DNA of 64,000 bases from Stentor roeselii (Eukaryota; Ciliophora; Heterotrichea; Heterotrichida; Stentoridae). The stretch spans positions 1 through 64,000 of the forward strand of contig RSEH01000075.1 in the NCBI GenBank assembly GCA_006503475.1, given 5' to 3'. The position numbers and the translations under genes are program-made. The notes below the pieces were generated by a model that was not told the DNA's origin, did no database searches, and saw only the letters and a list, made by a program, of their open reading frames with translations. Shown piece by piece: positions 1-64,000 of the stretch. Numbering within the stretch: the first letter of the stretch is position 1; the number at the start of each line of letters is the position of its first letter.

Positions 1-504
1 AAAGCTGAAACTTATTTAATGAAATGCCTAGAAATCAGACAGGAGGTTCTCCCTAGCAATCATCCAGACTTAGCAACAACATTTCATAATTTGGCATCGC
101 TTTATCAAGATCAAGGGGATTATTTCGAAGCTGAAACTTATTTTATGGAATGCCTTGAAATCAGAGAGGAGGTTCTCCCCAGCAATCATCCAGACTTAGC
201 AACAACATTTAATAATTTTGCTATGCTTTATAAAGCTCAAGGGGATTATTCGAAAGCTGAGGCTTATTTAATCAAATGCCTTGAAATCACACAGCAGGTT
301 CTCTCCAGCAATCATCCAGACTTAGCAATAGCATTTCATAAATTAGCATCGCTTTATCAAGATCAAGGAGATTATTCGAAAGCTGAAACTTATTGTATGA
401 AATTTCTTGAAATCAGACAGGAGGTTCTCCCTAGCAATCATCCAGACTTAGCAACAACATTTAATAATTTTGCTATGCTTTATCAAAATCAAGGGGATTA
501 TTCC
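1..504 (+). repeat. 126-nt tandem coding repeat, 4+ units
   Basis: The DNA repeats with a period of 126 nt (42 codons). Blocks such as agcaatcatccagacttagc recur at about 50, 180, 310 and 435 with few changes. Conservation at silent sites shows that the units are young or are being homogenised. Confidence 0.85.
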
Positions 505-564
505 AAAGCTGAAACTTATTATATGAAAGCTCGTGACATAAATCATTACGTTCCAACAAAATAA
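1..564 (+). CDS. TPR-repeat protein, kinesin-light-chain type (5' partial)
   Basis: The frame is already open at base 1, so the start lies outside the window. The visible protein is four tandem 42-residue tetratricopeptide repeats plus a short tail. Each repeat carries the kinesin-light-chain pattern, with NHPDLA in helix A and LYQDQGDYSKAE in helix B. The repeats are nearly identical in DNA (126-nt period), which suggests recent unit duplication or conversion. TPRs of this class are protein-interaction scaffolds. No other domain is seen, so partner and role are unknown. The stop is TAA at 562. An isolated TPR array is as likely as a true kinesin light chain. Confidence 0.85.
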   Translation, partial: KAETYLMKCLEIRQEVLPSNHPDLATTFHNLASLYQDQGDYFEAETYFMECLEIREEVLPSNHPDLATTFNNFAMLYKAQGDYSKAEAYLIKCLEITQQVLSSNHPDLAIAFHKLASLYQDQGDYSKAETYCMKFLEIRQEVLPSNHPDLATTFNNFAMLYQNQGDYSKAETYYMKARDINHYVPTK

Positions 565-959
565 TATAGTAATCAATTAAACTTAAATTTTAAAAAGATG
601 ATAATATCAATTCCAGTTAAGTTTTCTCTTCCCACTAATTATTAATGGAAAATTATTCAAATCGTAATTAATCTATATATTTTAAAATAATTTACTGCCT
701 TTGGTTCTGTTGAGATCTGCGTAATATTCATAATTAAAATTTTGTCAACTCATTAAGTAATTTTATTTCTAATAAAGATGATATTCCTTAATAATTTCTT
801 TTTTTAAGATTCGTCAATCATTGGTGTCTAAATTCTTTCTAATGTTTTTTTGTCTTATGCTTTTTAATAAATAAAAATAGGCCGATAGTTTCAAACAAAT
901 GTTCAAAATATTATATTTACATTTAGCTATTCGATAAAATATGTTATTTTATCACTTAT
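565..959. other. AT-rich spacer, no gene seen
   Basis: This stretch of about 395 bases has stops in all frames, no recognisable protein similarity and no evident RNA gene. Confidence 0.6.
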
Positions 960-3900
960 CATTGAGATCGGTTATCCATTTTCATTTGTCTACTGGCTGC
1001 CAATGACATTAGTATTCAAATACAACAAAAGAATATTCCAATACTTATCCTTTGTTTAATTTTCCTAATTCCAATCGGGTTAATCTTACCTCTTTATGCT
1101 TCAAAAGGTATCAACGCCCAGATCTTTGAAATAACTGAAAGCATTTCATTAGTAACAGGATTTATTTTTCTTATTCTTTTCCTATCAAACTTATATCCAG
1201 ATACTCCAAGCCACTACTTGTTCGTTTGATGAAAGAATTAAGTGATCTCAAATATGAAGACATTCTTCTTTGCATCTATTCTCTTTCTTTTATCCTCAGA
1301 TATTCGTTAATAAGTTGGATGGTCTTTCGACAAATAGAAAAGAAAAAGGACTGGAGAGCCGGGTTACTTGGTGGAAGTTTCATAACTCTGGTCATCATCA
1401 TATTTTCTTCTTTAATAGTTCAAAAACTTAAACTTTACAAAACAAGAAGAGTTACTAAAACTATACAAGAAATTTTTGAAGGATTTAAAATAAATAACCA
1501 AAGATATCCTGAAAGCGGTGGAAGATATTATAACCGTGTTAATGAAGACCCTAAAATCACTTTGACGAGATTAAAATAAAATTTTAGCCATTTTGTTTAT
1601 AATCGGTTTGATTATTATTATTATCGGTTTGTTAATAACCTGCGAACAATATTCATATGGTATCCTCTAGTAATCCTAGTGCATTTCGGTTTTAGGGACT
1701 TACAATAATAATCAGAGGAGTTTTTTCAATAATAATTTTTTTCTTGATGATTGAGCTGAAACATTTGTTGGAGCATTATGGAGGGAAATTTATTTCTTAT
1801 TGCTAGGATATTTTTGGACTTTCTGCTTTATTCCTTTATTAGTTTTACTTCCAATCAGTCTTTCAAGCACTTCAAGTAGATCAGATCAAGTGGCAATCAC
1901 TACCTGGAGCATCAAACTGATTTTATTGTTCTTGATAGTCGGCATAAGCATTATCAGCATAACTCTAAACTACCTTCTACAAATTAAAGAATATGAAAAG
2001 AAAGCAAAATACTGCTGCGAAAAAGTAAAAGAAGTTCTTGATCAACACAAAATTATAATTGACAATTCTGTTCTTCGAGGTATTTATAATCAAATTTATC
2101 GTTTTGACATAGAGAATGTCAGTGAAGTTTTATTGAAGCAGCACAAATATTCATATATAGAGATAAAAAATGGCAAGGGCGAGGTGATTAGTTATAAAAT
2201 TGTTTATCGATCTTCAATTAAAAGGAAAATACAGAAAAATCAATCAACTAAAGAAACACAACAAAAGAAAAGGTGTTCTTCTATCAAAAATTTTTGGAAA
2301 ATATTTCTAAGATGGACCAGGAGGATAAGAAAGTTGAGAACAATATTAATGAAATTAGAAAAACACTTGGAGAAAATATTCTCAACACAAAGAAGAAAGG
2401 ATTAGATAGAATTAAGTTTTTTATCGAGAAAAACGATGATTTTATATTAGAAGAAGAACTTAATGAAAAAATAGAATCTGAAATTAAAGATTTAAATGAA
2501 ATAATTGAAAATTTTAAGTCTCAACTTGATTTAAATGCAGTATGTCTAGATGATATACCAGTCCTGAGTGTAAGTAATGAGAAAAACCTAATCAAATATA
2601 ATAATATAGAAAAATATTTTACTGTTGAAAATGAAAATTGCAAGTATAATAAAACAACTAGAGGAAATATTTACTTAGAAATGATTATATTTACAATATT
2701 CGAAATATTTAGCACTGGAGCTGTAGGAAATAATACTATAAATAAAACCAACTTTAATAATTTTTAAGATTCACAGGGTTAGAAGAAATTATCACCTCAC
2801 ACTCTAGTGAAGACATCTACGAGATGATAACTGAAAACGGTAAAATTGAAATCAAATTTAAATTTTTCAAAGAAGAGGTTTTAAAAAACATCCTGGAGAT
2901 TGGGAAGAAGAAAATATTCTTATTAATCAAGTTATTCCTTACTTATTATACAACTTTCCACAATTAGAAAGTCTTTTTTCAGAATTCGAAAGAATGAAAC
3001 AGACAACATCAAACAGCCTAGCAGATATTAAAAAAGAATTTGAACAAAGAAAATGGACTACAAATGATGATTCTGATGATTCCGATGAATCAGAAGATGA
3101 AATAATAATCGCTAAACTAGAAAAAGAAATGAAAAAAAGTTTCAGGTTTACAGTGATATTTAGTAAATGTTTTTTTGTTTTATATAAGTGTTTTTCATCA
3201 TGTTTTTTGAAAATAAAAAATCTCCTTCCTAAAAAACACGGAAATATTTCAGAAAATCATCAGCAAAGTAATCAGGAGCAGATTCAGGAATATTCATGGA
3301 AAATCATTTGTGATTTAATGATTAATAGTTTTGAGAAAAGTATTAAAGAAGCTGATTCAGGCAAAAATAATCCTAAAAAAATTCATTTAAACTTTTCAAA
3401 CATAGTAGAAATCTTACTTCAGATATTTGAAGCTTTTATGTCTATTTCGATTGGCTTCACTGAGGAAATAGGCTGGGAGTATTCAAGAAATGCTTCAATT
3501 ATAAGTGGAATAATTTTGGCTTCAAAAGGTTTCTGGAAAGTAATGTTCTGGATTTCTTTAGGCCTGAATATAATTTTTCTTATTTTTCTTATTCTTAGCC
3601 CGAAAATAATTGAAAATCAAGAAAGTAATCAAGAGATTCAAGAACGCCCTACCAAATGTAAATATATTTTCGGTAAGATTCTTTCGTTAATAGGAGGAGT
3701 TTGTTATTTTACTATTATGTGTGCTATTCTTAGTTCATTTTCTTGTAGCTATGACCCAGAAAATGATACTTGGAATTTATTAAATAAGCCTAATATCAAG
3801 TGTTTTGGTAATGATCATATAATTTATTTGGTAATTTCGATCATTACTCTCTTCACTTACTACCTGGCTGCTACTTTGATATTACCAAGCATTCATTATG

Positions 3901-4154
3901 CAAGTCACGATTTGGACCTTAAGTTTGACACTACTTTTGTTGTTCTTGAGTCTCAGGGCAAGTTGTTGATTGCAACTTTTGCGGTTTTATTTGATAAAAC
4001 AAATTATATTGTGCTTCAACTGATAGTTACTATTATTGTGAATATATTTTTATGCTACTTAACAATAAAAATGAAGCCGTGCTTTATTAAATCATATAAT
4101 ATTTGGAAAACTGCGACTTTGCTGCTGCAATTTGGACTTGCATATGCTCTTTAA
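960..4154 (+). pseudogene. Broken multi-pass membrane protein gene, family not recognised
   Basis: Several hydrophobic, coding-like pieces follow one another in changing frames: about 960-1230, 1217-1579, 1800-2405, 2273-2767, 2771-2890 and 2890-4154. The last is the longest. It has an acidic, charged N-terminal part (DDSDDSDESEDE), then about six membrane segments and a C-terminal block around 3890-4150. Between the last two pieces the frame changes at the A-run 2883-2888: a one-base change there would join EEVLK to HPGDWEEENILINQ. No 15-nt GT-AG intron explains the breaks. It is either a decayed gene with at least five frame changes, or a gene damaged by homopolymer errors in the assembly. 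I do not recognise the family, and pieces may belong to more than one copy. Confidence 0.55.
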
Positions 4155-5018
4155 TCATGGTTAAAACCAAATTAAAATATATAAGCTATAAAGTTTTGGC
4201 TCCAGGGCTTGTGTAAATTCTAGTTTTTACTCTTATTCATAAGAAATGCAAGCGAAATATATCAAACAACCGAGAGAGTCATGAAATAATACTGGGAAAC
4301 GAATATATTCATGCATGAAGGTGACTTAAGGTTAGATTAATAAGATAGATATTTGATTGGATTTAATCATATTAGAATTGAATTATATTATTTTCTGAAT
4401 TTAGAGAAAATTATTGATGAAAAGTTACATCTGATAATATTATTTTATATGAAATAATAACAGAAAAGATAATATTAATCTTTTAACCAAACCACTTTTT
4501 TATCAATCTATAAAATTCTAATTAATTATGCTTAAATGATAAGAAACTTAAAGTTTTCAAAAGGTTATAAATTTCACTAAAAGTGTAAATTTCCATTAAT
4601 TTACTTTAATAATTACAAATCATAGTGAAAGAAATCCAAATCAATATCTTATATATATTCCAAATTTAGTTGAATTGAAAAGCTAAGATATTGAACTAAA
4701 ATAATTAAAAACACATTGATTTAAGGCATCTATCATTCTTCTGAGAATATAGGAGATTATTTATTGAGTCTTTAATTTTCTGAATGAAGAAAACGGCAAA
4801 ATAAAATTCTAAAGTTGAATTAATCATAATTTGCACACTTTTCTTTATGAAGGGTACTCATTTAAGGACTCTGACTTTTTTATTTAAACCTGAAAATTTT
4901 GATTATTTTCTGAATATCTTAACTCTATCTACTCTAAAAATATTTGCAATCAATAAATTCTCAATCCTTGGATTAAATCTACAAAGGCAAAATATTAAGG
5001 GATATAAGAACCTAAAGC
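4155..5018. other. AT-rich spacer, no supported gene
   Basis: This 860-base region has stop codons at roughly the density expected by chance for its composition. A 61-codon open stretch at 4847-5032 runs into the 3' end of the next gene on the other strand and has no recognisable motif. It may include eroded remains of the gene upstream. Confidence 0.5.
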
Positions 5019-6227
5019 TTATAATAATTTAACAAATATTCTTTGCTGAATATTTTCATCTACTATCTGCTGTTTTCTTAACTTAAAAATACTAAAATAA
5101 CCCAAAGCAGTAATTATAAGCACTCCATATACTGCATAAAAGAAGTCCTCACAAGGCTGGTATATAAAATTTTCAAAGAAAATCCCTGAGCTACATTCAC
5201 AAACACTTTCTGAGCATTTTTTACAATTAAAGGGACAATTAACACAAAAATAACTTGCATTTAGCATGAAACCTTCTGAGCATGCTGAGCATTTGTATGT
5301 CGTATTATTAAATTGAAGACATCCTTCTGGGCAACATGTAGAACCAATTAAACTTCTCCCTGAAGAGCAGCTCGTACAATTATTATGAGTGTTTGAGCAA
5401 GTTAAGCAATTATCTGAACATTCGGAACATGATTCTTCATCATCCAAATAGTACCCTTTATAACAAGAAATGCAGGATACTGATGTTGATTCTTTACAGG
5501 TTTTACACTTTTTTTGAAAACAAGAATCAGAATTATCATTATTTGTCGCTTCATCGGCATTGCCATTATTTGTCTCTTCATCTGATGCTGTTTTTGCTAT
5601 GCATGTAGAATTTCGATAACAAGCTGAGCAATCATAAGGACAACAATTGTTTCCAATCAAAGAGAACCCAGACTCACAAGAAAAACAAACCTGAAATTCA
5701 CCTTCTCCACTGCAAGAATTGCAATTCGGCATACATGGAACACATCTGACTCCTACACCTCTTGTTAGAGATGCATACATGGGCTTACACTCGCAAATAT
5801 TATTCTTGCATGAAGAGCAGACCTCGTTATCGCATATCTCACATATAGTGTTATCAGAATTTTCAACAGCAACTAACTGGTATCCTTCTATACACTCTCT
5901 GCATGAGTACACTGTTTCTGATGAGCATTCATTACAACCTTCAAGGCACTTTGTGCATTCTGTTTGCTGAGAATTTATGATTGTATTGCTTTCACAAAGT
6001 ATGCAAGTATAGCCATCTGAACAAATATCACAATAATCGATACAAGGACTGCAAAACTCTTGATTAAGGTAATATTTATCATTGCATTGCCAACAAGTCG
6101 AAGAATCACACTCTAAGCAATTTTCAAACAAGAATCTGCATTGTGCACAATTGTAACTTTCTGTTAAATACTCTCCAGAAGAGCATGTCTCAGATGCTGA
6201 GACTAGTGAAAAGAAAGCCAGAAACAT
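5019..6227 (-). CDS. Cysteine-rich type I membrane protein (furin-like / growth-factor-receptor repeats)
   Basis: A 402-residue protein. It begins with a short signal peptide (MFLAFFSLVSAS), followed by about 340 residues of regularly spaced cysteines (CxxC-x(2-12)-C, such as CLECDSSTCWQC). A single membrane segment near residues 367-387 (FYAVYGVLIITALGYFSIF) leads into a short basic cytoplasmic tail. An Asn/Asp-rich insert (NNGNADEATNNDNSD) splits the array near residue 220. Proteins like this are abundant on ciliate surfaces and may bind ligands or form surface coats; the specific role is unknown. The ATG at 6225-6227 is the only start that gives the signal peptide. Confidence 0.85.
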   Translation of the reverse strand: MFLAFFSLVSASETCSSGEYLTESYNCAQCRFLFENCLECDSSTCWQCNDKYYLNQEFCSPCIDYCDICSDGYTCILCESNTIINSQQTECTKCLEGCNECSSETVYSCRECIEGYQLVAVENSDNTICEICDNEVCSSCKNNICECKPMYASLTRGVGVRCVPCMPNCNSCSGEGEFQVCFSCESGFSLIGNNCCPYDCSACYRNSTCIAKTASDEETNNGNADEATNNDNSDSCFQKKCKTCKESTSVSCISCYKGYYLDDEESCSECSDNCLTCSNTHNNCTSCSSGRSLIGSTCCPEGCLQFNNTTYKCSACSEGFMLNASYFCVNCPFNCKKCSESVCECSSGIFFENFIYQPCEDFFYAVYGVLIITALGYFSIFKLRKQQIVDENIQQRIFVKLL

Positions 6228-6478
6228 TTATAATTACTGTAATTTCATCAAGTAATTGGTTTAGATGATAATATTTAGTAAAATATGAAAGACTGAAGAT
6301 AATTTTTAAATAATTTGAGATTTATACGCTTTATGTAAAACTTAAGATTATTTAACCACATATGACCAAGCCCTATTATCCTCAATTCTTAAACTTCCCT
6401 TTCATGATGACTTCTTCTCTTCCTGATATCTTTCTGGTTGAAAGATTATAATCTTATTTCATAAAATTCTAAAATAAT

Positions 6479-7405
6479 CTAAATAACTTGATAATCGATT
6501 TGAATTCTTCTCAAAAGCCACTCTTGAACCCTTCTCATAATCTCATAAATTTCCTTTTCAAACAAAAGTGCATGAGACAAGCCAGGATACATCCAGCATT
6601 CCTTGTGTTCTACTTTCGCAACTTGGACCATAATTTGAGCCATTTCAGGGTCAACAACTTGATCATTTCCTCCTTGAATAACAACAAATGGTGCAGTGAC
6701 AAAATGAACTAATTGAGTAGCTCTTTGCATGGCTTTAACAGTCGTTCCTAGTGTTCCAGCTCTGATTTTGTCTGAATAAATGAAAGGATTTTCTTCAATG
6801 AATCTTTTAATTTCATTGTTTGGGCAGAACTTGTCAGGGTCTCCTTTTGCCAGCTTCATCATCGGGAATAAAGTTGAAACGACTTTTGCTAGTCCTCCGG
6901 CTAGCATCTCGCATTTCACATTGGCCTTTATTGCTGGAGAGAACAGAATCATTCCCTTGATAAAGTTCAATTGATTTAAATGATTTTGTAAAATTATACA
7001 AAGGGCTCCACCGAGGCTTCCACCTGCGAGATAGACTGGAAGATTAGGATATAAAGATTTCATTTCTCTTACAAATTTACAGCTGTCGTCGAATAGTCTT
7101 TCATAAGATGGAAGGAATCCTCTTGTGCCTTCACTTTTTCCATGGCCTATATAATCAAAGGCAACCACTTCACAACCGATTTCAGCTAAGAACTTAGCCA
7201 AGATTGCATAATTGTTGCAATAAGAATGAAGTCCATGGAATATAATCACAAGCGCAACTGGATTTTCAGATGGGTATTTATATGTGTGAAGTTTTTCATT
7301 TCGTTCAGATCTGAAATCAAAAAAGTCTTCTATTGGATATTTAGCATCGTTTCCAGGAATATGCTTAAACCTTTCTTTGATGTCTGAGTCATCTTTATCT
7401 ATCAT
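6479..7405 (-). CDS. Alpha/beta hydrolase, monoacylglycerol lipase-like
   Basis: A 308-residue serine hydrolase of the MGL/lysophospholipase (hydrolase_4) family, which cleaves monoglycerides to glycerol and fatty acid. Visible elements are the oxyanion motif HGLHS (57-61), the nucleophile elbow GGSLGG with Ser130, Asp248 in GGNDQV and His278 in GLSHAL. These form the full catalytic triad at the expected spacing. There is no signal peptide, so it is probably cytosolic or peripherally membrane-bound. Length matches the family. The exact lipid substrate cannot be read from sequence. Confidence 0.9.
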   Translation of the reverse strand: MIDKDDSDIKERFKHIPGNDAKYPIEDFFDFRSERNEKLHTYKYPSENPVALVIIFHGLHSYCNNYAILAKFLAEIGCEVVAFDYIGHGKSEGTRGFLPSYERLFDDSCKFVREMKSLYPNLPVYLAGGSLGGALCIILQNHLNQLNFIKGMILFSPAIKANVKCEMLAGGLAKVVSTLFPMMKLAKGDPDKFCPNNEIKRFIEENPFIYSDKIRAGTLGTTVKAMQRATQLVHFVTAPFVVIQGGNDQVVDPEMAQIMVQVAKVEHKECWMYPGLSHALLFEKEIYEIMRRVQEWLLRRIQIDYQVI

Positions 7406-7474
7406 ATTTTATTATAAAAGATTATCGAATAAGGAATCGGATGTTATAAGATACAAATAACAAGTAGCTGTAAA

Positions 7475-8191
7475 CTAGTGAGAATTGGTGTCTAAAGCTT
7501 TTCAATTTATAGTGGTTTTAATGAAATTTTATGATTGAGTAATATTGTTTTGAGACTCATAAAAATCTTTAGAAGAAATTTTAGTTTTTTCTTCCAGATC
7601 TTTAGTTCTTTTTGCTAGTTTCTTTCATAATTTGATATCTTTGAGCATTTTTTTTTCATATAGCCTATTTGCTTCAGAACTTTAAATCAAAATTTTAATA
7701 AAGTTGTTACTTTACTTTTAGTGATTCATGATGTTTTGAAGGTCTTCAGTGAAAATAGAAAAATTCGTTCTTGTTTTATCACCTTTAGAAAAGTGCTGAT
7801 TGACTAATTCTGCGAAATCTTCTTCATTTCTAAACTGAAGTCCGAGGTCACTCAAGTTTTTAAATGATTTGGGATCGACTTTCGCTCAAGACGGGAAATT
7901 TGATGCGATTAGAATGAGTTTATTTTTTCGTTCAGTTGATTTTTAGGTGATTTCACAGAGCTTACGACATATTTCTTGGGAAATTCCTTTTCCAGTTAGC
8001 ATCACCCGAATAATTGTTCATGAAAGTTTCTTCAATTTTGTTTTTAGTTGAACTAAAGACAGATTATTCTCATTTGATGGACATGGTTAAATTGAATCGA
8101 ATTTTAATTGATTCAAGTGAAAATCACAAAAAATTTAGCTTATTTTTGAAGAAATAGATATTTTTGGGCTACTATGGCCTTGATTGAGCAT
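7475..8191 (-). pseudogene. Decayed (or recoded) coding frame, 239 codons, family unknown
   Basis: On the minus strand one frame runs from ATG at 8191 to TAG at 7475 with coding-like composition but about eleven internal stops (seven TAA, four TGA) and no apparent frameshift. The best stretch is 55 codons without a stop and includes DLGLQFRNEEDFAELVNQHF. A coiled-coil-like stretch follows nearer the 3' end (KRTKDLEEKTKISSKDF). No 15-nt intron removes the stops. A pseudogene eroded by point changes is most likely. It sits between the lipase and chitin synthase genes, in their orientation. No family was recognised. Confidence 0.45.
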
Positions 8192-8349
8192 TTTTTATTC
8201 ATTTATTAACAAATATAGCAATTTAAATTATCATTTGTACATTTTTATCTAATAAACCTTGAAACTAATTTAATTCTAAACTATTCATAATTTAATTCAA
8301 AATCAGACTCTTATCTAATAAACTTTCTAAATATAGTCTTTTATCTTAA

Positions 8350-10857
8350 CTATTTATTCTCTACTTCACTATACAGTGCTTTCTGATCATTTTTTTCAAT
8401 CTGTCCTGGAGCAGAATCAAATTCCTTAAATTCCTCATCCTCATTTTTAATATCAAGCTGAGTTTTATCATCACCTTGAACATCACCCTCCTTCCTTCTC
8501 CGACTAGACTTCCTTCTTTTACTCTCTTTTTTCCCTTCTTTATCAAAACCTTTCTTTGATTTCCTCAAGCTTTTTCTATTTTCTTTACTCAATTCAATAA
8601 CACCACCTTCATCCTCCTTCTTACTTTTCACTTCCATCAAACCCTTTTCAACCCCTTCAGAATAATTCTGATCCTTTCGTTCCATTCCATTCCCTTCATC
8701 TCCAAAAAGTCCAAGTCTACTTGAATCCACCTCCTCATTAACCAAGTCCTGATTCTGATGTTCCCTACAAAAATCCTCAGAAAAAGACATACTAGAGTCA
8801 GGAATAACAATTCCAGTCCTAACCCTAAGCAAGCTTTTATCCAACTCAATACTTCTCCGACAGCATTCATGAAAAAGGTAAAGAAATCCTCCAAAGACCC
8901 TCAAAATAATAGTCGCGACCCCAGCGAGGCTGATTCCAGTTAAAAAATAATAACTTGCTGAACTTCCAGCGCTGTCCAGCTGGTTGATGACGTAAGCGAA
9001 GCCTGAATTGCACAAAGCCCACAAAATTGCCCAGCGAGTTCTGAACTCTTCGAATTCTTCTAGTCTTTCTCGCTCTTCGGCTGTTAAAGAGTCGGGGCGG
9101 TTGCCCCAGGTGCAGTCGTGAACGTTGCAGATGGAGTAGATGAAGAAGATGTTGACGTAGGTTGGGACTAGGAAGATGTAGTGGAAAATACCTTTGCTGA
9201 TAGTGACCACTTCGCAGTTTATCAGGATTATGAAAGCGAGAAGGCCGAAAGTTGACCCTAGAGTCACTGCCACATTTTTACGGTCGTCTGAAGAACCTTT
9301 TGAACTGTTCAGTTGGGTTAAGCAGAAATCGAGGACGAGGTATAGGATGTAGATTTGGTAACACCCTAGGATGAATGAGAGGCCTTTGTAAAAGTCTTCC
9401 ACTCTTCTTGGTTTTACTCCTAGGGATGTGATGAAAATTATGATTATGACACTTACGTAAAGAAGAATCAATACATCATCCACCCAAGATTTTTCATTTG
9501 AATCATTGTTCTTAAGTGCAATAGCAAGAGCCAAACAAAACCCTCCAACAATGAACCAAGTATAAATAACACTAATAATATAATAACTCATCTGCAAACT
9601 GAAACAACATTTCCTCAACAAATTATGATCGGACCTAAAAATATTCTTAAACCTTCTAACCGAGTCAACCAAAGCAAACCAAGACCCATTAATCCACCTT
9701 CTCCTCTGAGCAAGTAATACAGAAATAGTATCAGGAACATCAGTTTCCGCTGCACTTTTCTTGACATACCTGAGTTTATACTTATTATCCTTTTTCGAAA
9801 CAAGTGATAAACACAAGACTCGATCTTCAGCCAAATAAATATTTGACTGAAAAGCGTCCATAAGCTCCGGGTGGCAAATGGACTTAAAATAGTCTTCCCA
9901 AAGCGGCTCTCCTTGCAAAGCTTCCCATTTATAAGCACTGAAGGCCCCAGGCAGAACTGTGATGTACCCGATGCAGCTTTCCAAGGCCTTGTCTAAGATG
10001 TGGGAAAATTTGTACTCGACCAGCTGCGCTGGCACCACGATTTTCCATAAGTCGTAGTTCATCGGCTTTATTTCACCGCAACAACCGGCAAGGTTCTTGT
10101 CACTGTCTAAAGCTTCGTAGAGGTAGAATAGAGAGCCTTCTAAAGGACGTGTACCCACGTCTAAAAGCATCACGTATCGTGGCTGGATCATTTCGCAGAA
10201 ACCGCCGAAGAACCAGAGATGTGAGTTTAGCTTACGTTTGTTGAATTGCTTCACGCACATTATTAGTTTCAATGGGTAGTGTGCGTTGCCAAGAATAACC
10301 TCTTGAGTAAAAACATGCGCAAATTCATCATGATCCTGCTGATTAGGAAAAGAACAAAAATTCAAATCATCAACATTAAATCGTTTTTTAATTTGTTCCT
10401 CATCAAAAAACTGTGAAAAAAACGGTTTTTGTTTATTATAAGTCTGCAGAAAAGGTTTGATGCCATCAACAATAACAACACAAGCGATTCTTGCCGGGTC
10501 GATTTTCGCAGCTTTGAAATACTCAAGATTTTCAGCAACCCCTTCCAAAGTATGAGTGAATTGTTCAGAAGATTCATTATACATCGCAACAACGATTAAA
10601 AAATCGCACTTGGAGCCTTTTTCTTTCGAAATAAACAAATCTTTAAGAATTGACTTTTTTATTGACTTCTCTGGTGGCAAGGGTCTTAAACCTCTTGCTT
10701 TCTTCAGAGCCATTATCGGAGCGTCATTGAAAACTCGATAACTCATGTCTTTCGCAAGCTTCAAAGGCTGGTAAGCGAGCCGTGTTGTTGATTCAGATTC
10801 GCAGGATTCTGGGTTCAGAGGCAACCTGATGACGCGAGGAGGTTCAACGATACTCAT
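8350..10857 (-). CDS. Chitin synthase (glycosyltransferase family 2)
   Basis: An 835-residue processive GT2 enzyme that polymerises UDP-GlcNAc into chitin across the plasma membrane. Chitin-synthase landmarks are in order: VVAMYNE (89-95), DVGTRP (233-238), the acceptor/catalytic segment LAEDR (342-346) and the QRRRW signature (384-388). Five to seven membrane segments follow (about 415-690). The last 130 residues are charged and Lys/Arg/Glu-rich, probably a regulatory tail. Use in cyst walls, lorica or mucous houses would fit heterotrich biology but is inference. Start ATG 10857 precedes a conserved-looking N-terminus and follows a C-poor leader. Confidence 0.93.
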   Translation of the reverse strand: MSIVEPPRVIRLPLNPESCESESTTRLAYQPLKLAKDMSYRVFNDAPIMALKKARGLRPLPPEKSIKKSILKDLFISKEKGSKCDFLIVVAMYNESSEQFTHTLEGVAENLEYFKAAKIDPARIACVVIVDGIKPFLQTYNKQKPFFSQFFDEEQIKKRFNVDDLNFCSFPNQQDHDEFAHVFTQEVILGNAHYPLKLIMCVKQFNKRKLNSHLWFFGGFCEMIQPRYVMLLDVGTRPLEGSLFYLYEALDSDKNLAGCCGEIKPMNYDLWKIVVPAQLVEYKFSHILDKALESCIGYITVLPGAFSAYKWEALQGEPLWEDYFKSICHPELMDAFQSNIYLAEDRVLCLSLVSKKDNKYKLRYVKKSAAETDVPDTISVLLAQRRRWINGSWFALVDSVRRFKNIFRSDHNLLRKCCFSLQMSYYIISVIYTWFIVGGFCLALAIALKNNDSNEKSWVDDVLILLYVSVIIIIFITSLGVKPRRVEDFYKGLSFILGCYQIYILYLVLDFCLTQLNSSKGSSDDRKNVAVTLGSTFGLLAFIILINCEVVTISKGIFHYIFLVPTYVNIFFIYSICNVHDCTWGNRPDSLTAEERERLEEFEEFRTRWAILWALCNSGFAYVINQLDSAGSSASYYFLTGISLAGVATIILRVFGGFLYLFHECCRRSIELDKSLLRVRTGIVIPDSSMSFSEDFCREHQNQDLVNEEVDSSRLGLFGDEGNGMERKDQNYSEGVEKGLMEVKSKKEDEGGVIELSKENRKSLRKSKKGFDKEGKKESKRRKSSRRRKEGDVQGDDKTQLDIKNEDEEFKEFDSAPGQIEKNDQKALYSEVENK

Positions 10858-11557
10858 ATTTTATTAGGGAATTTTTTGTAGGATTTTTCAAGACTTGTAG
10901 GCTTCTTTGGTTTTATTCAAGGATTTGAGATTTCTTTGATTTGGTTTTTTATCAATTTTGGAAAATCATGATTTTTTGAGATTGGGTTTAGAGTTTTTTT
11001 ATGTTTGATGATTTTTGTATATTTGGAAGGTGGCTTGTGAAATGAGATGATTTTGTTGGGGATACTGAAAAGATTTGAAATTTTTTTTAAGAATTATTTT
11101 AATGAAGAGTTTAGGTGATGTTATGATAAAGATTTTATGTTGGAGACTTTAATTCAAACTTTTTAAATTATTTAAAACTTGAATCAAATTTTAGATTTTA
11201 AAGTCAGATAAGTTTCTGAAAATCTTTTCTAAGTTTAATTTGGCATTATTTATTTATTTATAGTAACTACTGAGCTGTAGTAAATTTTATTTTACTGTAG
11301 GAAATACATATCAATACTAAAGGTCCTTATCAAAAATTTTTATAAGATTTATTATGTCTGCACCTAATAATAGAGATTTCAATTAATTTATCTAGGGTTT
11401 ACGTATTGATAAGATAATATAAGATTAAGATATGATAACAGAAATTAATTTTGTTTGAATTTTATATAAAACTTTATATTCCAAGTTAAATTTAAAATCA
11501 ATATTTTAACTACTAACCCATAACTCTTTATAAATTTCATATCAAGTCTGAATTATC
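10858..11557. other. Spacer: C-poor 5' flank, then AT-rich sequence
   Basis: The first 250 bases are almost free of C on the plus strand (G-poor on the chitin synthase coding strand), a composition seen at several gene 5' flanks here. The remainder is AT-rich with no gene seen. It runs into the assembly gap. Confidence 0.6.
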
Positions 11558-11731
11558 NNNNNNNNNNNNNNNNNNNNNNNNNNNNNNNNNNNNNNNNNNN
11601 NNNNNNNNNNNNNNNNNNNNNNNNNNNNNNNNNNNNNNNNNNNNNNNNNNNNNNNNNNNNNNNNNNNNNNNNNNNNNNNNNNNNNNNNNNNNNNNNNNNN
11701 NNNNNNNNNNNNNNNNNNNNNNNNNNNNNNN
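11558..11731. other. Assembly gap (174 N)
   Basis: A run of N separates the chitin synthase upstream region from the kinase gene. The true length is unknown, and the missing DNA probably contains the kinase start. Confidence 0.99.
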
Positions 11732-13409
11732 CTTCTTAATCAACACCCTGAAAAAAGAGGTTCAAAGATCATTCTCCAACCATCCAATATCAAAACTTTC
11801 AGATTCATCTAGAATTGAAGATTTTATTATCCCAAACAGTCGAGATCATCAAATCCTGAAAGACACCTTCATGGTGACTTTTCTTCTGAAAGTTGAAAAA
11901 GAATGCCCTTTAAAAGAGAAAATAATACCTCCTCTGCGTTATTGTTTGGGTCTTTTTAATTCCCAACAGAGTCTAAAAAAAGATATTGCTGAGATTTTCG
12001 ATTCGATACTAGAAACTGAGATTGAATCGACAGAAGTCCCTAATGAAATAATGACCTGGTGTGCTATTGGCTTTGAAGTTATCAATGTTTGTGCAGTCAG
12101 TGGAATAGACATTCAGTTCAGCTACCTAGACGTTGCTTGCATAAACATATCCGATATCGTTTGTGGCCTAGCCTGCGAATATTCAGAAGGAAAGCAACTC
12201 GACCAGGTGAACCAAACATTCGAGATAATCAAGAACTTGAAGAACTACAAAGTTGAAGCTGATTACTTTTTATATACCCTTTGCGACGTCCTGATCGATC
12301 TAATCACAGAAAAACATAATTTAGATGGCATCGAAGAATCAAAAAAAGCCAGCAGAGAAGAAGTCACCAGAAGTAGTCAATGGATCGCTTGGATGGAAGA
12401 ACTTCAGACTGAAGATGAAAACCAAGTCAATGATATCAAAGATCTCAAGATAAAATTCATAGAAAAAGAAAAAGTCATCATTTCCAAACCTCAGGAACAA
12501 AATATTAATCCTGTCAGTGATAGTTCAAAGAGTGATCCTCAAATGATTGATTTTTATTTGATTGATGAAAAAAAACTGAACTATCAACAAGCTGCCTCTT
12601 TTGCAAATACAAAAGTTTCTGTTAATGTAGGTATTCATAAAGGAACTTATGACGGGCAAAAGATTGTAGTGAAAGTTTATAACTTGCAGGGTGAACTAGA
12701 AGGCGATATGAAAAACAATATTTTTAAAGAAATCGAAATTTATCAGATATTAAGCCAGGAAGGACAGAAAAATACAGATCTTTGCTTTATTAAGTTCCAT
12801 GGAGCAATCATCAAGAACAACCAAGTGAAAATAGTTTTAGATCATTACGATCACAACTTAATGGATTACATAACACACTTAAAAAGCACAAAGTTTCAAT
12901 TTGAAGACCTTCAATTTAATGCAATTGCTTATAGACTTGTGTTTAGCTACAATTATATGAAAAATTTAGGAATTTTTCATCAAGATATAAAACCTCATAA
13001 TATTTTAGTCGATCAGTATTGGAACTTGAGGATTATTGACTTTGATGTTTCTTTTGTTAAGATTTTAGATGCGACTCTTCCACCTACTGGAGTCTTTCCT
13101 ATTCAGGGAACTGAAGGGTATTTAAGTCCAGAATTACAGAAGATAAAAAATAATGAGCAGCCAAGGTACTTTAACATTGAAAAATCCGATGTTTACTCAC
13201 TAGGACTTGTTTTTTACCAGATGCTGACTTATGAAAAGGTCAATGGAGTGAAAAATAAAAAACTTCGTGCAAAAATTGAATCCCTTACTTTTATCTCACA
13301 AGAAACAAAAGATTATTTACTAAGCATGCTCGCAAGAAACCCTAAAAAACGTCCAACATTCTCAGAAGTTCTGACAGGAATTCCATTCATTCCCAAAACA
13401 GGGCAATAA
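11732..13409 (+). CDS. Protein kinase with non-standard DFD motif (5' partial)
   Basis: The frame is open from the first base after the gap (FLINTLKKEVQRSF...), well upstream of the first ATG at 11871, so the N-terminus is missing. About 280 helical residues without a recognised domain precede a kinase domain in the last 280. A glycine-rich region (VGIHKGTYDG), the lysine in VVKVY, HQDIKPHN (HRD with Gln for Arg), IIDFD (DFG with Asp for Gly) and GTEGYLSPE are visible. The catalytic Asp, Asn and metal Asp remain, so activity is possible. The DFD variant is uncommon. The substrate is unknown. The gene ends 62 nt before the convergent CDC14 gene. Confidence 0.88.
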
Positions 13410-13471
13410 TAATGTTAACCAAAACCCTTTAAACCTTAACCATCCAGAAATAACCACAATTAACCAAACGA

Positions 13472-14767
13472 TTACTTTAAAACCTGAGATCTTCTAAGAG
13501 GTCCAAGTTTCGCAGGAGTGGCCCTTCCAGACTTCTTAGAAAAAATATTTACAGAAGGCAACTTTGCCTTAGGAGGACTACTGGGGGTCTGGCTAAGTGC
13601 TCTAACAGAAGCAGAAGGACTTCTTCCAGCGAGTTCCGGGCTATTGGGTGAACTTTGATTAGACTTTTTAGCACTAAGAAGCCTTTCAGCCTGTCCATAG
13701 TCTCCATTAAGAGAAATGAACTGTTCTTCAGGCGACATCTGATACTTATTCGAGTTCTGCAAAACAGTCCTCACAGGACTTCCTTCAAGAGCCCACTTCT
13801 TGCATTCACTTTCCATTTCAATCAAAAACTGCTGCTGCGGGCCTAAAACACTTCCAGGCCTGCAAATGCGGATCCACCCGATGAACTCAGCAGCAGGGAA
13901 GTCAAAGTGCTTCATTACGTAAAGTGCGATTAATGTCCCAGTCCTCCCCAGGCCTGCCTTGCAATGAACCGCCAGAGCTTTTTCTCTTTCTGCGATGTTT
14001 ATGAAATTTTTTATGATTTCTTCGCTCGGCACACTTCCGTCTAAGAAGTAAAGATTGTAATGATTTATTCCGTTTTTGGTGAATCTTTCTGATTCGTAAG
14101 TGGTGTTGTTTAGACGTACCACTGAAGTTACACCGATTCTTTTGAAGAGCTTTGAGTAGTCTTCTGGAGTCCAGACCTTCATACCGTCCGAGTCTGATTC
14201 TGTTGGAGAAGGAGATGCGAAGGCGATGAACTTGCCTGGGACTATCCAGTTCCAGTCACCGTTCTCGACTTTTTCGTAGAATTCGTATTCTTGGAGGTTG
14301 AAACGAGAGTAGCTGAACCAGCCGAATGCCATTGCGCGTTCTAGACCGGCTAGACAATGAAAAATCGTGCATTTGTAGGTGCACCCGCCATATCCCGCAT
14401 CTCGAAAGTCAGCAAAAGGAGCAAGCCCCGCAAATCGTGCCCAAGCTTCCTTCGCCGTTCTTTTGAGAATAATAATTTGAAAAGCTCCCATCAAAAAGGC
14501 GGAATTTGCCCTTTTCTGAGGGTTCAAAGATGTGTAGTGAAAGATTTTAAAAGTAGAACTGGAAGATCTCTTCATCAACTTTTCAAGTTCAGAGCAAAAC
14601 TTGTAAGTCATTCCGAGGTTAAGAGGTCCGAAATCGTTGCAAAAGGGCTGATAGACCAAGTCGTCGTCAATGTTGAAGTAATAAGAATTCTTCTGATTCC
14701 GGGGAGGGGTCTTGTCTGAAATCCAGAAGAGCTTGCTTGGAATTATTTCTACTGCTGAAGCGGCCAT
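13472..14767 (-). CDS. CDC14: CDC14-type dual-specificity phosphatase
   Basis: A 431-residue protein with both halves of CDC14. The N-terminal domain (about 1-160) contains FNIDDDLVYQPFCNDFGPLN and the family segment around YGGCTYKCTIFHCLAGL. The C-terminal PTP domain contains the WPD-like loop region near 240 and the P-loop HCKAGLGRTG at 268-277 (Cys269, Arg275). CDC14 removes phosphate from CDK sites at mitotic exit and acts at centrosomes or basal bodies. The tail after 340 is Ser/Pro-rich with Lys/Arg and may hold localisation signals. The start ATG 14767 is in good context. Confidence 0.95.
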   Translation of the reverse strand: MAASAVEIIPSKLFWISDKTPPRNQKNSYYFNIDDDLVYQPFCNDFGPLNLGMTYKFCSELEKLMKRSSSSTFKIFHYTSLNPQKRANSAFLMGAFQIIILKRTAKEAWARFAGLAPFADFRDAGYGGCTYKCTIFHCLAGLERAMAFGWFSYSRFNLQEYEFYEKVENGDWNWIVPGKFIAFASPSPTESDSDGMKVWTPEDYSKLFKRIGVTSVVRLNNTTYESERFTKNGINHYNLYFLDGSVPSEEIIKNFINIAEREKALAVHCKAGLGRTGTLIALYVMKHFDFPAAEFIGWIRICRPGSVLGPQQQFLIEMESECKKWALEGSPVRTVLQNSNKYQMSPEEQFISLNGDYGQAERLLSAKKSNQSSPNSPELAGRSPSASVRALSQTPSSPPKAKLPSVNIFSKKSGRATPAKLGPLRRSQVLK

Positions 14768-14830
14768 GCTTTTAGATTTTAAATTTGAATATGAAATTCA
14801 CATGAATTGGAAATGGTTTTAGTGTAAGTT

Positions 14831-16204
14831 TTAATTTCCGTCGGTTGGAATGTCGAGAGTGGAAAATAAAGGGTTTACCATCCCTGGGGTTACTAGAGAG
14901 TGATGGTCGGGGAACCATGATGGGTTTACTTTTGTCTTTTGGATTAGCTTTTGGATCACGGCTAAACTGAAGTTTCCGTTTTCTACTTGCATTAGTTGCA
15001 CGTTTAGGTTGTAGCCTAGCTCTACACATTCTTCGAAAGTCTTGCCTTTGCATCGGTGGAATGCTTTTAGAGTCACGAATAAGGATAAGGGACATTGGCT
15101 GTTAAGCATATTAGCCACATTATTTCTAAAGTTATTTTCAAGCTCACTTAACTTCTCATAAAGTCCTTCAACGCTCGTAATTCTACCAAAAACCTTTTCA
15201 ATTTCATCAGCATTTCTCTGAAGGTCAAAAGGACTTTTAACCCCAGCAAGAAGAGGGTTATAAGCAAATTTATGTAAGACTTGTTCAAAATCTTCAACAT
15301 TTTCACATTCTTTAATAAACTTTTCAACATCCTCATCTCTCACAAAGTGAGTTGCTAGCCTAGTGTGTATCAAGTCAGGCCCATGAATAGAAGATCCAGT
15401 TAAAGCAAGAAAAAGAGCAAGACCTGTAGGCAAAGATGTTAACGCGAAAAGGGTGGAACAGTCAACTGATATTCCATAAGTGTTTTCAGGGAAACAAAGT
15501 ACTGAAGAAGGGGTCGCAACTCGATAGCGACAAGCGAGAGCTAAGGCTGCACCAGTTCCCATGCAAGTTCCTCTCATCACACTTAGACTATTAGATCCTT
15601 TTAGTTTAAGCAGACACTTCGCTTTTTCAGCAGAGTACTTTTTAAGTGACTTGGGATTATTATAAAGCCACAAATAATCATCCCCAACACTAAACTCACT
15701 CCTTTCCCCACACAAAACAAAAGCCTTTTTCCCCTTAAGACACATACTAATACTTTCAACCATTTCCAATGTGAGTGCATTCATATTAGTACTCCGAATC
15801 ATCCTACAAATATTCCCACCTTCAAATATCCACTGACTGATATTTTTTTCAACCGCTTTTTCAATTCGAGTTTTATAAAACCAGTGAAAATACTGCTGCT
15901 GATGCAAATAATTCGTGAAATTCACATCTTTGCAGGACTTTCTAAACTCTTCCGTCTGAAGTAATTTCAAAAAATGCAGAGACTGTGGAAATCTGAATGT
16001 TTTTTACATGATAAACTTGGCATATTCCGGTTTAGTCCAATAAAGAAGATAGTCGAGGTACTTGATGAAGTCAGGATCATCAAAATAATTAAGTTTTGAT
16101 AAGTCTAAGTGTTTTTTACAGTTCAAGTAGTTCATGTTGCAGAGACATTGAATAAATTCCAGTTCTTGTTTGAACCTGTTGTACTCCTGCTGCTCGGCCT
16201 GCAT
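14831..16204 (-). CDS. Fusion: Mediator subunit MED31 + 3-hydroxyisobutyryl-CoA hydrolase-like domain
   Basis: Complement of join(14831..15992, 16008..16204); the intron 15993-16007 reads gtaaaaaacattcag. It encodes 452 residues. Residues about 5-106 are MED31/Soh1: RFKQELEFIQCLCNMNYLNC, then YLDYLLYWTKPEYAKFI, FPQSLHFLKLLQ, EEFRKS and YFHWFY, matching the whole small subunit. The intron lies inside this domain, so splice continuity is well supported. With no stop, residues about 118-452 form an enoyl-CoA hydratase/HIBCH fold: EFSVGDD, the oxyanion loop MGTGAA (210-215), and PENTYGISVD with the HIBCH Glu235 and Asp243 spacing, then LALTGSSIHGPDL and ATHFV. MED31 works in nuclear transcription and HIBCH in mitochondrial valine breakdown, so a natural fusion is surprising. 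Two genes lacking a separating stop in the assembly is the alternative. Confidence 0.82.
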
Positions 16205-16230
16205 TAAATATTAAGAACATTACCTAATAA

Positions 16231-16854
16231 TTAGCACGCGCAGTCACCTTTCGCTGTCACTGGCTCAGCGTGCGATGAAGGAGTTATCTGGATTCGACCG
16301 CTACTCACTGGTTGAGGCTTGTCACCTGGAAGTGTTGTCGCGATTTGCTTGAAAAGCTGCTTCACGTTATCTCCGGTTTTTGCACTTGTCTCGATGTATG
16401 TCGCTTCGAAGGACTTCGCTTTTTTGTCTGCTTCTTCTAGTGATACTGCCCGTTCCTCAGCTTTATCAATTTTATTCCCAACAAGTACAATATTTGCTTC
16501 ATTTCCCCTTTCATTCCTGACATCTTCAACCCACTTATCACAATTCAAGAAAGTTTGTTTGTTAGTGATGTCAAACACAATGACAGCAACAGACGAATCT
16601 CTAATATAATTGGGGATGAGACTTCTGAATCTTTCCTGTCCTGCCGTGTCCCAAAGTTGCAAACGGACAGTCCTGTCATCCAAATAAAGCGTCTTAGACA
16701 AGAAGTCAATCCCGATAGTTGCCTGGTAGTTCGTATCGAAAGATTCGTACATGAACCGATTGATAATCGACGTCTTGCCGACGTAGATGTCTCCTAAAAA
16801 GACCAGCTTGTGTTTTGCCTGGGCACTTATCGGGTTTATAGCTGATTCTACCAT
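16231..16854 (-). CDS. RAB6: Rab6-family small GTPase
   Basis: A 207-residue GTPase. Motifs are the P-loop GDIYVGKT (21-28), the switch I region [36 protein letters not shown] and ETSAK. The run [25 protein letters not shown] is diagnostic for Rab6, which directs Golgi retrograde and exocytic transport. The C-terminus CAC is a double-geranylgeranylation motif. The P-loop has Ile-Tyr where most Rabs have Gln/Ser-Ser, a mild variation. It begins 26 nt beyond the MED31 fusion start, on the same strand. Confidence 0.96.
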
Positions 16855-17098
16855 TTATCAACTGGACTAAATGGTTTCGGTTAGCTGGGTTTTCAGAAAA
16901 TAAATACTTTAAAGTTGTAGTTTTTCTTTAAAGAAGAACGGAAAGAAGGATTTTTTTATTGAAAGATATGAAAAAAAATTGGCGGATTAAAGAAAGTTTT
17001 TTTTAAGTTTTTAAGGATTTATTGAGTGATAAGATTTTATCTTAAATCGATAATTCACTTTAACATCATCAGGGAATTCAAATGATTAATGATAAATA

Positions 17099-17689
17099 AT
17101 GATTAAAAATGAACCTGCATTTCAGAAATCTTGTCACAAAAGAATAGTCTCCATGCCTATCTTTAAAAACGTCGCATTTCCTCCTCTTTCCAAAAAAACC
17201 CAGAAACGTTTCTTGAATCTTTCACCAGCTCCTCTGCAGCCTCCTTCACCTTCAAAAAAAGACAAAAATTCCACAACCTTAGAAAAAATTACAATCTCTC
17301 CAATCATTTCACTTGGCATGACAAGTTTCACAAAGCTGAAAATTCCGAAACCTTGCAAAAAAAGTGATTTTCTATTGAAAGTCCTGAAAAACAATGCAGA
17401 AAATCCAAAAAAGATTGAAAAAAGACCAGTTCAAAACACGATGATTCAAATTCGACGTCAAAAAAACATCATTTTTAAAGATCCTAAAAACTTTTCCTTT
17501 AATCAAGGAAGTAAATCTCATCTCATGAATTCTTTCAACGAGTTGCAGCCTTATTCGAACCTTTCCAACCCAGACCTTTTTTCAACCCTTGACCAAGACA
17601 TCAGTCTTCATAATAACTCGACTTCTCAAGTGAATAAGAAGATTGTCATCAAGCCTCGATTTAGCAGATTTTTATTTGAACCGAGCTAA
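17099..17689 (+). CDS. Small basic protein, unknown
   Basis: A 196-residue Lys/Ser/Pro-rich protein without membrane segments, recognisable domain or long coiled coil. Short motifs such as PPLSKKTQKRFLN and KPRFSRFLFEP look like disordered, possibly microtubule- or nucleic-acid-associated sequence. It ends only 12 nt before the next gene on the same strand. Codon use matches its neighbours, which supports a real gene. Function unknown. Confidence 0.65.
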   Translation: MIKNEPAFQKSCHKRIVSMPIFKNVAFPPLSKKTQKRFLNLSPAPLQPPSPSKKDKNSTTLEKITISPIISLGMTSFTKLKIPKPCKKSDFLLKVLKNNAENPKKIEKRPVQNTMIQIRRQKNIIFKDPKNFSFNQGSKSHLMNSFNELQPYSNLSNPDLFSTLDQDISLHNNSTSQVNKKIVIKPRFSRFLFEPS

Positions 17690-17701
17690 TAATTTTAAAT
17701 C

Positions 17702-20700
17702 ATGTCAAAAGTTAAACCTGACAGTGATGCTGAGGTTTCCAGCTTGAATTCTTCACAGGATGATGAACCTGAACCGACTTCTCATAAGGAAAAATACTCG
17801 GCTGAAACTTTAATGATGATGCTGGATAAACAGAGATTAAGAGCTTTGAAAAAAGAGTTTAAGGAACATCAGGATGGAATTGAACTTCCGAATTTTGTTT
17901 GGCTTATGAAATGTGCCCTAAACGTATCAGATGAAGAAAAAGCAGACCTAGTCCTCGGCCTTTACTACCTCTTCCAAGAAATCGACATAAACGGTGACGA
18001 GCACATGGAATGGTCCGAGTTCACTCAATACATAATCGACGCAGTAATGAGCCAGCAAAACCGTGAAAAACTCGACAACAAAGAGTTAAGTCCATCAGAA
18101 ATCCTGGACATAGCCTATTCTTTAAAGCACATCAGATTCCAAGCCTCATCCACCTGCGACAAAAACCTGCACACCGGTTACATCAGGTACTTAAAATACT
18201 TCAGTTCTCTCGACCTTCTCGCTTTCTTCGAGTCCGGCAGCCGTGTCTTGAAACTCGTCGACCACAACTTAGAACTAAAACAAACCCTTTCCCCAGAACT
18301 TTCTTCAGAAGCCTTCATCGTCGCAGCTGCTTATTCAGAGACTGAAGCGCTTCTTTTGATTGTTTCAAGTGATAAAAAATTTCACAGATTTGAAAAAGAT
18401 AAAGACGGGTTTAGGAAGTTGGATAGAAAAGGAACTGTTTTTCATTCGGCGGTTAAAGCAGTTGATAAACTTTGGTACTTTGAAAGACTTAAACTTTGGC
18501 TTGCTTCTTGTAAGGACTTTAATTTGAGGGCGTATAATATGAGGGATGTTGATGTGGTTATGACTTATAAGGGACATTTGCAGAAGGTTATGGATTGTGT
18601 TGAAATTTGGAGACCTTTTTGCTTTGCTAGCTGCTCTTTGGATCAGTTTGTTGTGCTTTGGAATGTTAGGGATGGATCGAAAATTGGAGTCATTGCTACT
18701 GCACATGGGCAAGGGGTTAGGAGTATGGACTATTGTACTGAATATGGAGGGAATCTTATTACTGTTGGGTTTGAAAGGGAAATCAAAATTTGGAACCCGG
18801 AATCGAATTTACAGAAATGTTTTACTGGGAAATTAGAAGGTCATGCAAAAGCTGTAATATGCTGCAAGTTTTTCCGAGGTAAAGGAATCTGCACAAGTCT
18901 CGACGAAGAAGGAAACATCAGAATCTGGGACGTAAGACAACAGACCTGCCTTCAAATAATTTCAAACGAAAAGCTAAGTATCGACGTCGATAAGCTCGTA
19001 ATTCTAAACAAGCACGAAAAGTTTGTTTTATCAGGTAAAAGATTAATGACCTTTGAATTAATCCACAATGCAGCAAGTCATGAAAAGCTTTATGACATAA
19101 AACCTTTATCTGTAGAATTCAACTCTTATTACATGCAACTCGTTATTTTAACAAGATTTGATATCAGAATTTATGACTGTTTAACTGGAAGACTCAAGAA
19201 AGTCTTTACTAAGTTTAAAGAAATTGAAGAAACTGAATTAAGTGTCATGAGTCTTGATAGGAGAAATCGAGTTGTCATTGTTGGAGATAGTTCTGGGTCT
19301 TTAAGGACTTATAATGTTTTTAATGGATCGCATATCAAGAATATCAGGGATAAAAATGATAAAAGCTTGAAAAATGGAGAAAATTCGGGAACTGATTGTT
19401 TGGATTTTTCGGAAGTTTCTTGCTTTTGTAGCTCTGTTGATGATAATATTTTAGTTACTGGGACTTGGGGATCGAGTTTGATGTTTTTTTTAACGAAAAA
19501 TATCAGTGAAATATCTTTGCTTAGACATGTTCAAGGAGGTCATAATGATTCAGATATAACCTGCATTGCTTACTCTCCGTTTGTTTCTTTTGTAGCTTCC
19601 GGATCAAGTAACGGGGTAGTCTCAATATGGGACTTCGAAAAAGGTAACCTTGAAAGAGCCTTCTTCCTCCATCAACACGAGATAACCCACTTGACATTCC
19701 TAGACCCTTACCCTCTCCTTCTCTCATGTTCACGAGACGGTACAAACAACATCTTAGACCTGACCCGTTCAAAAATCCAAGAAACAGGTTTAAAATTTTT
19801 CCAGTTCCAAACTTTTTCAACCTTCAAAGGAAAAGTGTCTCAATCATTCCTAAGCACAAGTTTAAACTTAATCTCAAAACCCTCAAACCAATCCTCTCAA
19901 GACTCATCATTGATGTGCTTCGGTGACCAAAAAGGAAGTCTTCGTCTTTGGGACTTTTCTTCATTCCTCAAAAAAAATAAAATTTTTGTAGTTGAAAGTC
20001 CTGCTCGAGATCGTGCAGGGTACAACCCTTTTCGCCGTGATAAGAAAAATGCTTCTTCTGACCTGTCCTATTGGAGAAAAAAAGGACCTGCGAGCCTTAA
20101 TCAGTCTTTTCTGGAAGTCGACTCAGAACTGGTTAAAAGTGAATGGCAGGCCCATGAAGATCTAATAAATTCACTTAAACTCATCAACGACCCTCAATGT
20201 TTAGTCTCTTGTTCAGTTGACAGATTTTTAAAGCTTTGGGCAGTTTCTGGAGAATTATGGGGAGTCATCAACTTGGCACTTCCTGAAGTACCAAGAAAAT
20301 GGTTTTTTCCTTTCAAGTGGGAAAAACGCAGAAGGGCTGATATTGAAAAAGTTGTTGAGTTGCTTAGTTTGATTGACAGTGAAATTGACTTTAAACCGAA
20401 TTTGTTGAGTAGTGAAAGAGAAGTTTCTAAAATTGCTGTAAAAAAAGAAAAAAAACCGAAAATTTCAGGTTTTCAAGGATTTTCGTATTCACAACCTGAA
20501 ATTTCAAAATATCAGTATCTTTATGAAAGCTCATTCGATGAAGACCATAAAGAAGAAAAAAAAATTCAGTCTTCTGCTGTTGTTGATGACCAAGTCGCTG
20601 ATTTGAGAAGAAAACTTGAAGAAATTGATAAAAAAAACGGAAAAGAAGTACAAAAAACTCTAAAAGAACCGAAATCGCCTTTTAAACCGAAAAGTTTCAG

Positions 20701-21064
20701 AGAAGAGGAACATGATAAAAGCAGGAATATCAAAAAACTTCCTCAGATTCTGCAGAAGTCGACGACTCGATCTATTAAAAACCTTCCGAGCACTCAGGGT
20801 GTTAACTCTAGGAAACTTTTTGGGACTTTTAACCATCTTTCTAAACGGCAGCCGAAAATTCAGTCACCTGTGTTCAAGCCTCAGAAAATAGAAGTTAAAG
20901 ATGTGAAGTTTTCACATGGGGCTAGCAATCGAGATCTTCAAAAGGCGATTTCAGTTCAGGCTTTTTCGAGAAATTCTAAAATTTTACCATTCACAGAGGA
21001 CCTCTCAGTCCTTTCATCGATTCAGAGGGAGTTTAAGTCTTTTCAAACAAAGAAAAAATACTGA
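17702..21064 (+). CDS. EF-hand / WD40-repeat protein (WDR49/EFCAB8-like)
   Basis: A 1120-residue protein. The N-terminus has a helical region with one clear EF-hand calcium loop (DINGDEHMEWSEF, near residue 97). About ten WD40 repeats then form two propellers (residues about 145-860), with motifs such as IKIWNPE, IRIWDVR, VSIWDFE, LRLWDFS and LKLWAVS. The last 220 residues are Lys/Ser/Pro-rich and disordered. EF-hand plus double-WD proteins of this kind are conserved in ciliated eukaryotes and tend to be axonemal, so a ciliary role is inferred. Synonymous codon composition flips several times along the gene (see findings). Stop TGA at 21062. Confidence 0.85.
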   Translation: MSKVKPDSDAEVSSLNSSQDDEPEPTSHKEKYSAETLMMMLDKQRLRALKKEFKEHQDGIELPNFVWLMKCALNVSDEEKADLVLGLYYLFQEIDINGDEHMEWSEFTQYIIDAVMSQQNREKLDNKELSPSEILDIAYSLKHIRFQASSTCDKNLHTGYIRYLKYFSSLDLLAFFESGSRVLKLVDHNLELKQTLSPELSSEAFIVAAAYSETEALLLIVSSDKKFHRFEKDKDGFRKLDRKGTVFHSAVKAVDKLWYFERLKLWLASCKDFNLRAYNMRDVDVVMTYKGHLQKVMDCVEIWRPFCFASCSLDQFVVLWNVRDGSKIGVIATAHGQGVRSMDYCTEYGGNLITVGFEREIKIWNPESNLQKCFTGKLEGHAKAVICCKFFRGKGICTSLDEEGNIRIWDVRQQTCLQIISNEKLSIDVDKLVILNKHEKFVLSGKRLMTFELIHNAASHEKLYDIKPLSVEFNSYYMQLVILTRFDIRIYDCLTGRLKKVFTKFKEIEETELSVMSLDRRNRVVIVGDSSGSLRTYNVFNGSHIKNIRDKNDKSLKNGENSGTDCLDFSEVSCFCSSVDDNILVTGTWGSSLMFFLTKNISEISLLRHVQGGHNDSDITCIAYSPFVSFVASGSSNGVVSIWDFEKGNLERAFFLHQHEITHLTFLDPYPLLLSCSRDGTNNILDLTRSKIQETGLKFFQFQTFSTFKGKVSQSFLSTSLNLISKPSNQSSQDSSLMCFGDQKGSLRLWDFSSFLKKNKIFVVESPARDRAGYNPFRRDKKNASSDLSYWRKKGPASLNQSFLEVDSELVKSEWQAHEDLINSLKLINDPQCLVSCSVDRFLKLWAVSGELWGVINLALPEVPRKWFFPFKWEKRRRADIEKVVELLSLIDSEIDFKPNLLSSEREVSKIAVKKEKKPKISGFQGFSYSQPEISKYQYLYESSFDEDHKEEKKIQSSAVVDDQVADLRRKLEEIDKKNGKEVQKTLKEPKSPFKPKSFREEEHDKSRNIKKLPQILQKSTTRSIKNLPSTQGVNSRKLFGTFNHLSKRQPKIQSPVFKPQKIEVKDVKFSHGASNRDLQKAISVQAFSRNSKILPFTEDLSVLSSIQREFKSFQTKKKY

Positions 21065-21077
21065 GATTTGAGTTCAT

Positions 21078-21466
21078 AGTAATTAATTATACTGATTAAT
21101 GATATTTATCATGTGTTTTAAATAATGAATCTCATACAGATTTAAACTTTCTTAATAATTAAAGAAGTAATTTCAAGTATAAACTATTGAATCAAATTAA
21201 TCAAAGTAAAAAGCATTCAATAAATAAAATAGCCTAATTACCGTTAAATTTCTCATCATTGTTAAAAGTAATTAATTCTGCCGATTAATAAAATTTTTAT
21301 CATATATTCTAAACGATGAACCTAATGCAGATATAAACTTTCTTAATATGAAAGATGTACTTTCAAACTATTTACTAATTGAATCAACTCATCAACATCA
21401 ATAAAAGTAAAAAACCTTCAATAATAAAATAACCTAATTCCCATAAAATTCTCATCATTATTAAAA
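21078..21466. repeat. Imperfect direct tandem duplication of about 190-200 bp upstream of a phosphatase gene
   Basis: Copy 1 (21078-21266) and copy 2 (21267-21466) both start agtaattaatt and end ctcatcatt(g/a)ttaaa. They share internal blocks such as taaactttcttaata and aataaaataRcctaatt. Copy 2 abuts the start codon at 21467, so the duplicated block is a 5' flank. Divergence is substantial, so the event is not recent. Confidence 0.8.
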
Positions 21467-22871
21467 ATGAAATCCTCCAAGCGAACAAGTAAATTCCCAT
21501 CAAAACGTTCAGCAACTCCAGCAGCAACCCAAAGACGAAGTTCAATGGCACGTCAAAAAGCATCAAAAGGCAAAAAAATCCATACCGAGCCTCTTCCCTC
21601 TCCAAACAGTTCATTCACAGAAGAGCTAACAAAGCTAATCCGCCAGTCAATCAACTCAAAAACCTCATCAAGAAACACTTCTCCAGTCTACAAGATAAAA
21701 CTAAGCCTCTACCTGAAACTAGAGCAGAAACTATGGGAAATGGTTAAAAATGTGCAAGATTTCGACACTTTTCATAAAATCCGACAAGACTTCTGGCAAC
21801 TCGCTTCAAATAACAAGATCTGGGAAGTTGAAGACTGCTTCAAAGAGCTAAAAACTCGAAAAAGTGTCAGAAAAGCTCTGATTTTACAACTTTCAGGAGC
21901 AATGCTTGCTTCAGAGCTGTACAACGCAGATGACGCTTTTAGTAATTTAAAGAATTTGATGTTGTTCATTCATCAAAACTACATCGAAGTCCTTAGTTCT
22001 CTTCATTCAAAAGTAAGACTTCCCGCTTCAAACATGTTGAAAAAGTTAAAAGATGTGATAAACCTTCGAAAGTTGAATACTTTAGAAAAAAACATTTCTT
22101 TATCACAAAATAATGAAATTCTTTCAGGACTTTTAAAAGAAATCTGCAAACATTTCAGAGCCTGTGGAAGACAATCGGCCTTGTCGATCTCGATTTTCAC
22201 GATTTTGAAAACTGTGAATAAGTTGACTTACCCGACGGTCAGAGAGGCGATTGAACAAGCCTTGTCTGTTGCGGAAAGTGTTTTTCCGAGACCTAGTGAA
22301 CCGTATTTGCCTCCGTGTCCTTCGGGAACTTATACTTTGGTTTTAGATTTGGATGAGACTTTAGTTCATTTTGTTCAAAGTGAAGATGAAGGAACTGTTT
22401 TCATTCGCCCTGGATGTGAAGAGTTTTTGAAGTCTGTTAGTGAATGGTTTGAAATCGTTGTTTTTACTGCTGGACTGCAAGACGTAATTTAAGATTAGGT
22501 ATGCTGATTGGGTCTTGGATCAGCTGGATAATGATAGACATATCAAACATCGGTTGTATAGACAGCATAGTACTCAGAAGGGGAATTATTTTATTAAGGA
22601 TCTTAGCAAATTAGGAAGAGACCTGTCTCGAGTAATAATAATAGACAACGTCGCTGAAAACTTCCAACTCCAGCCCAACAACGGTATCTTCATAAAGAGC
22701 TGGTTCGATGATCCAGATGACACAGCTTTAAACGAGTTACTTCCAATCTTAATCCAAATCGCGAAAAAATCAGTAAACGACATCAGAACAGCTCTAAAAG
22801 ACCTAAAAGACCAGATGATAAAAGAAATTTTAAAAGGAAACCCGAATCCTCACTTAAGTCTAAACCTTTAA
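21467..22871 (+). CDS. FCP/SCP-type (NLI-interacting factor-like) phosphatase
   Basis: Two coding blocks, 21467-22483 and 22500-22871, together about 460 residues. After a basic Ser-rich tail and a helical domain, the HAD phosphatase domain carries LDLDETLVHF (DxDxT, nucleophile Asp). It continues across the junction as VFTAGLQD / YADWVLDQLD, then GNYFIKDLSKLGRDLSRVII and SWFDDPDDTALNELLP. Family members dephosphorylate the RNA polymerase II CTD or SMAD-like substrates. The junction holds gtaatttaagattag (22484-22498), a good 15-nt intron, but one further base, G22499, must be removed to keep the frame. Removing 15 nt gives a stop within three codons. Confidence 0.88.
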
Positions 22872-22888
22872 TAATAACTAACATTCAA

Positions 22889-24682
22889 ATGGAAAATGAT
22901 CACAAAAACATCAGAGAGTTTTCCTATCTTCTTGAAAACTTCTCAAAAGAATCGCTGAACACAATGAAAACTCTTCACTTAAACGATGAAACAATTACTG
23001 AGTTCCCTGATAGTAAGTTTTTCAGTCTTTTTAGTAAAATCACAACTCTTTCAATGACTTTTTGCACGTTTAACGACTTTAAAGCTTCTTCTATTACAAG
23101 AAGTTGTCTCTTGCTGAAAAAAATTGACTTGACTGGATGTTTTTTGCCATCGATTCAGTCAATTGTTCCTCTGGGCAAGTTGAATTTTTTAGAAGAGTTG
23201 AACCTTTCTCAGTCCTCGATAACTCTGGACCGTTACTACCTTCTTTCATACCTGTTTCACGGCCACACAATCATCGCGACAGCAAAGCCCAAAAAGAAGA
23301 TCCAACGCGCATTCCCCATCAGCAAGTCAATCCTATGCCAAAACAAGCCAGCCCCAGTCCCAAGAGAAGGAAATTTTCCAAGACTTCAACTTGTAAACCG
23401 TAAAATAATAACCGAGAGCGAAGTCGAGTCAGTGACTCCAAAAAAGCCAAAACCCTTAAAAGTGGAATTTTCCGACCCAATCCTAGAAAAAGTAAAAAAA
23501 ACAAATGAAAAAATCTTAAAAGACAAGGAAAAATTCGGTAGTTTACGCGTTTTACTAAATCCTTCAAGTCAAACCAGCAACAAGCCACATGTAGACACTT
23601 TTGAACGAGTAATAAAAGAAAAACAACTCATAACTCTAGAAACTTCAAAAAGCTCTTCAAGTGAATTCCCCGAAAGCAAAGAAAACAGCAGCTCAGAAGA
23701 TGACTGGATGATGGAAAACCCTTACAAGACCTATGTCCCTAAAAACAAAGAAGAAACTGAAGATTTTTTAAAGCATTGCAAGTCAACAAGGGAACTGGCT
23801 TCCAAGCCAATTGAAAAAAAACTTTACAACTTTCAAGAAGTTTGTTTTTTCATGTATGGAAAAATTGTGCAGGAACCTTCGAAGGTCAACTCGGTTTGTG
23901 AAGTTCTTCGTATTGTTAATGGTGTCAAGCAAAACAATGGAATTTCTGAACAGGAAGTCTACGCACGGCTGAAGAACCCGAAAAACCTTTCAATTGACGA
24001 CATGCATCAATTTCAACAGATTCTTTTACTTGATGATGAAATTCGATCGATGAGGCTACAAAGTGCTTATTTTGAATGGTGGATTAAAAAGATTGAAAAA
24101 AAACATGTCGAGTTCGCTGAGCATAAAGCGATTCTTGCTTTACATAAAAATAGGGTTTTTAATAATCCGAATATTGGCACTCATGAAAAAACTAGGAAGA
24201 GACTTGTTAGACAAAAAAGTAGCGAAAAAGATTCACTTGTTTCTATTAGAAATAAAAAAATTATTTTGGATCAAGAGCCACAGTACTTTGAAGCTAATTT
24301 TTCGAAACTTTTTGATTCTGCTGAGATTAAGCAAGGACCTGTTTATTTTATTAAACCTATTGTTAGCTTTGAAGAGTCAATTGAAAAAGTACATAATCAG
24401 CTGCTGGAGAGAGAAAGGCAGTTCGAAAACCTCAGCTTCGGCGATAAGGTATTAGTAAAACTCGAGAAGCTAAAAAACAACATCAAAGAACGAGAAGGTC
24501 TCAGAGATCGACTATCCCAGCTATTTGACCAGGTATTGAAACTGAAAAAGAAGTTCCAAGAGAACCAAGTCGAGTACTTCTACAATATGTACGAGAAAAA
24601 ACTCGACAAAAGAGAAGCTCTAAAAAATCACGACTACCGAAAATTCGAACTTCCAACATTTATTTTCCCTATAATTAAATAA
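22889..24682 (+). CDS. Leucine-rich-repeat / coiled-coil protein, unknown
   Basis: A 597-residue protein. The first 125 residues hold four or five degenerate LRRs (MKTLHLNDETITEFP, ITTLSMTFCTFNDF, LKKIDLTGC, LEELNLSQSSI). A long Lys/Glu-rich, partly disordered middle follows, then a helical C-terminal half with coiled coil (KLKNNIKEREGLRDRLSQL). The overall plan resembles cytoskeletal or basal-body LRR proteins of ciliates, but no named orthologue is recognised. It starts 17 nt after the phosphatase stop, on the same strand. Confidence 0.75.
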   Translation: MENDHKNIREFSYLLENFSKESLNTMKTLHLNDETITEFPDSKFFSLFSKITTLSMTFCTFNDFKASSITRSCLLLKKIDLTGCFLPSIQSIVPLGKLNFLEELNLSQSSITLDRYYLLSYLFHGHTIIATAKPKKKIQRAFPISKSILCQNKPAPVPREGNFPRLQLVNRKIITESEVESVTPKKPKPLKVEFSDPILEKVKKTNEKILKDKEKFGSLRVLLNPSSQTSNKPHVDTFERVIKEKQLITLETSKSSSSEFPESKENSSSEDDWMMENPYKTYVPKNKEETEDFLKHCKSTRELASKPIEKKLYNFQEVCFFMYGKIVQEPSKVNSVCEVLRIVNGVKQNNGISEQEVYARLKNPKNLSIDDMHQFQQILLLDDEIRSMRLQSAYFEWWIKKIEKKHVEFAEHKAILALHKNRVFNNPNIGTHEKTRKRLVRQKSSEKDSLVSIRNKKIILDQEPQYFEANFSKLFDSAEIKQGPVYFIKPIVSFEESIEKVHNQLLERERQFENLSFGDKVLVKLEKLKNNIKEREGLRDRLSQLFDQVLKLKKKFQENQVEYFYNMYEKKLDKREALKNHDYRKFELPTFIFPIIK

Positions 24683-24694
24683 CTTAAACACCTG

Positions 24695-25678
24695 CTAATT
24701 AATCGAACTTGACTGCTTGATAATCCTAATTTTTTCCTTTAATTCCTGTAAAAACTCATCAGAAAGTCGTGGTTTAACTCTTTCTCCAAGTCTGACATCT
24801 TGAATTCTTTTGGAAAATTCTAGAATTTCGAAGTCATCATCAAAATTTTTTTCCTCACTTGTATTTTTTTTCTTTTTCCTGTTTTTTTTCTTCTTCTGAG
24901 CAGGGACACCTTCAATGAACTCTACAATTTCATCAATACTTTTATGACTATAACTACAGCTTCCATCAGAAACATCGAAATTAAAATGTTTGCAGTTTTT
25001 TCCAGAAGACTTTTCATCATCAGCTCGAATTTTCATCTTTTTTAGTTTTTTCAGTAAAAAGTTATCTTCCTTGAGACTTTCAAGATAATCATGAAGGTCT
25101 TTCCTATCTTTCACGATTTTCTGATAAAAGAGGTCCAAGTACTTATTTTTTATGCTTTTTTCACATTTGCACATAAGTGGTTGAATATTTTTCACGATAT
25201 TAGAGACCAAGATATAAGTTTCAGTCATTAAGTTTACCTGATTTGGCATTTTTGCATAAGAGTAGTGGAAAAATAGTTCTGACAAGTGATCAACAAGCAG
25301 ACCGATTTTCAGGTGAATTAATCGTGACTGGATTTTAAATGATTCCTTGTCTTTCATTGTTTTAGAGATCTGAATCGCGTTGGTTATCAAAGAGACTATT
25401 CGGTTAAAACCTGAAAGTTTTACCTGAACTTCTGAGTCAAAACTCAGAATCCTCACGGCAACTTTGTAAACTAATCGAAGCGCTTGACTGAAAACTCTTG
25501 AAAGAAGAGATTTTAAGTGAATCCTTCGACATCGCAAACAAGATGGAATGTTTGTCTCATTGTTGCAGAGACCAGGGCCTAAGAAACAAGGAGAAGATTC
25601 ATTTTCTTCTTGTTTCAGTTTAGAATGAGATTTCGATTGGAAAGACATTAACCATCTCAGCAGATATTTGTCTGACAT
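24695..25678 (-). CDS. Unknown protein with Lys-rich C-terminal segment
   Basis: A 327-residue protein starting at ATG 25678 (MSDKYLLRWLMSFQ); the frame is open a little further upstream but without another ATG. The N-terminal two thirds are alpha-helical with a Cys cluster (CLRCRR). The C-terminal part has a polybasic run (KKKKNRKKKKN) followed by an acidic patch. The polybasic run could be a nuclear or nucleolar signal. No family is recognised. It converges with the LRR gene, 12 nt apart. Confidence 0.7.
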   Translation of the reverse strand: MSDKYLLRWLMSFQSKSHSKLKQEENESSPCFLGPGLCNNETNIPSCLRCRRIHLKSLLSRVFSQALRLVYKVAVRILSFDSEVQVKLSGFNRIVSLITNAIQISKTMKDKESFKIQSRLIHLKIGLLVDHLSELFFHYSYAKMPNQVNLMTETYILVSNIVKNIQPLMCKCEKSIKNKYLDLFYQKIVKDRKDLHDYLESLKEDNFLLKKLKKMKIRADDEKSSGKNCKHFNFDVSDGSCSYSHKSIDEIVEFIEGVPAQKKKKNRKKKKNTSEEKNFDDDFEILEFSKRIQDVRLGERVKPRLSDEFLQELKEKIRIIKQSSSIN

Positions 25679-25783
25679 CTTCAAGTAAAATTATTGTAAA
25701 ATCTTAATTCAAAGATCATGACTTATCAAAAATCGCCAAAATATATAAATTTCTTAAAATTACTGACATTTTATCTGAAATCA

Positions 25784-27598
25784 TTAAAAAATATTAGGCC
25801 AGTCTTCTGCCTTTAAAGTCTCCCGATTTTCCCAGTACCCTCCAGAGTAAATCCATTCACCATCATGCTTCGCAAACCACATCGGCCGATACTCGCCTCC
25901 AGAAGCTTCAAGTCTCTTGCGGGCTTCTCTTTGTTTTTCCTCAACGCGATGCTTTTCACTGACGGCGAGTTTCAAGTCTCCACTTTCCAAGGCTCTTTGA
26001 TCAGGTCGAAACCTGGAGTCAGTCCTGGGGAGTCCAGGGAAGTGTTCAGGAGGCATGTTGAGTTGAATGGCGAAATCACTGAAGAAGTAGTTATGGTCGT
26101 AATTTTCAGGAAATGGGTATTTTTCCCAAACGACTGTGATTTTGTTGGTTTTTAGGTCTTGAACTGACATTTTTTCATTCCACTGGCCGAAGACTTTGAA
26201 TCTGGCAGTGCCGGAGCTGTCAGTGACGATGCCGTCGACGGCGTTGGAGACTTTTTCGAACCATCCTTTTTTGTGGAAGTTGAGAATTGCCTTGTCGCCT
26301 GTGGTCGAGTTGACGACTTCTAACTTGCCGTAGTGGTCGACGTACATCTTGCCAAAGATGATGTTGTGAACATTAGTTTGTGGTTTAGACCAAATGAAGT
26401 GATCGCCGGTGTTTTTGATGATCACGTGGTAGTTGCCGATCATCACACAGTTCAAGTGAGTCCCTTTGAAACTTGACTTTACATTCACACTTCCCCAGAA
26501 GTAAAACTTTTCATGTTCACAGTTGATGGCAGAAATCGGTGGATGATGACTGACTTGCTCTGAAATGACTCGGTACCCGTCTCTGACTAGTTCGAAAGTC
26601 TCAGCAAGCAGCGGGTTGAAAGGCTTCATAGTCCTCAGCTGGGTGGATACGTAACTGGAAACTCCGAAGCACGCCACATAAGCCAGACGAAGACAAGGGT
26701 CTTCTAATTCACAAGCATTTAAAATAACTTCGTGGTAAGTCAGGTCTTCAGTGAACCTCTGTAAAAAACTTATTGGCTCATTGTAGTAAACAGGAACTGC
26801 CATTCGACTCAAGTCCGCACCAATGGAATCCTTTACGACCTTCCAGATGTTGTACTTCTGGTTTGGGTTTCTTAGATATGGAAGGCCTTTTCTTCTTGGA
26901 AAGATGTGCTCTTCAACATCTTCTGAGGCGTGGCTCTGAGCGTCTTCGAACTCGACGGATTCTTCTTCTTTCACTATCGGGTCTAATACAAATGGCTCGA
27001 AGTTACTCTTTGGACTGGCCAGTGACTCTTTCTCGGAATAGTCGATGCTGCTTTGTTTGCAGTGAGTTCGACGCACTTGTCGTGGGTCGTCTGCCTCGAT
27101 CATTGAAAGTGCTTCAGAAGCCACATCTTTAAAAATCGCGCACAATCCAACAAGATCTTTGACTTCTGCGCATGAATTTCTTTTATCTTCAGGAAGGTTT
27201 TCAAGTCCTTCTGAGAGCTTTCCAAATACTTTCCAGAGATACGAGATTTTTGATGATAAGGTTGTAGGACTTCTGTCGTCTAAAGAAAGGCGGCGCTTTG
27301 GATTATCGAGTTCCACTTTTTGCTTATGCTCCATTAAGACCATGTACCATTCTTGGGCTTCTTTCGCGGTTGATGCGCGAAGGTGGATCTTGGAAACTCC
27401 TGTCTCGATTATTAACTCGTTTTCTTTTCGAGGGCTTTTTTTTGCGTCGAGGGTTTGAAGAGAGATTTTACCTTTGAGAGTCTCGCCTTTGGTTTTGCAG
27501 TATTCGAGAAGGTTGTCGTGAAGGACGAAGTAACGTTTTTTCCATCCGTGGACATAGTTGGTCCATTTTTGGAGGGTTCCTTCCTTGATGACATTCAT
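25784..27598 (-). CDS. Oxysterol-binding protein (PH + ORD)
   Basis: A 604-residue lipid-transfer protein. The N-terminal PH domain spans about 4-92 (EGTLQKWTNYVHGWKKRYFVL to the Trp helix AQEWYMVLMEH). It is followed by a linker and the oxysterol-binding-related domain (about 235-590), which carries the signature EQVSHHPPIS near residue 347, SVNVKSSFKGTHL and a C-terminal DGEWIYSGGYWENR. OSBPs exchange sterol and PI4P at membrane contact sites; the PH domain would target PI4P membranes. No FFAT motif is obvious in the linker. Length matches a mid-size ORP. Confidence 0.95.
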   Translation of the reverse strand: MNVIKEGTLQKWTNYVHGWKKRYFVLHDNLLEYCKTKGETLKGKISLQTLDAKKSPRKENELIIETGVSKIHLRASTAKEAQEWYMVLMEHKQKVELDNPKRRLSLDDRSPTTLSSKISYLWKVFGKLSEGLENLPEDKRNSCAEVKDLVGLCAIFKDVASEALSMIEADDPRQVRRTHCKQSSIDYSEKESLASPKSNFEPFVLDPIVKEEESVEFEDAQSHASEDVEEHIFPRRKGLPYLRNPNQKYNIWKVVKDSIGADLSRMAVPVYYNEPISFLQRFTEDLTYHEVILNACELEDPCLRLAYVACFGVSSYVSTQLRTMKPFNPLLAETFELVRDGYRVISEQVSHHPPISAINCEHEKFYFWGSVNVKSSFKGTHLNCVMIGNYHVIIKNTGDHFIWSKPQTNVHNIIFGKMYVDHYGKLEVVNSTTGDKAILNFHKKGWFEKVSNAVDGIVTDSSGTARFKVFGQWNEKMSVQDLKTNKITVVWEKYPFPENYDHNYFFSDFAIQLNMPPEHFPGLPRTDSRFRPDQRALESGDLKLAVSEKHRVEEKQREARKRLEASGGEYRPMWFAKHDGEWIYSGGYWENRETLKAEDWPNIF

Positions 27599-27651
27599 TT
27601 ATCTAAATAATCATTTCTGTATTTTTTACATCGAATTATCTACCATAAAAC

Positions 27652-29766
27652 TCATTTCTTCCTGATCGTCCTGACACCCGAGCGATTCAAGTTAGTTTTA
27701 AGTCTCTCATTCTCAGCGATCAAGTACTTCTTAGTAGGTCTGACCGAGTTTTGTCTAATACTTTCTTTTTGCACATCACTTTTTCTCTTAACAATTTTTT
27801 TATTGACCCTAACAACGACTTCCAACTCTTTCTTCTTAACAGGTTCTACCTCATGAACTTCTTTCGACTCTTCTTCTAATTCAAACTTGACCCTGACTTT
27901 TTCCTGTTCTTGAGCAGCACTTCCATATGCCTCCTGATAAATCCTGGAGTCATCCATCATCTCATCCGCCCTTAAAGCCAAATTAATAAGTTCCTTATTT
28001 TCCTGTTCCAAGAAAGAGTTTAAAATTTTTCTGAATCTTGAGACCATCTCAGTGTCTTCTTCAGGGACCAGATATCGAAAACTGACAAAATTACTTAAAA
28101 ATTTCATTCTTACTGCAAGAGTCTTGTCAGTCGCCAGTGATAATAAGGGCGACATGAAAAAACGATTAAACATTCTAGAGGAACATATTGATTTCATGTG
28201 AAGGCAGAATTGAATGAAACTGGAACGAAGGTAACAACTTGAGGAATAGGCGAGTGTGTTTGTTATTTCTTTGAATAGAGATAATCTGATGGAGTGACCT
28301 GGAGTTTTGTAGGATATCATTGAAAGAAGTTCAAGGGTTTTTTCTTTTACTGGCTCTGTTGATGACTTTAAGGAATTTAAGAGGTCTGGGAATAACGGCT
28401 TTAGTTGTGTTATACATGGAAACTTGTTTAAAAATAAAGTCAATTGACGAATTAGTTCTACTCTGTCACGGATTGTTATTGGCTCTCTGAACCTTTCGAG
28501 TAAAAAGCCCAGGGGTTCTTCATGACTTTTGAGGGCACCTGCAACGACTACCATTTGAGGTAATAGCAGACTGATGAATTGTGGTTTCGTAAGAAAGAAC
28601 TTTACATGAACCATGGCCCTGTTATAATACTCCGCCGAATAAACACAAAAAAACGCGAGTTGCGTAGCCAAGTTCTGCTGAACAATTTCACAATGAATAC
28701 CCTGCAAAACATTCCAAATTTGAAAAACCTTCTGATTAGACGGATCGGCCTGCAAAACCCCTCCAAAAGTTTGACTTGCGGCGATTTGTTCACATTCCGA
28801 TCCTTCCTGAGTCATCTTAAAAACCCAGTCCACCCACTTGGCCTTACTTTTCCCACTCATGACTTTACTCATCAAAGTCAAGAGTGGTCCACAAAACCTT
28901 AACTTGACAGAAGTCAACTTTCCACACCTATCATCCAAGAGTTGTTCCTCAACACTTTCAACAACAGAATCTTTATTTTCACAATCCGGGAAGATTTTAA
29001 TAAAAACCTTGAGAGCCTCTTCAATAACTTCTTCACATTCATCTCCAACAAGTTTAAGAATCTCTTCCATGACCTTACCTTTCAAGTCAATAAACTGAAA
29101 CAATACCTTAAGTGACCCGCACATTATTTTCCGAACGAAACTCGCAGGATCCTGTGAAAGTGAATAAATTTTTCTAACTACTTCAGGATCCGCTTTCTTT
29201 TTTGCCTTGGCAATAGCGCCAAGGAGAATTCCGCCGACAGCCCTGATGTTATCCGTTTGATTGAAGTTAGTAAGAGCGATGGTTTCTTGAAGGAACTTAT
29301 GCATTATTTTTTCATTCATGTGTTTTGAAAGTGCTGATAAAAGCACTGCCCAAGTGTGTTGAAGGGTCCAGGTCTCTGAGTCGATGATTTGAAGTGAAAG
29401 GCTGATAAGGTGCTCGATGTACTTCGGTGGAAAGCAACTGCTTCGGATTATTTCTGTGAATGACTTGCCTGCCTCTTCTTGGCCTGACTCGCTCCAGTAG
29501 GGAAGTCGGTTCTAAGTGGTTTTTACTATTAACTCGGCAATGATTTCGTGGAAACGCGCCTCGTGCTTTATTGTGGACAGGTTTTTAACTACCCACATTT
29601 TCTGGCAGGCTTGACCTGATTCTAGGAGAGATAAAGACTTTTCTAGATTTGTTAGGTTTTCTTTTGTGCTCAGTTTTTCTAGTTCTTCTGGAGAGATACC
29701 GCATTTTTTCACGTCTGATAATAACTCGACGGGGTCTTCCAGCAACCATTCTGAGTGGAATTCCAT
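27652..29766 (-). CDS. HEAT-repeat regulatory subunit, PP2A/PP4 type
   Basis: Complement of join(27652..29511, 29527..29766); the intron 29512-29526 reads gtaaaaaccacttag. It encodes 699 residues. Helical HEAT repeats fill about 30-590, and the junction IAELI/NRLPYWSE continues a repeat smoothly. The pattern (DPASFVRKIMCGSLKVLF, CEEVIEEALKVFIKIFPDC, VKEKTLELLSMIS) resembles PPP4R4-like subunits, which scaffold PP2A-family catalytic subunits. Assignment to PP4 rather than PP2A-A is tentative. The last 100 residues are highly charged and disordered. Confidence 0.75.
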
Positions 29767-30152
29767 TTAATCGTTATAAATTTGTTGTAGAGGTCGAAGT
29801 GACTTGGGGTGGAAATTGGGAAGGTTTGGGATGGGTTTGGATTTTTGGGTTTGTTGGTGCAGATGGATTGGGTGTGAAGAAATAATTTTTGGTAGTTATT
29901 AATGTGAAGTTTTAAGAGTTTTGGGAGGTTAGTATTTTGGATATTTATTTGTTTTTTTTTGTAATTTTAAGTCAAATAGTTGTTCCACTAACAATCCCCA
30001 AAAAACCAAAAAAAAAAAAACTTTCCTAAATCTTCTAATTTTCTTCAAAATCTCTTAAACCCCATAAAAAATATCCTGAAATTCTCTATAATCCTCCAAG
30101 TCTTTCAAAAAAAATAATTCATATCCTTTTTAAATATTTTCAACTATTCTGA
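29767..30152. promoter_or_regulatory. Divergent promoter region with a sharp strand-composition switch
   Basis: This 386-bp spacer lies between genes transcribed outward. Bases 29785-29975 are G/T-rich and nearly lack C; from about 29985 to 30150 the plus strand is C/A-rich and nearly lacks G. Each gene's coding strand is therefore G-poor in its 5' flank. An A-run at 30008-30020 sits near the switch. No canonical TATA box stands out. Confidence 0.55.
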
Positions 30153-30695
30153 ATGTCACTCAAAAGGCCAGCAGTTTCCAAATTTCTTTACAATTCTCCC
30201 AATTGTTGCATCAGCGAATCATTCAACTCAACTCCTCAATCAGACAAGACAAGTGCATCATTCAAAAGCACTCAAAAAAACAGTTTATGCTTCAGTTCCG
30301 AGTACATCCAAAACTCTTTAATAAGCGAATGCCTGAAAACCGAGTCACTTTTGATAGAAACTAAAAACTTGGCTCAACAAGTAGAAGGTCTGCAGCGGTC
30401 ATTTGAAAAAGTGAGAAAAACTCCATCAAGAAGGTATTCAATCGACTTTTACATGAATGAAGAAAGCTTTCAAAGTGAAGAAACAATTGACGTGCTTAGA
30501 GATCAGGTCTTTCTTGCCAAGCATCTTGAGACAGATGATCAGTTTCATCAACCTGGAGTCAACTTTGACTCTTTTGACAATTCTTTTGATAGTTTTAATG
30601 AGAGTTTTCAGCTTTTTTCTGAGGATTTCAAGAAAGATTTCAAGATTACTGCACTTATCAGGTCTATTGTTTTATTAAAGTTTAATTCAGGGTAA
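30153..30695 (+). CDS. Unknown Ser-rich protein
   Basis: A 180-residue Ser/Phe/Asp-rich protein with low-complexity stretches (FDSFDNSFDSFNESFQ). No domain is recognised. The frame ends in TAA at 30693, and the following frame (+1) is open from 30679. No 15- or 16-nt GT-AG intron links the two, so this is either a separate gene or the first part of a frameshifted one. Codon use is consistent with coding. Confidence 0.55.
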   Translation: MSLKRPAVSKFLYNSPNCCISESFNSTPQSDKTSASFKSTQKNSLCFSSEYIQNSLISECLKTESLLIETKNLAQQVEGLQRSFEKVRKTPSRRYSIDFYMNEESFQSEETIDVLRDQVFLAKHLETDDQFHQPGVNFDSFDNSFDSFNESFQLFSEDFKKDFKITALIRSIVLLKFNSG

Positions 30696-30726
30696 GGATA
30701 TTGAATGTTTTTTGATATTAAACGGG

Positions 30727-31587
30727 ATGGAGCTTAATGTCGTTGGAAAGGGAAAACAGGTTAAGGATCAAAACTTGGCTTTTGAGAGAAATGATGTACA
30801 GGGGAGTAAAAGGGTCAGTTCTATTGTTGGAATTAGGGACAAGATTGACAGGAGTAGGAATTTCAGGAGAGAGACGAATGTTATGAATAATGTTATGTCT
30901 TCTGGAAGAGCTAATCGCAAATATACCTATGACAATTTATCATCAATTTGCAACTCACCTTTACGACTTCCTGAAAAACCAGCAGAAACATCTTTTTCAA
31001 ATGCAAAGCCTTTCCTTTCTCCATCACCTCAAAACGAATATCCAGAAGAAATTCATCAAAAAATCGAGCGTCGACTTCAAGAATACGGAAAAAGTCGAAT
31101 GTCAGAAATAAGGATAAAAAAGTTGTATTCAAGTAAAAAATATTCAGAAAAAGTATCAGAATGGACTGAGTCGAGAAGACTAAGAAAAGAGGAGCTTACA
31201 AGAAAGTTGGAATGGATGAAGAGACCAGCTGAAATATCTCCTGGCGAACGACAAATTTTTTATGATGATGACGATTTTAATTATTCTTTCAAGACAAGAG
31301 AAGGAAAATGCCGCAAAAGCTATGAAAAAATTATTGATGTTTCTGCTCGGCCTAGTTATTTTGCACCTAATGGCTTTATTTCAATTCAACCTCATATTGT
31401 TTATAATACTTCTAAAGTCGAACAACAGAAAAGCTTTTACTTTGATACGCTTGGAGAAAGTTTCAAGGTGAAAAGTGCCCTTGCTGCGAAAAATATCAAA
31501 TTCGAGTCACATAAGATACATCCGTCTGTGATTGACTTGGTCTCGACTGACCTTCCGAAAGGAGGTGAAAATCTGTTAAGATGCTAA
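30727..31587 (+). CDS. Unknown basic protein
   Basis: A 286-residue Arg/Lys/Ser-rich protein from ATG 30727 (MELNVVGKGKQ); the frame is open upstream to 30679. The middle is helical and charged (SEWTESRRLRKEELTRKLEW). The C-terminal 80 residues look ordered but match no domain I know. It lies 31 nt downstream of the previous unknown ORF on the same strand and may be its continuation after a frameshift. Confidence 0.55.
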   Translation: MELNVVGKGKQVKDQNLAFERNDVQGSKRVSSIVGIRDKIDRSRNFRRETNVMNNVMSSGRANRKYTYDNLSSICNSPLRLPEKPAETSFSNAKPFLSPSPQNEYPEEIHQKIERRLQEYGKSRMSEIRIKKLYSSKKYSEKVSEWTESRRLRKEELTRKLEWMKRPAEISPGERQIFYDDDDFNYSFKTREGKCRKSYEKIIDVSARPSYFAPNGFISIQPHIVYNTSKVEQQKSFYFDTLGESFKVKSALAAKNIKFESHKIHPSVIDLVSTDLPKGGENLLRC

Positions 31588-32964
31588 ATAAAAAGATTTC
31601 AAGATATACTCAGAGAGTATTTTTATTTTAAAGATGAATTCAATTATAGTATTTAATTAGAAGTTATCTGAATAAATTTAAATAATCTTTCAGATCACTA
31701 TTGCTGCGTAAAAGGCAGCCTATAGAAGAAAACCTGCAGTTCATCTTCATCTCACAAAATTCTAAGCTAATAAATGTGATTTTTTCATCGTTATAATAAA
31801 GAGGGTACATGAATAATATGATCAGATTACATTCTTAATGTTTTGTGTTTAATTATAGAATTTACGATTATTTCAGGAATAATTTATGTAGTTTTGCCTA
31901 AAAGTCAATCTAAAGAGTCATTGTTTGATGGTAATTTCAATTCATTAGATGATGCAATATCAATAATTAATAATAATAAATTACACAGAAAACAATTGGT
32001 ATAATTTATGAAAATTCCTATTATAGATATATTTATGAATAGTTTGAAAAATTGATTATCTTAAAAGGATTATTTAAGTCTATATTATTATCTTTTATTG
32101 TTTCTGATTTCTGATACAATTTTTTTCAACTCTGGAGTATCTTAATTTTTTGGCTTCTTAAACAACTGTTTCAAATTCTGGAATTGCTTTTAGTTAATCT
32201 TTTCCATTGATGAAATTTTATAAAATGTATTTTGAAAAGTAAGAATTACCATGCTTGATTCAGTCCTTGTTCTTATAAATCCAAAGAGTATTTGATTGTA
32301 AAAAAAGAATTAAATGCGCAAATTATAAATTGCTATTTTAAACATAAAAAATATTTTCTGGTTAAATTTTAATCCTTATCACAATTACTAATTTGCAGAA
32401 AATTTCCTTAAATCTAAGACATAACTCATTATTCGCTTTCAGGTCAAGTAAATTACAGAAGTTTGAGTAAATTTACTTATATCTGCAGGTTCACAGTAGA
32501 TGAATTTCGTCTGCTACAATAATTAATGTTGCAGGCTCTTCAGAGAAATATCTAAATTTTGAAAGTGAAGTTTATACCTAAAATGTAAATTTTTATAATG
32601 AAAACTTAAGAATAGCTAATTAATAAATAAAGATTAGATAGGGATAGAAAAAAGTAAAAAAAGCATAAAAATTTAATTGCCAGACTGAAAATGCACAAAT
32701 TTTTGAAAAATTATAGAGTCAAAGCATTTGATCTTCTCAAATTACGACATGCGATTAGAAGAAATTCATAAAAGTTTTACTTATTATTTATTTAACTGAG
32801 TAAATTTATGCCTTCATCCCTAGTGTTTGAAATATCTAATCAAACCCTTGAATAATTCATTAAATCCAAGTTCTTTAATATTGTTTCAGGTAATCATTTT
32901 CTATAAAATTCAACTTTTATAACTAAAATCCTAAACCCTTCGAATAAATCCAAATACAATTAAG
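31588..32964. other. AT-rich spacer with possible gene remnants
   Basis: This region of about 1.4 kb has no intact gene. From about 31857 a plus-strand frame reads IISGIIYVVLPKSQSKESLFDGNFNSLDDAISIINNNK before stopping, and coding-like fragments continue in other frames to about 32220. The phrase SLDDAISIINNNK resembles the N-terminus of ciliate extracellular parallel-beta-helix proteins, so a decayed surface-protein gene is possible. Support is weak. Confidence 0.35.
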
Positions 32965-35346
32965 CTACAACTTATTCTCCTCTTTACTTGCAAGTAGATA
33001 AGGACTATTGAAATTCACAGAATTTTTCAAATCAGGTATTCTCGGCTGTGCCGCAAAGACCGAGTTCCCAGTATGATAAAACTTATCCCCTCTCAAAGCA
33101 TAAAACTGATTCGGATTATAAGGAAAAATATAAACCCCATCATTATTCTTCCTTTCATCATCATCAGGTACTCCCATGCCATTCATCTGTACAGCTTTCG
33201 AGAACTTGATAGAATTTTCCCAAATCAAGTCATCCATGCTAGTTGCCCTAGTTGTGACTTGTGTCCTCCTATCATAAAATTCAGAGCCTCTAGACCCTTT
33301 AGACCCTCTAGACGCTCTAGAAACATCAGAAATTTGACTATGCCGTGAGTTCTTCTGAGGTCTTTTAACATAAACCCTTGTCCCTCCACTCATTTCCTGA
33401 CTGCTGCGGTCATCACTTAAATCTGAGTAGTTCTGATCATCTTCTTCACTTCCTGAGTCCTGCCCAGGCCTGAGTCTTCTTCGTCCTTGTTTGCTTTGAA
33501 GTTCATCATCCGAGTCCTGTGCGTAAGTCCCGGTGCCTCTTGACTTGTCTCTTGACCTTGAAGATTTTCCTGGGGCTGAAATGTTGATTTCTGGGTATTT
33601 CTCGTCGTTTCGACGAGGGGACCTCCCTGGGCTGGGGACTTCATCGATTTGGTTTAGTTTCACGTTAAGACTTCTTTTTCCTGGAGATTGAGCCCTTTCG
33701 GACTTTTTACTTTTCGAAGACGAGGAAGATACTGAAGAACCTGGACCGCCTTGAGTACTTAGTCTTGAATTTGAAGGGTCTTCAGAAACACTTCCTCCTA
33801 ATGAAAATGAAGAGTCTTTTGAACCTCTTTTACCGGATTTCATGGAAGCTAGGAACTCTTTTTCATCGAATTTTGAAGGTCGTTTTTGAGATGAATTAAC
33901 TGGTTGGTCGTCTGCTGGGGTTCCTTTTCGCTTTTTTCGCTTGGCAAGGGTTTTTTCAAGGCCTTGGATTTTATCTTCTTTGTCTTTAACGGTTTTTTCG
34001 AATTTTTCAACAGTTCCTTTGAATTCTTCGATTGTTTTTTCCTTTTCTACGACAGTTGTTGAAAGAAGCTGCTTGTCTTTGGCCAGGGAGTCTCTTTCCT
34101 TTTTAGCGTGGTCTAGTTCAGTGGAGACTTTTTTTAGTTCGAAGTGGGATTTTTCTATTGAGTGAGAAAGGGCTTCGACTTCTTTTCGAAGTTTTGAAAC
34201 TTCTTCTAAAAGATGATTTTTTTCACCTTCTAGACTTTCTAAGACATTTACTTTTGACCCGAAACTTTCTCTGTACTTTTCAATTGAAATAAATGCTGAG
34301 TTTAATTGAATTTGAAGCTTTTCTATGTGCTTAGATTGCTCTTCGAATGCAGCAGGGGCGATGTACTCGGTGTATGTCTGGGTTTCGTGGTTTGAAGTGT
34401 TTTTCTTGCTTTTTAAAATATCTGAGATTTTTTTTGCGGTGAATCTCTGGACGAAGGAGAATTTTTTCCACATTAGTTCAGGGATTTCAGATGGGTCCAT
34501 ACCGAGAAAATCACTGTTTTTCAGATCAGGAATATCATGATCCTGGTCCATCGCCCTACAGAGTTGCAACAAGAAATCCACAGTATCCTGATTATAACTA
34601 TCCTGATGTTCCTTCAAAATTCTTTTCAATCCAAGAATTTCCAGGTCATTTTTTCCAAAAATCTCTTCAATTTCTTTCTCAATCTTTTCCATTTCAAACT
34701 TTTCACGAGCCTGAGTCTTTTCCAGTTCCTTAGATAATTTTTTATTTAAAGTCTCTGCCACAGTTAAGTCTTTTGACAGTTTTTCCCATTTTTCATTGAA
34801 TTCTTTCACAGTTTTTCGATAAATTTTCGACATTTCACGAGTAATGTTTGAGTAATGCCTGCAAAATTTTATGAGACCTTCTCTTGTTTCACTTTCGATT
34901 TGCTGAAAACTTTGAAGAGGTTGAAGGTTTGAAGGTATTTGAAGAGTTGGAATTGTTTCTTCTAAACACTTTTCGAGCATGTGGAAGTTGCTGCTGAAGA
35001 CTTCAAAGCTGCTGCCTTTTTTTGAGCGTAGCTCGAAACTCTCGATTCTTTCTGAGATGTCGCAGAGGATTGGCTTTGGTGATGAGTACATGTCTTGGCT
35101 TGTTATGGCTGACCTGCAAGTAGAAATATCAGTATTAGGTGACATCGACAAATGATTGGGCTTTAACGTAAAAAACTTATTGCAATTAGTTTTCATCATT
35201 TCATTAGTTCCCGAGTAAACACTAATAGGCTGAAAATGCGCAGAAGTCTCATTCCTAAAATGCGAATTAGCAGAAAGTGGAGGAAAGTTGCTTTTAGGTG
35301 AAATAGAAAATCTACGACCAGTCGTGAATTTAATTTCTTTTTTCAT
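32965..35346 (-). CDS. Long coiled-coil protein with Ser/Arg-rich tail
   Basis: A 793-residue protein. The N-terminal 150 residues are Ser-rich. Residues about 150-470 are predominantly coiled coil (heptads such as EEVSKLRKEVEALSHSIEK and KDKEDKIQGLEKTLAKRKKR). From 480 to 720 the protein is a low-complexity Ser/Arg/Lys/Asp region with many RS- and SP-type sites (SKSRGTGTY, RSQEMSGG), probably phosphorylated. The C-terminal 80 residues are ordered-looking (YIFPYNPNQFYALRGDKFYHTG). A structural or cytoskeletal role is plausible; no orthologue is recognised. It lies 12 nt from the ACB-domain gene upstream. Confidence 0.75.
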   Translation of the reverse strand: MKKEIKFTTGRRFSISPKSNFPPLSANSHFRNETSAHFQPISVYSGTNEMMKTNCNKFFTLKPNHLSMSPNTDISTCRSAITSQDMYSSPKPILCDISERIESFELRSKKGSSFEVFSSNFHMLEKCLEETIPTLQIPSNLQPLQSFQQIESETREGLIKFCRHYSNITREMSKIYRKTVKEFNEKWEKLSKDLTVAETLNKKLSKELEKTQAREKFEMEKIEKEIEEIFGKNDLEILGLKRILKEHQDSYNQDTVDFLLQLCRAMDQDHDIPDLKNSDFLGMDPSEIPELMWKKFSFVQRFTAKKISDILKSKKNTSNHETQTYTEYIAPAAFEEQSKHIEKLQIQLNSAFISIEKYRESFGSKVNVLESLEGEKNHLLEEVSKLRKEVEALSHSIEKSHFELKKVSTELDHAKKERDSLAKDKQLLSTTVVEKEKTIEEFKGTVEKFEKTVKDKEDKIQGLEKTLAKRKKRKGTPADDQPVNSSQKRPSKFDEKEFLASMKSGKRGSKDSSFSLGGSVSEDPSNSRLSTQGGPGSSVSSSSSKSKKSERAQSPGKRSLNVKLNQIDEVPSPGRSPRRNDEKYPEINISAPGKSSRSRDKSRGTGTYAQDSDDELQSKQGRRRLRPGQDSGSEEDDQNYSDLSDDRSSQEMSGGTRVYVKRPQKNSRHSQISDVSRASRGSKGSRGSEFYDRRTQVTTRATSMDDLIWENSIKFSKAVQMNGMGVPDDDERKNNDGVYIFPYNPNQFYALRGDKFYHTGNSVFAAQPRIPDLKNSVNFNSPYLLASKEENKL

Positions 35347-35358
35347 TATAAACAGTTA

Positions 35359-36357
35359 TTAATAAAGTTTATCAAGCTCATCATATTCCATTTCAATTCT
35401 TTGAAGGACCTGTTGAATCCTTCCCAGTTTAGTCTGAACATGCATGACAGTGCTAGTGGCCGTCATTTCCTCAACCTTATTCTTATTATTCATCTTAACG
35501 ATTTCCCTTTCAATAATTTCTTTACCAAACTGATTCAGTTCCTTTTGAAAGTTCTTCTTTTTTTCAGAATACTCCACCATATCAAAGTCGACTCTTTCAA
35601 AACCTTTCGGCATTTTCGTGGCACTTGTTCTTCTCAAGTTCCCTCCTCGATAGCTCTGAAGGTCTTCAACAAACCCTTTTAAAAACTCAGAATCCTGCTC
35701 CTGATACTGCTGAATAGATATATTAACTCTAGGAAACCTGCAACTTTCTTCAACTTTTTTAAATTTCTTCACATTCATGATTAAAGATCTTGAATCATTA
35801 CTTTCATTTCTTGATTTCGTGCGAAAATTTCGACTTTTTCTCATTTTTTGTATTTTTTGAAAGACATCTGGAGTCATTCCCCGTGATTCATTTTTCAACA
35901 TTCCTTTATTCCCAGGAGAAATTTCATTTATTCTTTGATTCCTCTGCAAAAATTTCTCTTTTTTCAAATCTTTTCCAATTCCCTGATTTTTTTTCTTGAT
36001 TTGTTGATCAGGCATATTGATCCATTCAATTTCGAACTCATAAAACAATTTACGAAATCGAGTCCAATTCGGAAAAAGGTTATTGATAAGGTCAATAAAC
36101 TTCCTCATAGCAGTTTCTGCTGATATCTGTCCAAGTTTCTGCCATTCCGCGACTCTTTTTTTCCTTTCAGCAGTGGTGCAGCTGTCCAGATCAGCGACTT
36201 GAATCTTTTCGTTATAAGGTCCGTGAGAGACATGAAGATGCAGGGCTCCGAGTTGCGCCCTCTGAGCTTCTGAGATAGAAATAGGCCTTTCTTCAGATAA
36301 GTAGTAATGAGCCGCCAGGTACTGCTTTGCGATGTCCCAGTTATGCACTTCACTCAT
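35359..36357 (-). CDS. Acyl-CoA-binding-domain protein with charged C-terminal extension
   Basis: A 332-residue protein. Residues about 5-105 fit the four-helix ACBP fold: WDIAKQYLAAHYYL, LGALHLHVSHGPYN, then RVAEWQKLGQISAETAMRKFIDLI with the conserved Trp and AMR/Phe of ACBPs. ACBPs carry long-chain acyl-CoA esters. The tyrosines that grip the acyl-CoA are only partly conserved, so ligand binding is uncertain. The remaining 220 residues are Lys/Glu/Asn-rich and probably helical. The start codon (36355-36357) lies at the edge of a 51-bp tandem duplication. Confidence 0.7.
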   Translation of the reverse strand: MSEVHNWDIAKQYLAAHYYLSEERPISISEAQRAQLGALHLHVSHGPYNEKIQVADLDSCTTAERKKRVAEWQKLGQISAETAMRKFIDLINNLFPNWTRFRKLFYEFEIEWINMPDQQIKKKNQGIGKDLKKEKFLQRNQRINEISPGNKGMLKNESRGMTPDVFQKIQKMRKSRNFRTKSRNESNDSRSLIMNVKKFKKVEESCRFPRVNISIQQYQEQDSEFLKGFVEDLQSYRGGNLRRTSATKMPKGFERVDFDMVEYSEKKKNFQKELNQFGKEIIEREIVKMNNKNKVEEMTATSTVMHVQTKLGRIQQVLQRIEMEYDELDKLY

Positions 36358-36458
36358 TAATAAGATGTTTACACCTAATATTAAGCCTCTGATAGTCTTT
36401 TACGATGTTAATAAGATGTTTACACCTAATCTTAAGCCTCTGATAGTCTTTTACGATG
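36357..36458. repeat. 51-bp direct tandem duplication at the 3' end of the DYRK gene
   Basis: The units 36357-36407 and 36408-36458 differ at a single position (a36380 versus c36431). The unit includes the last eight codons and stop of the kinase gene plus 3' flank, so a second copy of the kinase C-terminal coding segment lies just past its stop. The left edge touches the ATG of the ACB-domain gene. The near identity shows that the duplication is recent. Confidence 0.95.
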
Positions 36459-38012
36459 TGCGATGAACTTCTGAAGATTTGGAACGTGACGTGTTATGTC
36501 TTCTAAACTGATTTTTTTGTGCTTTACGACGTTTTTCGCTTCAGATGATGGAAGGTCTGAAAAGTACTCACTTGATAAAACTTCTTCTGGCTTGATTCGC
36601 TCTTCTGGGTCCCACTTGAGACAACTTTCAATGATGGTGAAGAATTCAGAATCTGCACCTTTTAAAATGTTTTTTAATGATCGTGAACCTGGAATTCTTC
36701 TTTTTCCTCTTGAGTTGGTTTTTTGCCTGGTCTCGCCTTGGTCATCGAAAAAAATGCTGCGTTTGGAGGATTGTTGAAGGATGTGGGGAGGGGGAGGGCC
36801 GAGAACTTCTATTATGCAGAGTAGTTGATCAGTTTCGCTTTCTCCTGGGAATAAAGGGATTCCACTTAGCAATTCGAAAAGAACGCATCCTAAACTCCAA
36901 ATATCGATGAAAGTCGTGTAGCCTATCCCCAAAATGACTTCTGGGGCTCGATAATACCTGGATTGAATGTAAGTGTAAAGCCTTTTTGATTCAAAACAAG
37001 AACTTCCCAAGTCAATCAACTTGACATGTGGCCTTGTTAAATTGACTAACAAGATATTCTCAGGTTTCAAATCACAATGAATAATCCTGCACTTTTTCAA
37101 GGTATCTAAAGAAACTAAAAGTTGCTTCGCAATAGTCTTTACCAGAGAAATCGAAAGTCCTTTAAACGAGTTCCTTTTTAACAGTTCATAAAGATTCAAA
37201 CTATACAATTCAAAAGCGATGCACTAAGTAACCCTTACGATATGACTGCGAAAAGTAAAGCTATCAATAATTTCAATGATATTCGAAGACCTGCAGGTAT
37301 CGAACTCTTTAATAAACTTTAAAATTTCAACTTCGATTTTAGCCTGCTGGTGAAATTTCGGCAGATTTTTCACTACTTTCAAAGCGATGCTCTTTTTCAA
37401 CTTGTGGTCGAGGACTTCAAGCACCTGACCAAAGCTGCCTTTTCCAATAAGTCCTACAACTTCATACCTAAACCCTATATGGTCCTTGATAAGCACTTTG
37501 TAATCTCCTTGTTCATCATGAAATTCCGGGTCCTTTGGTTTGAAGTTCTTCCCAATAAAGTAAATTTCAGAATAATTCTCCATTTCTCGTTGCTCCCAAA
37601 GAGGAATCGTTTCACCGAACAAAGAAATCACTTCAGAAGGCGTCATCGGGGTTTTTAGTTCTTCCCAGCGAATTCTTGAAGGTATTAAGTCTTTTATTGT
37701 TTCAGGTTTTCTGTCTGTGCTGCTTGCAAAGCTCTTCATTGACCGAAGTCCGAAATTGAACCTGGAAGTCTCTGAAGATGATTTTGGAGTGCTTGTCACT
37801 GATGGACGAGAAAAGAGAGAAGAACCTGAAGGAGGCTTTAGTTTTGAAAGATGGGAAGACGTGACTAACAAGTTTTGTGTCTTCGGAGTTGATGGGTGGA
37901 AAGATAAGCTGCTTACGTCGGAAAGTGACTGACGGTGAGATCCTCGTGATGGGGGAACCATGGAAAGTCGTAGACCAACTGTTAGTCTTTCTTTAGATGA
38001 AGATAGACTCAT
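36432..38012 (-). CDS. DYRK-family protein kinase
   Basis: Complement of join(36432..37223, 37239..38012); the intron 37224-37238 reads gtaagggttacttag. It encodes 521 residues. The kinase domain spans about 175-480: IGKGSFGQV, ALKVVK, HCDLKPEN (307-314), DLGSS (329-333), activation loop YTYIQSRYYRAPE and a CMGC insert. HCDLKPEN, DLGSSC and YxYIQSRYYR are diagnostic of DYRKs, which autophosphorylate the second loop Tyr (343) while folding. The segment just before the domain resembles a DYRK-homology box. The N-terminal 130 residues are Ser-rich. The intron falls between HI and CIAFELYSLNLYELL. A 51-bp duplication overlaps the 3' end. Confidence 0.95.
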
Positions 38013-38430
38013 TCTATTTATTAGGATTTAAAAAAGTTAGAGGGAATTTCTAAAGAAGAGAAAAACTGCAGGTGAAGGTTTTATTTTTAAGTAAACTTTT
38101 TAGTAAAAATGAAGGGATTTGGCTTGGTTTAATAGGGAAAAATTGAGTAAATCGGAATTATCTAAAAAATCTAAAACCGAAGAAGAAACATTTTCATTAT
38201 CATTAAAATAACGAAATGACAAAGGAAATTTTTTCAACATTCTAAACAAAAATCTTTTATAAAAAACTTCTAAACAAATTCCTTTCAACATTTTAAAAAA
38301 AATTCTTCTATAAACTTCTAAATAAATTCCTTTCAACATTCTAAAAAAAATTCTTTTATAAATAACTTCTAAATAAATTCCTTAATTTCTATGTTTACAT
38401 GTTTTTCCTATGATTTTAAACTATATATAA
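38013..38430. promoter_or_regulatory. Divergent spacer between DYRK and SET genes
   Basis: A 418-bp spacer. Bases 38013-38140 are G-rich on the plus strand (the DYRK 5' flank). From about 38215 the plus strand is A/C-rich (the SET-gene 5' flank) and contains a threefold repeat. ctatatataa lies immediately before the SET-gene ATG and is too close to be a standard TATA box. Confidence 0.5.
38235..38384. repeat. Threefold tandem repeat of 51/48/51 bp
   Basis: Units at 38235-38285, 38286-38333 and 38334-38384 each begin caacatt(c/t)taaa and end aaataaattcctt. They differ by a few substitutions and one 3-bp indel. The array lies 47 bp upstream of the SET-gene start codon. Confidence 0.9.
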
Positions 38431-41400
38431 ATGCATAAAATAGCCTGTGAAAAATGCGGAGTCGGTTTATTCACAGATATTAAATTAAAGGAATGGGTCT
38501 GCAGTCCTTGTCAACAAGGCCTATCTCCAACATCCTTAACCTGCAAAGTCTGTTCTCTTTCCAACGGAGTTTTAATCTCCACGACCTCTAGCGAATGGTT
38601 GCATCTTTTCTGCGCACTTTTACTAAAACAATACATAAAATCATCTTCATCAGAAGACATCTCAAATTGTTTAAACTCAGTGATTTCCTTAGAAATTCCT
38701 GAAGACTTAACAGATCAGATCTGTGCAGTTTGCGGGAAAGACAAAGGTCTTCCAGTGATTCTTTGTCAGACCTGCAGTCAAAACGTGCACATTTCTTGCA
38801 TAATCCAAAAGAACTGGAAAATAATCGGCGAAAGTCTTGACTGCGGGTGTTGCGAGAAGAAAAAATCATTAAAAAGGTCGAAAACTTCAGAACTCCCGCC
38901 AATCCGAGGTCCTCAGTCATGCCTGATCCTGGAGCACATCATGGAAAAAATCGTGAAATGCGACCATTTGATGATATTTCGAGAAAAAACTGATACTTCT
39001 AATAAAGACCTTCTTTTAGAAGGTCTAAGTTCGAAGACTTATATTGACGTGACTGAAGATTCTCTTTTTCTTGTCATTTCAAAGACCTTTCAAGGCTCAC
39101 CGACGAAAAAACAGAAACTTTCAACACCTGCTGGAATTTTAGACTTTGATGAAATTTCTGACATTGTGACTGAAGATGAACCGAGATATGTCCAGGACTA
39201 TGAAGAGTACGAAAAGGAAAAACTTGTAAATTTTGATCATATGTATAAATACTTCATTAGAGGACATGCGTATTTCACCATGTCACAAGTTATTCAAGAC
39301 TTTCGACATATCGTCATGAAAAACCTGGCAAAAGCGAAAACGACTCAAGAAAAAATTTACATTAACCGAGTCTGGGAACTAGGAATGAATCATTTGATGT
39401 CATCAAAAAAATCCTTTGAAGAAGCAGTTTTAGATGACTGGAAAACTGCTCTGGAGACTAACAGACAGGCACCTCGGGTGACTTCTTCTTGGCACAAGGA
39501 AGCTTTTGAATCACGTAACTACGAAATGATCTCAGACTACAAAGAAGTCTCAAAAGGCACTAAAAGTCGTCTGGAAACACGAAAAAAGGGAAAATGCGAA
39601 GGAAACTCTTGCTCAGAACTTCAAGACCTCGGCCCTTTCAACCTCATCAACTGCACCTGGGAATCAACCAACCCTGACAGAGTCTCTCGAGTTGAATGCT
39701 CAGAAAAGTGCCTTTGTGACCAGGTCCAATGTAAAAATCGCCAAATCAGTTTAAAGCAATTTCAAAAGCTTGATGAAGACGTAAGAGAAATCGCTACCTG
39801 GGGCTTTGACGTCTACACTTATAGAAATTTAATGGCTTATATGCGACATCCAGTTAGCAACAAGATGCACAAGTTCATTTCTCGTGCATTGCCTAAAGCG
39901 ATTAATTCAGTGAAAAGAGATAATTGGAATATTTTAAGAGCTTTTGAGTATATTTTAGAAGACTTTCATGGGATTTTCAAATTAAGGGATAAAAGATATG
40001 CTGCTGGGTTAAAAAATGCAATTGAAGGACTTGCTGAGTTGATTGGTATTGATCAAGTGTTGAATGAGTTTCAGATTCATCCGAAGGGAACTGGAGTGAT
40101 TTGTGCGAATCCTCGAGGAATTCCTAGAAATTCTTTGATTGTTGAGTACTTCGGGCAATTGTTTTCCCCGGCGAAGTGGTATGAGAAACAGGATCTTATC
40201 AAGGGAATCACGAATCAGTTGAAGAAAAAAGAAGGGGCTAGTGATGTTTTACCTGATTTTTATAATATTATGCTTGAAAGACACCATGATGACCCTGATG
40301 GATATGATATTTTAATTGTTGATCCTATTTTTTATGGAAGTTATGGAAGTAGATTGAGTCATTCTTGTACTCCTAATTGTGGAACTGTCACTATGGTCGC
40401 TCAGGGAAAGTATTCTATTGGTATGTACGCTTTGAGTGATATTAAGTATTTGGATGAACTCACTTTTGATTATAACTCGATCACTGAAAGTAAGGAAGAA
40501 CATTTGAATGCTGTTTGTCTTTGTGCTTCGTCGCTTTGTAGGAGTTTTTATTTGGCACATGCTCAAAACTCTAGCAATATTCCGAATTTTCATAACTTCT
40601 TGCATAGGGCGAGTCTTATGGTCAAAGCTTCCATCATGCAATTCGGTTCAAAAGAGTCCGAAATCTGCGAAAAGTACTTCATCCGAAATGCAGTCCTAGA
40701 GAACTCTCCAGAGTGGTTAAAGGTCTGGATAGCCCTAGTTCTAGAAGTAGTAGACAAAGAGGCAAAAAGTATCCAACAAGAGATCTACAAAAAGCTAGCA
40801 ATAGACTCAAGACTTCAAAACCTAGTAATGACAGTAGACAAAATAAAATACTGCATGCAAAGAACAAACATCCACCCACCCTACCGTCTTCTAACCCCTG
40901 AAGAAACCCTAGACTACCTCTGGGGCAGTGGAGAGACCTCAATCCGAAAGCAGCTAAAAAAGCTTTTCCAAGACCAAAGCCTGGACTTTTCAAGTCTCGA
41001 CAAAGACCTACCCTCAGTGATCGAAGCAAAAAAATCTCTATTAAAAGCTCGAGACCTTCTTCGAAAGTCACTTCCAAACATGTGGAGAGGTCAAGGAATT
41101 GCTGACATTTTACACCTAATCGCTTTCACAAGAGTCTACTTCTCAGAAATCCCTTATTCTTCATTCGAGTCAGACCCAGTGTCAATCCGCCACTGCGAGG
41201 TAAGCAAAGCGTCATCAAACCACACAATCTTCAAAAGTCTAAAAAAAAAATACTCAGCTTTTCACATTCAAGGGACTTTATCAGGTTGGTACAAACAAAC
41301 CGTTGAAAAACCCGCTTCTTCATTAAGTGCTGATAAAAGAGGTACTCTTTCAGTCTCGTCTTTAGAAAATCCTCCAGATCTTGAATATTCAGCAAAAACT

Positions 41401-41631
41401 CGCAGTCTTCTTTTAGAACATTTAAAAGAAAAACCTGCATCGGCCTGGCCAGCGAAGGCAAATTGTAAGTACCCTTGGGGAAACTTCACGAATAAGGCGA
41501 AAGTTCTTGGGACTCCCATGTTTGACGCGTGTTTTTTTGATGACCCTGAGATGATGTTGGCTGTTTTAGCTTGTATTGATAGAACTGCTGAGAAGTCTGA
41601 AGTTGTGGAGAGTTTTCATGGGTTTAATTGA
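38431..41631 (+). CDS. PHD-finger SET-domain histone methyltransferase (ATXR3/SDG2-like)
   Basis: A 1066-residue protein. An N-terminal zinc-binding block (6-66: CEKCG, CSPC, CKVC, HLFC) and a PHD finger (about 98-125: CAVCGKDKGLPVILCQTC, HISC) form an extended PHD module. A Cys-rich pre-SET-like stretch (CSEKCLCDQVQCKN) lies near 430. The SET domain covers about 552-690: GTGVICANPRGIPRNSLIVEYFGQ, SRLSHSCTPNC and DELTFDYNSITESKEEH. Post-SET CLCASSLCRS follows. FDYNSxTESKEE with CLC is characteristic of plant ATXR3/SDG2 H3K4 methyltransferases. All SAM and Tyr motifs are present, so it is probably active. The stop TGA is 15 nt before the frataxin ATG. Confidence 0.92.
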   Translation: MHKIACEKCGVGLFTDIKLKEWVCSPCQQGLSPTSLTCKVCSLSNGVLISTTSSEWLHLFCALLLKQYIKSSSSEDISNCLNSVISLEIPEDLTDQICAVCGKDKGLPVILCQTCSQNVHISCIIQKNWKIIGESLDCGCCEKKKSLKRSKTSELPPIRGPQSCLILEHIMEKIVKCDHLMIFREKTDTSNKDLLLEGLSSKTYIDVTEDSLFLVISKTFQGSPTKKQKLSTPAGILDFDEISDIVTEDEPRYVQDYEEYEKEKLVNFDHMYKYFIRGHAYFTMSQVIQDFRHIVMKNLAKAKTTQEKIYINRVWELGMNHLMSSKKSFEEAVLDDWKTALETNRQAPRVTSSWHKEAFESRNYEMISDYKEVSKGTKSRLETRKKGKCEGNSCSELQDLGPFNLINCTWESTNPDRVSRVECSEKCLCDQVQCKNRQISLKQFQKLDEDVREIATWGFDVYTYRNLMAYMRHPVSNKMHKFISRALPKAINSVKRDNWNILRAFEYILEDFHGIFKLRDKRYAAGLKNAIEGLAELIGIDQVLNEFQIHPKGTGVICANPRGIPRNSLIVEYFGQLFSPAKWYEKQDLIKGITNQLKKKEGASDVLPDFYNIMLERHHDDPDGYDILIVDPIFYGSYGSRLSHSCTPNCGTVTMVAQGKYSIGMYALSDIKYLDELTFDYNSITESKEEHLNAVCLCASSLCRSFYLAHAQNSSNIPNFHNFLHRASLMVKASIMQFGSKESEICEKYFIRNAVLENSPEWLKVWIALVLEVVDKEAKSIQQEIYKKLAIDSRLQNLVMTVDKIKYCMQRTNIHPPYRLLTPEETLDYLWGSGETSIRKQLKKLFQDQSLDFSSLDKDLPSVIEAKKSLLKARDLLRKSLPNMWRGQGIADILHLIAFTRVYFSEIPYSSFESDPVSIRHCEVSKASSNHTIFKSLKKKYSAFHIQGTLSGWYKQTVEKPASSLSADKRGTLSVSSLENPPDLEYSAKTRSLLLEHLKEKPASAWPAKANCKYPWGNFTNKAKVLGTPMFDACFFDDPEMMLAVLACIDRTAEKSEVVESFHGFN

Positions 41632-41646
41632 GATAGTGATAAAGAT

Positions 41647-42032
41647 ATGATTTTTAAAGCAATTTTCAGAAGGGCTTCTAGTTTGTTCGAGTTTCACAGA
41701 AGATGTGATGAGTTTTTAGATGTAGGGGTAAATAGAACTTGGTCACTCAGTTAGATGTTGAAGAATTTGATGATTTGACTCACTCTGATGGAGTCATTAC
41801 TTTGAATGTTAGGAATGGACAGGTTTATGTCATCAATAAACAAACTCCGAATCAGCAGATTTGGATTGTTTCGCCTTTTTCGTAAGATTTGATTAGAGGG
41901 ACTGCCAGGTATGAACTTAGGGATGATGATTGGCTTCGGGTTGGTGGAGAGAATAAATTGACGGATTTGCTTAGTCAGGAACTTACTCAAGCTATTGGAA
42001 AGGAGTTTAGGGTTAGGAAGGACTTAGATTAA
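41647..42032 (+). CDS. FXN: Frataxin (three exons, 118 residues)
   Basis: join(41647..41721, 41736..41881, 41897..42032). The introns are gtaggggtaaatag (41722-41735, 14 nt) and gtaagatttgattag (41882-41896, 15 nt). The spliced protein starts with a short mitochondrial presequence (MIFKAIFRRASSL) and continues with FEFHRRCDEFLDNLV, the acidic helix/strand DVEEFDDLTHSDGVITLNV and YVINKQTPNQQIWIVSPFSG, the frataxin hallmark, then RYELRDDDWLRVGG and the C-terminal helix LTDLLSQELTQAIG. Frataxin assists mitochondrial Fe-S cluster assembly. No exon is long enough to stand out alone. Both splice junctions restore family sequence exactly. The gene converges on aconitase. Confidence 0.95.
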
Positions 42033-42219
42033 TCTTCATGTTTAAAGGGTTTTATAAATACTTATAAAGCTTAAAAATCAAGAATTTTTAAGTTTTTCAT
42101 CAAAAAAGACCTAAACTTATCGACTTTAATAAAAATTTTACTTTTATTGTCTTAAATAATATCAACTCAGCTAAAAATGCACTGATTTAAAAGCTTGATC
42201 AAAATGTCCATACTAATAA

Positions 42220-42444
42220 ATGGAATCAACACGAGGGTCAATTAGTGGCTTGTCAGAAAGTCTTCTCAGCGAGCTTTCCTTGTTAGAAAGGTAAAAAAAA
42301 CTCAGGTCATTTCAAGAAAAATTCACCAACCTTCCAAGAACCAAGGTTCTGACCGGTTCACTGGGATGGGAAAAGCATCTTGAAAATCTGGCCAATCCAA
42401 AGGAAGTCAAGTCTCAATCTTCAACACCATTGGACTTAAACTAG
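42220..42444 (+). CDS. Small spliced protein of 69 residues, unknown
   Basis: join(42220..42290, 42306..42444); the intron gtaaaaaaaactcag (42291-42305) is a canonical 15-mer. The product (MESTRGSISGLSESLLSELS, then LLERSFQEKFTNLPRTKV and on to SSTPLDLN) is hydrophilic, with one amphipathic helix of about 30 residues at the start. Splicing turns two short frames into one ending in TAG. No family is recognised; the size fits a small complex subunit. It lies between frataxin and the convergent aconitase gene. Confidence 0.7.
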
Positions 42445-42555
42445 TCTAAATAGTCTAAAATATTCTAAAATAGTCTTACTTAATTCTATATTCCATCTTT
42501 AATCCAAATTTCCTTTCCAGAATTTTCCAAAACTATTCATCTAACGATTACCTAT

Positions 42556-45228
42556 CTAGTTACTTCTCGCTAGTTTCCTCAGCACATAATTAAGAATTCC
42601 TCGATGTTTAAAGTATTCCACTTCAACATCAGTATCAACTCTCGCCTTAACGACAAAAGTTTTTCCATTATCAGTGACGACTTCAATATGTTGTTGCACT
42701 CTGACCTCTCCATTAAGTACAATATTAAACTTTTCTTCTCCAGTGAGTTCGAAAGTTGCTGCATTTTGATCATTCAAGAACTGCAAAGGCAAGACTCCCA
42801 TTCCAATAAGATTAGACCTGTGAATTCTTTCATAGCTTTCAGCGATGACTGCTTTGACTCCGAGCAAGAAGGGTCCTTTAGCTGCCCAATCACGAGAACT
42901 ACCGGAGCCGTACTCTTTTCCAGCTAAGATGATGAGAGGCACGCCTTCTGACTGGTACCTGGCACTCGCGTCGAAGATGTCAAGTTCTTCGCCGCTTGGG
43001 AGGTACTTGGTCTGGGCCCCTGGGTGACTGATAAGCGTGTTGACCAGTCTGATATTAGCAAAAGTTCCTCTTACCATGATTTCATCATTTCCTCGCCGTG
43101 CTCCATAAGAGTTAAAGTCCTTCGGCCCTACCCCTCGGGCCGTCAGGTACTTCGCAGCAGGTGAGTTCCTGGCAATGTTTCCAGCAGGTGAGATATGGTC
43201 AGTAGTAATAGAATCTCCTAATTTCAACAAACATCTCGCATCTCTTATATCTTGCACTGGAGGTACTTCAGTTGTAAGTCCTTTAAAGAAAGGTGGATTG
43301 TGAATGTAAGTACTTTCGTCTTTCCAGGAATAATGAAGACCTTCTGCTGCTTCTAAAGAGTTCCAACGGTCTGTGCCTTGAGCGATTTTCGTGTAGACTT
43401 CTGTGAACATCGCAGGCGTGATGAACTCGTGAACTGTCTTTGAGATCAACTCGCGACTAGGCCAGATGTCTCTTAAAAATACAGGATGACCTTCGCTTGT
43501 ACCTAACGGCTCAGTTTCGAAATCGATGTCGACTCTTCCGGCTAAGGCGTAGGCGACGACAAGTGGAGGACTTGCCAAGTAATTCGCTCTTGTCAATGGA
43601 TGGACTCGACCTTCGAAGTTTCTGTTTCCGGAAAGGACTGAAGCGACAACTAAGTCATTTGCAGCGATGGCTTTGCTTACTTCTTCTTCGAGTTCACCGG
43701 AGTTTCCGATGCATGTCATGCAACCGTAACCGGCAAGCGTGAAACCGAGTTCGTTTAAATAAGGAGTCACTCCTGCTAGTTCTAAGTAACGGGTCACTAC
43801 CCCGGAACCTGGGGATAGAGAGGTTTTTATGAAACTTGAAACTTTTAGACCTTTTGATACGGCGTTCTTGGCGAGAAGACCAGCAGCTAACATCACGTCT
43901 GGGTTGGAAGTGTTTGTGCATGAGGTTATTGCAGCGATTACTACTGAACCGTGAGTGATTTTTGATGGGGAGGATTTGTACTCGAATTCGCTTATGGCTT
44001 CTGGGTTTGGAACTCCGAAGCCTTTGAAGTTTACTGGACCAGTAAGGCCAGTCTTAAACTCTGCCTTCAAGTCAGTGACCGACACCCTATCATGTGGTCT
44101 CTTAGGGCCTGCCACACACGGGACGACAGTCGAAAGGTCCAACTCCAAGACAGCTCCTGAAAACACAGGGTCTTCCCCAGAGTAGTCTCTAAATAATCCA
44201 TTTGCTCTTAAATACGCCTCAATATATTGAATTCTAGTCTCACTTCTTCCTGAAATTCTCAGAAAGTCTAAAGTTTTACCGTCCATTGGGAAGTATCCCA
44301 TGGTGGCGCCGTATTCCGGAGACATGTTCGCCAATGTTGCGCGGTCGGCAATGCTCAAGCTTTCAACACCTGGCCCGAAGTACTCAACGAACTTGTTAAC
44401 AACTCCTCGTTGTCTCAACATTTTAGTCACTGTTAGAACCAAGTCTGTCGCTGTTGCTACTTCTGAAAGTTTTCCTGTGAATCGGAAACCTACGACTTCT
44501 GGAAGGACCATTGAAATGCTTTGGCCTAACATTACTGCTTCTGCTTCGATACCTCCTACACCCCAACCGACTACTCCTGCTCCGTTGATCATGGTAGTGT
44601 GAGAGTCAGTTCCAACAACTGAATCAGGGTAAAGCAGTCCATCCCTATCAAAAATAATCCTAGCCAGATATTCCAAGTTAACCTGATGCACAATTCCAGA
44701 TCCAGGTGGAACAATAAGTAAATTTTCAAAAGCCTTTTGTCCCCATTTCAAGAATTCAAATCTTTCTCTATTCCTATTGAACTCGAACTCTTCATTTTGT
44801 TGAAGTGCTTCCAACGACCTTGCAACATCGACTTGAATAGAATGGTCAATGACAAGGTCAACAGGGCAAAGTGGATTAATTCTAGAAGGGTTTCCTCCGA
44901 TAGACCTGAAGGCATCTCTCATGGCAGCGAGATCCACAACAGCAGGGACACCAGTGAAGTCCTGCAGCAAGACTCTAGCAGGTTTAAAAGGAATTTCAAT
45001 GTCTTGCTTTGAAGTCTGCTCCCAGTTCAAGATATTCTCAACGTCTGAGGCTTTCACCTCGAATTCATCGCAGTTCCTTATCGCGCTTTCCAGAAGGATA
45101 CGGATTGAATAAGGAAGACGAGACAATCGAGGGTCTTCCAAGGATTGAATGTTGTAATACTTGAATGTCCTGTCACCTACTTGAAGCTCTTTAAGACATC
45201 GTGAATCGAACGGATTCGCACTAGCCAT
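42556..45228 (-). CDS. ACO1: Aconitate hydratase, cytosolic/IRP1 type
   Basis: An 890-residue [4Fe-4S] enzyme that isomerises citrate and isocitrate. All three cluster cysteines are visible, in [15 protein letters not shown] and in [11 protein letters not shown]. Other motifs are [39 protein letters not shown] and [16 protein letters not shown]. The N-terminus ([23 protein letters not shown]) matches cytosolic aconitase/IRP1 and lacks an evident mitochondrial presequence. IRP1-type RNA binding cannot be judged. It is back to back with the AlkB-like gene, with a 91-bp G-rich spacer. Confidence 0.97.
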
Positions 45229-45319
45229 TTATTTTACTATTAATTTCATGTGGATTTCGAGTGTTGTTGATTAATTGGGGAATGCAAGTGGATGAAAATA
45301 GGGTTTTGGGGAATTTTAT

Positions 45320-46528
45320 ATGGTGAAGTTTTATAGTTGGAGAAAGATGGTCAGGGCTTACCTCGATTTTCATGTGCCTTATTATATCAATTCTTTTATT
45401 GTTCTTTCTTTGATTTTCTCGTTCGAGTCACATCGGAATCAGTTTTTCGGACTTTGGGTTATTTACGCTGTGCTTCCTTTAATCGACATGGTTATTCCAA
45501 ATGATAATATCAACCCGACACCTGAAGAATCAAAAATTCTTGCAAAGCAGTTCAAATGGAAAATTCCGTTATATTTGTTTATCTTAGTTGAGTGGTATGC
45601 AGCTTATTTTAGTTTATGGATCTGCACGACTTTTGAACTTACTGCTTTTCAATTATTTATTCATGTGATAAGTCTCGGGCATACTCATGCAATAGGCTTT
45701 CTGTTCGCTCATGAATTATTTCACAAGAAGAATAAATTCGATGTTACCTTGGGGACCTTTGATATGTTGAAAAACCTTTACATGCATTTTCACTTGGAGC
45801 ACATCTACGGCCATCATAAGTATGTCTCGACGCCGGAAGACCCGGCAACAGCTCGAATGAATCAGTCTCTTTACTCGTTTTTATATCAGACAATCACTGG
45901 AAGCTTCAGAAATTCATTATCTAGGGAAATTTCTAAGCTGAAATCAAGGAACCTGTCATTTTTTTCTTTGTCGAATCGGATGTTGAGCTATTTTTTACTG
46001 GAAATTTTGATTGTTTGTTTGGTTTATTTGAGATTTGGAAGGATGGGTGTTTTGATCTTTGTTTGTGAAGCGGCTTTTGCGATTTTTATACTTGAGACGA
46101 TTAATTATATTAGACATTATGGACTTATGAGGAAAGAAATCAGTCCTGGGGTTTATGAACAGGTTAGTATTAAACATTCTTGGAATGCACCTCAGTGGCT
46201 TCATAATTGTATTTTACTTAAGTTGCAACGTCATTCGGATCATCATGCGAATTCTTATAAACCTTATCAATGTCTTGAAAGTCTTGAAAATAGTCCAACT
46301 CTTCCAGGCGGTTACATCGGTTTAATAACCCTAGCGCTGATCTCACCCCTCTGGTTCTTCATAATAAACCCAATCGCCAAAGAAGCAACTCTAGAAAAGC
46401 CTCCAAAATCCTCAACCTTCTCAAAATGTTCAACCCATTACAAGATCTGGATAATCTCTCAATCCATATTCTTCACCCTTCTCCTTCGTTTCGGAGAAAC
46501 CTCTCAATTCAAGAAACTAGTTAATTAG
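45320..46528 (+). CDS. AlkB-like membrane di-iron monooxygenase
   Basis: A 402-residue integral membrane protein of the alkane hydroxylase/fatty acid desaturase superfamily. All histidine boxes are present: HELFHK, HLEHIYGHHKYVSTPEDPATA, the NYIRHYGL segment and LQRHSDHHAN. TPEDPATA and LQRHSDHH are typical of AlkB-type alkane 1-monooxygenases, which place oxygen on terminal carbons using a rubredoxin. Five or six membrane segments lie around the boxes. The natural substrate in a ciliate is unknown; fatty alkyl chains are plausible. The start ATG 45320 follows a C-poor leader. Confidence 0.93.
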   Translation: MVKFYSWRKMVRAYLDFHVPYYINSFIVLSLIFSFESHRNQFFGLWVIYAVLPLIDMVIPNDNINPTPEESKILAKQFKWKIPLYLFILVEWYAAYFSLWICTTFELTAFQLFIHVISLGHTHAIGFLFAHELFHKKNKFDVTLGTFDMLKNLYMHFHLEHIYGHHKYVSTPEDPATARMNQSLYSFLYQTITGSFRNSLSREISKLKSRNLSFFSLSNRMLSYFLLEILIVCLVYLRFGRMGVLIFVCEAAFAIFILETINYIRHYGLMRKEISPGVYEQVSIKHSWNAPQWLHNCILLKLQRHSDHHANSYKPYQCLESLENSPTLPGGYIGLITLALISPLWFFIINPIAKEATLEKPPKSSTFSKCSTHYKIWIISQSIFFTLLLRFGETSQFKKLVN

Positions 46529-46550
46529 ATCTTCTCACTCATAAACTTTA

Positions 46551-48182
46551 ATGGGAAAAAATCACTCAGCCCCTGCAACGCCTTTCACAGCTCCAAAGCC
46601 ACGCAGAAGTCTTCAAAAACACGAAGCGAGTCACGACCTGCGAATATTGACAGACGTTGACGATATCTTACTGAGAAATCTCGATTTTTCAATGACCTGT
46701 GGCTGGCTGCTCTCCGAAGCAATCCGCGAGTACCAAGGCGAAAAGTCGCTTGTGGCACTCAAGACTCGCTCAGGTCTCGACATCATCGACGAGTGGCTCC
46801 TGAGGTTTGAAAAGTCTTTGAAACCTTTGAGAGAAGTTCATGAGTTAGTCGCTATTTTCGCTGACGACGCTTTTGATGCAGAAGGAGACACTTTTCACTC
46901 TATTAAAAACTTCAAGGTCTTGAAGTTACTTGGAATCGGGTCGTCTAGTCATGTTTATCTTTGTAGGAAGAAGGACACTGGCATTTTGTATGCTGTTAAA
47001 GTTGTGGGAAAAGCAGAAGTTTTGGCAAATTCGAGACTGGAAAAAGTTATTTCGGAAAGAATGATTTTGAGTCAGATTTCTAATTGTTTTATTGTCAAGT
47101 TGCACTGGGCTTTTCAGAGTGTAAGGGGTATTTAGGAGTCGAATTTGTTCTTTGTTTTTGGATTTTGTCCTGGAGGAGAACTCGCTTTTCATTTGAAAAA
47201 TATTGGAAGACTTACTGAAAATCAGGGAAAGTTTTACTTTGCGGAAATTTTTACTGCTATTGAGTACTTGCATAAAAATAATGTGATTTTTAATAATCTC
47301 AAAGCGGAGAATATTATGCTTGATATTGATGGTCACATCAAACTAGTTGATTTCAGCAAAGCCTCAGCCCGTTTATGGGAAGACTCAATAACCTTCACAC
47401 TAGGTGCAGCCCGAGACGTCGGTTTCGACGAGCTCCAAGAAGAAAAATCTCGTGACTACCTCAGCATAGGTTCTTTTTTATACGAGCTGCTAACATCAAA
47501 CAAGCCAGACCTATCAAGACTAACATTTCCAAAATATCTAAGTGAAAATTGTGTCTCTATTCTCAGCCTTCTTCTACTTCAACCTTCAAACGTCACATTC
47601 GAAGAAATAAAAAATCACAACTGGTGTCAAGGGATCGACTGGCAAAAAATCAGCAGAAAACGAGGATCGCCTCCATTTCGTCCTAACTTCAAAAGGTCCA
47701 ACTTCCCTCATTTCGACATGAAAAACATAAACATTATGGACTCAAGTTACGAAGAGTACATCAGAGGATTTGACTTCATGACGAAAGAAATCGAAAAATG
47801 TTTTTCAAATATCGGAGAAATGGTTTTAGAGTCAAATGTCACGAGTGAAAGAAATAGCACTGATGCTGAAGATACTTTTAATACACTTGCTTCTCTCAGG
47901 TCTTTCAATAACTCAAGTCGACTTGATAATCTTGATGGAAGCCAGTCTTTTCTTATGCAAAGAAATGTTACGAAGGATGAAAGGAAGTCGAGTTTTAAAA
48001 GTGTCAGTCCTGTTGAAAGAAATTCAAGGTTTTTCTCGTTGAAGAGGTACTTTGGAGAGGTCTCTGGATTGAAGAGGTTGTTTAAAGAAGATATGCCGAG
48101 AGCTGAGAATCTTAATGAGTTGATTCAGAGTGATGGGAAAATGAGAGAAGTACTTAGGAAGAAAATTGTAAACATAAAATAA
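46551..48182 (+). CDS. AGC-family pseudokinase with predicted N-myristoylation site
   Basis: join(46551..47120, 47136..48182); the intron 47121-47135 reads gtaaggggtatttag. It encodes 538 residues. The N-terminus MGKNHSAP fits an N-myristoylation signal. The kinase fold starts near 121: GIGSSSHV (128-135) with the glycine loop mostly lost, Lys150 in YAVKVV, and AGC-like FCPGGELAFHLKN. Catalytic residues are replaced: the YRDLKPEN equivalent reads FNNLKAEN (242-249) and DFG reads DFS (262-264). No APE motif follows. It resembles PKA/PKB-type kinases but should be inactive, acting perhaps as a membrane-tethered scaffold. The tail (about 390-538) is Ser/Asn-rich. Confidence 0.88.
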
Positions 48183-48389
48183 ATATTGAATAGGTGATTG
48201 TTAAATAAACGAAGATTTTTGAAGGGGTTTATTTAATTTCAGGAAATTTTGGGAGATATTAGTAGATTAATGTTTTTTTTATTGTTGGATAGAAGTAAAT
48301 AGTGAATAGATGATAGTTTTGGATTAAATGATGAAAAAATGATCTGCTTATCGATAATGATCTGATATAAAATTGTCCAAAACTAAAAT
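48183..48389. other. Spacer, 3' flank of the pseudokinase gene
   Basis: About 200 bp of G/T-rich then AT-rich DNA; nothing recognisable. Confidence 0.5.
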
Positions 48390-48563
48390 ATGTCAGACAT
48401 TTTTCTGTTGCATTTTATAATACCACTAAACATGGAACATCTAAAGGACATGCCAGAAAATTTATAATCATCTGAAAACAACCTAACGCGTCAATGGATA
48501 GACCTACAAACAGGGTCTTTATGTGTCTCTAAACTTAGAGAAAGAGAATTTCCATTAAGGTGA
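48390..48563 (+). pseudogene. Short coding-like frame with one internal TAA
   Basis: From ATG 48390 a single frame runs 58 codons to TGA 48561 (MSDIFLLHFIIPLNMEHLKD, then MPENL, TAA at 48465, and SSENNLTRQWIDLQTGSLCV to FPLR). Only one in-frame stop in AT-rich DNA, and a balanced composition after it, suggest a gene or recent pseudogene. No GT-AG micro-intron removes the TAA. It lies between convergent genes, 10 nt from the DNase II stop. It could be chance. Confidence 0.35.
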
Positions 48564-48572
48564 TTTATTAAG

Positions 48573-49607
48573 CTAACAACTATCATACTTGGTAGTGATA
48601 CTCTTGTGGTAATCATAAAGCTGTTGGTTGAAGATGCATAATGATCCACCTCCTCGCACCCATTGCGAAGTCATCCTATTCATGTCACTATAGCATACAA
48701 TAGGATTTGTAATTCCAATGGCCCATTTGGAGTGGTCGTAATAGCTTGTCCACCAGTAGTTTCCAATCGAAATTTCATCAATATTCAAGTTCTTATACTT
48801 GTAACTGGGAGGACAGAAGTCCGCTTCCCATGGGCGTCCCCATGTTTCACACATGAATCCGTCTTGGTAGTAAGGCGAAATCACCTGCTCGTAAATATCA
48901 AGGTTTGAGGCACCTGACTTCGAAAAATATCGAAACTCGAAGCCTCCTGGCGTCAGAAAACTAAATCCTGAGAAGAATGGAGATGATGAGATTGAACGAT
49001 TATTGACCAGTAAAGAGATGTTTGAATTTTGTTGAAGGATTCGACTTGCATATACATTTGGAAGAGCGATACTCATCTCGCCTGCTAAGGTGAAGAGGTC
49101 TGAAGTCTTTAGTTTCACGCAGAACATGTGCTGGCCATACATCATTTGGGAGTTTCCGATGTCAGTTGTTACTGAATAAAAATTACTGAAGTTTTCTGAG
49201 CTCACATTAGGAAACTGAGGAAAACTATGCAAGATATAAATCGCTTCAGTGCTGGTATATGCTAAAATGCCCTTCAAATGACCATTTCCAAAGTTATACA
49301 CAGGACAGGCCGGGGCGGGACAATCACTGCATAGGAATTACTTGAAAGCAACAAATGATATGGACTTATCAGAGTTTATTTGAGATAGAGTCCTTACCAT
49401 AGCACTTGAAACATTCAAGGGCTGACTGGAGAATTTATAGCCAAGAGTATTCGTGTCAAGGTAAATATAAGACTTTCCTGGAAGTGGAGGCACGTTAGCG
49501 ATTTGAGGAGCTTTTAGAATCGCCCAAAAGTCTTTTGAATTGCCTGAATCGTCGAGGCAGTCTAAAGCAAAGACACTTAAGTGGAAAGCTAAGAAGAGAA
49601 GAGCCAT
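48573..49607 (-). CDS. Deoxyribonuclease II (secreted/lysosomal)
   Basis: Complement of join(48573..49326, 49342..49607); the intron 49327-49341 reads gtaattcctatgcag. It encodes 339 residues. A signal peptide (MALLFLAFHLSVFA) is followed by CLDDSGNSKDFWAILK, matching the DNase II start (C-x-D-x-G-x-x-x-D-W/F). After splicing, AFNDCPAPACPV leads to NGHLKGIL (equivalent to the first catalytic His motif), then YGQHMFCV, the catalytic YYDHSKWAIG, CYSDMNRM and RGGGSLC. This acid endonuclease cuts DNA to 3'-phosphate ends in phagolysosomes, fitting a phagotrophic ciliate. Confidence 0.95.
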
Positions 49608-49876
49608 TTATGTGATGTACGTCATCAAAATAAAATCACCATAACATAAAAACAAGAGATAAAGTAAATTTTCGTTGTTACTTCACACAAAAACTCAATC
49701 TAACTAGTATAGATAATTTCAAATTTAGTGAAAAATTATTAATTAAAATAAACAACAAATAATCCAAAATCAAATACGCCAAAAAAATTAATTTATTCTC
49801 CAACAATAAAAAGATTTAAAATTTTTCCAGAATCAAACCATCCATAATCAATATTCCATAATTCTAATAAACACTA

Positions 49877-52444
49877 TTAAAAACCTTTCGTAAACGAGTT
49901 GATATTTCTATCATTATCCTGAATCGACAAGTTCCTCATCATTCCTTCATCAATATCTCCTTTATAGTCCACAAAGCAAGTTTCCCTTGAAATATCTTTT
50001 TTAATCTTATAGCATTTATCAAGATGAATAAACAAAGTAAGCAAATCATCCCTAGACTTAAGCGGTTCCATAAATGCAGTTTCAATCATCTGATTAGCAA
50101 GAAAAGTGAAAAACCTAATCTCAGGGACATCAGGCAAGTTCTCCAAAAAAAATCTCTGCAGCGAAGACTCAAAAGAAACATTTGCCAACTTATGCGCCTT
50201 TCCAAGTTTCCTGATCTCTTCATTGAAAATTTTCATAAAACAAGCCGGGTTTTCAACCTGATCTTTAACAAGGATAATCAAAGCATAAGCCCTAATGATA
50301 TCAAACTCACTATTAACCTTCCCCGAGCAAGAAAACAAAACCGTCATTGCACTTTCAACAGTTTCTTGCATATTCCAGTCAAGATCACTGACAAGCACCC
50401 AATGAACAGCCTGTTCAACCGCTTGAATAACAAAAAAAAATCTCAGAATCTGCAACTTTTCATCACTTGTTAGAATTTCTATGACTTTTGACAACTCGCT
50501 GAATAAAACTTACTATAAAGCATCAGCAGAGTACATCTCGAACAAGTTCCTGTTGTCAATCGGGACCACTTTCGGATGAAGACAAGTGTCAAGACACCAA
50601 AAACCTCGAACATAGTGCAAGTCGACTTGTTCTACAAAAAAATCAGCGACGAAGTCATTTGTGAAAGTTTTTACCTCTAAAGAAACATGTTCTAGTTCGA
50701 ATAGAAAATAAAGGAAAAAACGAATGAAGATGGACTCAGGGCAGGTTATCAGCAAGTTGATCAGAGAATGAGTTGAAAGCTGATTTTTTATATCTTCAGA
50801 AACTTCTTCTGGCAAGTCTGAAGTCCACAGGTCGAGGTTGAGATGATTGACTGAAGGCACTGCAGAAGGAGGAAGGCTTAAGAGACTTCTTCGATGTGAG
50901 TTCCAGTCGAGTCCTTCGAACTTGTCAAGTAAATTGTACCTGTTAAGCCAGATGATAACTCGACAGATAAAAACTGATTTTGATATCTCTTCATTGCAAA
51001 GTTCACTTTTCGTCCGTCTTTCTACAGCTTTCGCGATTTTTTCATATTCCAAGAAATTACTTAAACACCTTTCAAGGTTTTGAAGACTTTCCTCTTCCCC
51101 TTGCAGTAAACTCGGAATCAAAACAGTGATCAAAGCATTTTTTCTCCTCTTCACCTCATTTTTCACCCAATTATCTACAATTTGAACATACTCCTCCTGC
51201 AACAAGAAACTATCTCCAACTTCCCTCAATAAAGAGTCTGAAATAACAGCACCTTGGTCAAGTCCAACAAGAATATCCATGATTTTCAAGTCCTCATCCG
51301 AATAATCACTATCAATTCCTTCCGCTTCTTCCATCTCAGCGAATTCCCGAATGACTTTATTAAGCAAGTCAGGTTTTTGCCAAATAGAGACCTCTACACA
51401 ATTCTCTGAGATTTCAGCAGCGATTTTTCCTAGTTTTGAAGAAGTAAGAGCCATGGTCTGTACTTCTGAGCCTGCGCTGATGACCATGCACAAGTCGCAT
51501 CCAGTTTCTTTCGGAGTGTGAAACAAGCTGAGTTCAGGGACTGCGAAACAAAGCACGTCTCGAAGTTCCCTGACGTCCATGTCCGACTGGTAGATGAGGT
51601 TCATTTCACGTCCACCGGCGTAGGTGAACAGGCAGAGGTCTCCGACGTTGAGAGTTAAAATAAAGACACAGCTGTTGTCCAAGCAAGTCATTTCTAAAAG
51701 ACTCGGGTTTCCTTCGAAAGAAGTTGAAAAATGCTCGTAGTAGTCGGTCTGGTCGTCGCTATGTGCTATTGCTTTGAACCCTGCTGGGGACTCTGAGAAA
51801 AGGATGAAGTAGTTCTTGTTGTTGTAGCTGAGAAGATTTATTGAGACTAGGTTTCCTGTGTCTTCCATTTTTGGAAGGGAATCTTTGCTGCCGTCTTTGT
51901 TTATTAGCTTTACTTGACCGTTGGAAAGACCGCAGGCTATTAGGATGTCGTCGTTTAGGATAAAGTGCTTCAGGCTTAGCACTTTTGGACTTTCTGTCTC
52001 GAAGACTCGGAATAAAGATACTCGGATACCGTTTTGGATCCAATGAACCTGGTTCGAGTCGGTTCCGCAGATGTAGGTCTGTGACTAGGTAGTGGTTACG
52101 TCTAGGTGCTCGATGCTTATCACTCGATCTTTTGAGCAGGAGTAAGTAAACATCGAAATAGAATTAATGTGAAAAGACTGCACCAAGGAAGACGAGCCAC
52201 TATGACTGACAATATAACAATGCTGTCCAAACAACTCAACAAAAGCAATAATCCTAGAATTATTCGAGACAACTCGCGCCAACTCCAAAGTACTTAAATT
52301 GACAATTCTTTCTAATCCTTACCTCAAATCACCTCGATGCCAGACAAACAATCCAAAACTAGTGAGTTTTGAATGAATTTCAGGGTATTTCAAATGAACC
52401 CAGTCCTCAAGTCCCCTGATTTTATGTCTAACAATGACAGACAT
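49877..52444 (-). CDS. Beta-propeller/alpha-solenoid protein, possibly a nucleoporin (four exons)
   Basis: Complement of join(49877..50498, 50514..52084, 52100..52307, 52323..52444). The introns are gtaagttttattcag, gtaaccactacctag and gtaaggattagaaag, each 15 nt. It encodes 840 residues from MSVIVRHKIRGLEDWVHLKY. The first 340 or so residues are beta-rich with degenerate propeller blades (ILIACGLSNGQVKLINKDG, CVFILTLNVGDLCLFTYAGG). The remainder is helical (VDNWVKNEVKRRKNALITV, IFIRFFLYFLFELEHV, ILRFFFVIQAVEQAVHWVL). This plan fits large scaffold nucleoporins (Nup160/Nup120, Nup133) or coat proteins. The orthologue is uncertain. Confidence 0.72.
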
Positions 52445-52467
52445 TTATTTCTAACACCCAAATAAAA

Positions 52468-54333
52468 TTACTGCTTCCCAGCAAACCTTCGAATGAGTTC
52501 TTCGACCTCTTCCTGTTTAATACTCTTAAAAATAGGCTGAACGTCTCTAACAACAAGTCCAGTCTTCACCAAGTCCAACAAAACTGAAAAATTTTTTCCT
52601 TCAGCGACCTCAGCAAGTAGCTTCTCTTCTCTTTCAGTCCTTTCAATTCCAAGTTGTTTATAAACTTTCTCAGAAAACGAAGGCATAAAAGGTTCAAGTA
52701 AAAGAGTGACAAGCCTTATCAAATTAACAGCAACCCAAATAAAACTTTCAAGTCTCTTCGGATCAGTTTTTTCCAGATTCCAAAATTGACTGTCTTGCAG
52801 AAATTTATTCCCGATCATTGAAATTTCCATGGCAGTTTTCAAAGCGTTTTTTAATCGAATTTGCTCCATTTCTTCAATGTAAGTCTTGACTAAAATAAAA
52901 ACAACTTCTAAGATTTTGATATCTGAATGACTAGCTTCTGATTTTTTCACAACAATTTTTCGTTTTTCTAAGAATTTTAAAAGACGGTTTAAAAGGTTAC
53001 CGAGATTTGGAAGAAGTTCATTGTTGGACTTGAGGGCCAGGTCAGTCCATTTAAAAGAAGAGTCAGCGATTTCAGGTCTATTTGATAGGAGGTAGTAACG
53101 AAAGACCTCAACAGGGATTCCAGTGGTCATCACCTGGTCGCCGAAGACTCCAACGCCTCGAGACTTGGAGAATTTTCCATCTTCATATTTTAGATACTCA
53201 GTTGAAGAGATAGTTTTAAGCAAAGTCCAATTTTCCCCAGTTCCAATCAAAGTAGAAGGAAACATGACAGTATGAAAAGTAATATTATCCTTTCCCATAA
53301 ACTGAACAAGTTCCACATTTTTCGGGTTCTTCCACCACAACTGCCAATTATCAGTTAAATTCGCAGTGATCGAGATATACCCAATAGGCGCATCAAACCA
53401 GACATAAAAGACTTTATCCTGAAATCCTTTTAAAGGAACAGGAGTGCCCCACTTCAAATCCCTCGTGATGCACCTCGGTCTTATCCCTTCTTTAATCCAG
53501 GCTTCCGTAGTCTTAACGCAATTATGACTCCAATTCCCTTTTCTCACACTTTTTTCAACCCAATCAACAAGTCGTTCCTTGATATTAGGCAAGTCCAAAA
53601 AGACATGTCGAGAAGTTCTAGTCTCAGCAGGACTTGCACAAACAAAGCACTTCGGCTTCAGTAGTTCTTCAGGGTTTAATATTTTTCCACATCTGTCACA
53701 TTGATCCCCGCGGGCTTCTGGACTGTGACAGGCAGGGCAAGTGCCATTGACAAAGCGATCTGCTAAGAACTTGGAGCAACTTGGGCAGAAGCATTGTTCG
53801 ACTTCTTTTTCTTGAAGTTCTCCATTCGCGTGAAGTTTTAAGAAAATGTCTGAAGCGATTTCTGTTTGCTTTGAAGTAGTCGTTCGCCCGAATATGTCGA
53901 AGTCGATGTCGAACCAGTCGTATATTTCTTTGTGGAGCTTGTGGAACTTGTCGCATATGGCTGAAGGAGTTGTTTTTTCGAGAAGGGCTTTCGTTTCAGT
54001 CGCTGTGCCGTATTCGTCTGTCCCGCAGATGTAGATTGAATTGTAGTTCATTAGACGGCAGAACCTTGAATAAACATCGGCACTTAAAACACAACCGATT
54101 ATGTTGCCGAGATGGGGAACGTTGTTCACGTAGGGCAAGGCACTTGTGATTAAAATACTTTTTTCAGTGTCTGATGGAGGCCGAGGGGATCTTTGGTGAA
54201 GACGTTTTAATGAAATTTCTTGAATTGGGTTGGTTGAAAATGCTCGAATTAGAGATTTTTCAGGGGTTTGGAAGGATTTTAGAAAATAAGAAGTCGATCT
54301 TGCCAGGGTTTTAAACAAGGCAAATGTTTTCAT
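52468..54333 (-). CDS. MARS: Methionyl-tRNA synthetase
   Basis: A 621-residue class I synthetase that charges tRNA-Met. The HIGH equivalent HLGN (74-77) follows ITSALPYVNNVP. Four CxxC knuckles follow (CPSC, CPAC, CDRC, CFVC), as in the four-Cys-pair type. WFDAPIGYIS, GKDNITFHTVMFPS and KFSKSRG (near 390) complete the catalytic core, followed by an anticodon-binding helical domain. The first 55 residues are Arg/Ser/Phe-rich and acidic-poor (MKTFALFKTLARSTSYFLKS), like a mitochondrial presequence, so mitochondrial or dual targeting is inferred. The start is 14 bp from the divergent neighbour's start. Confidence 0.96.
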   Translation of the reverse strand: MKTFALFKTLARSTSYFLKSFQTPEKSLIRAFSTNPIQEISLKRLHQRSPRPPSDTEKSILITSALPYVNNVPHLGNIIGCVLSADVYSRFCRLMNYNSIYICGTDEYGTATETKALLEKTTPSAICDKFHKLHKEIYDWFDIDFDIFGRTTTSKQTEIASDIFLKLHANGELQEKEVEQCFCPSCSKFLADRFVNGTCPACHSPEARGDQCDRCGKILNPEELLKPKCFVCASPAETRTSRHVFLDLPNIKERLVDWVEKSVRKGNWSHNCVKTTEAWIKEGIRPRCITRDLKWGTPVPLKGFQDKVFYVWFDAPIGYISITANLTDNWQLWWKNPKNVELVQFMGKDNITFHTVMFPSTLIGTGENWTLLKTISSTEYLKYEDGKFSKSRGVGVFGDQVMTTGIPVEVFRYYLLSNRPEIADSSFKWTDLALKSNNELLPNLGNLLNRLLKFLEKRKIVVKKSEASHSDIKILEVVFILVKTYIEEMEQIRLKNALKTAMEISMIGNKFLQDSQFWNLEKTDPKRLESFIWVAVNLIRLVTLLLEPFMPSFSEKVYKQLGIERTEREEKLLAEVAEGKNFSVLLDLVKTGLVVRDVQPIFKSIKQEEVEELIRRFAGKQ

Positions 54334-54347
54334 TATTATTTTTGGTT

Positions 54348-54908
54348 ATGGACGAAACCATTCCCAAGTTAAAGCTCTTTGGAGTGATTGTCTTCCTGGG
54401 CCTTTTATTCCAGTTTCTCTCACTGATCTCTGAATGGTTCACAATAAACGGCACAGAATTTTCAATTCGAGGCATCAGCTCCTCATACCAAATCGAAGTA
54501 ATGACTCAAGACTGTTCAACTCTAGAAAAAAACGAGAAATTTTTATGTTTTTGTGACAGTCACTGCGAAGCCCTTCAAGAAATCTATGAACAAGGCTGGG
54601 GTTGTTCAGTGCTTCTTCTAATTTCCATGAATCTTTTTCTCTCAGAAATTTTTTTAACAAGAAGAAAGATCTGGAGACTCGAAGGCTATGTTTTGTCTCC
54701 AAGTTTAATTGACAAGAATTTTATTTTACTTGTCGGAATCGGTATTCAGAACTTTTCAGTCTTTTACTGGATGATCAACACCTACAAATTTCAAGGCCTT
54801 TACTTCGGAAAAGGTCTGAGTTTGTCGTTGTTTTCCAGTTTTCTCAACATCGTGGCCACTTTTTTTTATTGCTTGAAGTTAAGACATCTAGTTAGAGGTA
54901 TTAATTAA
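54348..54908 (+). CDS. Four-pass membrane protein, unknown
   Basis: A 186-residue protein from ATG 54348 (MDETIPKLKLFGV). An in-frame ATG at 54324 would overlap the divergent MetRS gene and is less likely. Four hydrophobic segments lie near 10-30, 85-105, 122-142 and 156-178. An extracellular loop between the first two carries Cys pairs (QDCSTL, LCFCDSHC). The topology resembles claudin/PMP22-type proteins, without a specific signature. Function unknown. Confidence 0.7.
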   Translation: MDETIPKLKLFGVIVFLGLLFQFLSLISEWFTINGTEFSIRGISSSYQIEVMTQDCSTLEKNEKFLCFCDSHCEALQEIYEQGWGCSVLLLISMNLFLSEIFLTRRKIWRLEGYVLSPSLIDKNFILLVGIGIQNFSVFYWMINTYKFQGLYFGKGLSLSLFSSFLNIVATFFYCLKLRHLVRGIN

Positions 54909-54924
54909 GTTTTTTCGCAGATAA

Positions 54925-55206
54925 ATGAAAAGGTTCTGTTTTTGCTGCTTTCGACCAGAAATCGAGCCACCTGTGACGAAAGAACAGAAAAGTACTAACT
55001 TGGATAGTGAGTTGACCATGAATGATAAGTTGAATATTGTGAAAGAAATGATTAAGAAGTCAGTTGAGCAGTCGAAAAATAACAGAGTTGTTAAAAGGAA
55101 TAAAAGTGAAAGAATCATCGCTGTTGAAGAGATCCCGGTTTATGAAGACGTCAACGGGAAATTAAAAGACTTGAGGCAGTCTAGAAGAATTATTTTTACT
55201 GAATAG
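54925..55206 (+). CDS. Small protein with Cys-rich, probably acylated N-terminus
   Basis: A 93-residue protein beginning MKRFCFCCFRPE. Three cysteines beside basic and aromatic residues suggest palmitoylation and membrane anchoring. The rest is charged and helical (LNIVKEMIKKSVEQSKNNRV) with a C-terminal segment VEEIPVYEDVNGKLKDL. No family is recognised. It starts 16 nt after the four-TM gene on the same strand. Confidence 0.6.
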   Translation: MKRFCFCCFRPEIEPPVTKEQKSTNLDSELTMNDKLNIVKEMIKKSVEQSKNNRVVKRNKSERIIAVEEIPVYEDVNGKLKDLRQSRRIIFTE

Positions 55207-55285
55207 GGTTGAGGAAGATGATGGTAATAGTTGGATGATTAGATGATTTAATGATTTTTTATTTTCATTTGAATATTGGGATATA

Positions 55286-55846
55286 ATGGTGGCTAAAGTA
55301 CTTTTAAGGAAGTTCTTTTTTGAACCTGAGGTCATAACCACTTCGACTAAACTTTCTTTCAATAAATCTCCTGTCGCTTGTTATAACCTGGTAGCTGACA
55401 TGGGAAACTACCCTACTTTTATTCCTTGGATCATGAAAAGTGATGTGGTAGACACTGGGGAAAATACTAAAGATGCTACTTTTGATGTAGGTTATCCTCC
55501 ATTTCGACAATCTTACCTCTCCAAAGTGACTTTGTCATACCCTCATAAAATAGTTTCGCTATCAGACAACAATAAAGTTTTTGAGTTCCTTGAAAGCATT
55601 TGGGAGTTTCAACCTGATCCTTCTGAACTGGAAAATAATGAGGAAGAAATTCTGCTTACAAAATGTTTATCTTTTTATTCTTTGCGTTTTAAGTTCTCTT
55701 CATCTATTTACCAGACGTTCTCATCTTCAGTTGTGGACTATATCCAGACAAAAACCTCTGAAGCATTTTTAGAGAAAGCGAAAACTATTGAAGATGGAAG
55801 ATGTTATTACAATAAGAGGTCTAAAGAGTATAGATTTTCTAAGTAA
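55286..55846 (+). CDS. COQ10: COQ10-like coenzyme Q-binding START-domain protein
   Basis: A 186-residue polyketide cyclase/START-fold protein. Motifs typical of COQ10 appear in order: SPVACYNLVADMGNYPTFIPW, then a strand ATFDVGYPPFRQSYLSKVTL, and the LLTKCLSFYSLRFKFSSSIYQ to SSVVDYIQTKTSEAFLEKA segment that closes the hydrophobic tunnel. COQ10 binds ubiquinone in mitochondria and supports respiration. The N-terminus (MVAKVLLRKFFF) is basic/hydrophobic and could be a short presequence. Length matches the family. Confidence 0.88.
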   Translation: MVAKVLLRKFFFEPEVITTSTKLSFNKSPVACYNLVADMGNYPTFIPWIMKSDVVDTGENTKDATFDVGYPPFRQSYLSKVTLSYPHKIVSLSDNNKVFEFLESIWEFQPDPSELENNEEEILLTKCLSFYSLRFKFSSSIYQTFSSSVVDYIQTKTSEAFLEKAKTIEDGRCYYNKRSKEYRFSK

Positions 55847-55914
55847 TTCATTACTTTATCTCAATCAAGATATTTGAATTTATTTAGGGAAGATTTTGTT
55901 AACTGTATAATTAA

Positions 55915-57192
55915 ATGGACCTAGCCTTCATGCAAAAATTCAGTAACAGTCTTCGAGTCACCACCCAAGAAGAAACTGACAAATCACTACTATTATGGGA
56001 AGAAGTCAGAACATCAGGAAAGCATCCAGCAAGACGAAGCTATCATTCAGCTGTAATGTGGGGAGATAAAATGCTTGTCTATGGAGGGCAAGACCTAAAC
56101 GAAGGTACCCAGCCAGGTCTCTGGTGCATAGAAATAGGTCAATTCGGTCATGGTTCCTGGGAAAGACTCGAAGTAGAAGACAAAGGTGGAGTTTCCAGAC
56201 ATTCTTCAATAGTTTACAAAGACAAGATGTACATTTTTGGAGGGTCCAACGGCTACGAAGAATACAACAAGACTCTCATCCTCGACCTGAAAACGCTCAG
56301 ATGGTCAGAACTAAAATCAGAAAACAACCTTCCCCCAACCCTCGACTCGCACACAGGAAATTTATATGAAAACGGAAGCCAGGCCTTCATGATAGTCTTC
56401 GCAGGCTACACCCGAGGAGAAAGAACCAACTCTCTCTATTCCCTTGACTTAAACCTACTAAAATGGACTGAAATCCAAACTTCAGGAGAACGTCCAGAAG
56501 TTAGATCAAGTCACTCAGCTTGTATAAACAACGACTTTTTATTTATCTTCGGAGGAATTTCAGATGAAAGTGAAAAATTAAATGATTTCTGGAATTTTGA
56601 CCTTAAATTGAAATTTTGGACTCGTATTCATGGAAAAGGTGAAGAACCCACTGGACGATCTGGTCATTCTTGTGTGGTTTATAAAGACTTGTTGATAATC
56701 TTTGGAGGGATGAAGGACATCACGAAGGAAACGAATGACATGTACTCTTATAATATAAAGGAAAATGTATGGACCTTGTTTCAATATGAGACACAAATAA
56801 GAGACCCGGTCTCTCCTGATCAACTCGAAGAGTTCAAAAAGACCAAGGCCAGTCTTCAAGCGATGAAAGAAAAAAAAACGGAGAGTCCGAATAAGTCTCC
56901 TAATCGAATCAGTATTTTTGAGACGGGAAACAAATCACCTACTCGAAGACCCACAATTTCAGGCGATGGCTCCCCCATGATTCGAAGAAGAAGGACTTTA
57001 TATGAAGGTCCTTTGAACCCGACTGAAGGAAGGATCAGAGGAAGGGTTCCTCATGCCAGAGATGGTCATACAGCGACGGTGAATGGAGATATTATGATTA
57101 TTTTTGGAGGTGATCGACATCAGATGCCGTTTAATGACACTTATGTTTATTATTTAGTCGAGGAAAATATTAAAACTCCTGTTGCTAGTTAA
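55915..57192 (+). CDS. Kelch-repeat protein
   Basis: A 425-residue protein with six kelch repeats forming one propeller. Motifs include RRSYHSAVMWGDKMLVYGGQ, SRHSSIVYKDKMYIFGGSN, RSSHSACINNDFLFIFGGI, RSGHSCVVYKDLLIIFGGM and, after an insert, RDGHTATVNGDIMIIFGGD. The insert (about 300-375) is Ser/Pro/Lys-rich and disordered, separating the last repeat from the rest. There is no BTB or F-box domain. Kelch propellers bind proteins, often actin or regulatory partners; the partner here is unknown. Confidence 0.92.
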   Translation: MDLAFMQKFSNSLRVTTQEETDKSLLLWEEVRTSGKHPARRSYHSAVMWGDKMLVYGGQDLNEGTQPGLWCIEIGQFGHGSWERLEVEDKGGVSRHSSIVYKDKMYIFGGSNGYEEYNKTLILDLKTLRWSELKSENNLPPTLDSHTGNLYENGSQAFMIVFAGYTRGERTNSLYSLDLNLLKWTEIQTSGERPEVRSSHSACINNDFLFIFGGISDESEKLNDFWNFDLKLKFWTRIHGKGEEPTGRSGHSCVVYKDLLIIFGGMKDITKETNDMYSYNIKENVWTLFQYETQIRDPVSPDQLEEFKKTKASLQAMKEKKTESPNKSPNRISIFETGNKSPTRRPTISGDGSPMIRRRRTLYEGPLNPTEGRIRGRVPHARDGHTATVNGDIMIIFGGDRHQMPFNDTYVYYLVEENIKTPVAS

Positions 57193-57278
57193 TTTAGATT
57201 ACTGGAGATGAGATAACATGGAGGGTTTCATGGAAGGTGAAAAAAGATTATTTAATTGATTTTTGAAGAGGTTTAATT

Positions 57279-57839
57279 TCAGAGGATTTCTTGAGGTTCT
57301 TTAGAATCTTCAAATGGTGTTTCAGTTGAAATGTTTGCGTCTTTGTATTCTGGTTTGAAAATTTGCTTTTTTAACTTATTGGTTATCATTAATATTGGAG
57401 CTCTGTTTAGAAGAGTTCGTTTTCTGAACTTTGTCAAAGGAAAGAAAACTGGGTTTTTTCTTGATTTTAAAGAAACTGGGCTTTTTAAGACGGTTTCGTT
57501 TAAAATGAGACTTTCTAATGGATGAGGATCTGGGGTTCTGTTAGGGTAAATCAGAGGCCTCGCTTTCTGTGATTTTATTCTTTCGACACTTATTTCAAGC
57601 ATCTGCTTAATTTTTTCGATCTCTTCATCTTTTTTCTTTAGATATAATTCTCCGGATCGAAAATAAGGCGTTCTTGCTTTTTTATTCAATTGGGGACATT
57701 GAATTATTAGAACTCGCTCTTTAGGGCTTATAGGAGCAAGTTTTTTTCTTATTCCGATGTTTTTTATTATTTGTGATGACCCAGGGACTAGTAATTCGAT
57801 ATCTTTTTTGTAAAAGCCCTTGAAATCCATAATACTCAT
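57279..57839 (-). CDS. Unknown basic protein
   Basis: A 186-residue Lys/Pro/Arg-rich protein from ATG 57839 (MSIMDFKGFYKKD). A helical stretch (KKKDEEIEKIKQMLEISVERIKSQK) lies in the middle and the rest looks disordered. No domain is recognised. The start is only 18 bp from the divergent gene's start, so the two share a very short spacer. Confidence 0.6.
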   Translation of the reverse strand: MSIMDFKGFYKKDIELLVPGSSQIIKNIGIRKKLAPISPKERVLIIQCPQLNKKARTPYFRSGELYLKKKDEEIEKIKQMLEISVERIKSQKARPLIYPNRTPDPHPLESLILNETVLKSPVSLKSRKNPVFFPLTKFRKRTLLNRAPILMITNKLKKQIFKPEYKDANISTETPFEDSKEPQEIL

Positions 57840-57857
57840 TCTAAAGTATAAATAGAT

Positions 57858-58640
57858 ATGAACCTCAATGAAATTCTAGTAAAATTATCAACTTGCTCTG
57901 ATGTCGAATTACTTCAGATAATTAAAACAGGAATCGCCCGATACGCAGGATACATCGACAAAGAAACTCAAGCCGAAATAACTCTAAAGCGAAAAAGGAA
58001 TCAAAGATGTGCAAGTGTAACCTTATTCACAAAAGGCAGTAATCGTATAATATTCGAGTCAACTCCATCAGAAAAGTTATCAAGCTACCCTCAAGACCAG
58101 AGCCTTTTCGAAATAAACAACCTAATCGAAAGTATTTTTAAAAAACTGATCCAAAAGTTCAAAGAAACATCATGGGTCCGAGGTGACAACAAAGCAGAAA
58201 TTCACATCGCAGCTTTAAGACAGTTTTGGTTAGACTGTTACGTTGCTGACACTAATTTCTTATCCCTCCTGCTAAGTGCCTTACCCAACAAGATCTGGAT
58301 AAACCTCTCAGGATTTAAAAAGTCGATCGAAAGTACCCGAGGAGTATCTGCATTCGCTTTTTTTTCTTTAAAGCGATACGATAAAAAACTTCAAAAAGAC
58401 TTTTTAATTCAAAAAATGCTCTGTAATAATCATTCAGTTTTCTTTAGCTTTTGCCAGGTCGAATTCGGTCTTTTCATCACAAGACAAAATTTGGTAAAAA
58501 TCCTTTCTTTAGTAAATATCAAGGAAAAAACTCAACTTCACATTTGGGCAGACCAGCTGATAACAGGTTCTAACAAAGTCATTAACAGTGGAAAAGATTA
58601 CATCGGGTTCCCCGAGTTCTTCAAGTTCATTCGAAGTTAA
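57858..58640 (+). CDS. Unknown alpha/beta protein of 260 residues
   Basis: The protein MNLNEILVKLSTCSDVELLQ... is mixed helical and strand, without signal peptide or membrane segment. Notable segments are FKETSWVRGDNKAEIHIAAL, RQFWLDCYVADTNFLSLLLS and a C-terminal DYIGFPEFFKFIRS that resembles the end of an EF-hand. Together these suggest a degenerate EF-hand-like fold, but this is not secure. Confidence 0.6.
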   Translation: MNLNEILVKLSTCSDVELLQIIKTGIARYAGYIDKETQAEITLKRKRNQRCASVTLFTKGSNRIIFESTPSEKLSSYPQDQSLFEINNLIESIFKKLIQKFKETSWVRGDNKAEIHIAALRQFWLDCYVADTNFLSLLLSALPNKIWINLSGFKKSIESTRGVSAFAFFSLKRYDKKLQKDFLIQKMLCNNHSVFFSFCQVEFGLFITRQNLVKILSLVNIKEKTQLHIWADQLITGSNKVINSGKDYIGFPEFFKFIRS

Positions 58641-58678
58641 TGAAATTTTAGTAGTAGCACTAAATGGCTCTCATGTAA

Positions 58679-60367
58679 ATGGCGGAACCTTACTTCAACT
58701 CAGGGGACTTGTTGTTGAGGTGTCGAGATACGATTGAGGTGATTTTTAAACAGCAACTGCAAAATGAAATCGAGATTTCGAAACAAATTAAGAAAGAGAA
58801 TGAAATAAAATTGAAACAACTTGAAATGGAAAATTTGGAATTGAGAAATTTTGTGAATTCTTTGAATCAGGATTTGGAAAAGATTAGGAATGAAAAAGAT
58901 TTTTTTGTATTGGAAAATAGAAAACATGTGCAGGTTATTTTGGAGAATAATGGACTTTTAAAAGAAATTAATGAAGTTAAAAGAGAAAATCAAAGACTTA
59001 ACTTAGAAATTTTAGATTTTGAAAAGAGAAGAAGAGAAGAAATTAAAGAAAAAGATGAAATTTTTAAAGTTTTAAATGAAAAAAAAGAAGAAATTCAGAG
59101 TATATCGAAAAATTGTGCTGGTATTGAAATGAGATTTGGAGAAACATTGAAAGAAAAAACTGAGATTTTTAATAAACAGTTGGAAATTGAAAAAAGACTG
59201 AAGGAAAAAGAACTTGAGTGTGAAATGTTTAGACTCAAGTTGTCAGAAATGGAAAGTGAACTAAAAAATAAAACTGAAAGTTTTGATATTGCAAAGAAAA
59301 AAATTGCTGCAGGTGTAAAAAATGAACTGAAAATGAAATTCAAGGAAAAAGAAGAAAAACTTAAAAAAGATATCGGATTGTCTATTGAAGAAATTCAAAA
59401 AACAATTAAAAGTAACTCGGCTGAACAAGCGAAACTTAAAAAGGAAAATATTGACCTGCAAAGATCTTTGGAATTAATGCAGAATACAGCTAGAACTTCA
59501 GAAATCGATATTGAATCAGTTATTAAAATGAATGAGTTTCTTAAGGAAAAAATTGAAATAACTGAAAATGCTCTGAAATCTGAAATCGATAAAAATAATA
59601 AACTTGTGAGGGAATCAGAAAGTGATTTTAATAGACTCAGGTCAGAAAACTTAGATCTTAATACAAAACTCTCTCAAAAATCCTTAAAAATTAAAGAGCT
59701 ATCCAAAGAACTCTTAGAAATAAACAAAAAAACCGAAGAACTTTTGCAAAAAGTAATCGAAAAAGACTCAAACCACCGCAAAAAACTTTTAAAAACTAAA
59801 GAAAAATACAAATTCAACACCGGAAAACTATTAAAATCAATAGAAGAACTTCAACTTCTAATAAAAGAAAAAGAACTCGATTCAAACACCTTCAAAGAGT
59901 CTCTAAAATCAACGAAAAAAGATCTAGACCAAGCCTTAATCGACAAGAAAGCCTTAGAAAAAAGCATCTCAGAGCTCGAAATATCCTTAAAACAACTTGA
60001 CATCCAGCAAGCCCGCGAAAGTCTCGAAGAACTCGCATCAGTAAAGCAAAAACTCGCCAAAGAGTCAGGTTCAAAGCTAGAAATCGAAGAAAAAATCCAA
60101 GAACTGCAACAAGAATGCGAATTCATCCAAAAAAAAATTATTCAAGACTCCCACTTTTTCAAAGTAGAAAACGCAAGAAAAGACCAAGAAATTCTAAAGC
60201 TAACCAATTTTTTCGAGTCAAAAATCAAGCAAAAAGATGCAGAAAAAGCGATAAAATTAGAAGAAATCCGTGCAGATCTTTCAGGAGTTCTTGAAGAGCT
60301 GATAAATAACGAAGCGTGTCATGAGTGGTGTTCAGTCCTAGAGCAGATAATAGAAGGGTTGGTATAA
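58679..60367 (+). CDS. Long coiled-coil protein
   Basis: A 562-residue protein, almost entirely heptad coiled coil from about 20 to 540 (for example LEMENLELRNFVNSLNQDL, EKLKKDIGLSIEEIQ, SISELEISLKQLDIQQ). It is rich in Lys, Glu, Leu and Ile and has no globular domain. It probably acts as a cytoskeletal or centrosomal/basal-body rod. A five-codon upstream frame (ATG GCT CTC ATG TAA, 58664-58678) abuts the start codon. The stop is 2 nt from the stop of the convergent gene. Confidence 0.8.
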   Translation: MAEPYFNSGDLLLRCRDTIEVIFKQQLQNEIEISKQIKKENEIKLKQLEMENLELRNFVNSLNQDLEKIRNEKDFFVLENRKHVQVILENNGLLKEINEVKRENQRLNLEILDFEKRRREEIKEKDEIFKVLNEKKEEIQSISKNCAGIEMRFGETLKEKTEIFNKQLEIEKRLKEKELECEMFRLKLSEMESELKNKTESFDIAKKKIAAGVKNELKMKFKEKEEKLKKDIGLSIEEIQKTIKSNSAEQAKLKKENIDLQRSLELMQNTARTSEIDIESVIKMNEFLKEKIEITENALKSEIDKNNKLVRESESDFNRLRSENLDLNTKLSQKSLKIKELSKELLEINKKTEELLQKVIEKDSNHRKKLLKTKEKYKFNTGKLLKSIEELQLLIKEKELDSNTFKESLKSTKKDLDQALIDKKALEKSISELEISLKQLDIQQARESLEELASVKQKLAKESGSKLEIEEKIQELQQECEFIQKKIIQDSHFFKVENARKDQEILKLTNFFESKIKQKDAEKAIKLEEIRADLSGVLEELINNEACHEWCSVLEQIIEGLV

Positions 60368-60369
60368 GA

Positions 60370-61167
60370 TTAAAACTTGTTTAACTTTGAAGACGGTGTG
60401 TTTTGAGAGGCAGAGTAAGATATTCTGTGCTCGTTTTTAAACTGGAACTTGCTGAATCTTCTGAGTTCTGCAGGGGTGAGTTCATTCATCGGGAAGTCTT
60501 TATAATTGTGTCTTTTCATATAGTTCATCAGTTTCGGGTCTATCAGTTGTTTTCGTTTCGAAGATTCAGGAAGGGTTTCTTTGAAGAGTCTTGAAAGGTC
60601 TTCATTATTTTTCCTCATTTCTTTGATGTTTTCTTGAAGTTGAGGGGCAAGAACTGAGATCTGGTCAAGGATCGCTTTTGACTTCGCACTGAACTCAAGA
60701 ACTCTTAAAGACTGGGAACCTAAAGTGGAGCTTATTGAGTTTAATTCTTGCTTTAAGGTCATCAGTGAGTTTTCTTGTCTTACTAGTAATTCTGTGGCTT
60801 TGTCTTTGCATCTTAACTTCAGGTCTTCGATTTTGGAAGAGTAGTACTCTGACTCGTCGATCACTCTTAAACGTGAAGAGTTTGTCAGAGGGACGAAGTC
60901 GACTGAAGAACTGTCCCAGGATAGAAGTGCCTTTGAACTTCTTTTGTCGAATGTTAGGAAATATGTGCATCCTGATGTCAACTCGTCAAAATAAACTCGC
61001 TTTCCGTGAGAGTTTGAAAGGATTTGAACAGCGTGCACTGTTGAGTCGTTCCCGAAGAGATATTGGACGACTGATGAGAATTCTTTTACTGAACATTTTT
61101 CTGATATTTCGAAGAACTTGATATTTTCTTCTTTATTATCACCTCTAACTATTCGAAGCAGCTTCAT
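60370..61167 (-). CDS. Doublecortin-like-domain and coiled-coil protein
   Basis: A 265-residue protein. Residues 1-75 fit a doublecortin/ubiquitin-like fold: KLLRIVRGDN, EFSSVVQYLF, VHAVQILSNSHGKRVYFDEL and TSGCTYFLTF, with the DCX pattern of a G-K-R-V strand followed by DEL and a G-x-x-Y. DCX domains bind microtubules. A coiled coil (about 105-195) and a basic Ser-rich tail follow. Assignment rests on pattern only. Confidence 0.6.
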   Translation of the reverse strand: MKLLRIVRGDNKEENIKFFEISEKCSVKEFSSVVQYLFGNDSTVHAVQILSNSHGKRVYFDELTSGCTYFLTFDKRSSKALLSWDSSSVDFVPLTNSSRLRVIDESEYYSSKIEDLKLRCKDKATELLVRQENSLMTLKQELNSISSTLGSQSLRVLEFSAKSKAILDQISVLAPQLQENIKEMRKNNEDLSRLFKETLPESSKRKQLIDPKLMNYMKRHNYKDFPMNELTPAELRRFSKFQFKNEHRISYSASQNTPSSKLNKF

Positions 61168-61330
61168 ATTTGTTAATAATTAAGTGATTGATGTATCATT
61201 GAGCAGTAGTAATATAAATTCAGTAATTCTCAGTACAATCCTCCACATCCAAAAAAACCATTCCTCCAAAACCCAGCGCCATTTATTTCAAATCCTTTAA
61301 CGTAAGTCCCCATAATTCAATTTAACGACA

Positions 61331-62596
61331 ATGAACTCTATCCAGCAATCAACTGACTACTCAACTCCAAAACAGCGAATCCTCCGCAACTCATCACTGA
61401 TCTCAAGTCAAAGTCGTTACTTAAATTCACGTAAAATAGACTCAGTTCCAGGATTTGACCTTGGAACTCCAACAAATCTAGAAACAAGTGAAATCTGTCC
61501 TTTATACAAACAACTAAAACCCAATAAATTAACCCTTCAAGGTACAAGCTTAACACGTATAGGTTCAATTCTCTCAATCGACCAAAGTATATACCTGCCA
61601 AGTGATCACCACAGTGAGTACCGTCCTCTTCCAACTCAAGCCGACAAGATTTTAGACGCTCCAGAGATAATAGACGATTACTACCTGAACCTCCTTTCCT
61701 GGTCTGACAACAACATGCTAGCAGTGGCTCTTCGGAACAAGCTTTATTTATGGAACGGTGAAAACGGTTCAGTGAGTCAGCTTCTCGAATACCCGAATGA
61801 TTTGATCACGTCAGTCTCTTGGATGAGGGGCGGCTCGTGTGTGGCTGTTGGAGACTCCTGCCATTCAATTAAACTTTTTGACTTGAACAAGTTCTGCGAA
61901 GTCCGAACCATGTCGAACCATACAGACCGGGTCTCGTCGCTTGCCTGGAATGGATACGTTTTGAGTTCAGGAAGTCGAGACTCGTCGATTTTGCAACATG
62001 ATATGCGAGTTCAGTCGTATTTCGTCAAACTTTCAAGTCACTGCCAAGAAGTCTGCGGACTTAGGTGGAATGAGTCTGAATCGCTACTTGCTTCAGGAGG
62101 AAATGATAATAAAGTCTGCATCTGGGAAATGGGAAACATGGCCCCCTTGGGTCAGTTGAAGGAACATAAAGCTGCTGTTAAAGCACTCGCCTGGTGCCCT
62201 TGGAAAAATAATGTCTTGGCCACGGGGGGAGGAAGCTCTGATCGATGTATTAAGTTGTGGGATGTTAGTGATAATCATTGCTTTTGCAATGTTGATACTG
62301 GAAGTCAGGTTAGTGCTCTTGAGTGGAATAGACATGAAAAAGAAGTTTTAAGTGCTCATGGGTATTGCTTTAATCAACTTGCTCTTTGGAATGCGGGAAA
62401 GTTGGAAAAAGTTGCGGAATTTCATGGACATACTGCAAGGATCTTGGCTTTAGCACAAAGTCCGAAAGGTGATAATGTTGTTACTGCTGGAGCTGATGAA
62501 ACTCTAAGGTTCTGGTCGGTTTTTAAAAGTCGTACTAAGAAAAGTGAAGATGAATTGAAAAAAACTCCGGAAGGATCTTGGATTTCTCATCGATAG
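61331..62596 (+). CDS. Cdc20/Cdh1 (Fizzy) family APC/C activator
   Basis: A 421-residue WD40 protein. The family signature KILDAPEIIDDYYLNLLSWS opens the seven-bladed propeller, followed by VSWMRGGSCVAVGDS, LFDLNKFCEVRTMSNHTDRV, LASGGNDNKVCIWE, AWCPWKNNVLATGGGSSDRCIKLWD and VTAGADETLRFWSVF. Cdc20/Cdh1 bring substrates to the anaphase-promoting complex. A clear C-box and the C-terminal Ile-Arg tail are not seen (the protein ends SHR), so the APC/C contacts may be divergent. A local tandem repeat starts in its last codons. Confidence 0.93.
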   Translation: MNSIQQSTDYSTPKQRILRNSSLISSQSRYLNSRKIDSVPGFDLGTPTNLETSEICPLYKQLKPNKLTLQGTSLTRIGSILSIDQSIYLPSDHHSEYRPLPTQADKILDAPEIIDDYYLNLLSWSDNNMLAVALRNKLYLWNGENGSVSQLLEYPNDLITSVSWMRGGSCVAVGDSCHSIKLFDLNKFCEVRTMSNHTDRVSSLAWNGYVLSSGSRDSSILQHDMRVQSYFVKLSSHCQEVCGLRWNESESLLASGGNDNKVCIWEMGNMAPLGQLKEHKAAVKALAWCPWKNNVLATGGGSSDRCIKLWDVSDNHCFCNVDTGSQVSALEWNRHEKEVLSAHGYCFNQLALWNAGKLEKVAEFHGHTARILALAQSPKGDNVVTAGADETLRFWSVFKSRTKKSEDELKKTPEGSWISHR

Positions 62597-62713
62597 TGTA
62601 AATAAGGTATTTAATTGTATGGGGAACTTGAAAAGCTTTAAAAATTTCTCAAAGATAGTGTAAATAAGGTTAATTGCAAGGGAAATTCGATAGACTTTGA
62701 CATTTCTCAAAAA
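62583..62713. repeat. Tandem repeat of about 60 bp at the 3' end of the Cdc20 gene
   Basis: Units start tttctca at 62583, 62645 and (partial) 62703; the shared core is gatagtgtaaataaggt. The first unit contains the last codons and TAG stop of the gene, and the second is an imperfect copy in the 3' flank. Confidence 0.85.
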
Positions 62714-62804
62714 TTATTAAAAAATTTCTATTATTCTGCACTTATCAAGACTTAAACAATCAAACCCACAAAAACTTTCCAAAACTCACAAACCCCTAGT
62801 TATC

Positions 62805-63848
62805 CTAGATACTAATTTTCTTAAACTCAAACCCAACAACAGCCATTTCCTTGGCTATTTCATTAAAGATTGTTTTAAACCCAGCAGTGATTTTTCCAAA
62901 CCTTTTTCCTCCAATATCAATTTCCCAAACTCCAGAAAATTCCTTCTCCTCACAAGGAGCAGTGACACATGACTTGACTAAAACAGCAGCTCCAGGAATA
63001 ATTTCTTCTCCAATTTCAAATTCCTGGGCTTTGAAGTCTCCTTTTTTTAATACGAATTTCGCCCCAGGGGGCCAACTTTTGCTTCCTTTGTTGACGATTT
63101 CCCATGCAAAGTCCATTGAAGACCCAGTGACAAGAGTAACACCTTTTTTAAACTTATAGCTTTTTACTTTTAGTTTGAACTTCTTCTTTGCTGGGTCTTT
63201 CTGCTTCTTTATGACCATATCTTTAAGACCAGGCAAGTGCTCAGCAGTGTTAAAGACGTTGACAAGTTTAGTGTAATTTGTGTAGCATTGAATAGGCGTT
63301 TTTAGCTTTAATAAAGCATGAGGGTGAGAAGTGACGTCTTCGCAGAACTCGCACAGGTCAAAATTTTCACAAATGATGCACTTGAAGCGAATCCCGGCAA
63401 TAGGGTGTATTTTGCACTCGACACAAGGAACGGCTTCATGAATGATTGTGAACTGCCCAGTCAAATCACTATGTTTTTGCGGTTTAAAACAGTTTTCCAG
63501 GAACATTTTTTCCAGCTGCTCATCAGAAACCTGAGCAAATCCCCTTTCATTCACATTTCTAGAACTGCACGATTTTTCTCCTTCATACCAAATCTCACTT
63601 ATTTTACTCACACAAGTGACAGAAACCTTCGCACACTTGAAACCCTTATTTTTCATAACAAACCTTTGAAAGTCTTGCTCAGTAGCAATTCTAAGCAAAG
63701 TATTCGCATTGGCATAATATTCGATTTCACATTCATCAACTTCGAGAACAACTTTCAAGTAAAGTTGCAATTCAAACAATGATTTAGGCATTTGAAAGGT
63801 TTTGCGAATTTCATTCCTGAGATGAATCTTTAAACATGAAGGGTTCAT
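62805..63848 (-). CDS. NBR1-like autophagy receptor (PB1 + ZZ + FW domain)
   Basis: A 347-residue protein. Residues 1-85 form a PB1-like domain (KIHLRNEIRKTFQMPKSL to FQRFVMKN). A ZZ zinc finger lies at about 132-180 (CVECKIHPIAGIRFKCIICENFDLCEFC with HPHALLK). The NBR1/FW (Ig-like) domain spans about 225-330 (MDFAWEIVNKGSKSWPPGAKFVL, then SGVWEIDIGG and GFKTIFNE). The PB1-ZZ-FW order defines NBR1, the ancestral selective-autophagy receptor. No UBA domain follows, which is a difference from animal and plant NBR1. An LIR motif is not certain. Confidence 0.9.
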   Translation of the reverse strand: MNPSCLKIHLRNEIRKTFQMPKSLFELQLYLKVVLEVDECEIEYYANANTLLRIATEQDFQRFVMKNKGFKCAKVSVTCVSKISEIWYEGEKSCSSRNVNERGFAQVSDEQLEKMFLENCFKPQKHSDLTGQFTIIHEAVPCVECKIHPIAGIRFKCIICENFDLCEFCEDVTSHPHALLKLKTPIQCYTNYTKLVNVFNTAEHLPGLKDMVIKKQKDPAKKKFKLKVKSYKFKKGVTLVTGSSMDFAWEIVNKGSKSWPPGAKFVLKKGDFKAQEFEIGEEIIPGAAVLVKSCVTAPCEEKEFSGVWEIDIGGKRFGKITAGFKTIFNEIAKEMAVVGFEFKKISI

Positions 63849-63864
63849 TCAAGATTTATAATAC

Positions 63865-64000
63865 CTAAATTTTTTTAATGATCTGGATGATATCCTCATC
63901 AACTAAAACATGATCTTTTCCCACTTTTTGAGGAAAGTGTTTAACTGACTGTCCCCAGACAAGTGCATATTTGAATTCCTTGAGTATTTGTTTGTGAATT
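63865..64000 (-). CDS. DRG1: DRG1-type developmentally regulated GTPase (C-terminal part only)
   Basis: The minus-strand frame is open from the window edge to TAG at 63865. The visible 44 residues, [20 protein letters not shown], then [20 protein letters not shown] and IKKI, match the TGS-domain C-terminus of DRG1 ([26 protein letters not shown]). DRG1 is a translation-associated GTPase. The GTPase domain lies beyond the window. Confidence 0.92.

Follow-up and report, generated by a model that had tools for sequence, protein, structure and literature searches.

Analysis of a 64,000-nucleotide stretch of DNA (bases 1-64000 of contig C494, hereafter the window), in a genome of 44.39 Mb assembled in 522 contigs, indicated that a single gene on the minus strand at 16204-14831 joins the Mediator subunit MED31 to a divergent relative of HIBCH. 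Once two 15-nt introns are removed, the gene encodes a 447-aa chain, and the likely explanation of its sequence is that MED31 and a divergent HIBCH-like gene, formerly tandem neighbours in a compact ciliate genome, have truly become fused in frame. The Med31 and ECH_2 profile matches cannot be due to chance at the E-values obtained. An in-frame fusion had been proposed by a sequence-only reading of the window, and it is supported here by the one MED31 locus above the cut-off and, at the junction, by the lack of a stop, of a plausible intron and of a start-like ATG.

The gene was modelled as three minus-strand exons. Exon 1 (16120..16204) starts at the MED31 ATG at 16204 and is followed by intron 1 (16105..16119, GTAAAAAACACTTAG), exon 2 (16008..16104, MED31), intron 2 (15993..16007, GTAAAAAACATTCAG) and exon 3 (14831..15992), a single open frame carrying the end of MED31, the linker, the HIBCH-like domain and the stop TAA. 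The sequence-only reading had given the same gene coordinates and a 15-nt intron inside MED31 at 16007-15993; both stood, and retention of this intron leads to a stop within MED31. Its count of a single intron did not stand, as a second one of the same form lies at 16119-16105; this intron is stop-free and keeps the frame, and is thus easily missed. Unspliced, it forms an insert in MED31 relative to the MED31 chains of the PDB, which we take to be mammalian. It is in frame, and the Med31 profile of Pfam scored 111.4 bits with it removed compared with 101.9 bits with it retained; the protein therefore comprises 447 aa. Gene reading that relies on stops cannot detect 15-nt introns that are stop-free and in frame, and further ones may be present elsewhere among the genes of this genome.

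Splicing rules were derived from 264 kb, comprising the window and 20 hand-picked 10-kb stretches taken mostly from contigs already met. A GT-AG segment of 11-23 nt was counted as an intron candidate if a long frame was restored on deleting it. All 16 frame-restoring introns of 15 nt started with GTAA and had an A at position 10, whereas none of the 13 candidates of 16 nt started with GTAA, and their number was as at other lengths (13, 17, and 14 at 13, 19, and 22 nt, respectively). The PWM trained on the 16 introns, which included neither MED31 intron, gave scores of 11.57 for intron 1 and 11.26 for intron 2, within the range of the independently found training set (9.2-17.7). In the window, GTAA..AG segments numbered 48 at 15 nt, compared with 15 and 13 at lengths of 14 and 16 nt, respectively, while GTG..AG segments were not enriched at 16 nt (69; range 50-94 across lengths 11-23). 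TGA terminated 3 of 34 frames of at least 200 codons, and the standard code was therefore used for reading. UGA as an amino acid was rejected on this count; 17 of the 25 longest TGA-readthrough frames contained no TGA. The standard code and the 15-nt introns with A at position 10 match Stentor-like heterotrichs, as an excerpt on S. coeruleus describes the standard code and introns of 15 or 16 nt with the branch A mostly at position 10 or 11 (PMC9505925).

The MED31 domain (Pfam PF05669; 15875..16180, minus strand) covered profile positions 2-93 of 95 with an E-value of 2.1e-32 and 111.4 bits against a cut-off of 25, in agreement with the earlier claim that a whole MED31 is encoded. It was the only locus in the 44-Mb genome to pass the Med31 cut-off in a six-frame Pfam profile search, which is blind across introns, so that a heavily interrupted second MED31 could escape it. 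Four weaker matches (L003-L006) had a best E-value of 0.03; L003 and L006 were low-complexity sequence and L005 lay within a long, unrelated-looking frame. No relatives of the fusion or of MED31 were found in viral contigs, one of the queries being approximate. According to excerpts of a recent perspective (PMC12716044), MED31 is the only Mediator subunit that its authors could identify in Paramecium, and the Tetrahymena Mediator is described as MED31 plus ciliate-specific parts; the same excerpts cite a motif-based study predicting more Mediator subunits. Tetrahymena Med31 is located in the macronucleus, as stated in part of another paper (PMC6562869). The gene resembles the MED31 of these ciliates in its full MED31 domain and differs by the C-terminal crotonase domain, other ciliate MED31 being known here by description only.

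The HIBCH/crotonase-like domain (Pfam PF16113, ECH_2; residues 125-437, 14864..15802, minus strand) matched profile positions 6-335 of 335 with an E-value of 9.9e-48 and 163.8 bits against a cut-off of 27.2. At an E-value of 0.1, no Pfam families other than Med31, ECH_2, and ECH_1 were found in the fusion protein, and hence no chromodomain. Glu230 (15485..15487) and Asp238 (15461..15463) aligned with the conserved PE and PD of HIBCH, positions that we take to be its catalytic pair, as the sequence-only reading had noted. Its description of the HIBCH-like domain as complete was too strong, since homology begins only at residue 125 and linker residues 101-124 are shuffle-like. The motifs CAGGD and GGG, to which we attribute a CoA/oxyanion role with Gly165 of CAGGD presumably in the oxyanion region, are changed to SVGDD (G165D) and GTG, respectively, and FPD is changed to SVD. 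The domain reached 121.8 bits with the NCBIfam HIBCH model, below its 274-bit cut-off. It kept 24 of 50 near-invariant positions, defined as at least 90% conserved among 21 bacterial ECH_2 proteins. These proteins were the ones carrying the PE..IG..PD motif among 24 loci (24/60 genomes), the other three being dropped, and the columns of this motif are thus conserved by construction.

The genome contains 16 ECH_2 matches, of which five are near full length: the fusion, L007, L008, L009, and L010, the last with one internal TAA that is apparently an intron. L007 is a canonical HIBCH that matched PDB 3bpt, which we take to be human HIBCH, at 1e-73 and passed the NCBIfam HIBCH cut-off with 319.5 bits; from its first Met it starts with MISRRLLRFYSE, a presequence-like start. 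Near-invariant positions were kept at 44/51 in L007, 38/51 in L008, 29/51 in L009, and 30/51 in L010, which carries Asn at the position of the conserved Asp. In a tree of 26 rows, the fusion half grouped with L009 and L010 (98/98) and with L009 alone at 88/48, on a branch of 3.44 compared with 0.57 for L009; such a long-branch placement is unsure, and the letter make-up of the fusion is unlike that of the other rows. A search of genome contigs beyond this genome yielded one bacterial ECH_2 locus only. The N-termini of L009, L010, and L014 share a leader, M[DE]RL....[SN]H[IL]S, before the crotonase-family domain. Four enoyl-CoA hydratase-like loci on contigs C228 and C137 (L016, L017, L018, and L019), three of them clustered on C228, all end in -PKL, which presumably resembles a peroxisomal tail signal.

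No mitochondrial presequence was seen by eye in the fusion, the N-terminus of which is occupied by MED31 and the first 30 residues of which have a net charge of -2. The earlier label of a mitochondrial metabolic enzyme does not hold for the fused copy, given the lack of a presequence, the missed NCBIfam HIBCH cut-off and the separate canonical HIBCH (L007), and the fused crotonase module is probably extramitochondrial. It is unlikely, in our view, that the fusion is made with its HIBCH-like half as a tolerated, decaying passenger without function. Such decay would fit the retention of 24/50 near-invariant positions against 44/51 in the canonical paralogue, the branch of 3.44 and the changes GGD to GDD and GGG to GTG, but this half runs over 323 codons without a stop or frameshift despite its divergence, and both acids are kept, though L010 has Asn for Asp. 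Since an unconstrained frame at such divergence should gather stops, selection probably still acts on the fused half, though not in the role of HIBCH.

The frame runs uninterrupted via YFHWFY and EKAVEKNISQW into the ECH_2 domain, exactly as the sequence-only reading had it, and residues 25-124 contain no Met. The Pfam MED31 match ends at residue 100 and the ECH_2 match begins at residue 125, exactly at an ATG (Met125, 15800..15802; ATG 15802). This coincidence counts against a single fusion gene and favours two separate tandem genes, with HIBCH starting at ATG 15802 and the apparent fusion caused by faulty sequencing or assembly (a stop that was overlooked, or bases gained or lost in a run of seven A). 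We consider this explanation clearly unlikely. Start contexts were scored with a model built from 72 confident starts, ORF-based rather than mapped experimentally, and 876 internal ATGs. ATG 15802 scored -8.58, the worst context among all starts compared (below 72/72), and 87% of the internal ATGs scored at least as high; by contrast, the MED31 ATG at 16204 scored 5.72, a value reached by 1% of internal ATGs. The next ATG, at 15784, scored -3.78, and 6% of starts were as low. Among 15 starts no more than 60 nt from an upstream tandem ORF, scores ranged from -5.86 to 7.87 and none was as low as that of ATG 15802; the lowest of them comes after an intron and is probably no start. A separate HIBCH start at ATG 15802 was rejected on these scores. 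It is the only candidate start that leaves the recognisable HIBCH domain whole, and a protein from it would miss 16-28 residues that are present before the same point in four paralogues of this genome.

The linker between the two domains (residues 101-124; 15803..15874, minus strand) bears on the same question. It showed no detectable HIBCH signal, scoring -4.15 against a HIBCH N-terminal profile built from the four own paralogues and 12 of the 21 bacterial proteins (16 rows), with 974/2000 shuffles and 1299/3000 protein segments of the window scoring at least as high; the test is weak, as the own paralogues, when left out, scored only 2.6, 5.8, 7.5, and -0.4. HIBCH N-terminal strands in another frame of the linker, which would favour two genes, were rejected: one shifted frame scored 2.4 versus -4.1, but 205/3000 shuffles reached this value, which was the best of three frames and not significant. 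Codon usage in the linker was mildly coding-like (density ratio 1.4-1.9); its score was not exceeded by 67% of coding windows and was reached or exceeded by 15% of windows without a stop that lie outside long ORFs. By itself, an open linker of 20 codons says little for a fusion, because 30% (8292/27668) of the 20-codon windows sampled outside long ORFs likewise lack a stop. Of the 216 single substitutions in the linker, 11 would give rise to a stop, and positions 15849-15843 form an A7 run, so that an apparent fusion could also result from a miscalled base or homopolymer length; against such an error, long frames (836-1121 codons) in other parts of the window show no interruption, although these were chosen for being open. 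Single-sequence AlphaFold2 gave an unusable model (mean pLDDT 32), and the two short strands that it drew at QWIFE and NICRM, presumably near the place of the first strands of crotonase, are a hint at most.

Tight tandem spacing is common in the sampled sequence and would suit two separate genes as well. The MED31 gene follows a Ras/Rab-family GTPase gene (16231..16854, minus strand) at a gap of 26 nt and precedes, at a gap of 63 nt, a dual-specificity phosphatase gene with DSPn and DSPc domains (13472..14767, minus strand), which we take to be Cdc14-like. Gaps of no more than 30 nt separated 10 of 58 tandem pairs of ORFs of at least 150 aa, with some of the tiniest gaps, including at least one gap-0 case, being intron artefacts; several were 11-14 nt, and tight spots included 16204-16231, 17690-17702, and 35346-35359. 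No other joining of two unrelated-seeming families was found with Pfam among 27 window frames of at least 220 aa and two neighbours, several of the window frames being without any Pfam match. A 1066-aa frame at 38431-41631 of the window carries PHD-like, SET, and SDG2_C domains, the last presumably of the plant ATXR3 type.

The fused half might instead be an active acyl-CoA hydrolase/hydratase at Mediator that changes local acyl-CoA and thus histone acylation, in the way that CDYL acts on crotonyl-CoA. We take the crotonase domain of CDY/CDYL to be of the ECH_1 type, as opposed to ECH_2 in the fusion. In excerpts of one paper, CDYL is a protein with a chromodomain and a hydratase-like domain (PMC8055951), which resembles the fusion in placing a chromatin/transcription domain before a crotonase fold in one chain and offers a precedent; it differs in being an animal protein with a chromodomain in place of MED31. 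Part of a second paper describes a transcription factor of the fungus Penicillium with two binding partners, Med31 and an ECH_1 protein that carries the annotation of a putative HIBCH (PMC10570388). Glu230 and Asp238 are retained, but with Gly165 of CAGGD replaced by Asp, GGG by GTG and the NCBIfam HIBCH cut-off missed, the chance of an active enzyme appears slim.

The earlier suggestion that alternative splicing of a 16-nt intron, GTGGGAATATTTGTAG at 15819-15804 on the minus strand, gives either a 119-aa MED31 without the second domain, with IFEG as its last residues, or the fusion is scarcely credible: the candidate has a GT start and an AG end, its removal brings an immediate stop and S. 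coeruleus possesses 16-nt introns according to an excerpt (PMC9505925), but it lacks GTAA and was rejected as breaking the intron rules of this genome, because 16-nt candidates were 0/13 for GTAA and no more numerous than at other lengths. No 15-nt GT-AG segment was found between 15740 and 15890.

Among known systems, the fusion resembles HIBCH in passing the Pfam ECH_2 cut-off and in keeping the Glu/Asp positions, and differs in the attached MED31, the missed NCBIfam cut-off, the altered CAGGD and GGG motifs and the lack of a presequence. The best solved match to the fusion domain was 6xyw_BE (4.7e-20). As in mS47 (6xyw, 9evs, 5mrc), a HIBCH relative would have been recruited into a large complex, although mS47 is a mitochondrial protein without a fused transcription partner. 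A gene of this genome, L012 (C502:87843-89051), looks closer to ciliate mS47 by its length and split ECH_2 match only; it is a 1278-aa frame, possibly the mS47 of this ciliate, compared with 1451 aa in 6z1p_BI, presumably from Tetrahymena. A MED31-HIBCH fusion was not found in the titles and abstract starts of the papers listed from the open-access literature, an absence of little weight.

We thus favour a genuine fusion, to which the tight tandem spacing would offer a route: loss of the stop of the sole recognisable MED31, beside a tandem HIBCH-like duplicate, would have created the fusion in one step, and MED31 would then read via a 24-residue linker into a fast-evolving ECH_2 crotonase duplicate. 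The product, presumably translated as a single chain, would follow MED31 to the macronucleus and to Mediator, because its N-terminus is MED31 without a mitochondrial presequence. The crotonase half would most likely act as a tethered module that offers a CoA pocket or binds proteins, for which CDYL, the HIBCH-like mS47 and the fungal factor are precedents; a valine-pathway hydrolase role is unlikely for it, and the separate canonical gene would cover that pathway. It is a rather improbable further step that the most conserved subunit of Mediator here covalently bears a domain handling or sensing CoA esters, through which acyl-CoA from branched- or short-chain catabolism would act directly on RNA polymerase II transcription. 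The fusion itself would tie metabolism to gene control in an unusual way, as a natural example of part of the transcription machinery coupled to a metabolic fold, like CDYL but on Mediator, and a permanent MED31-crotonase fusion would provide a handle on the other contents of the divergent ciliate Mediator.
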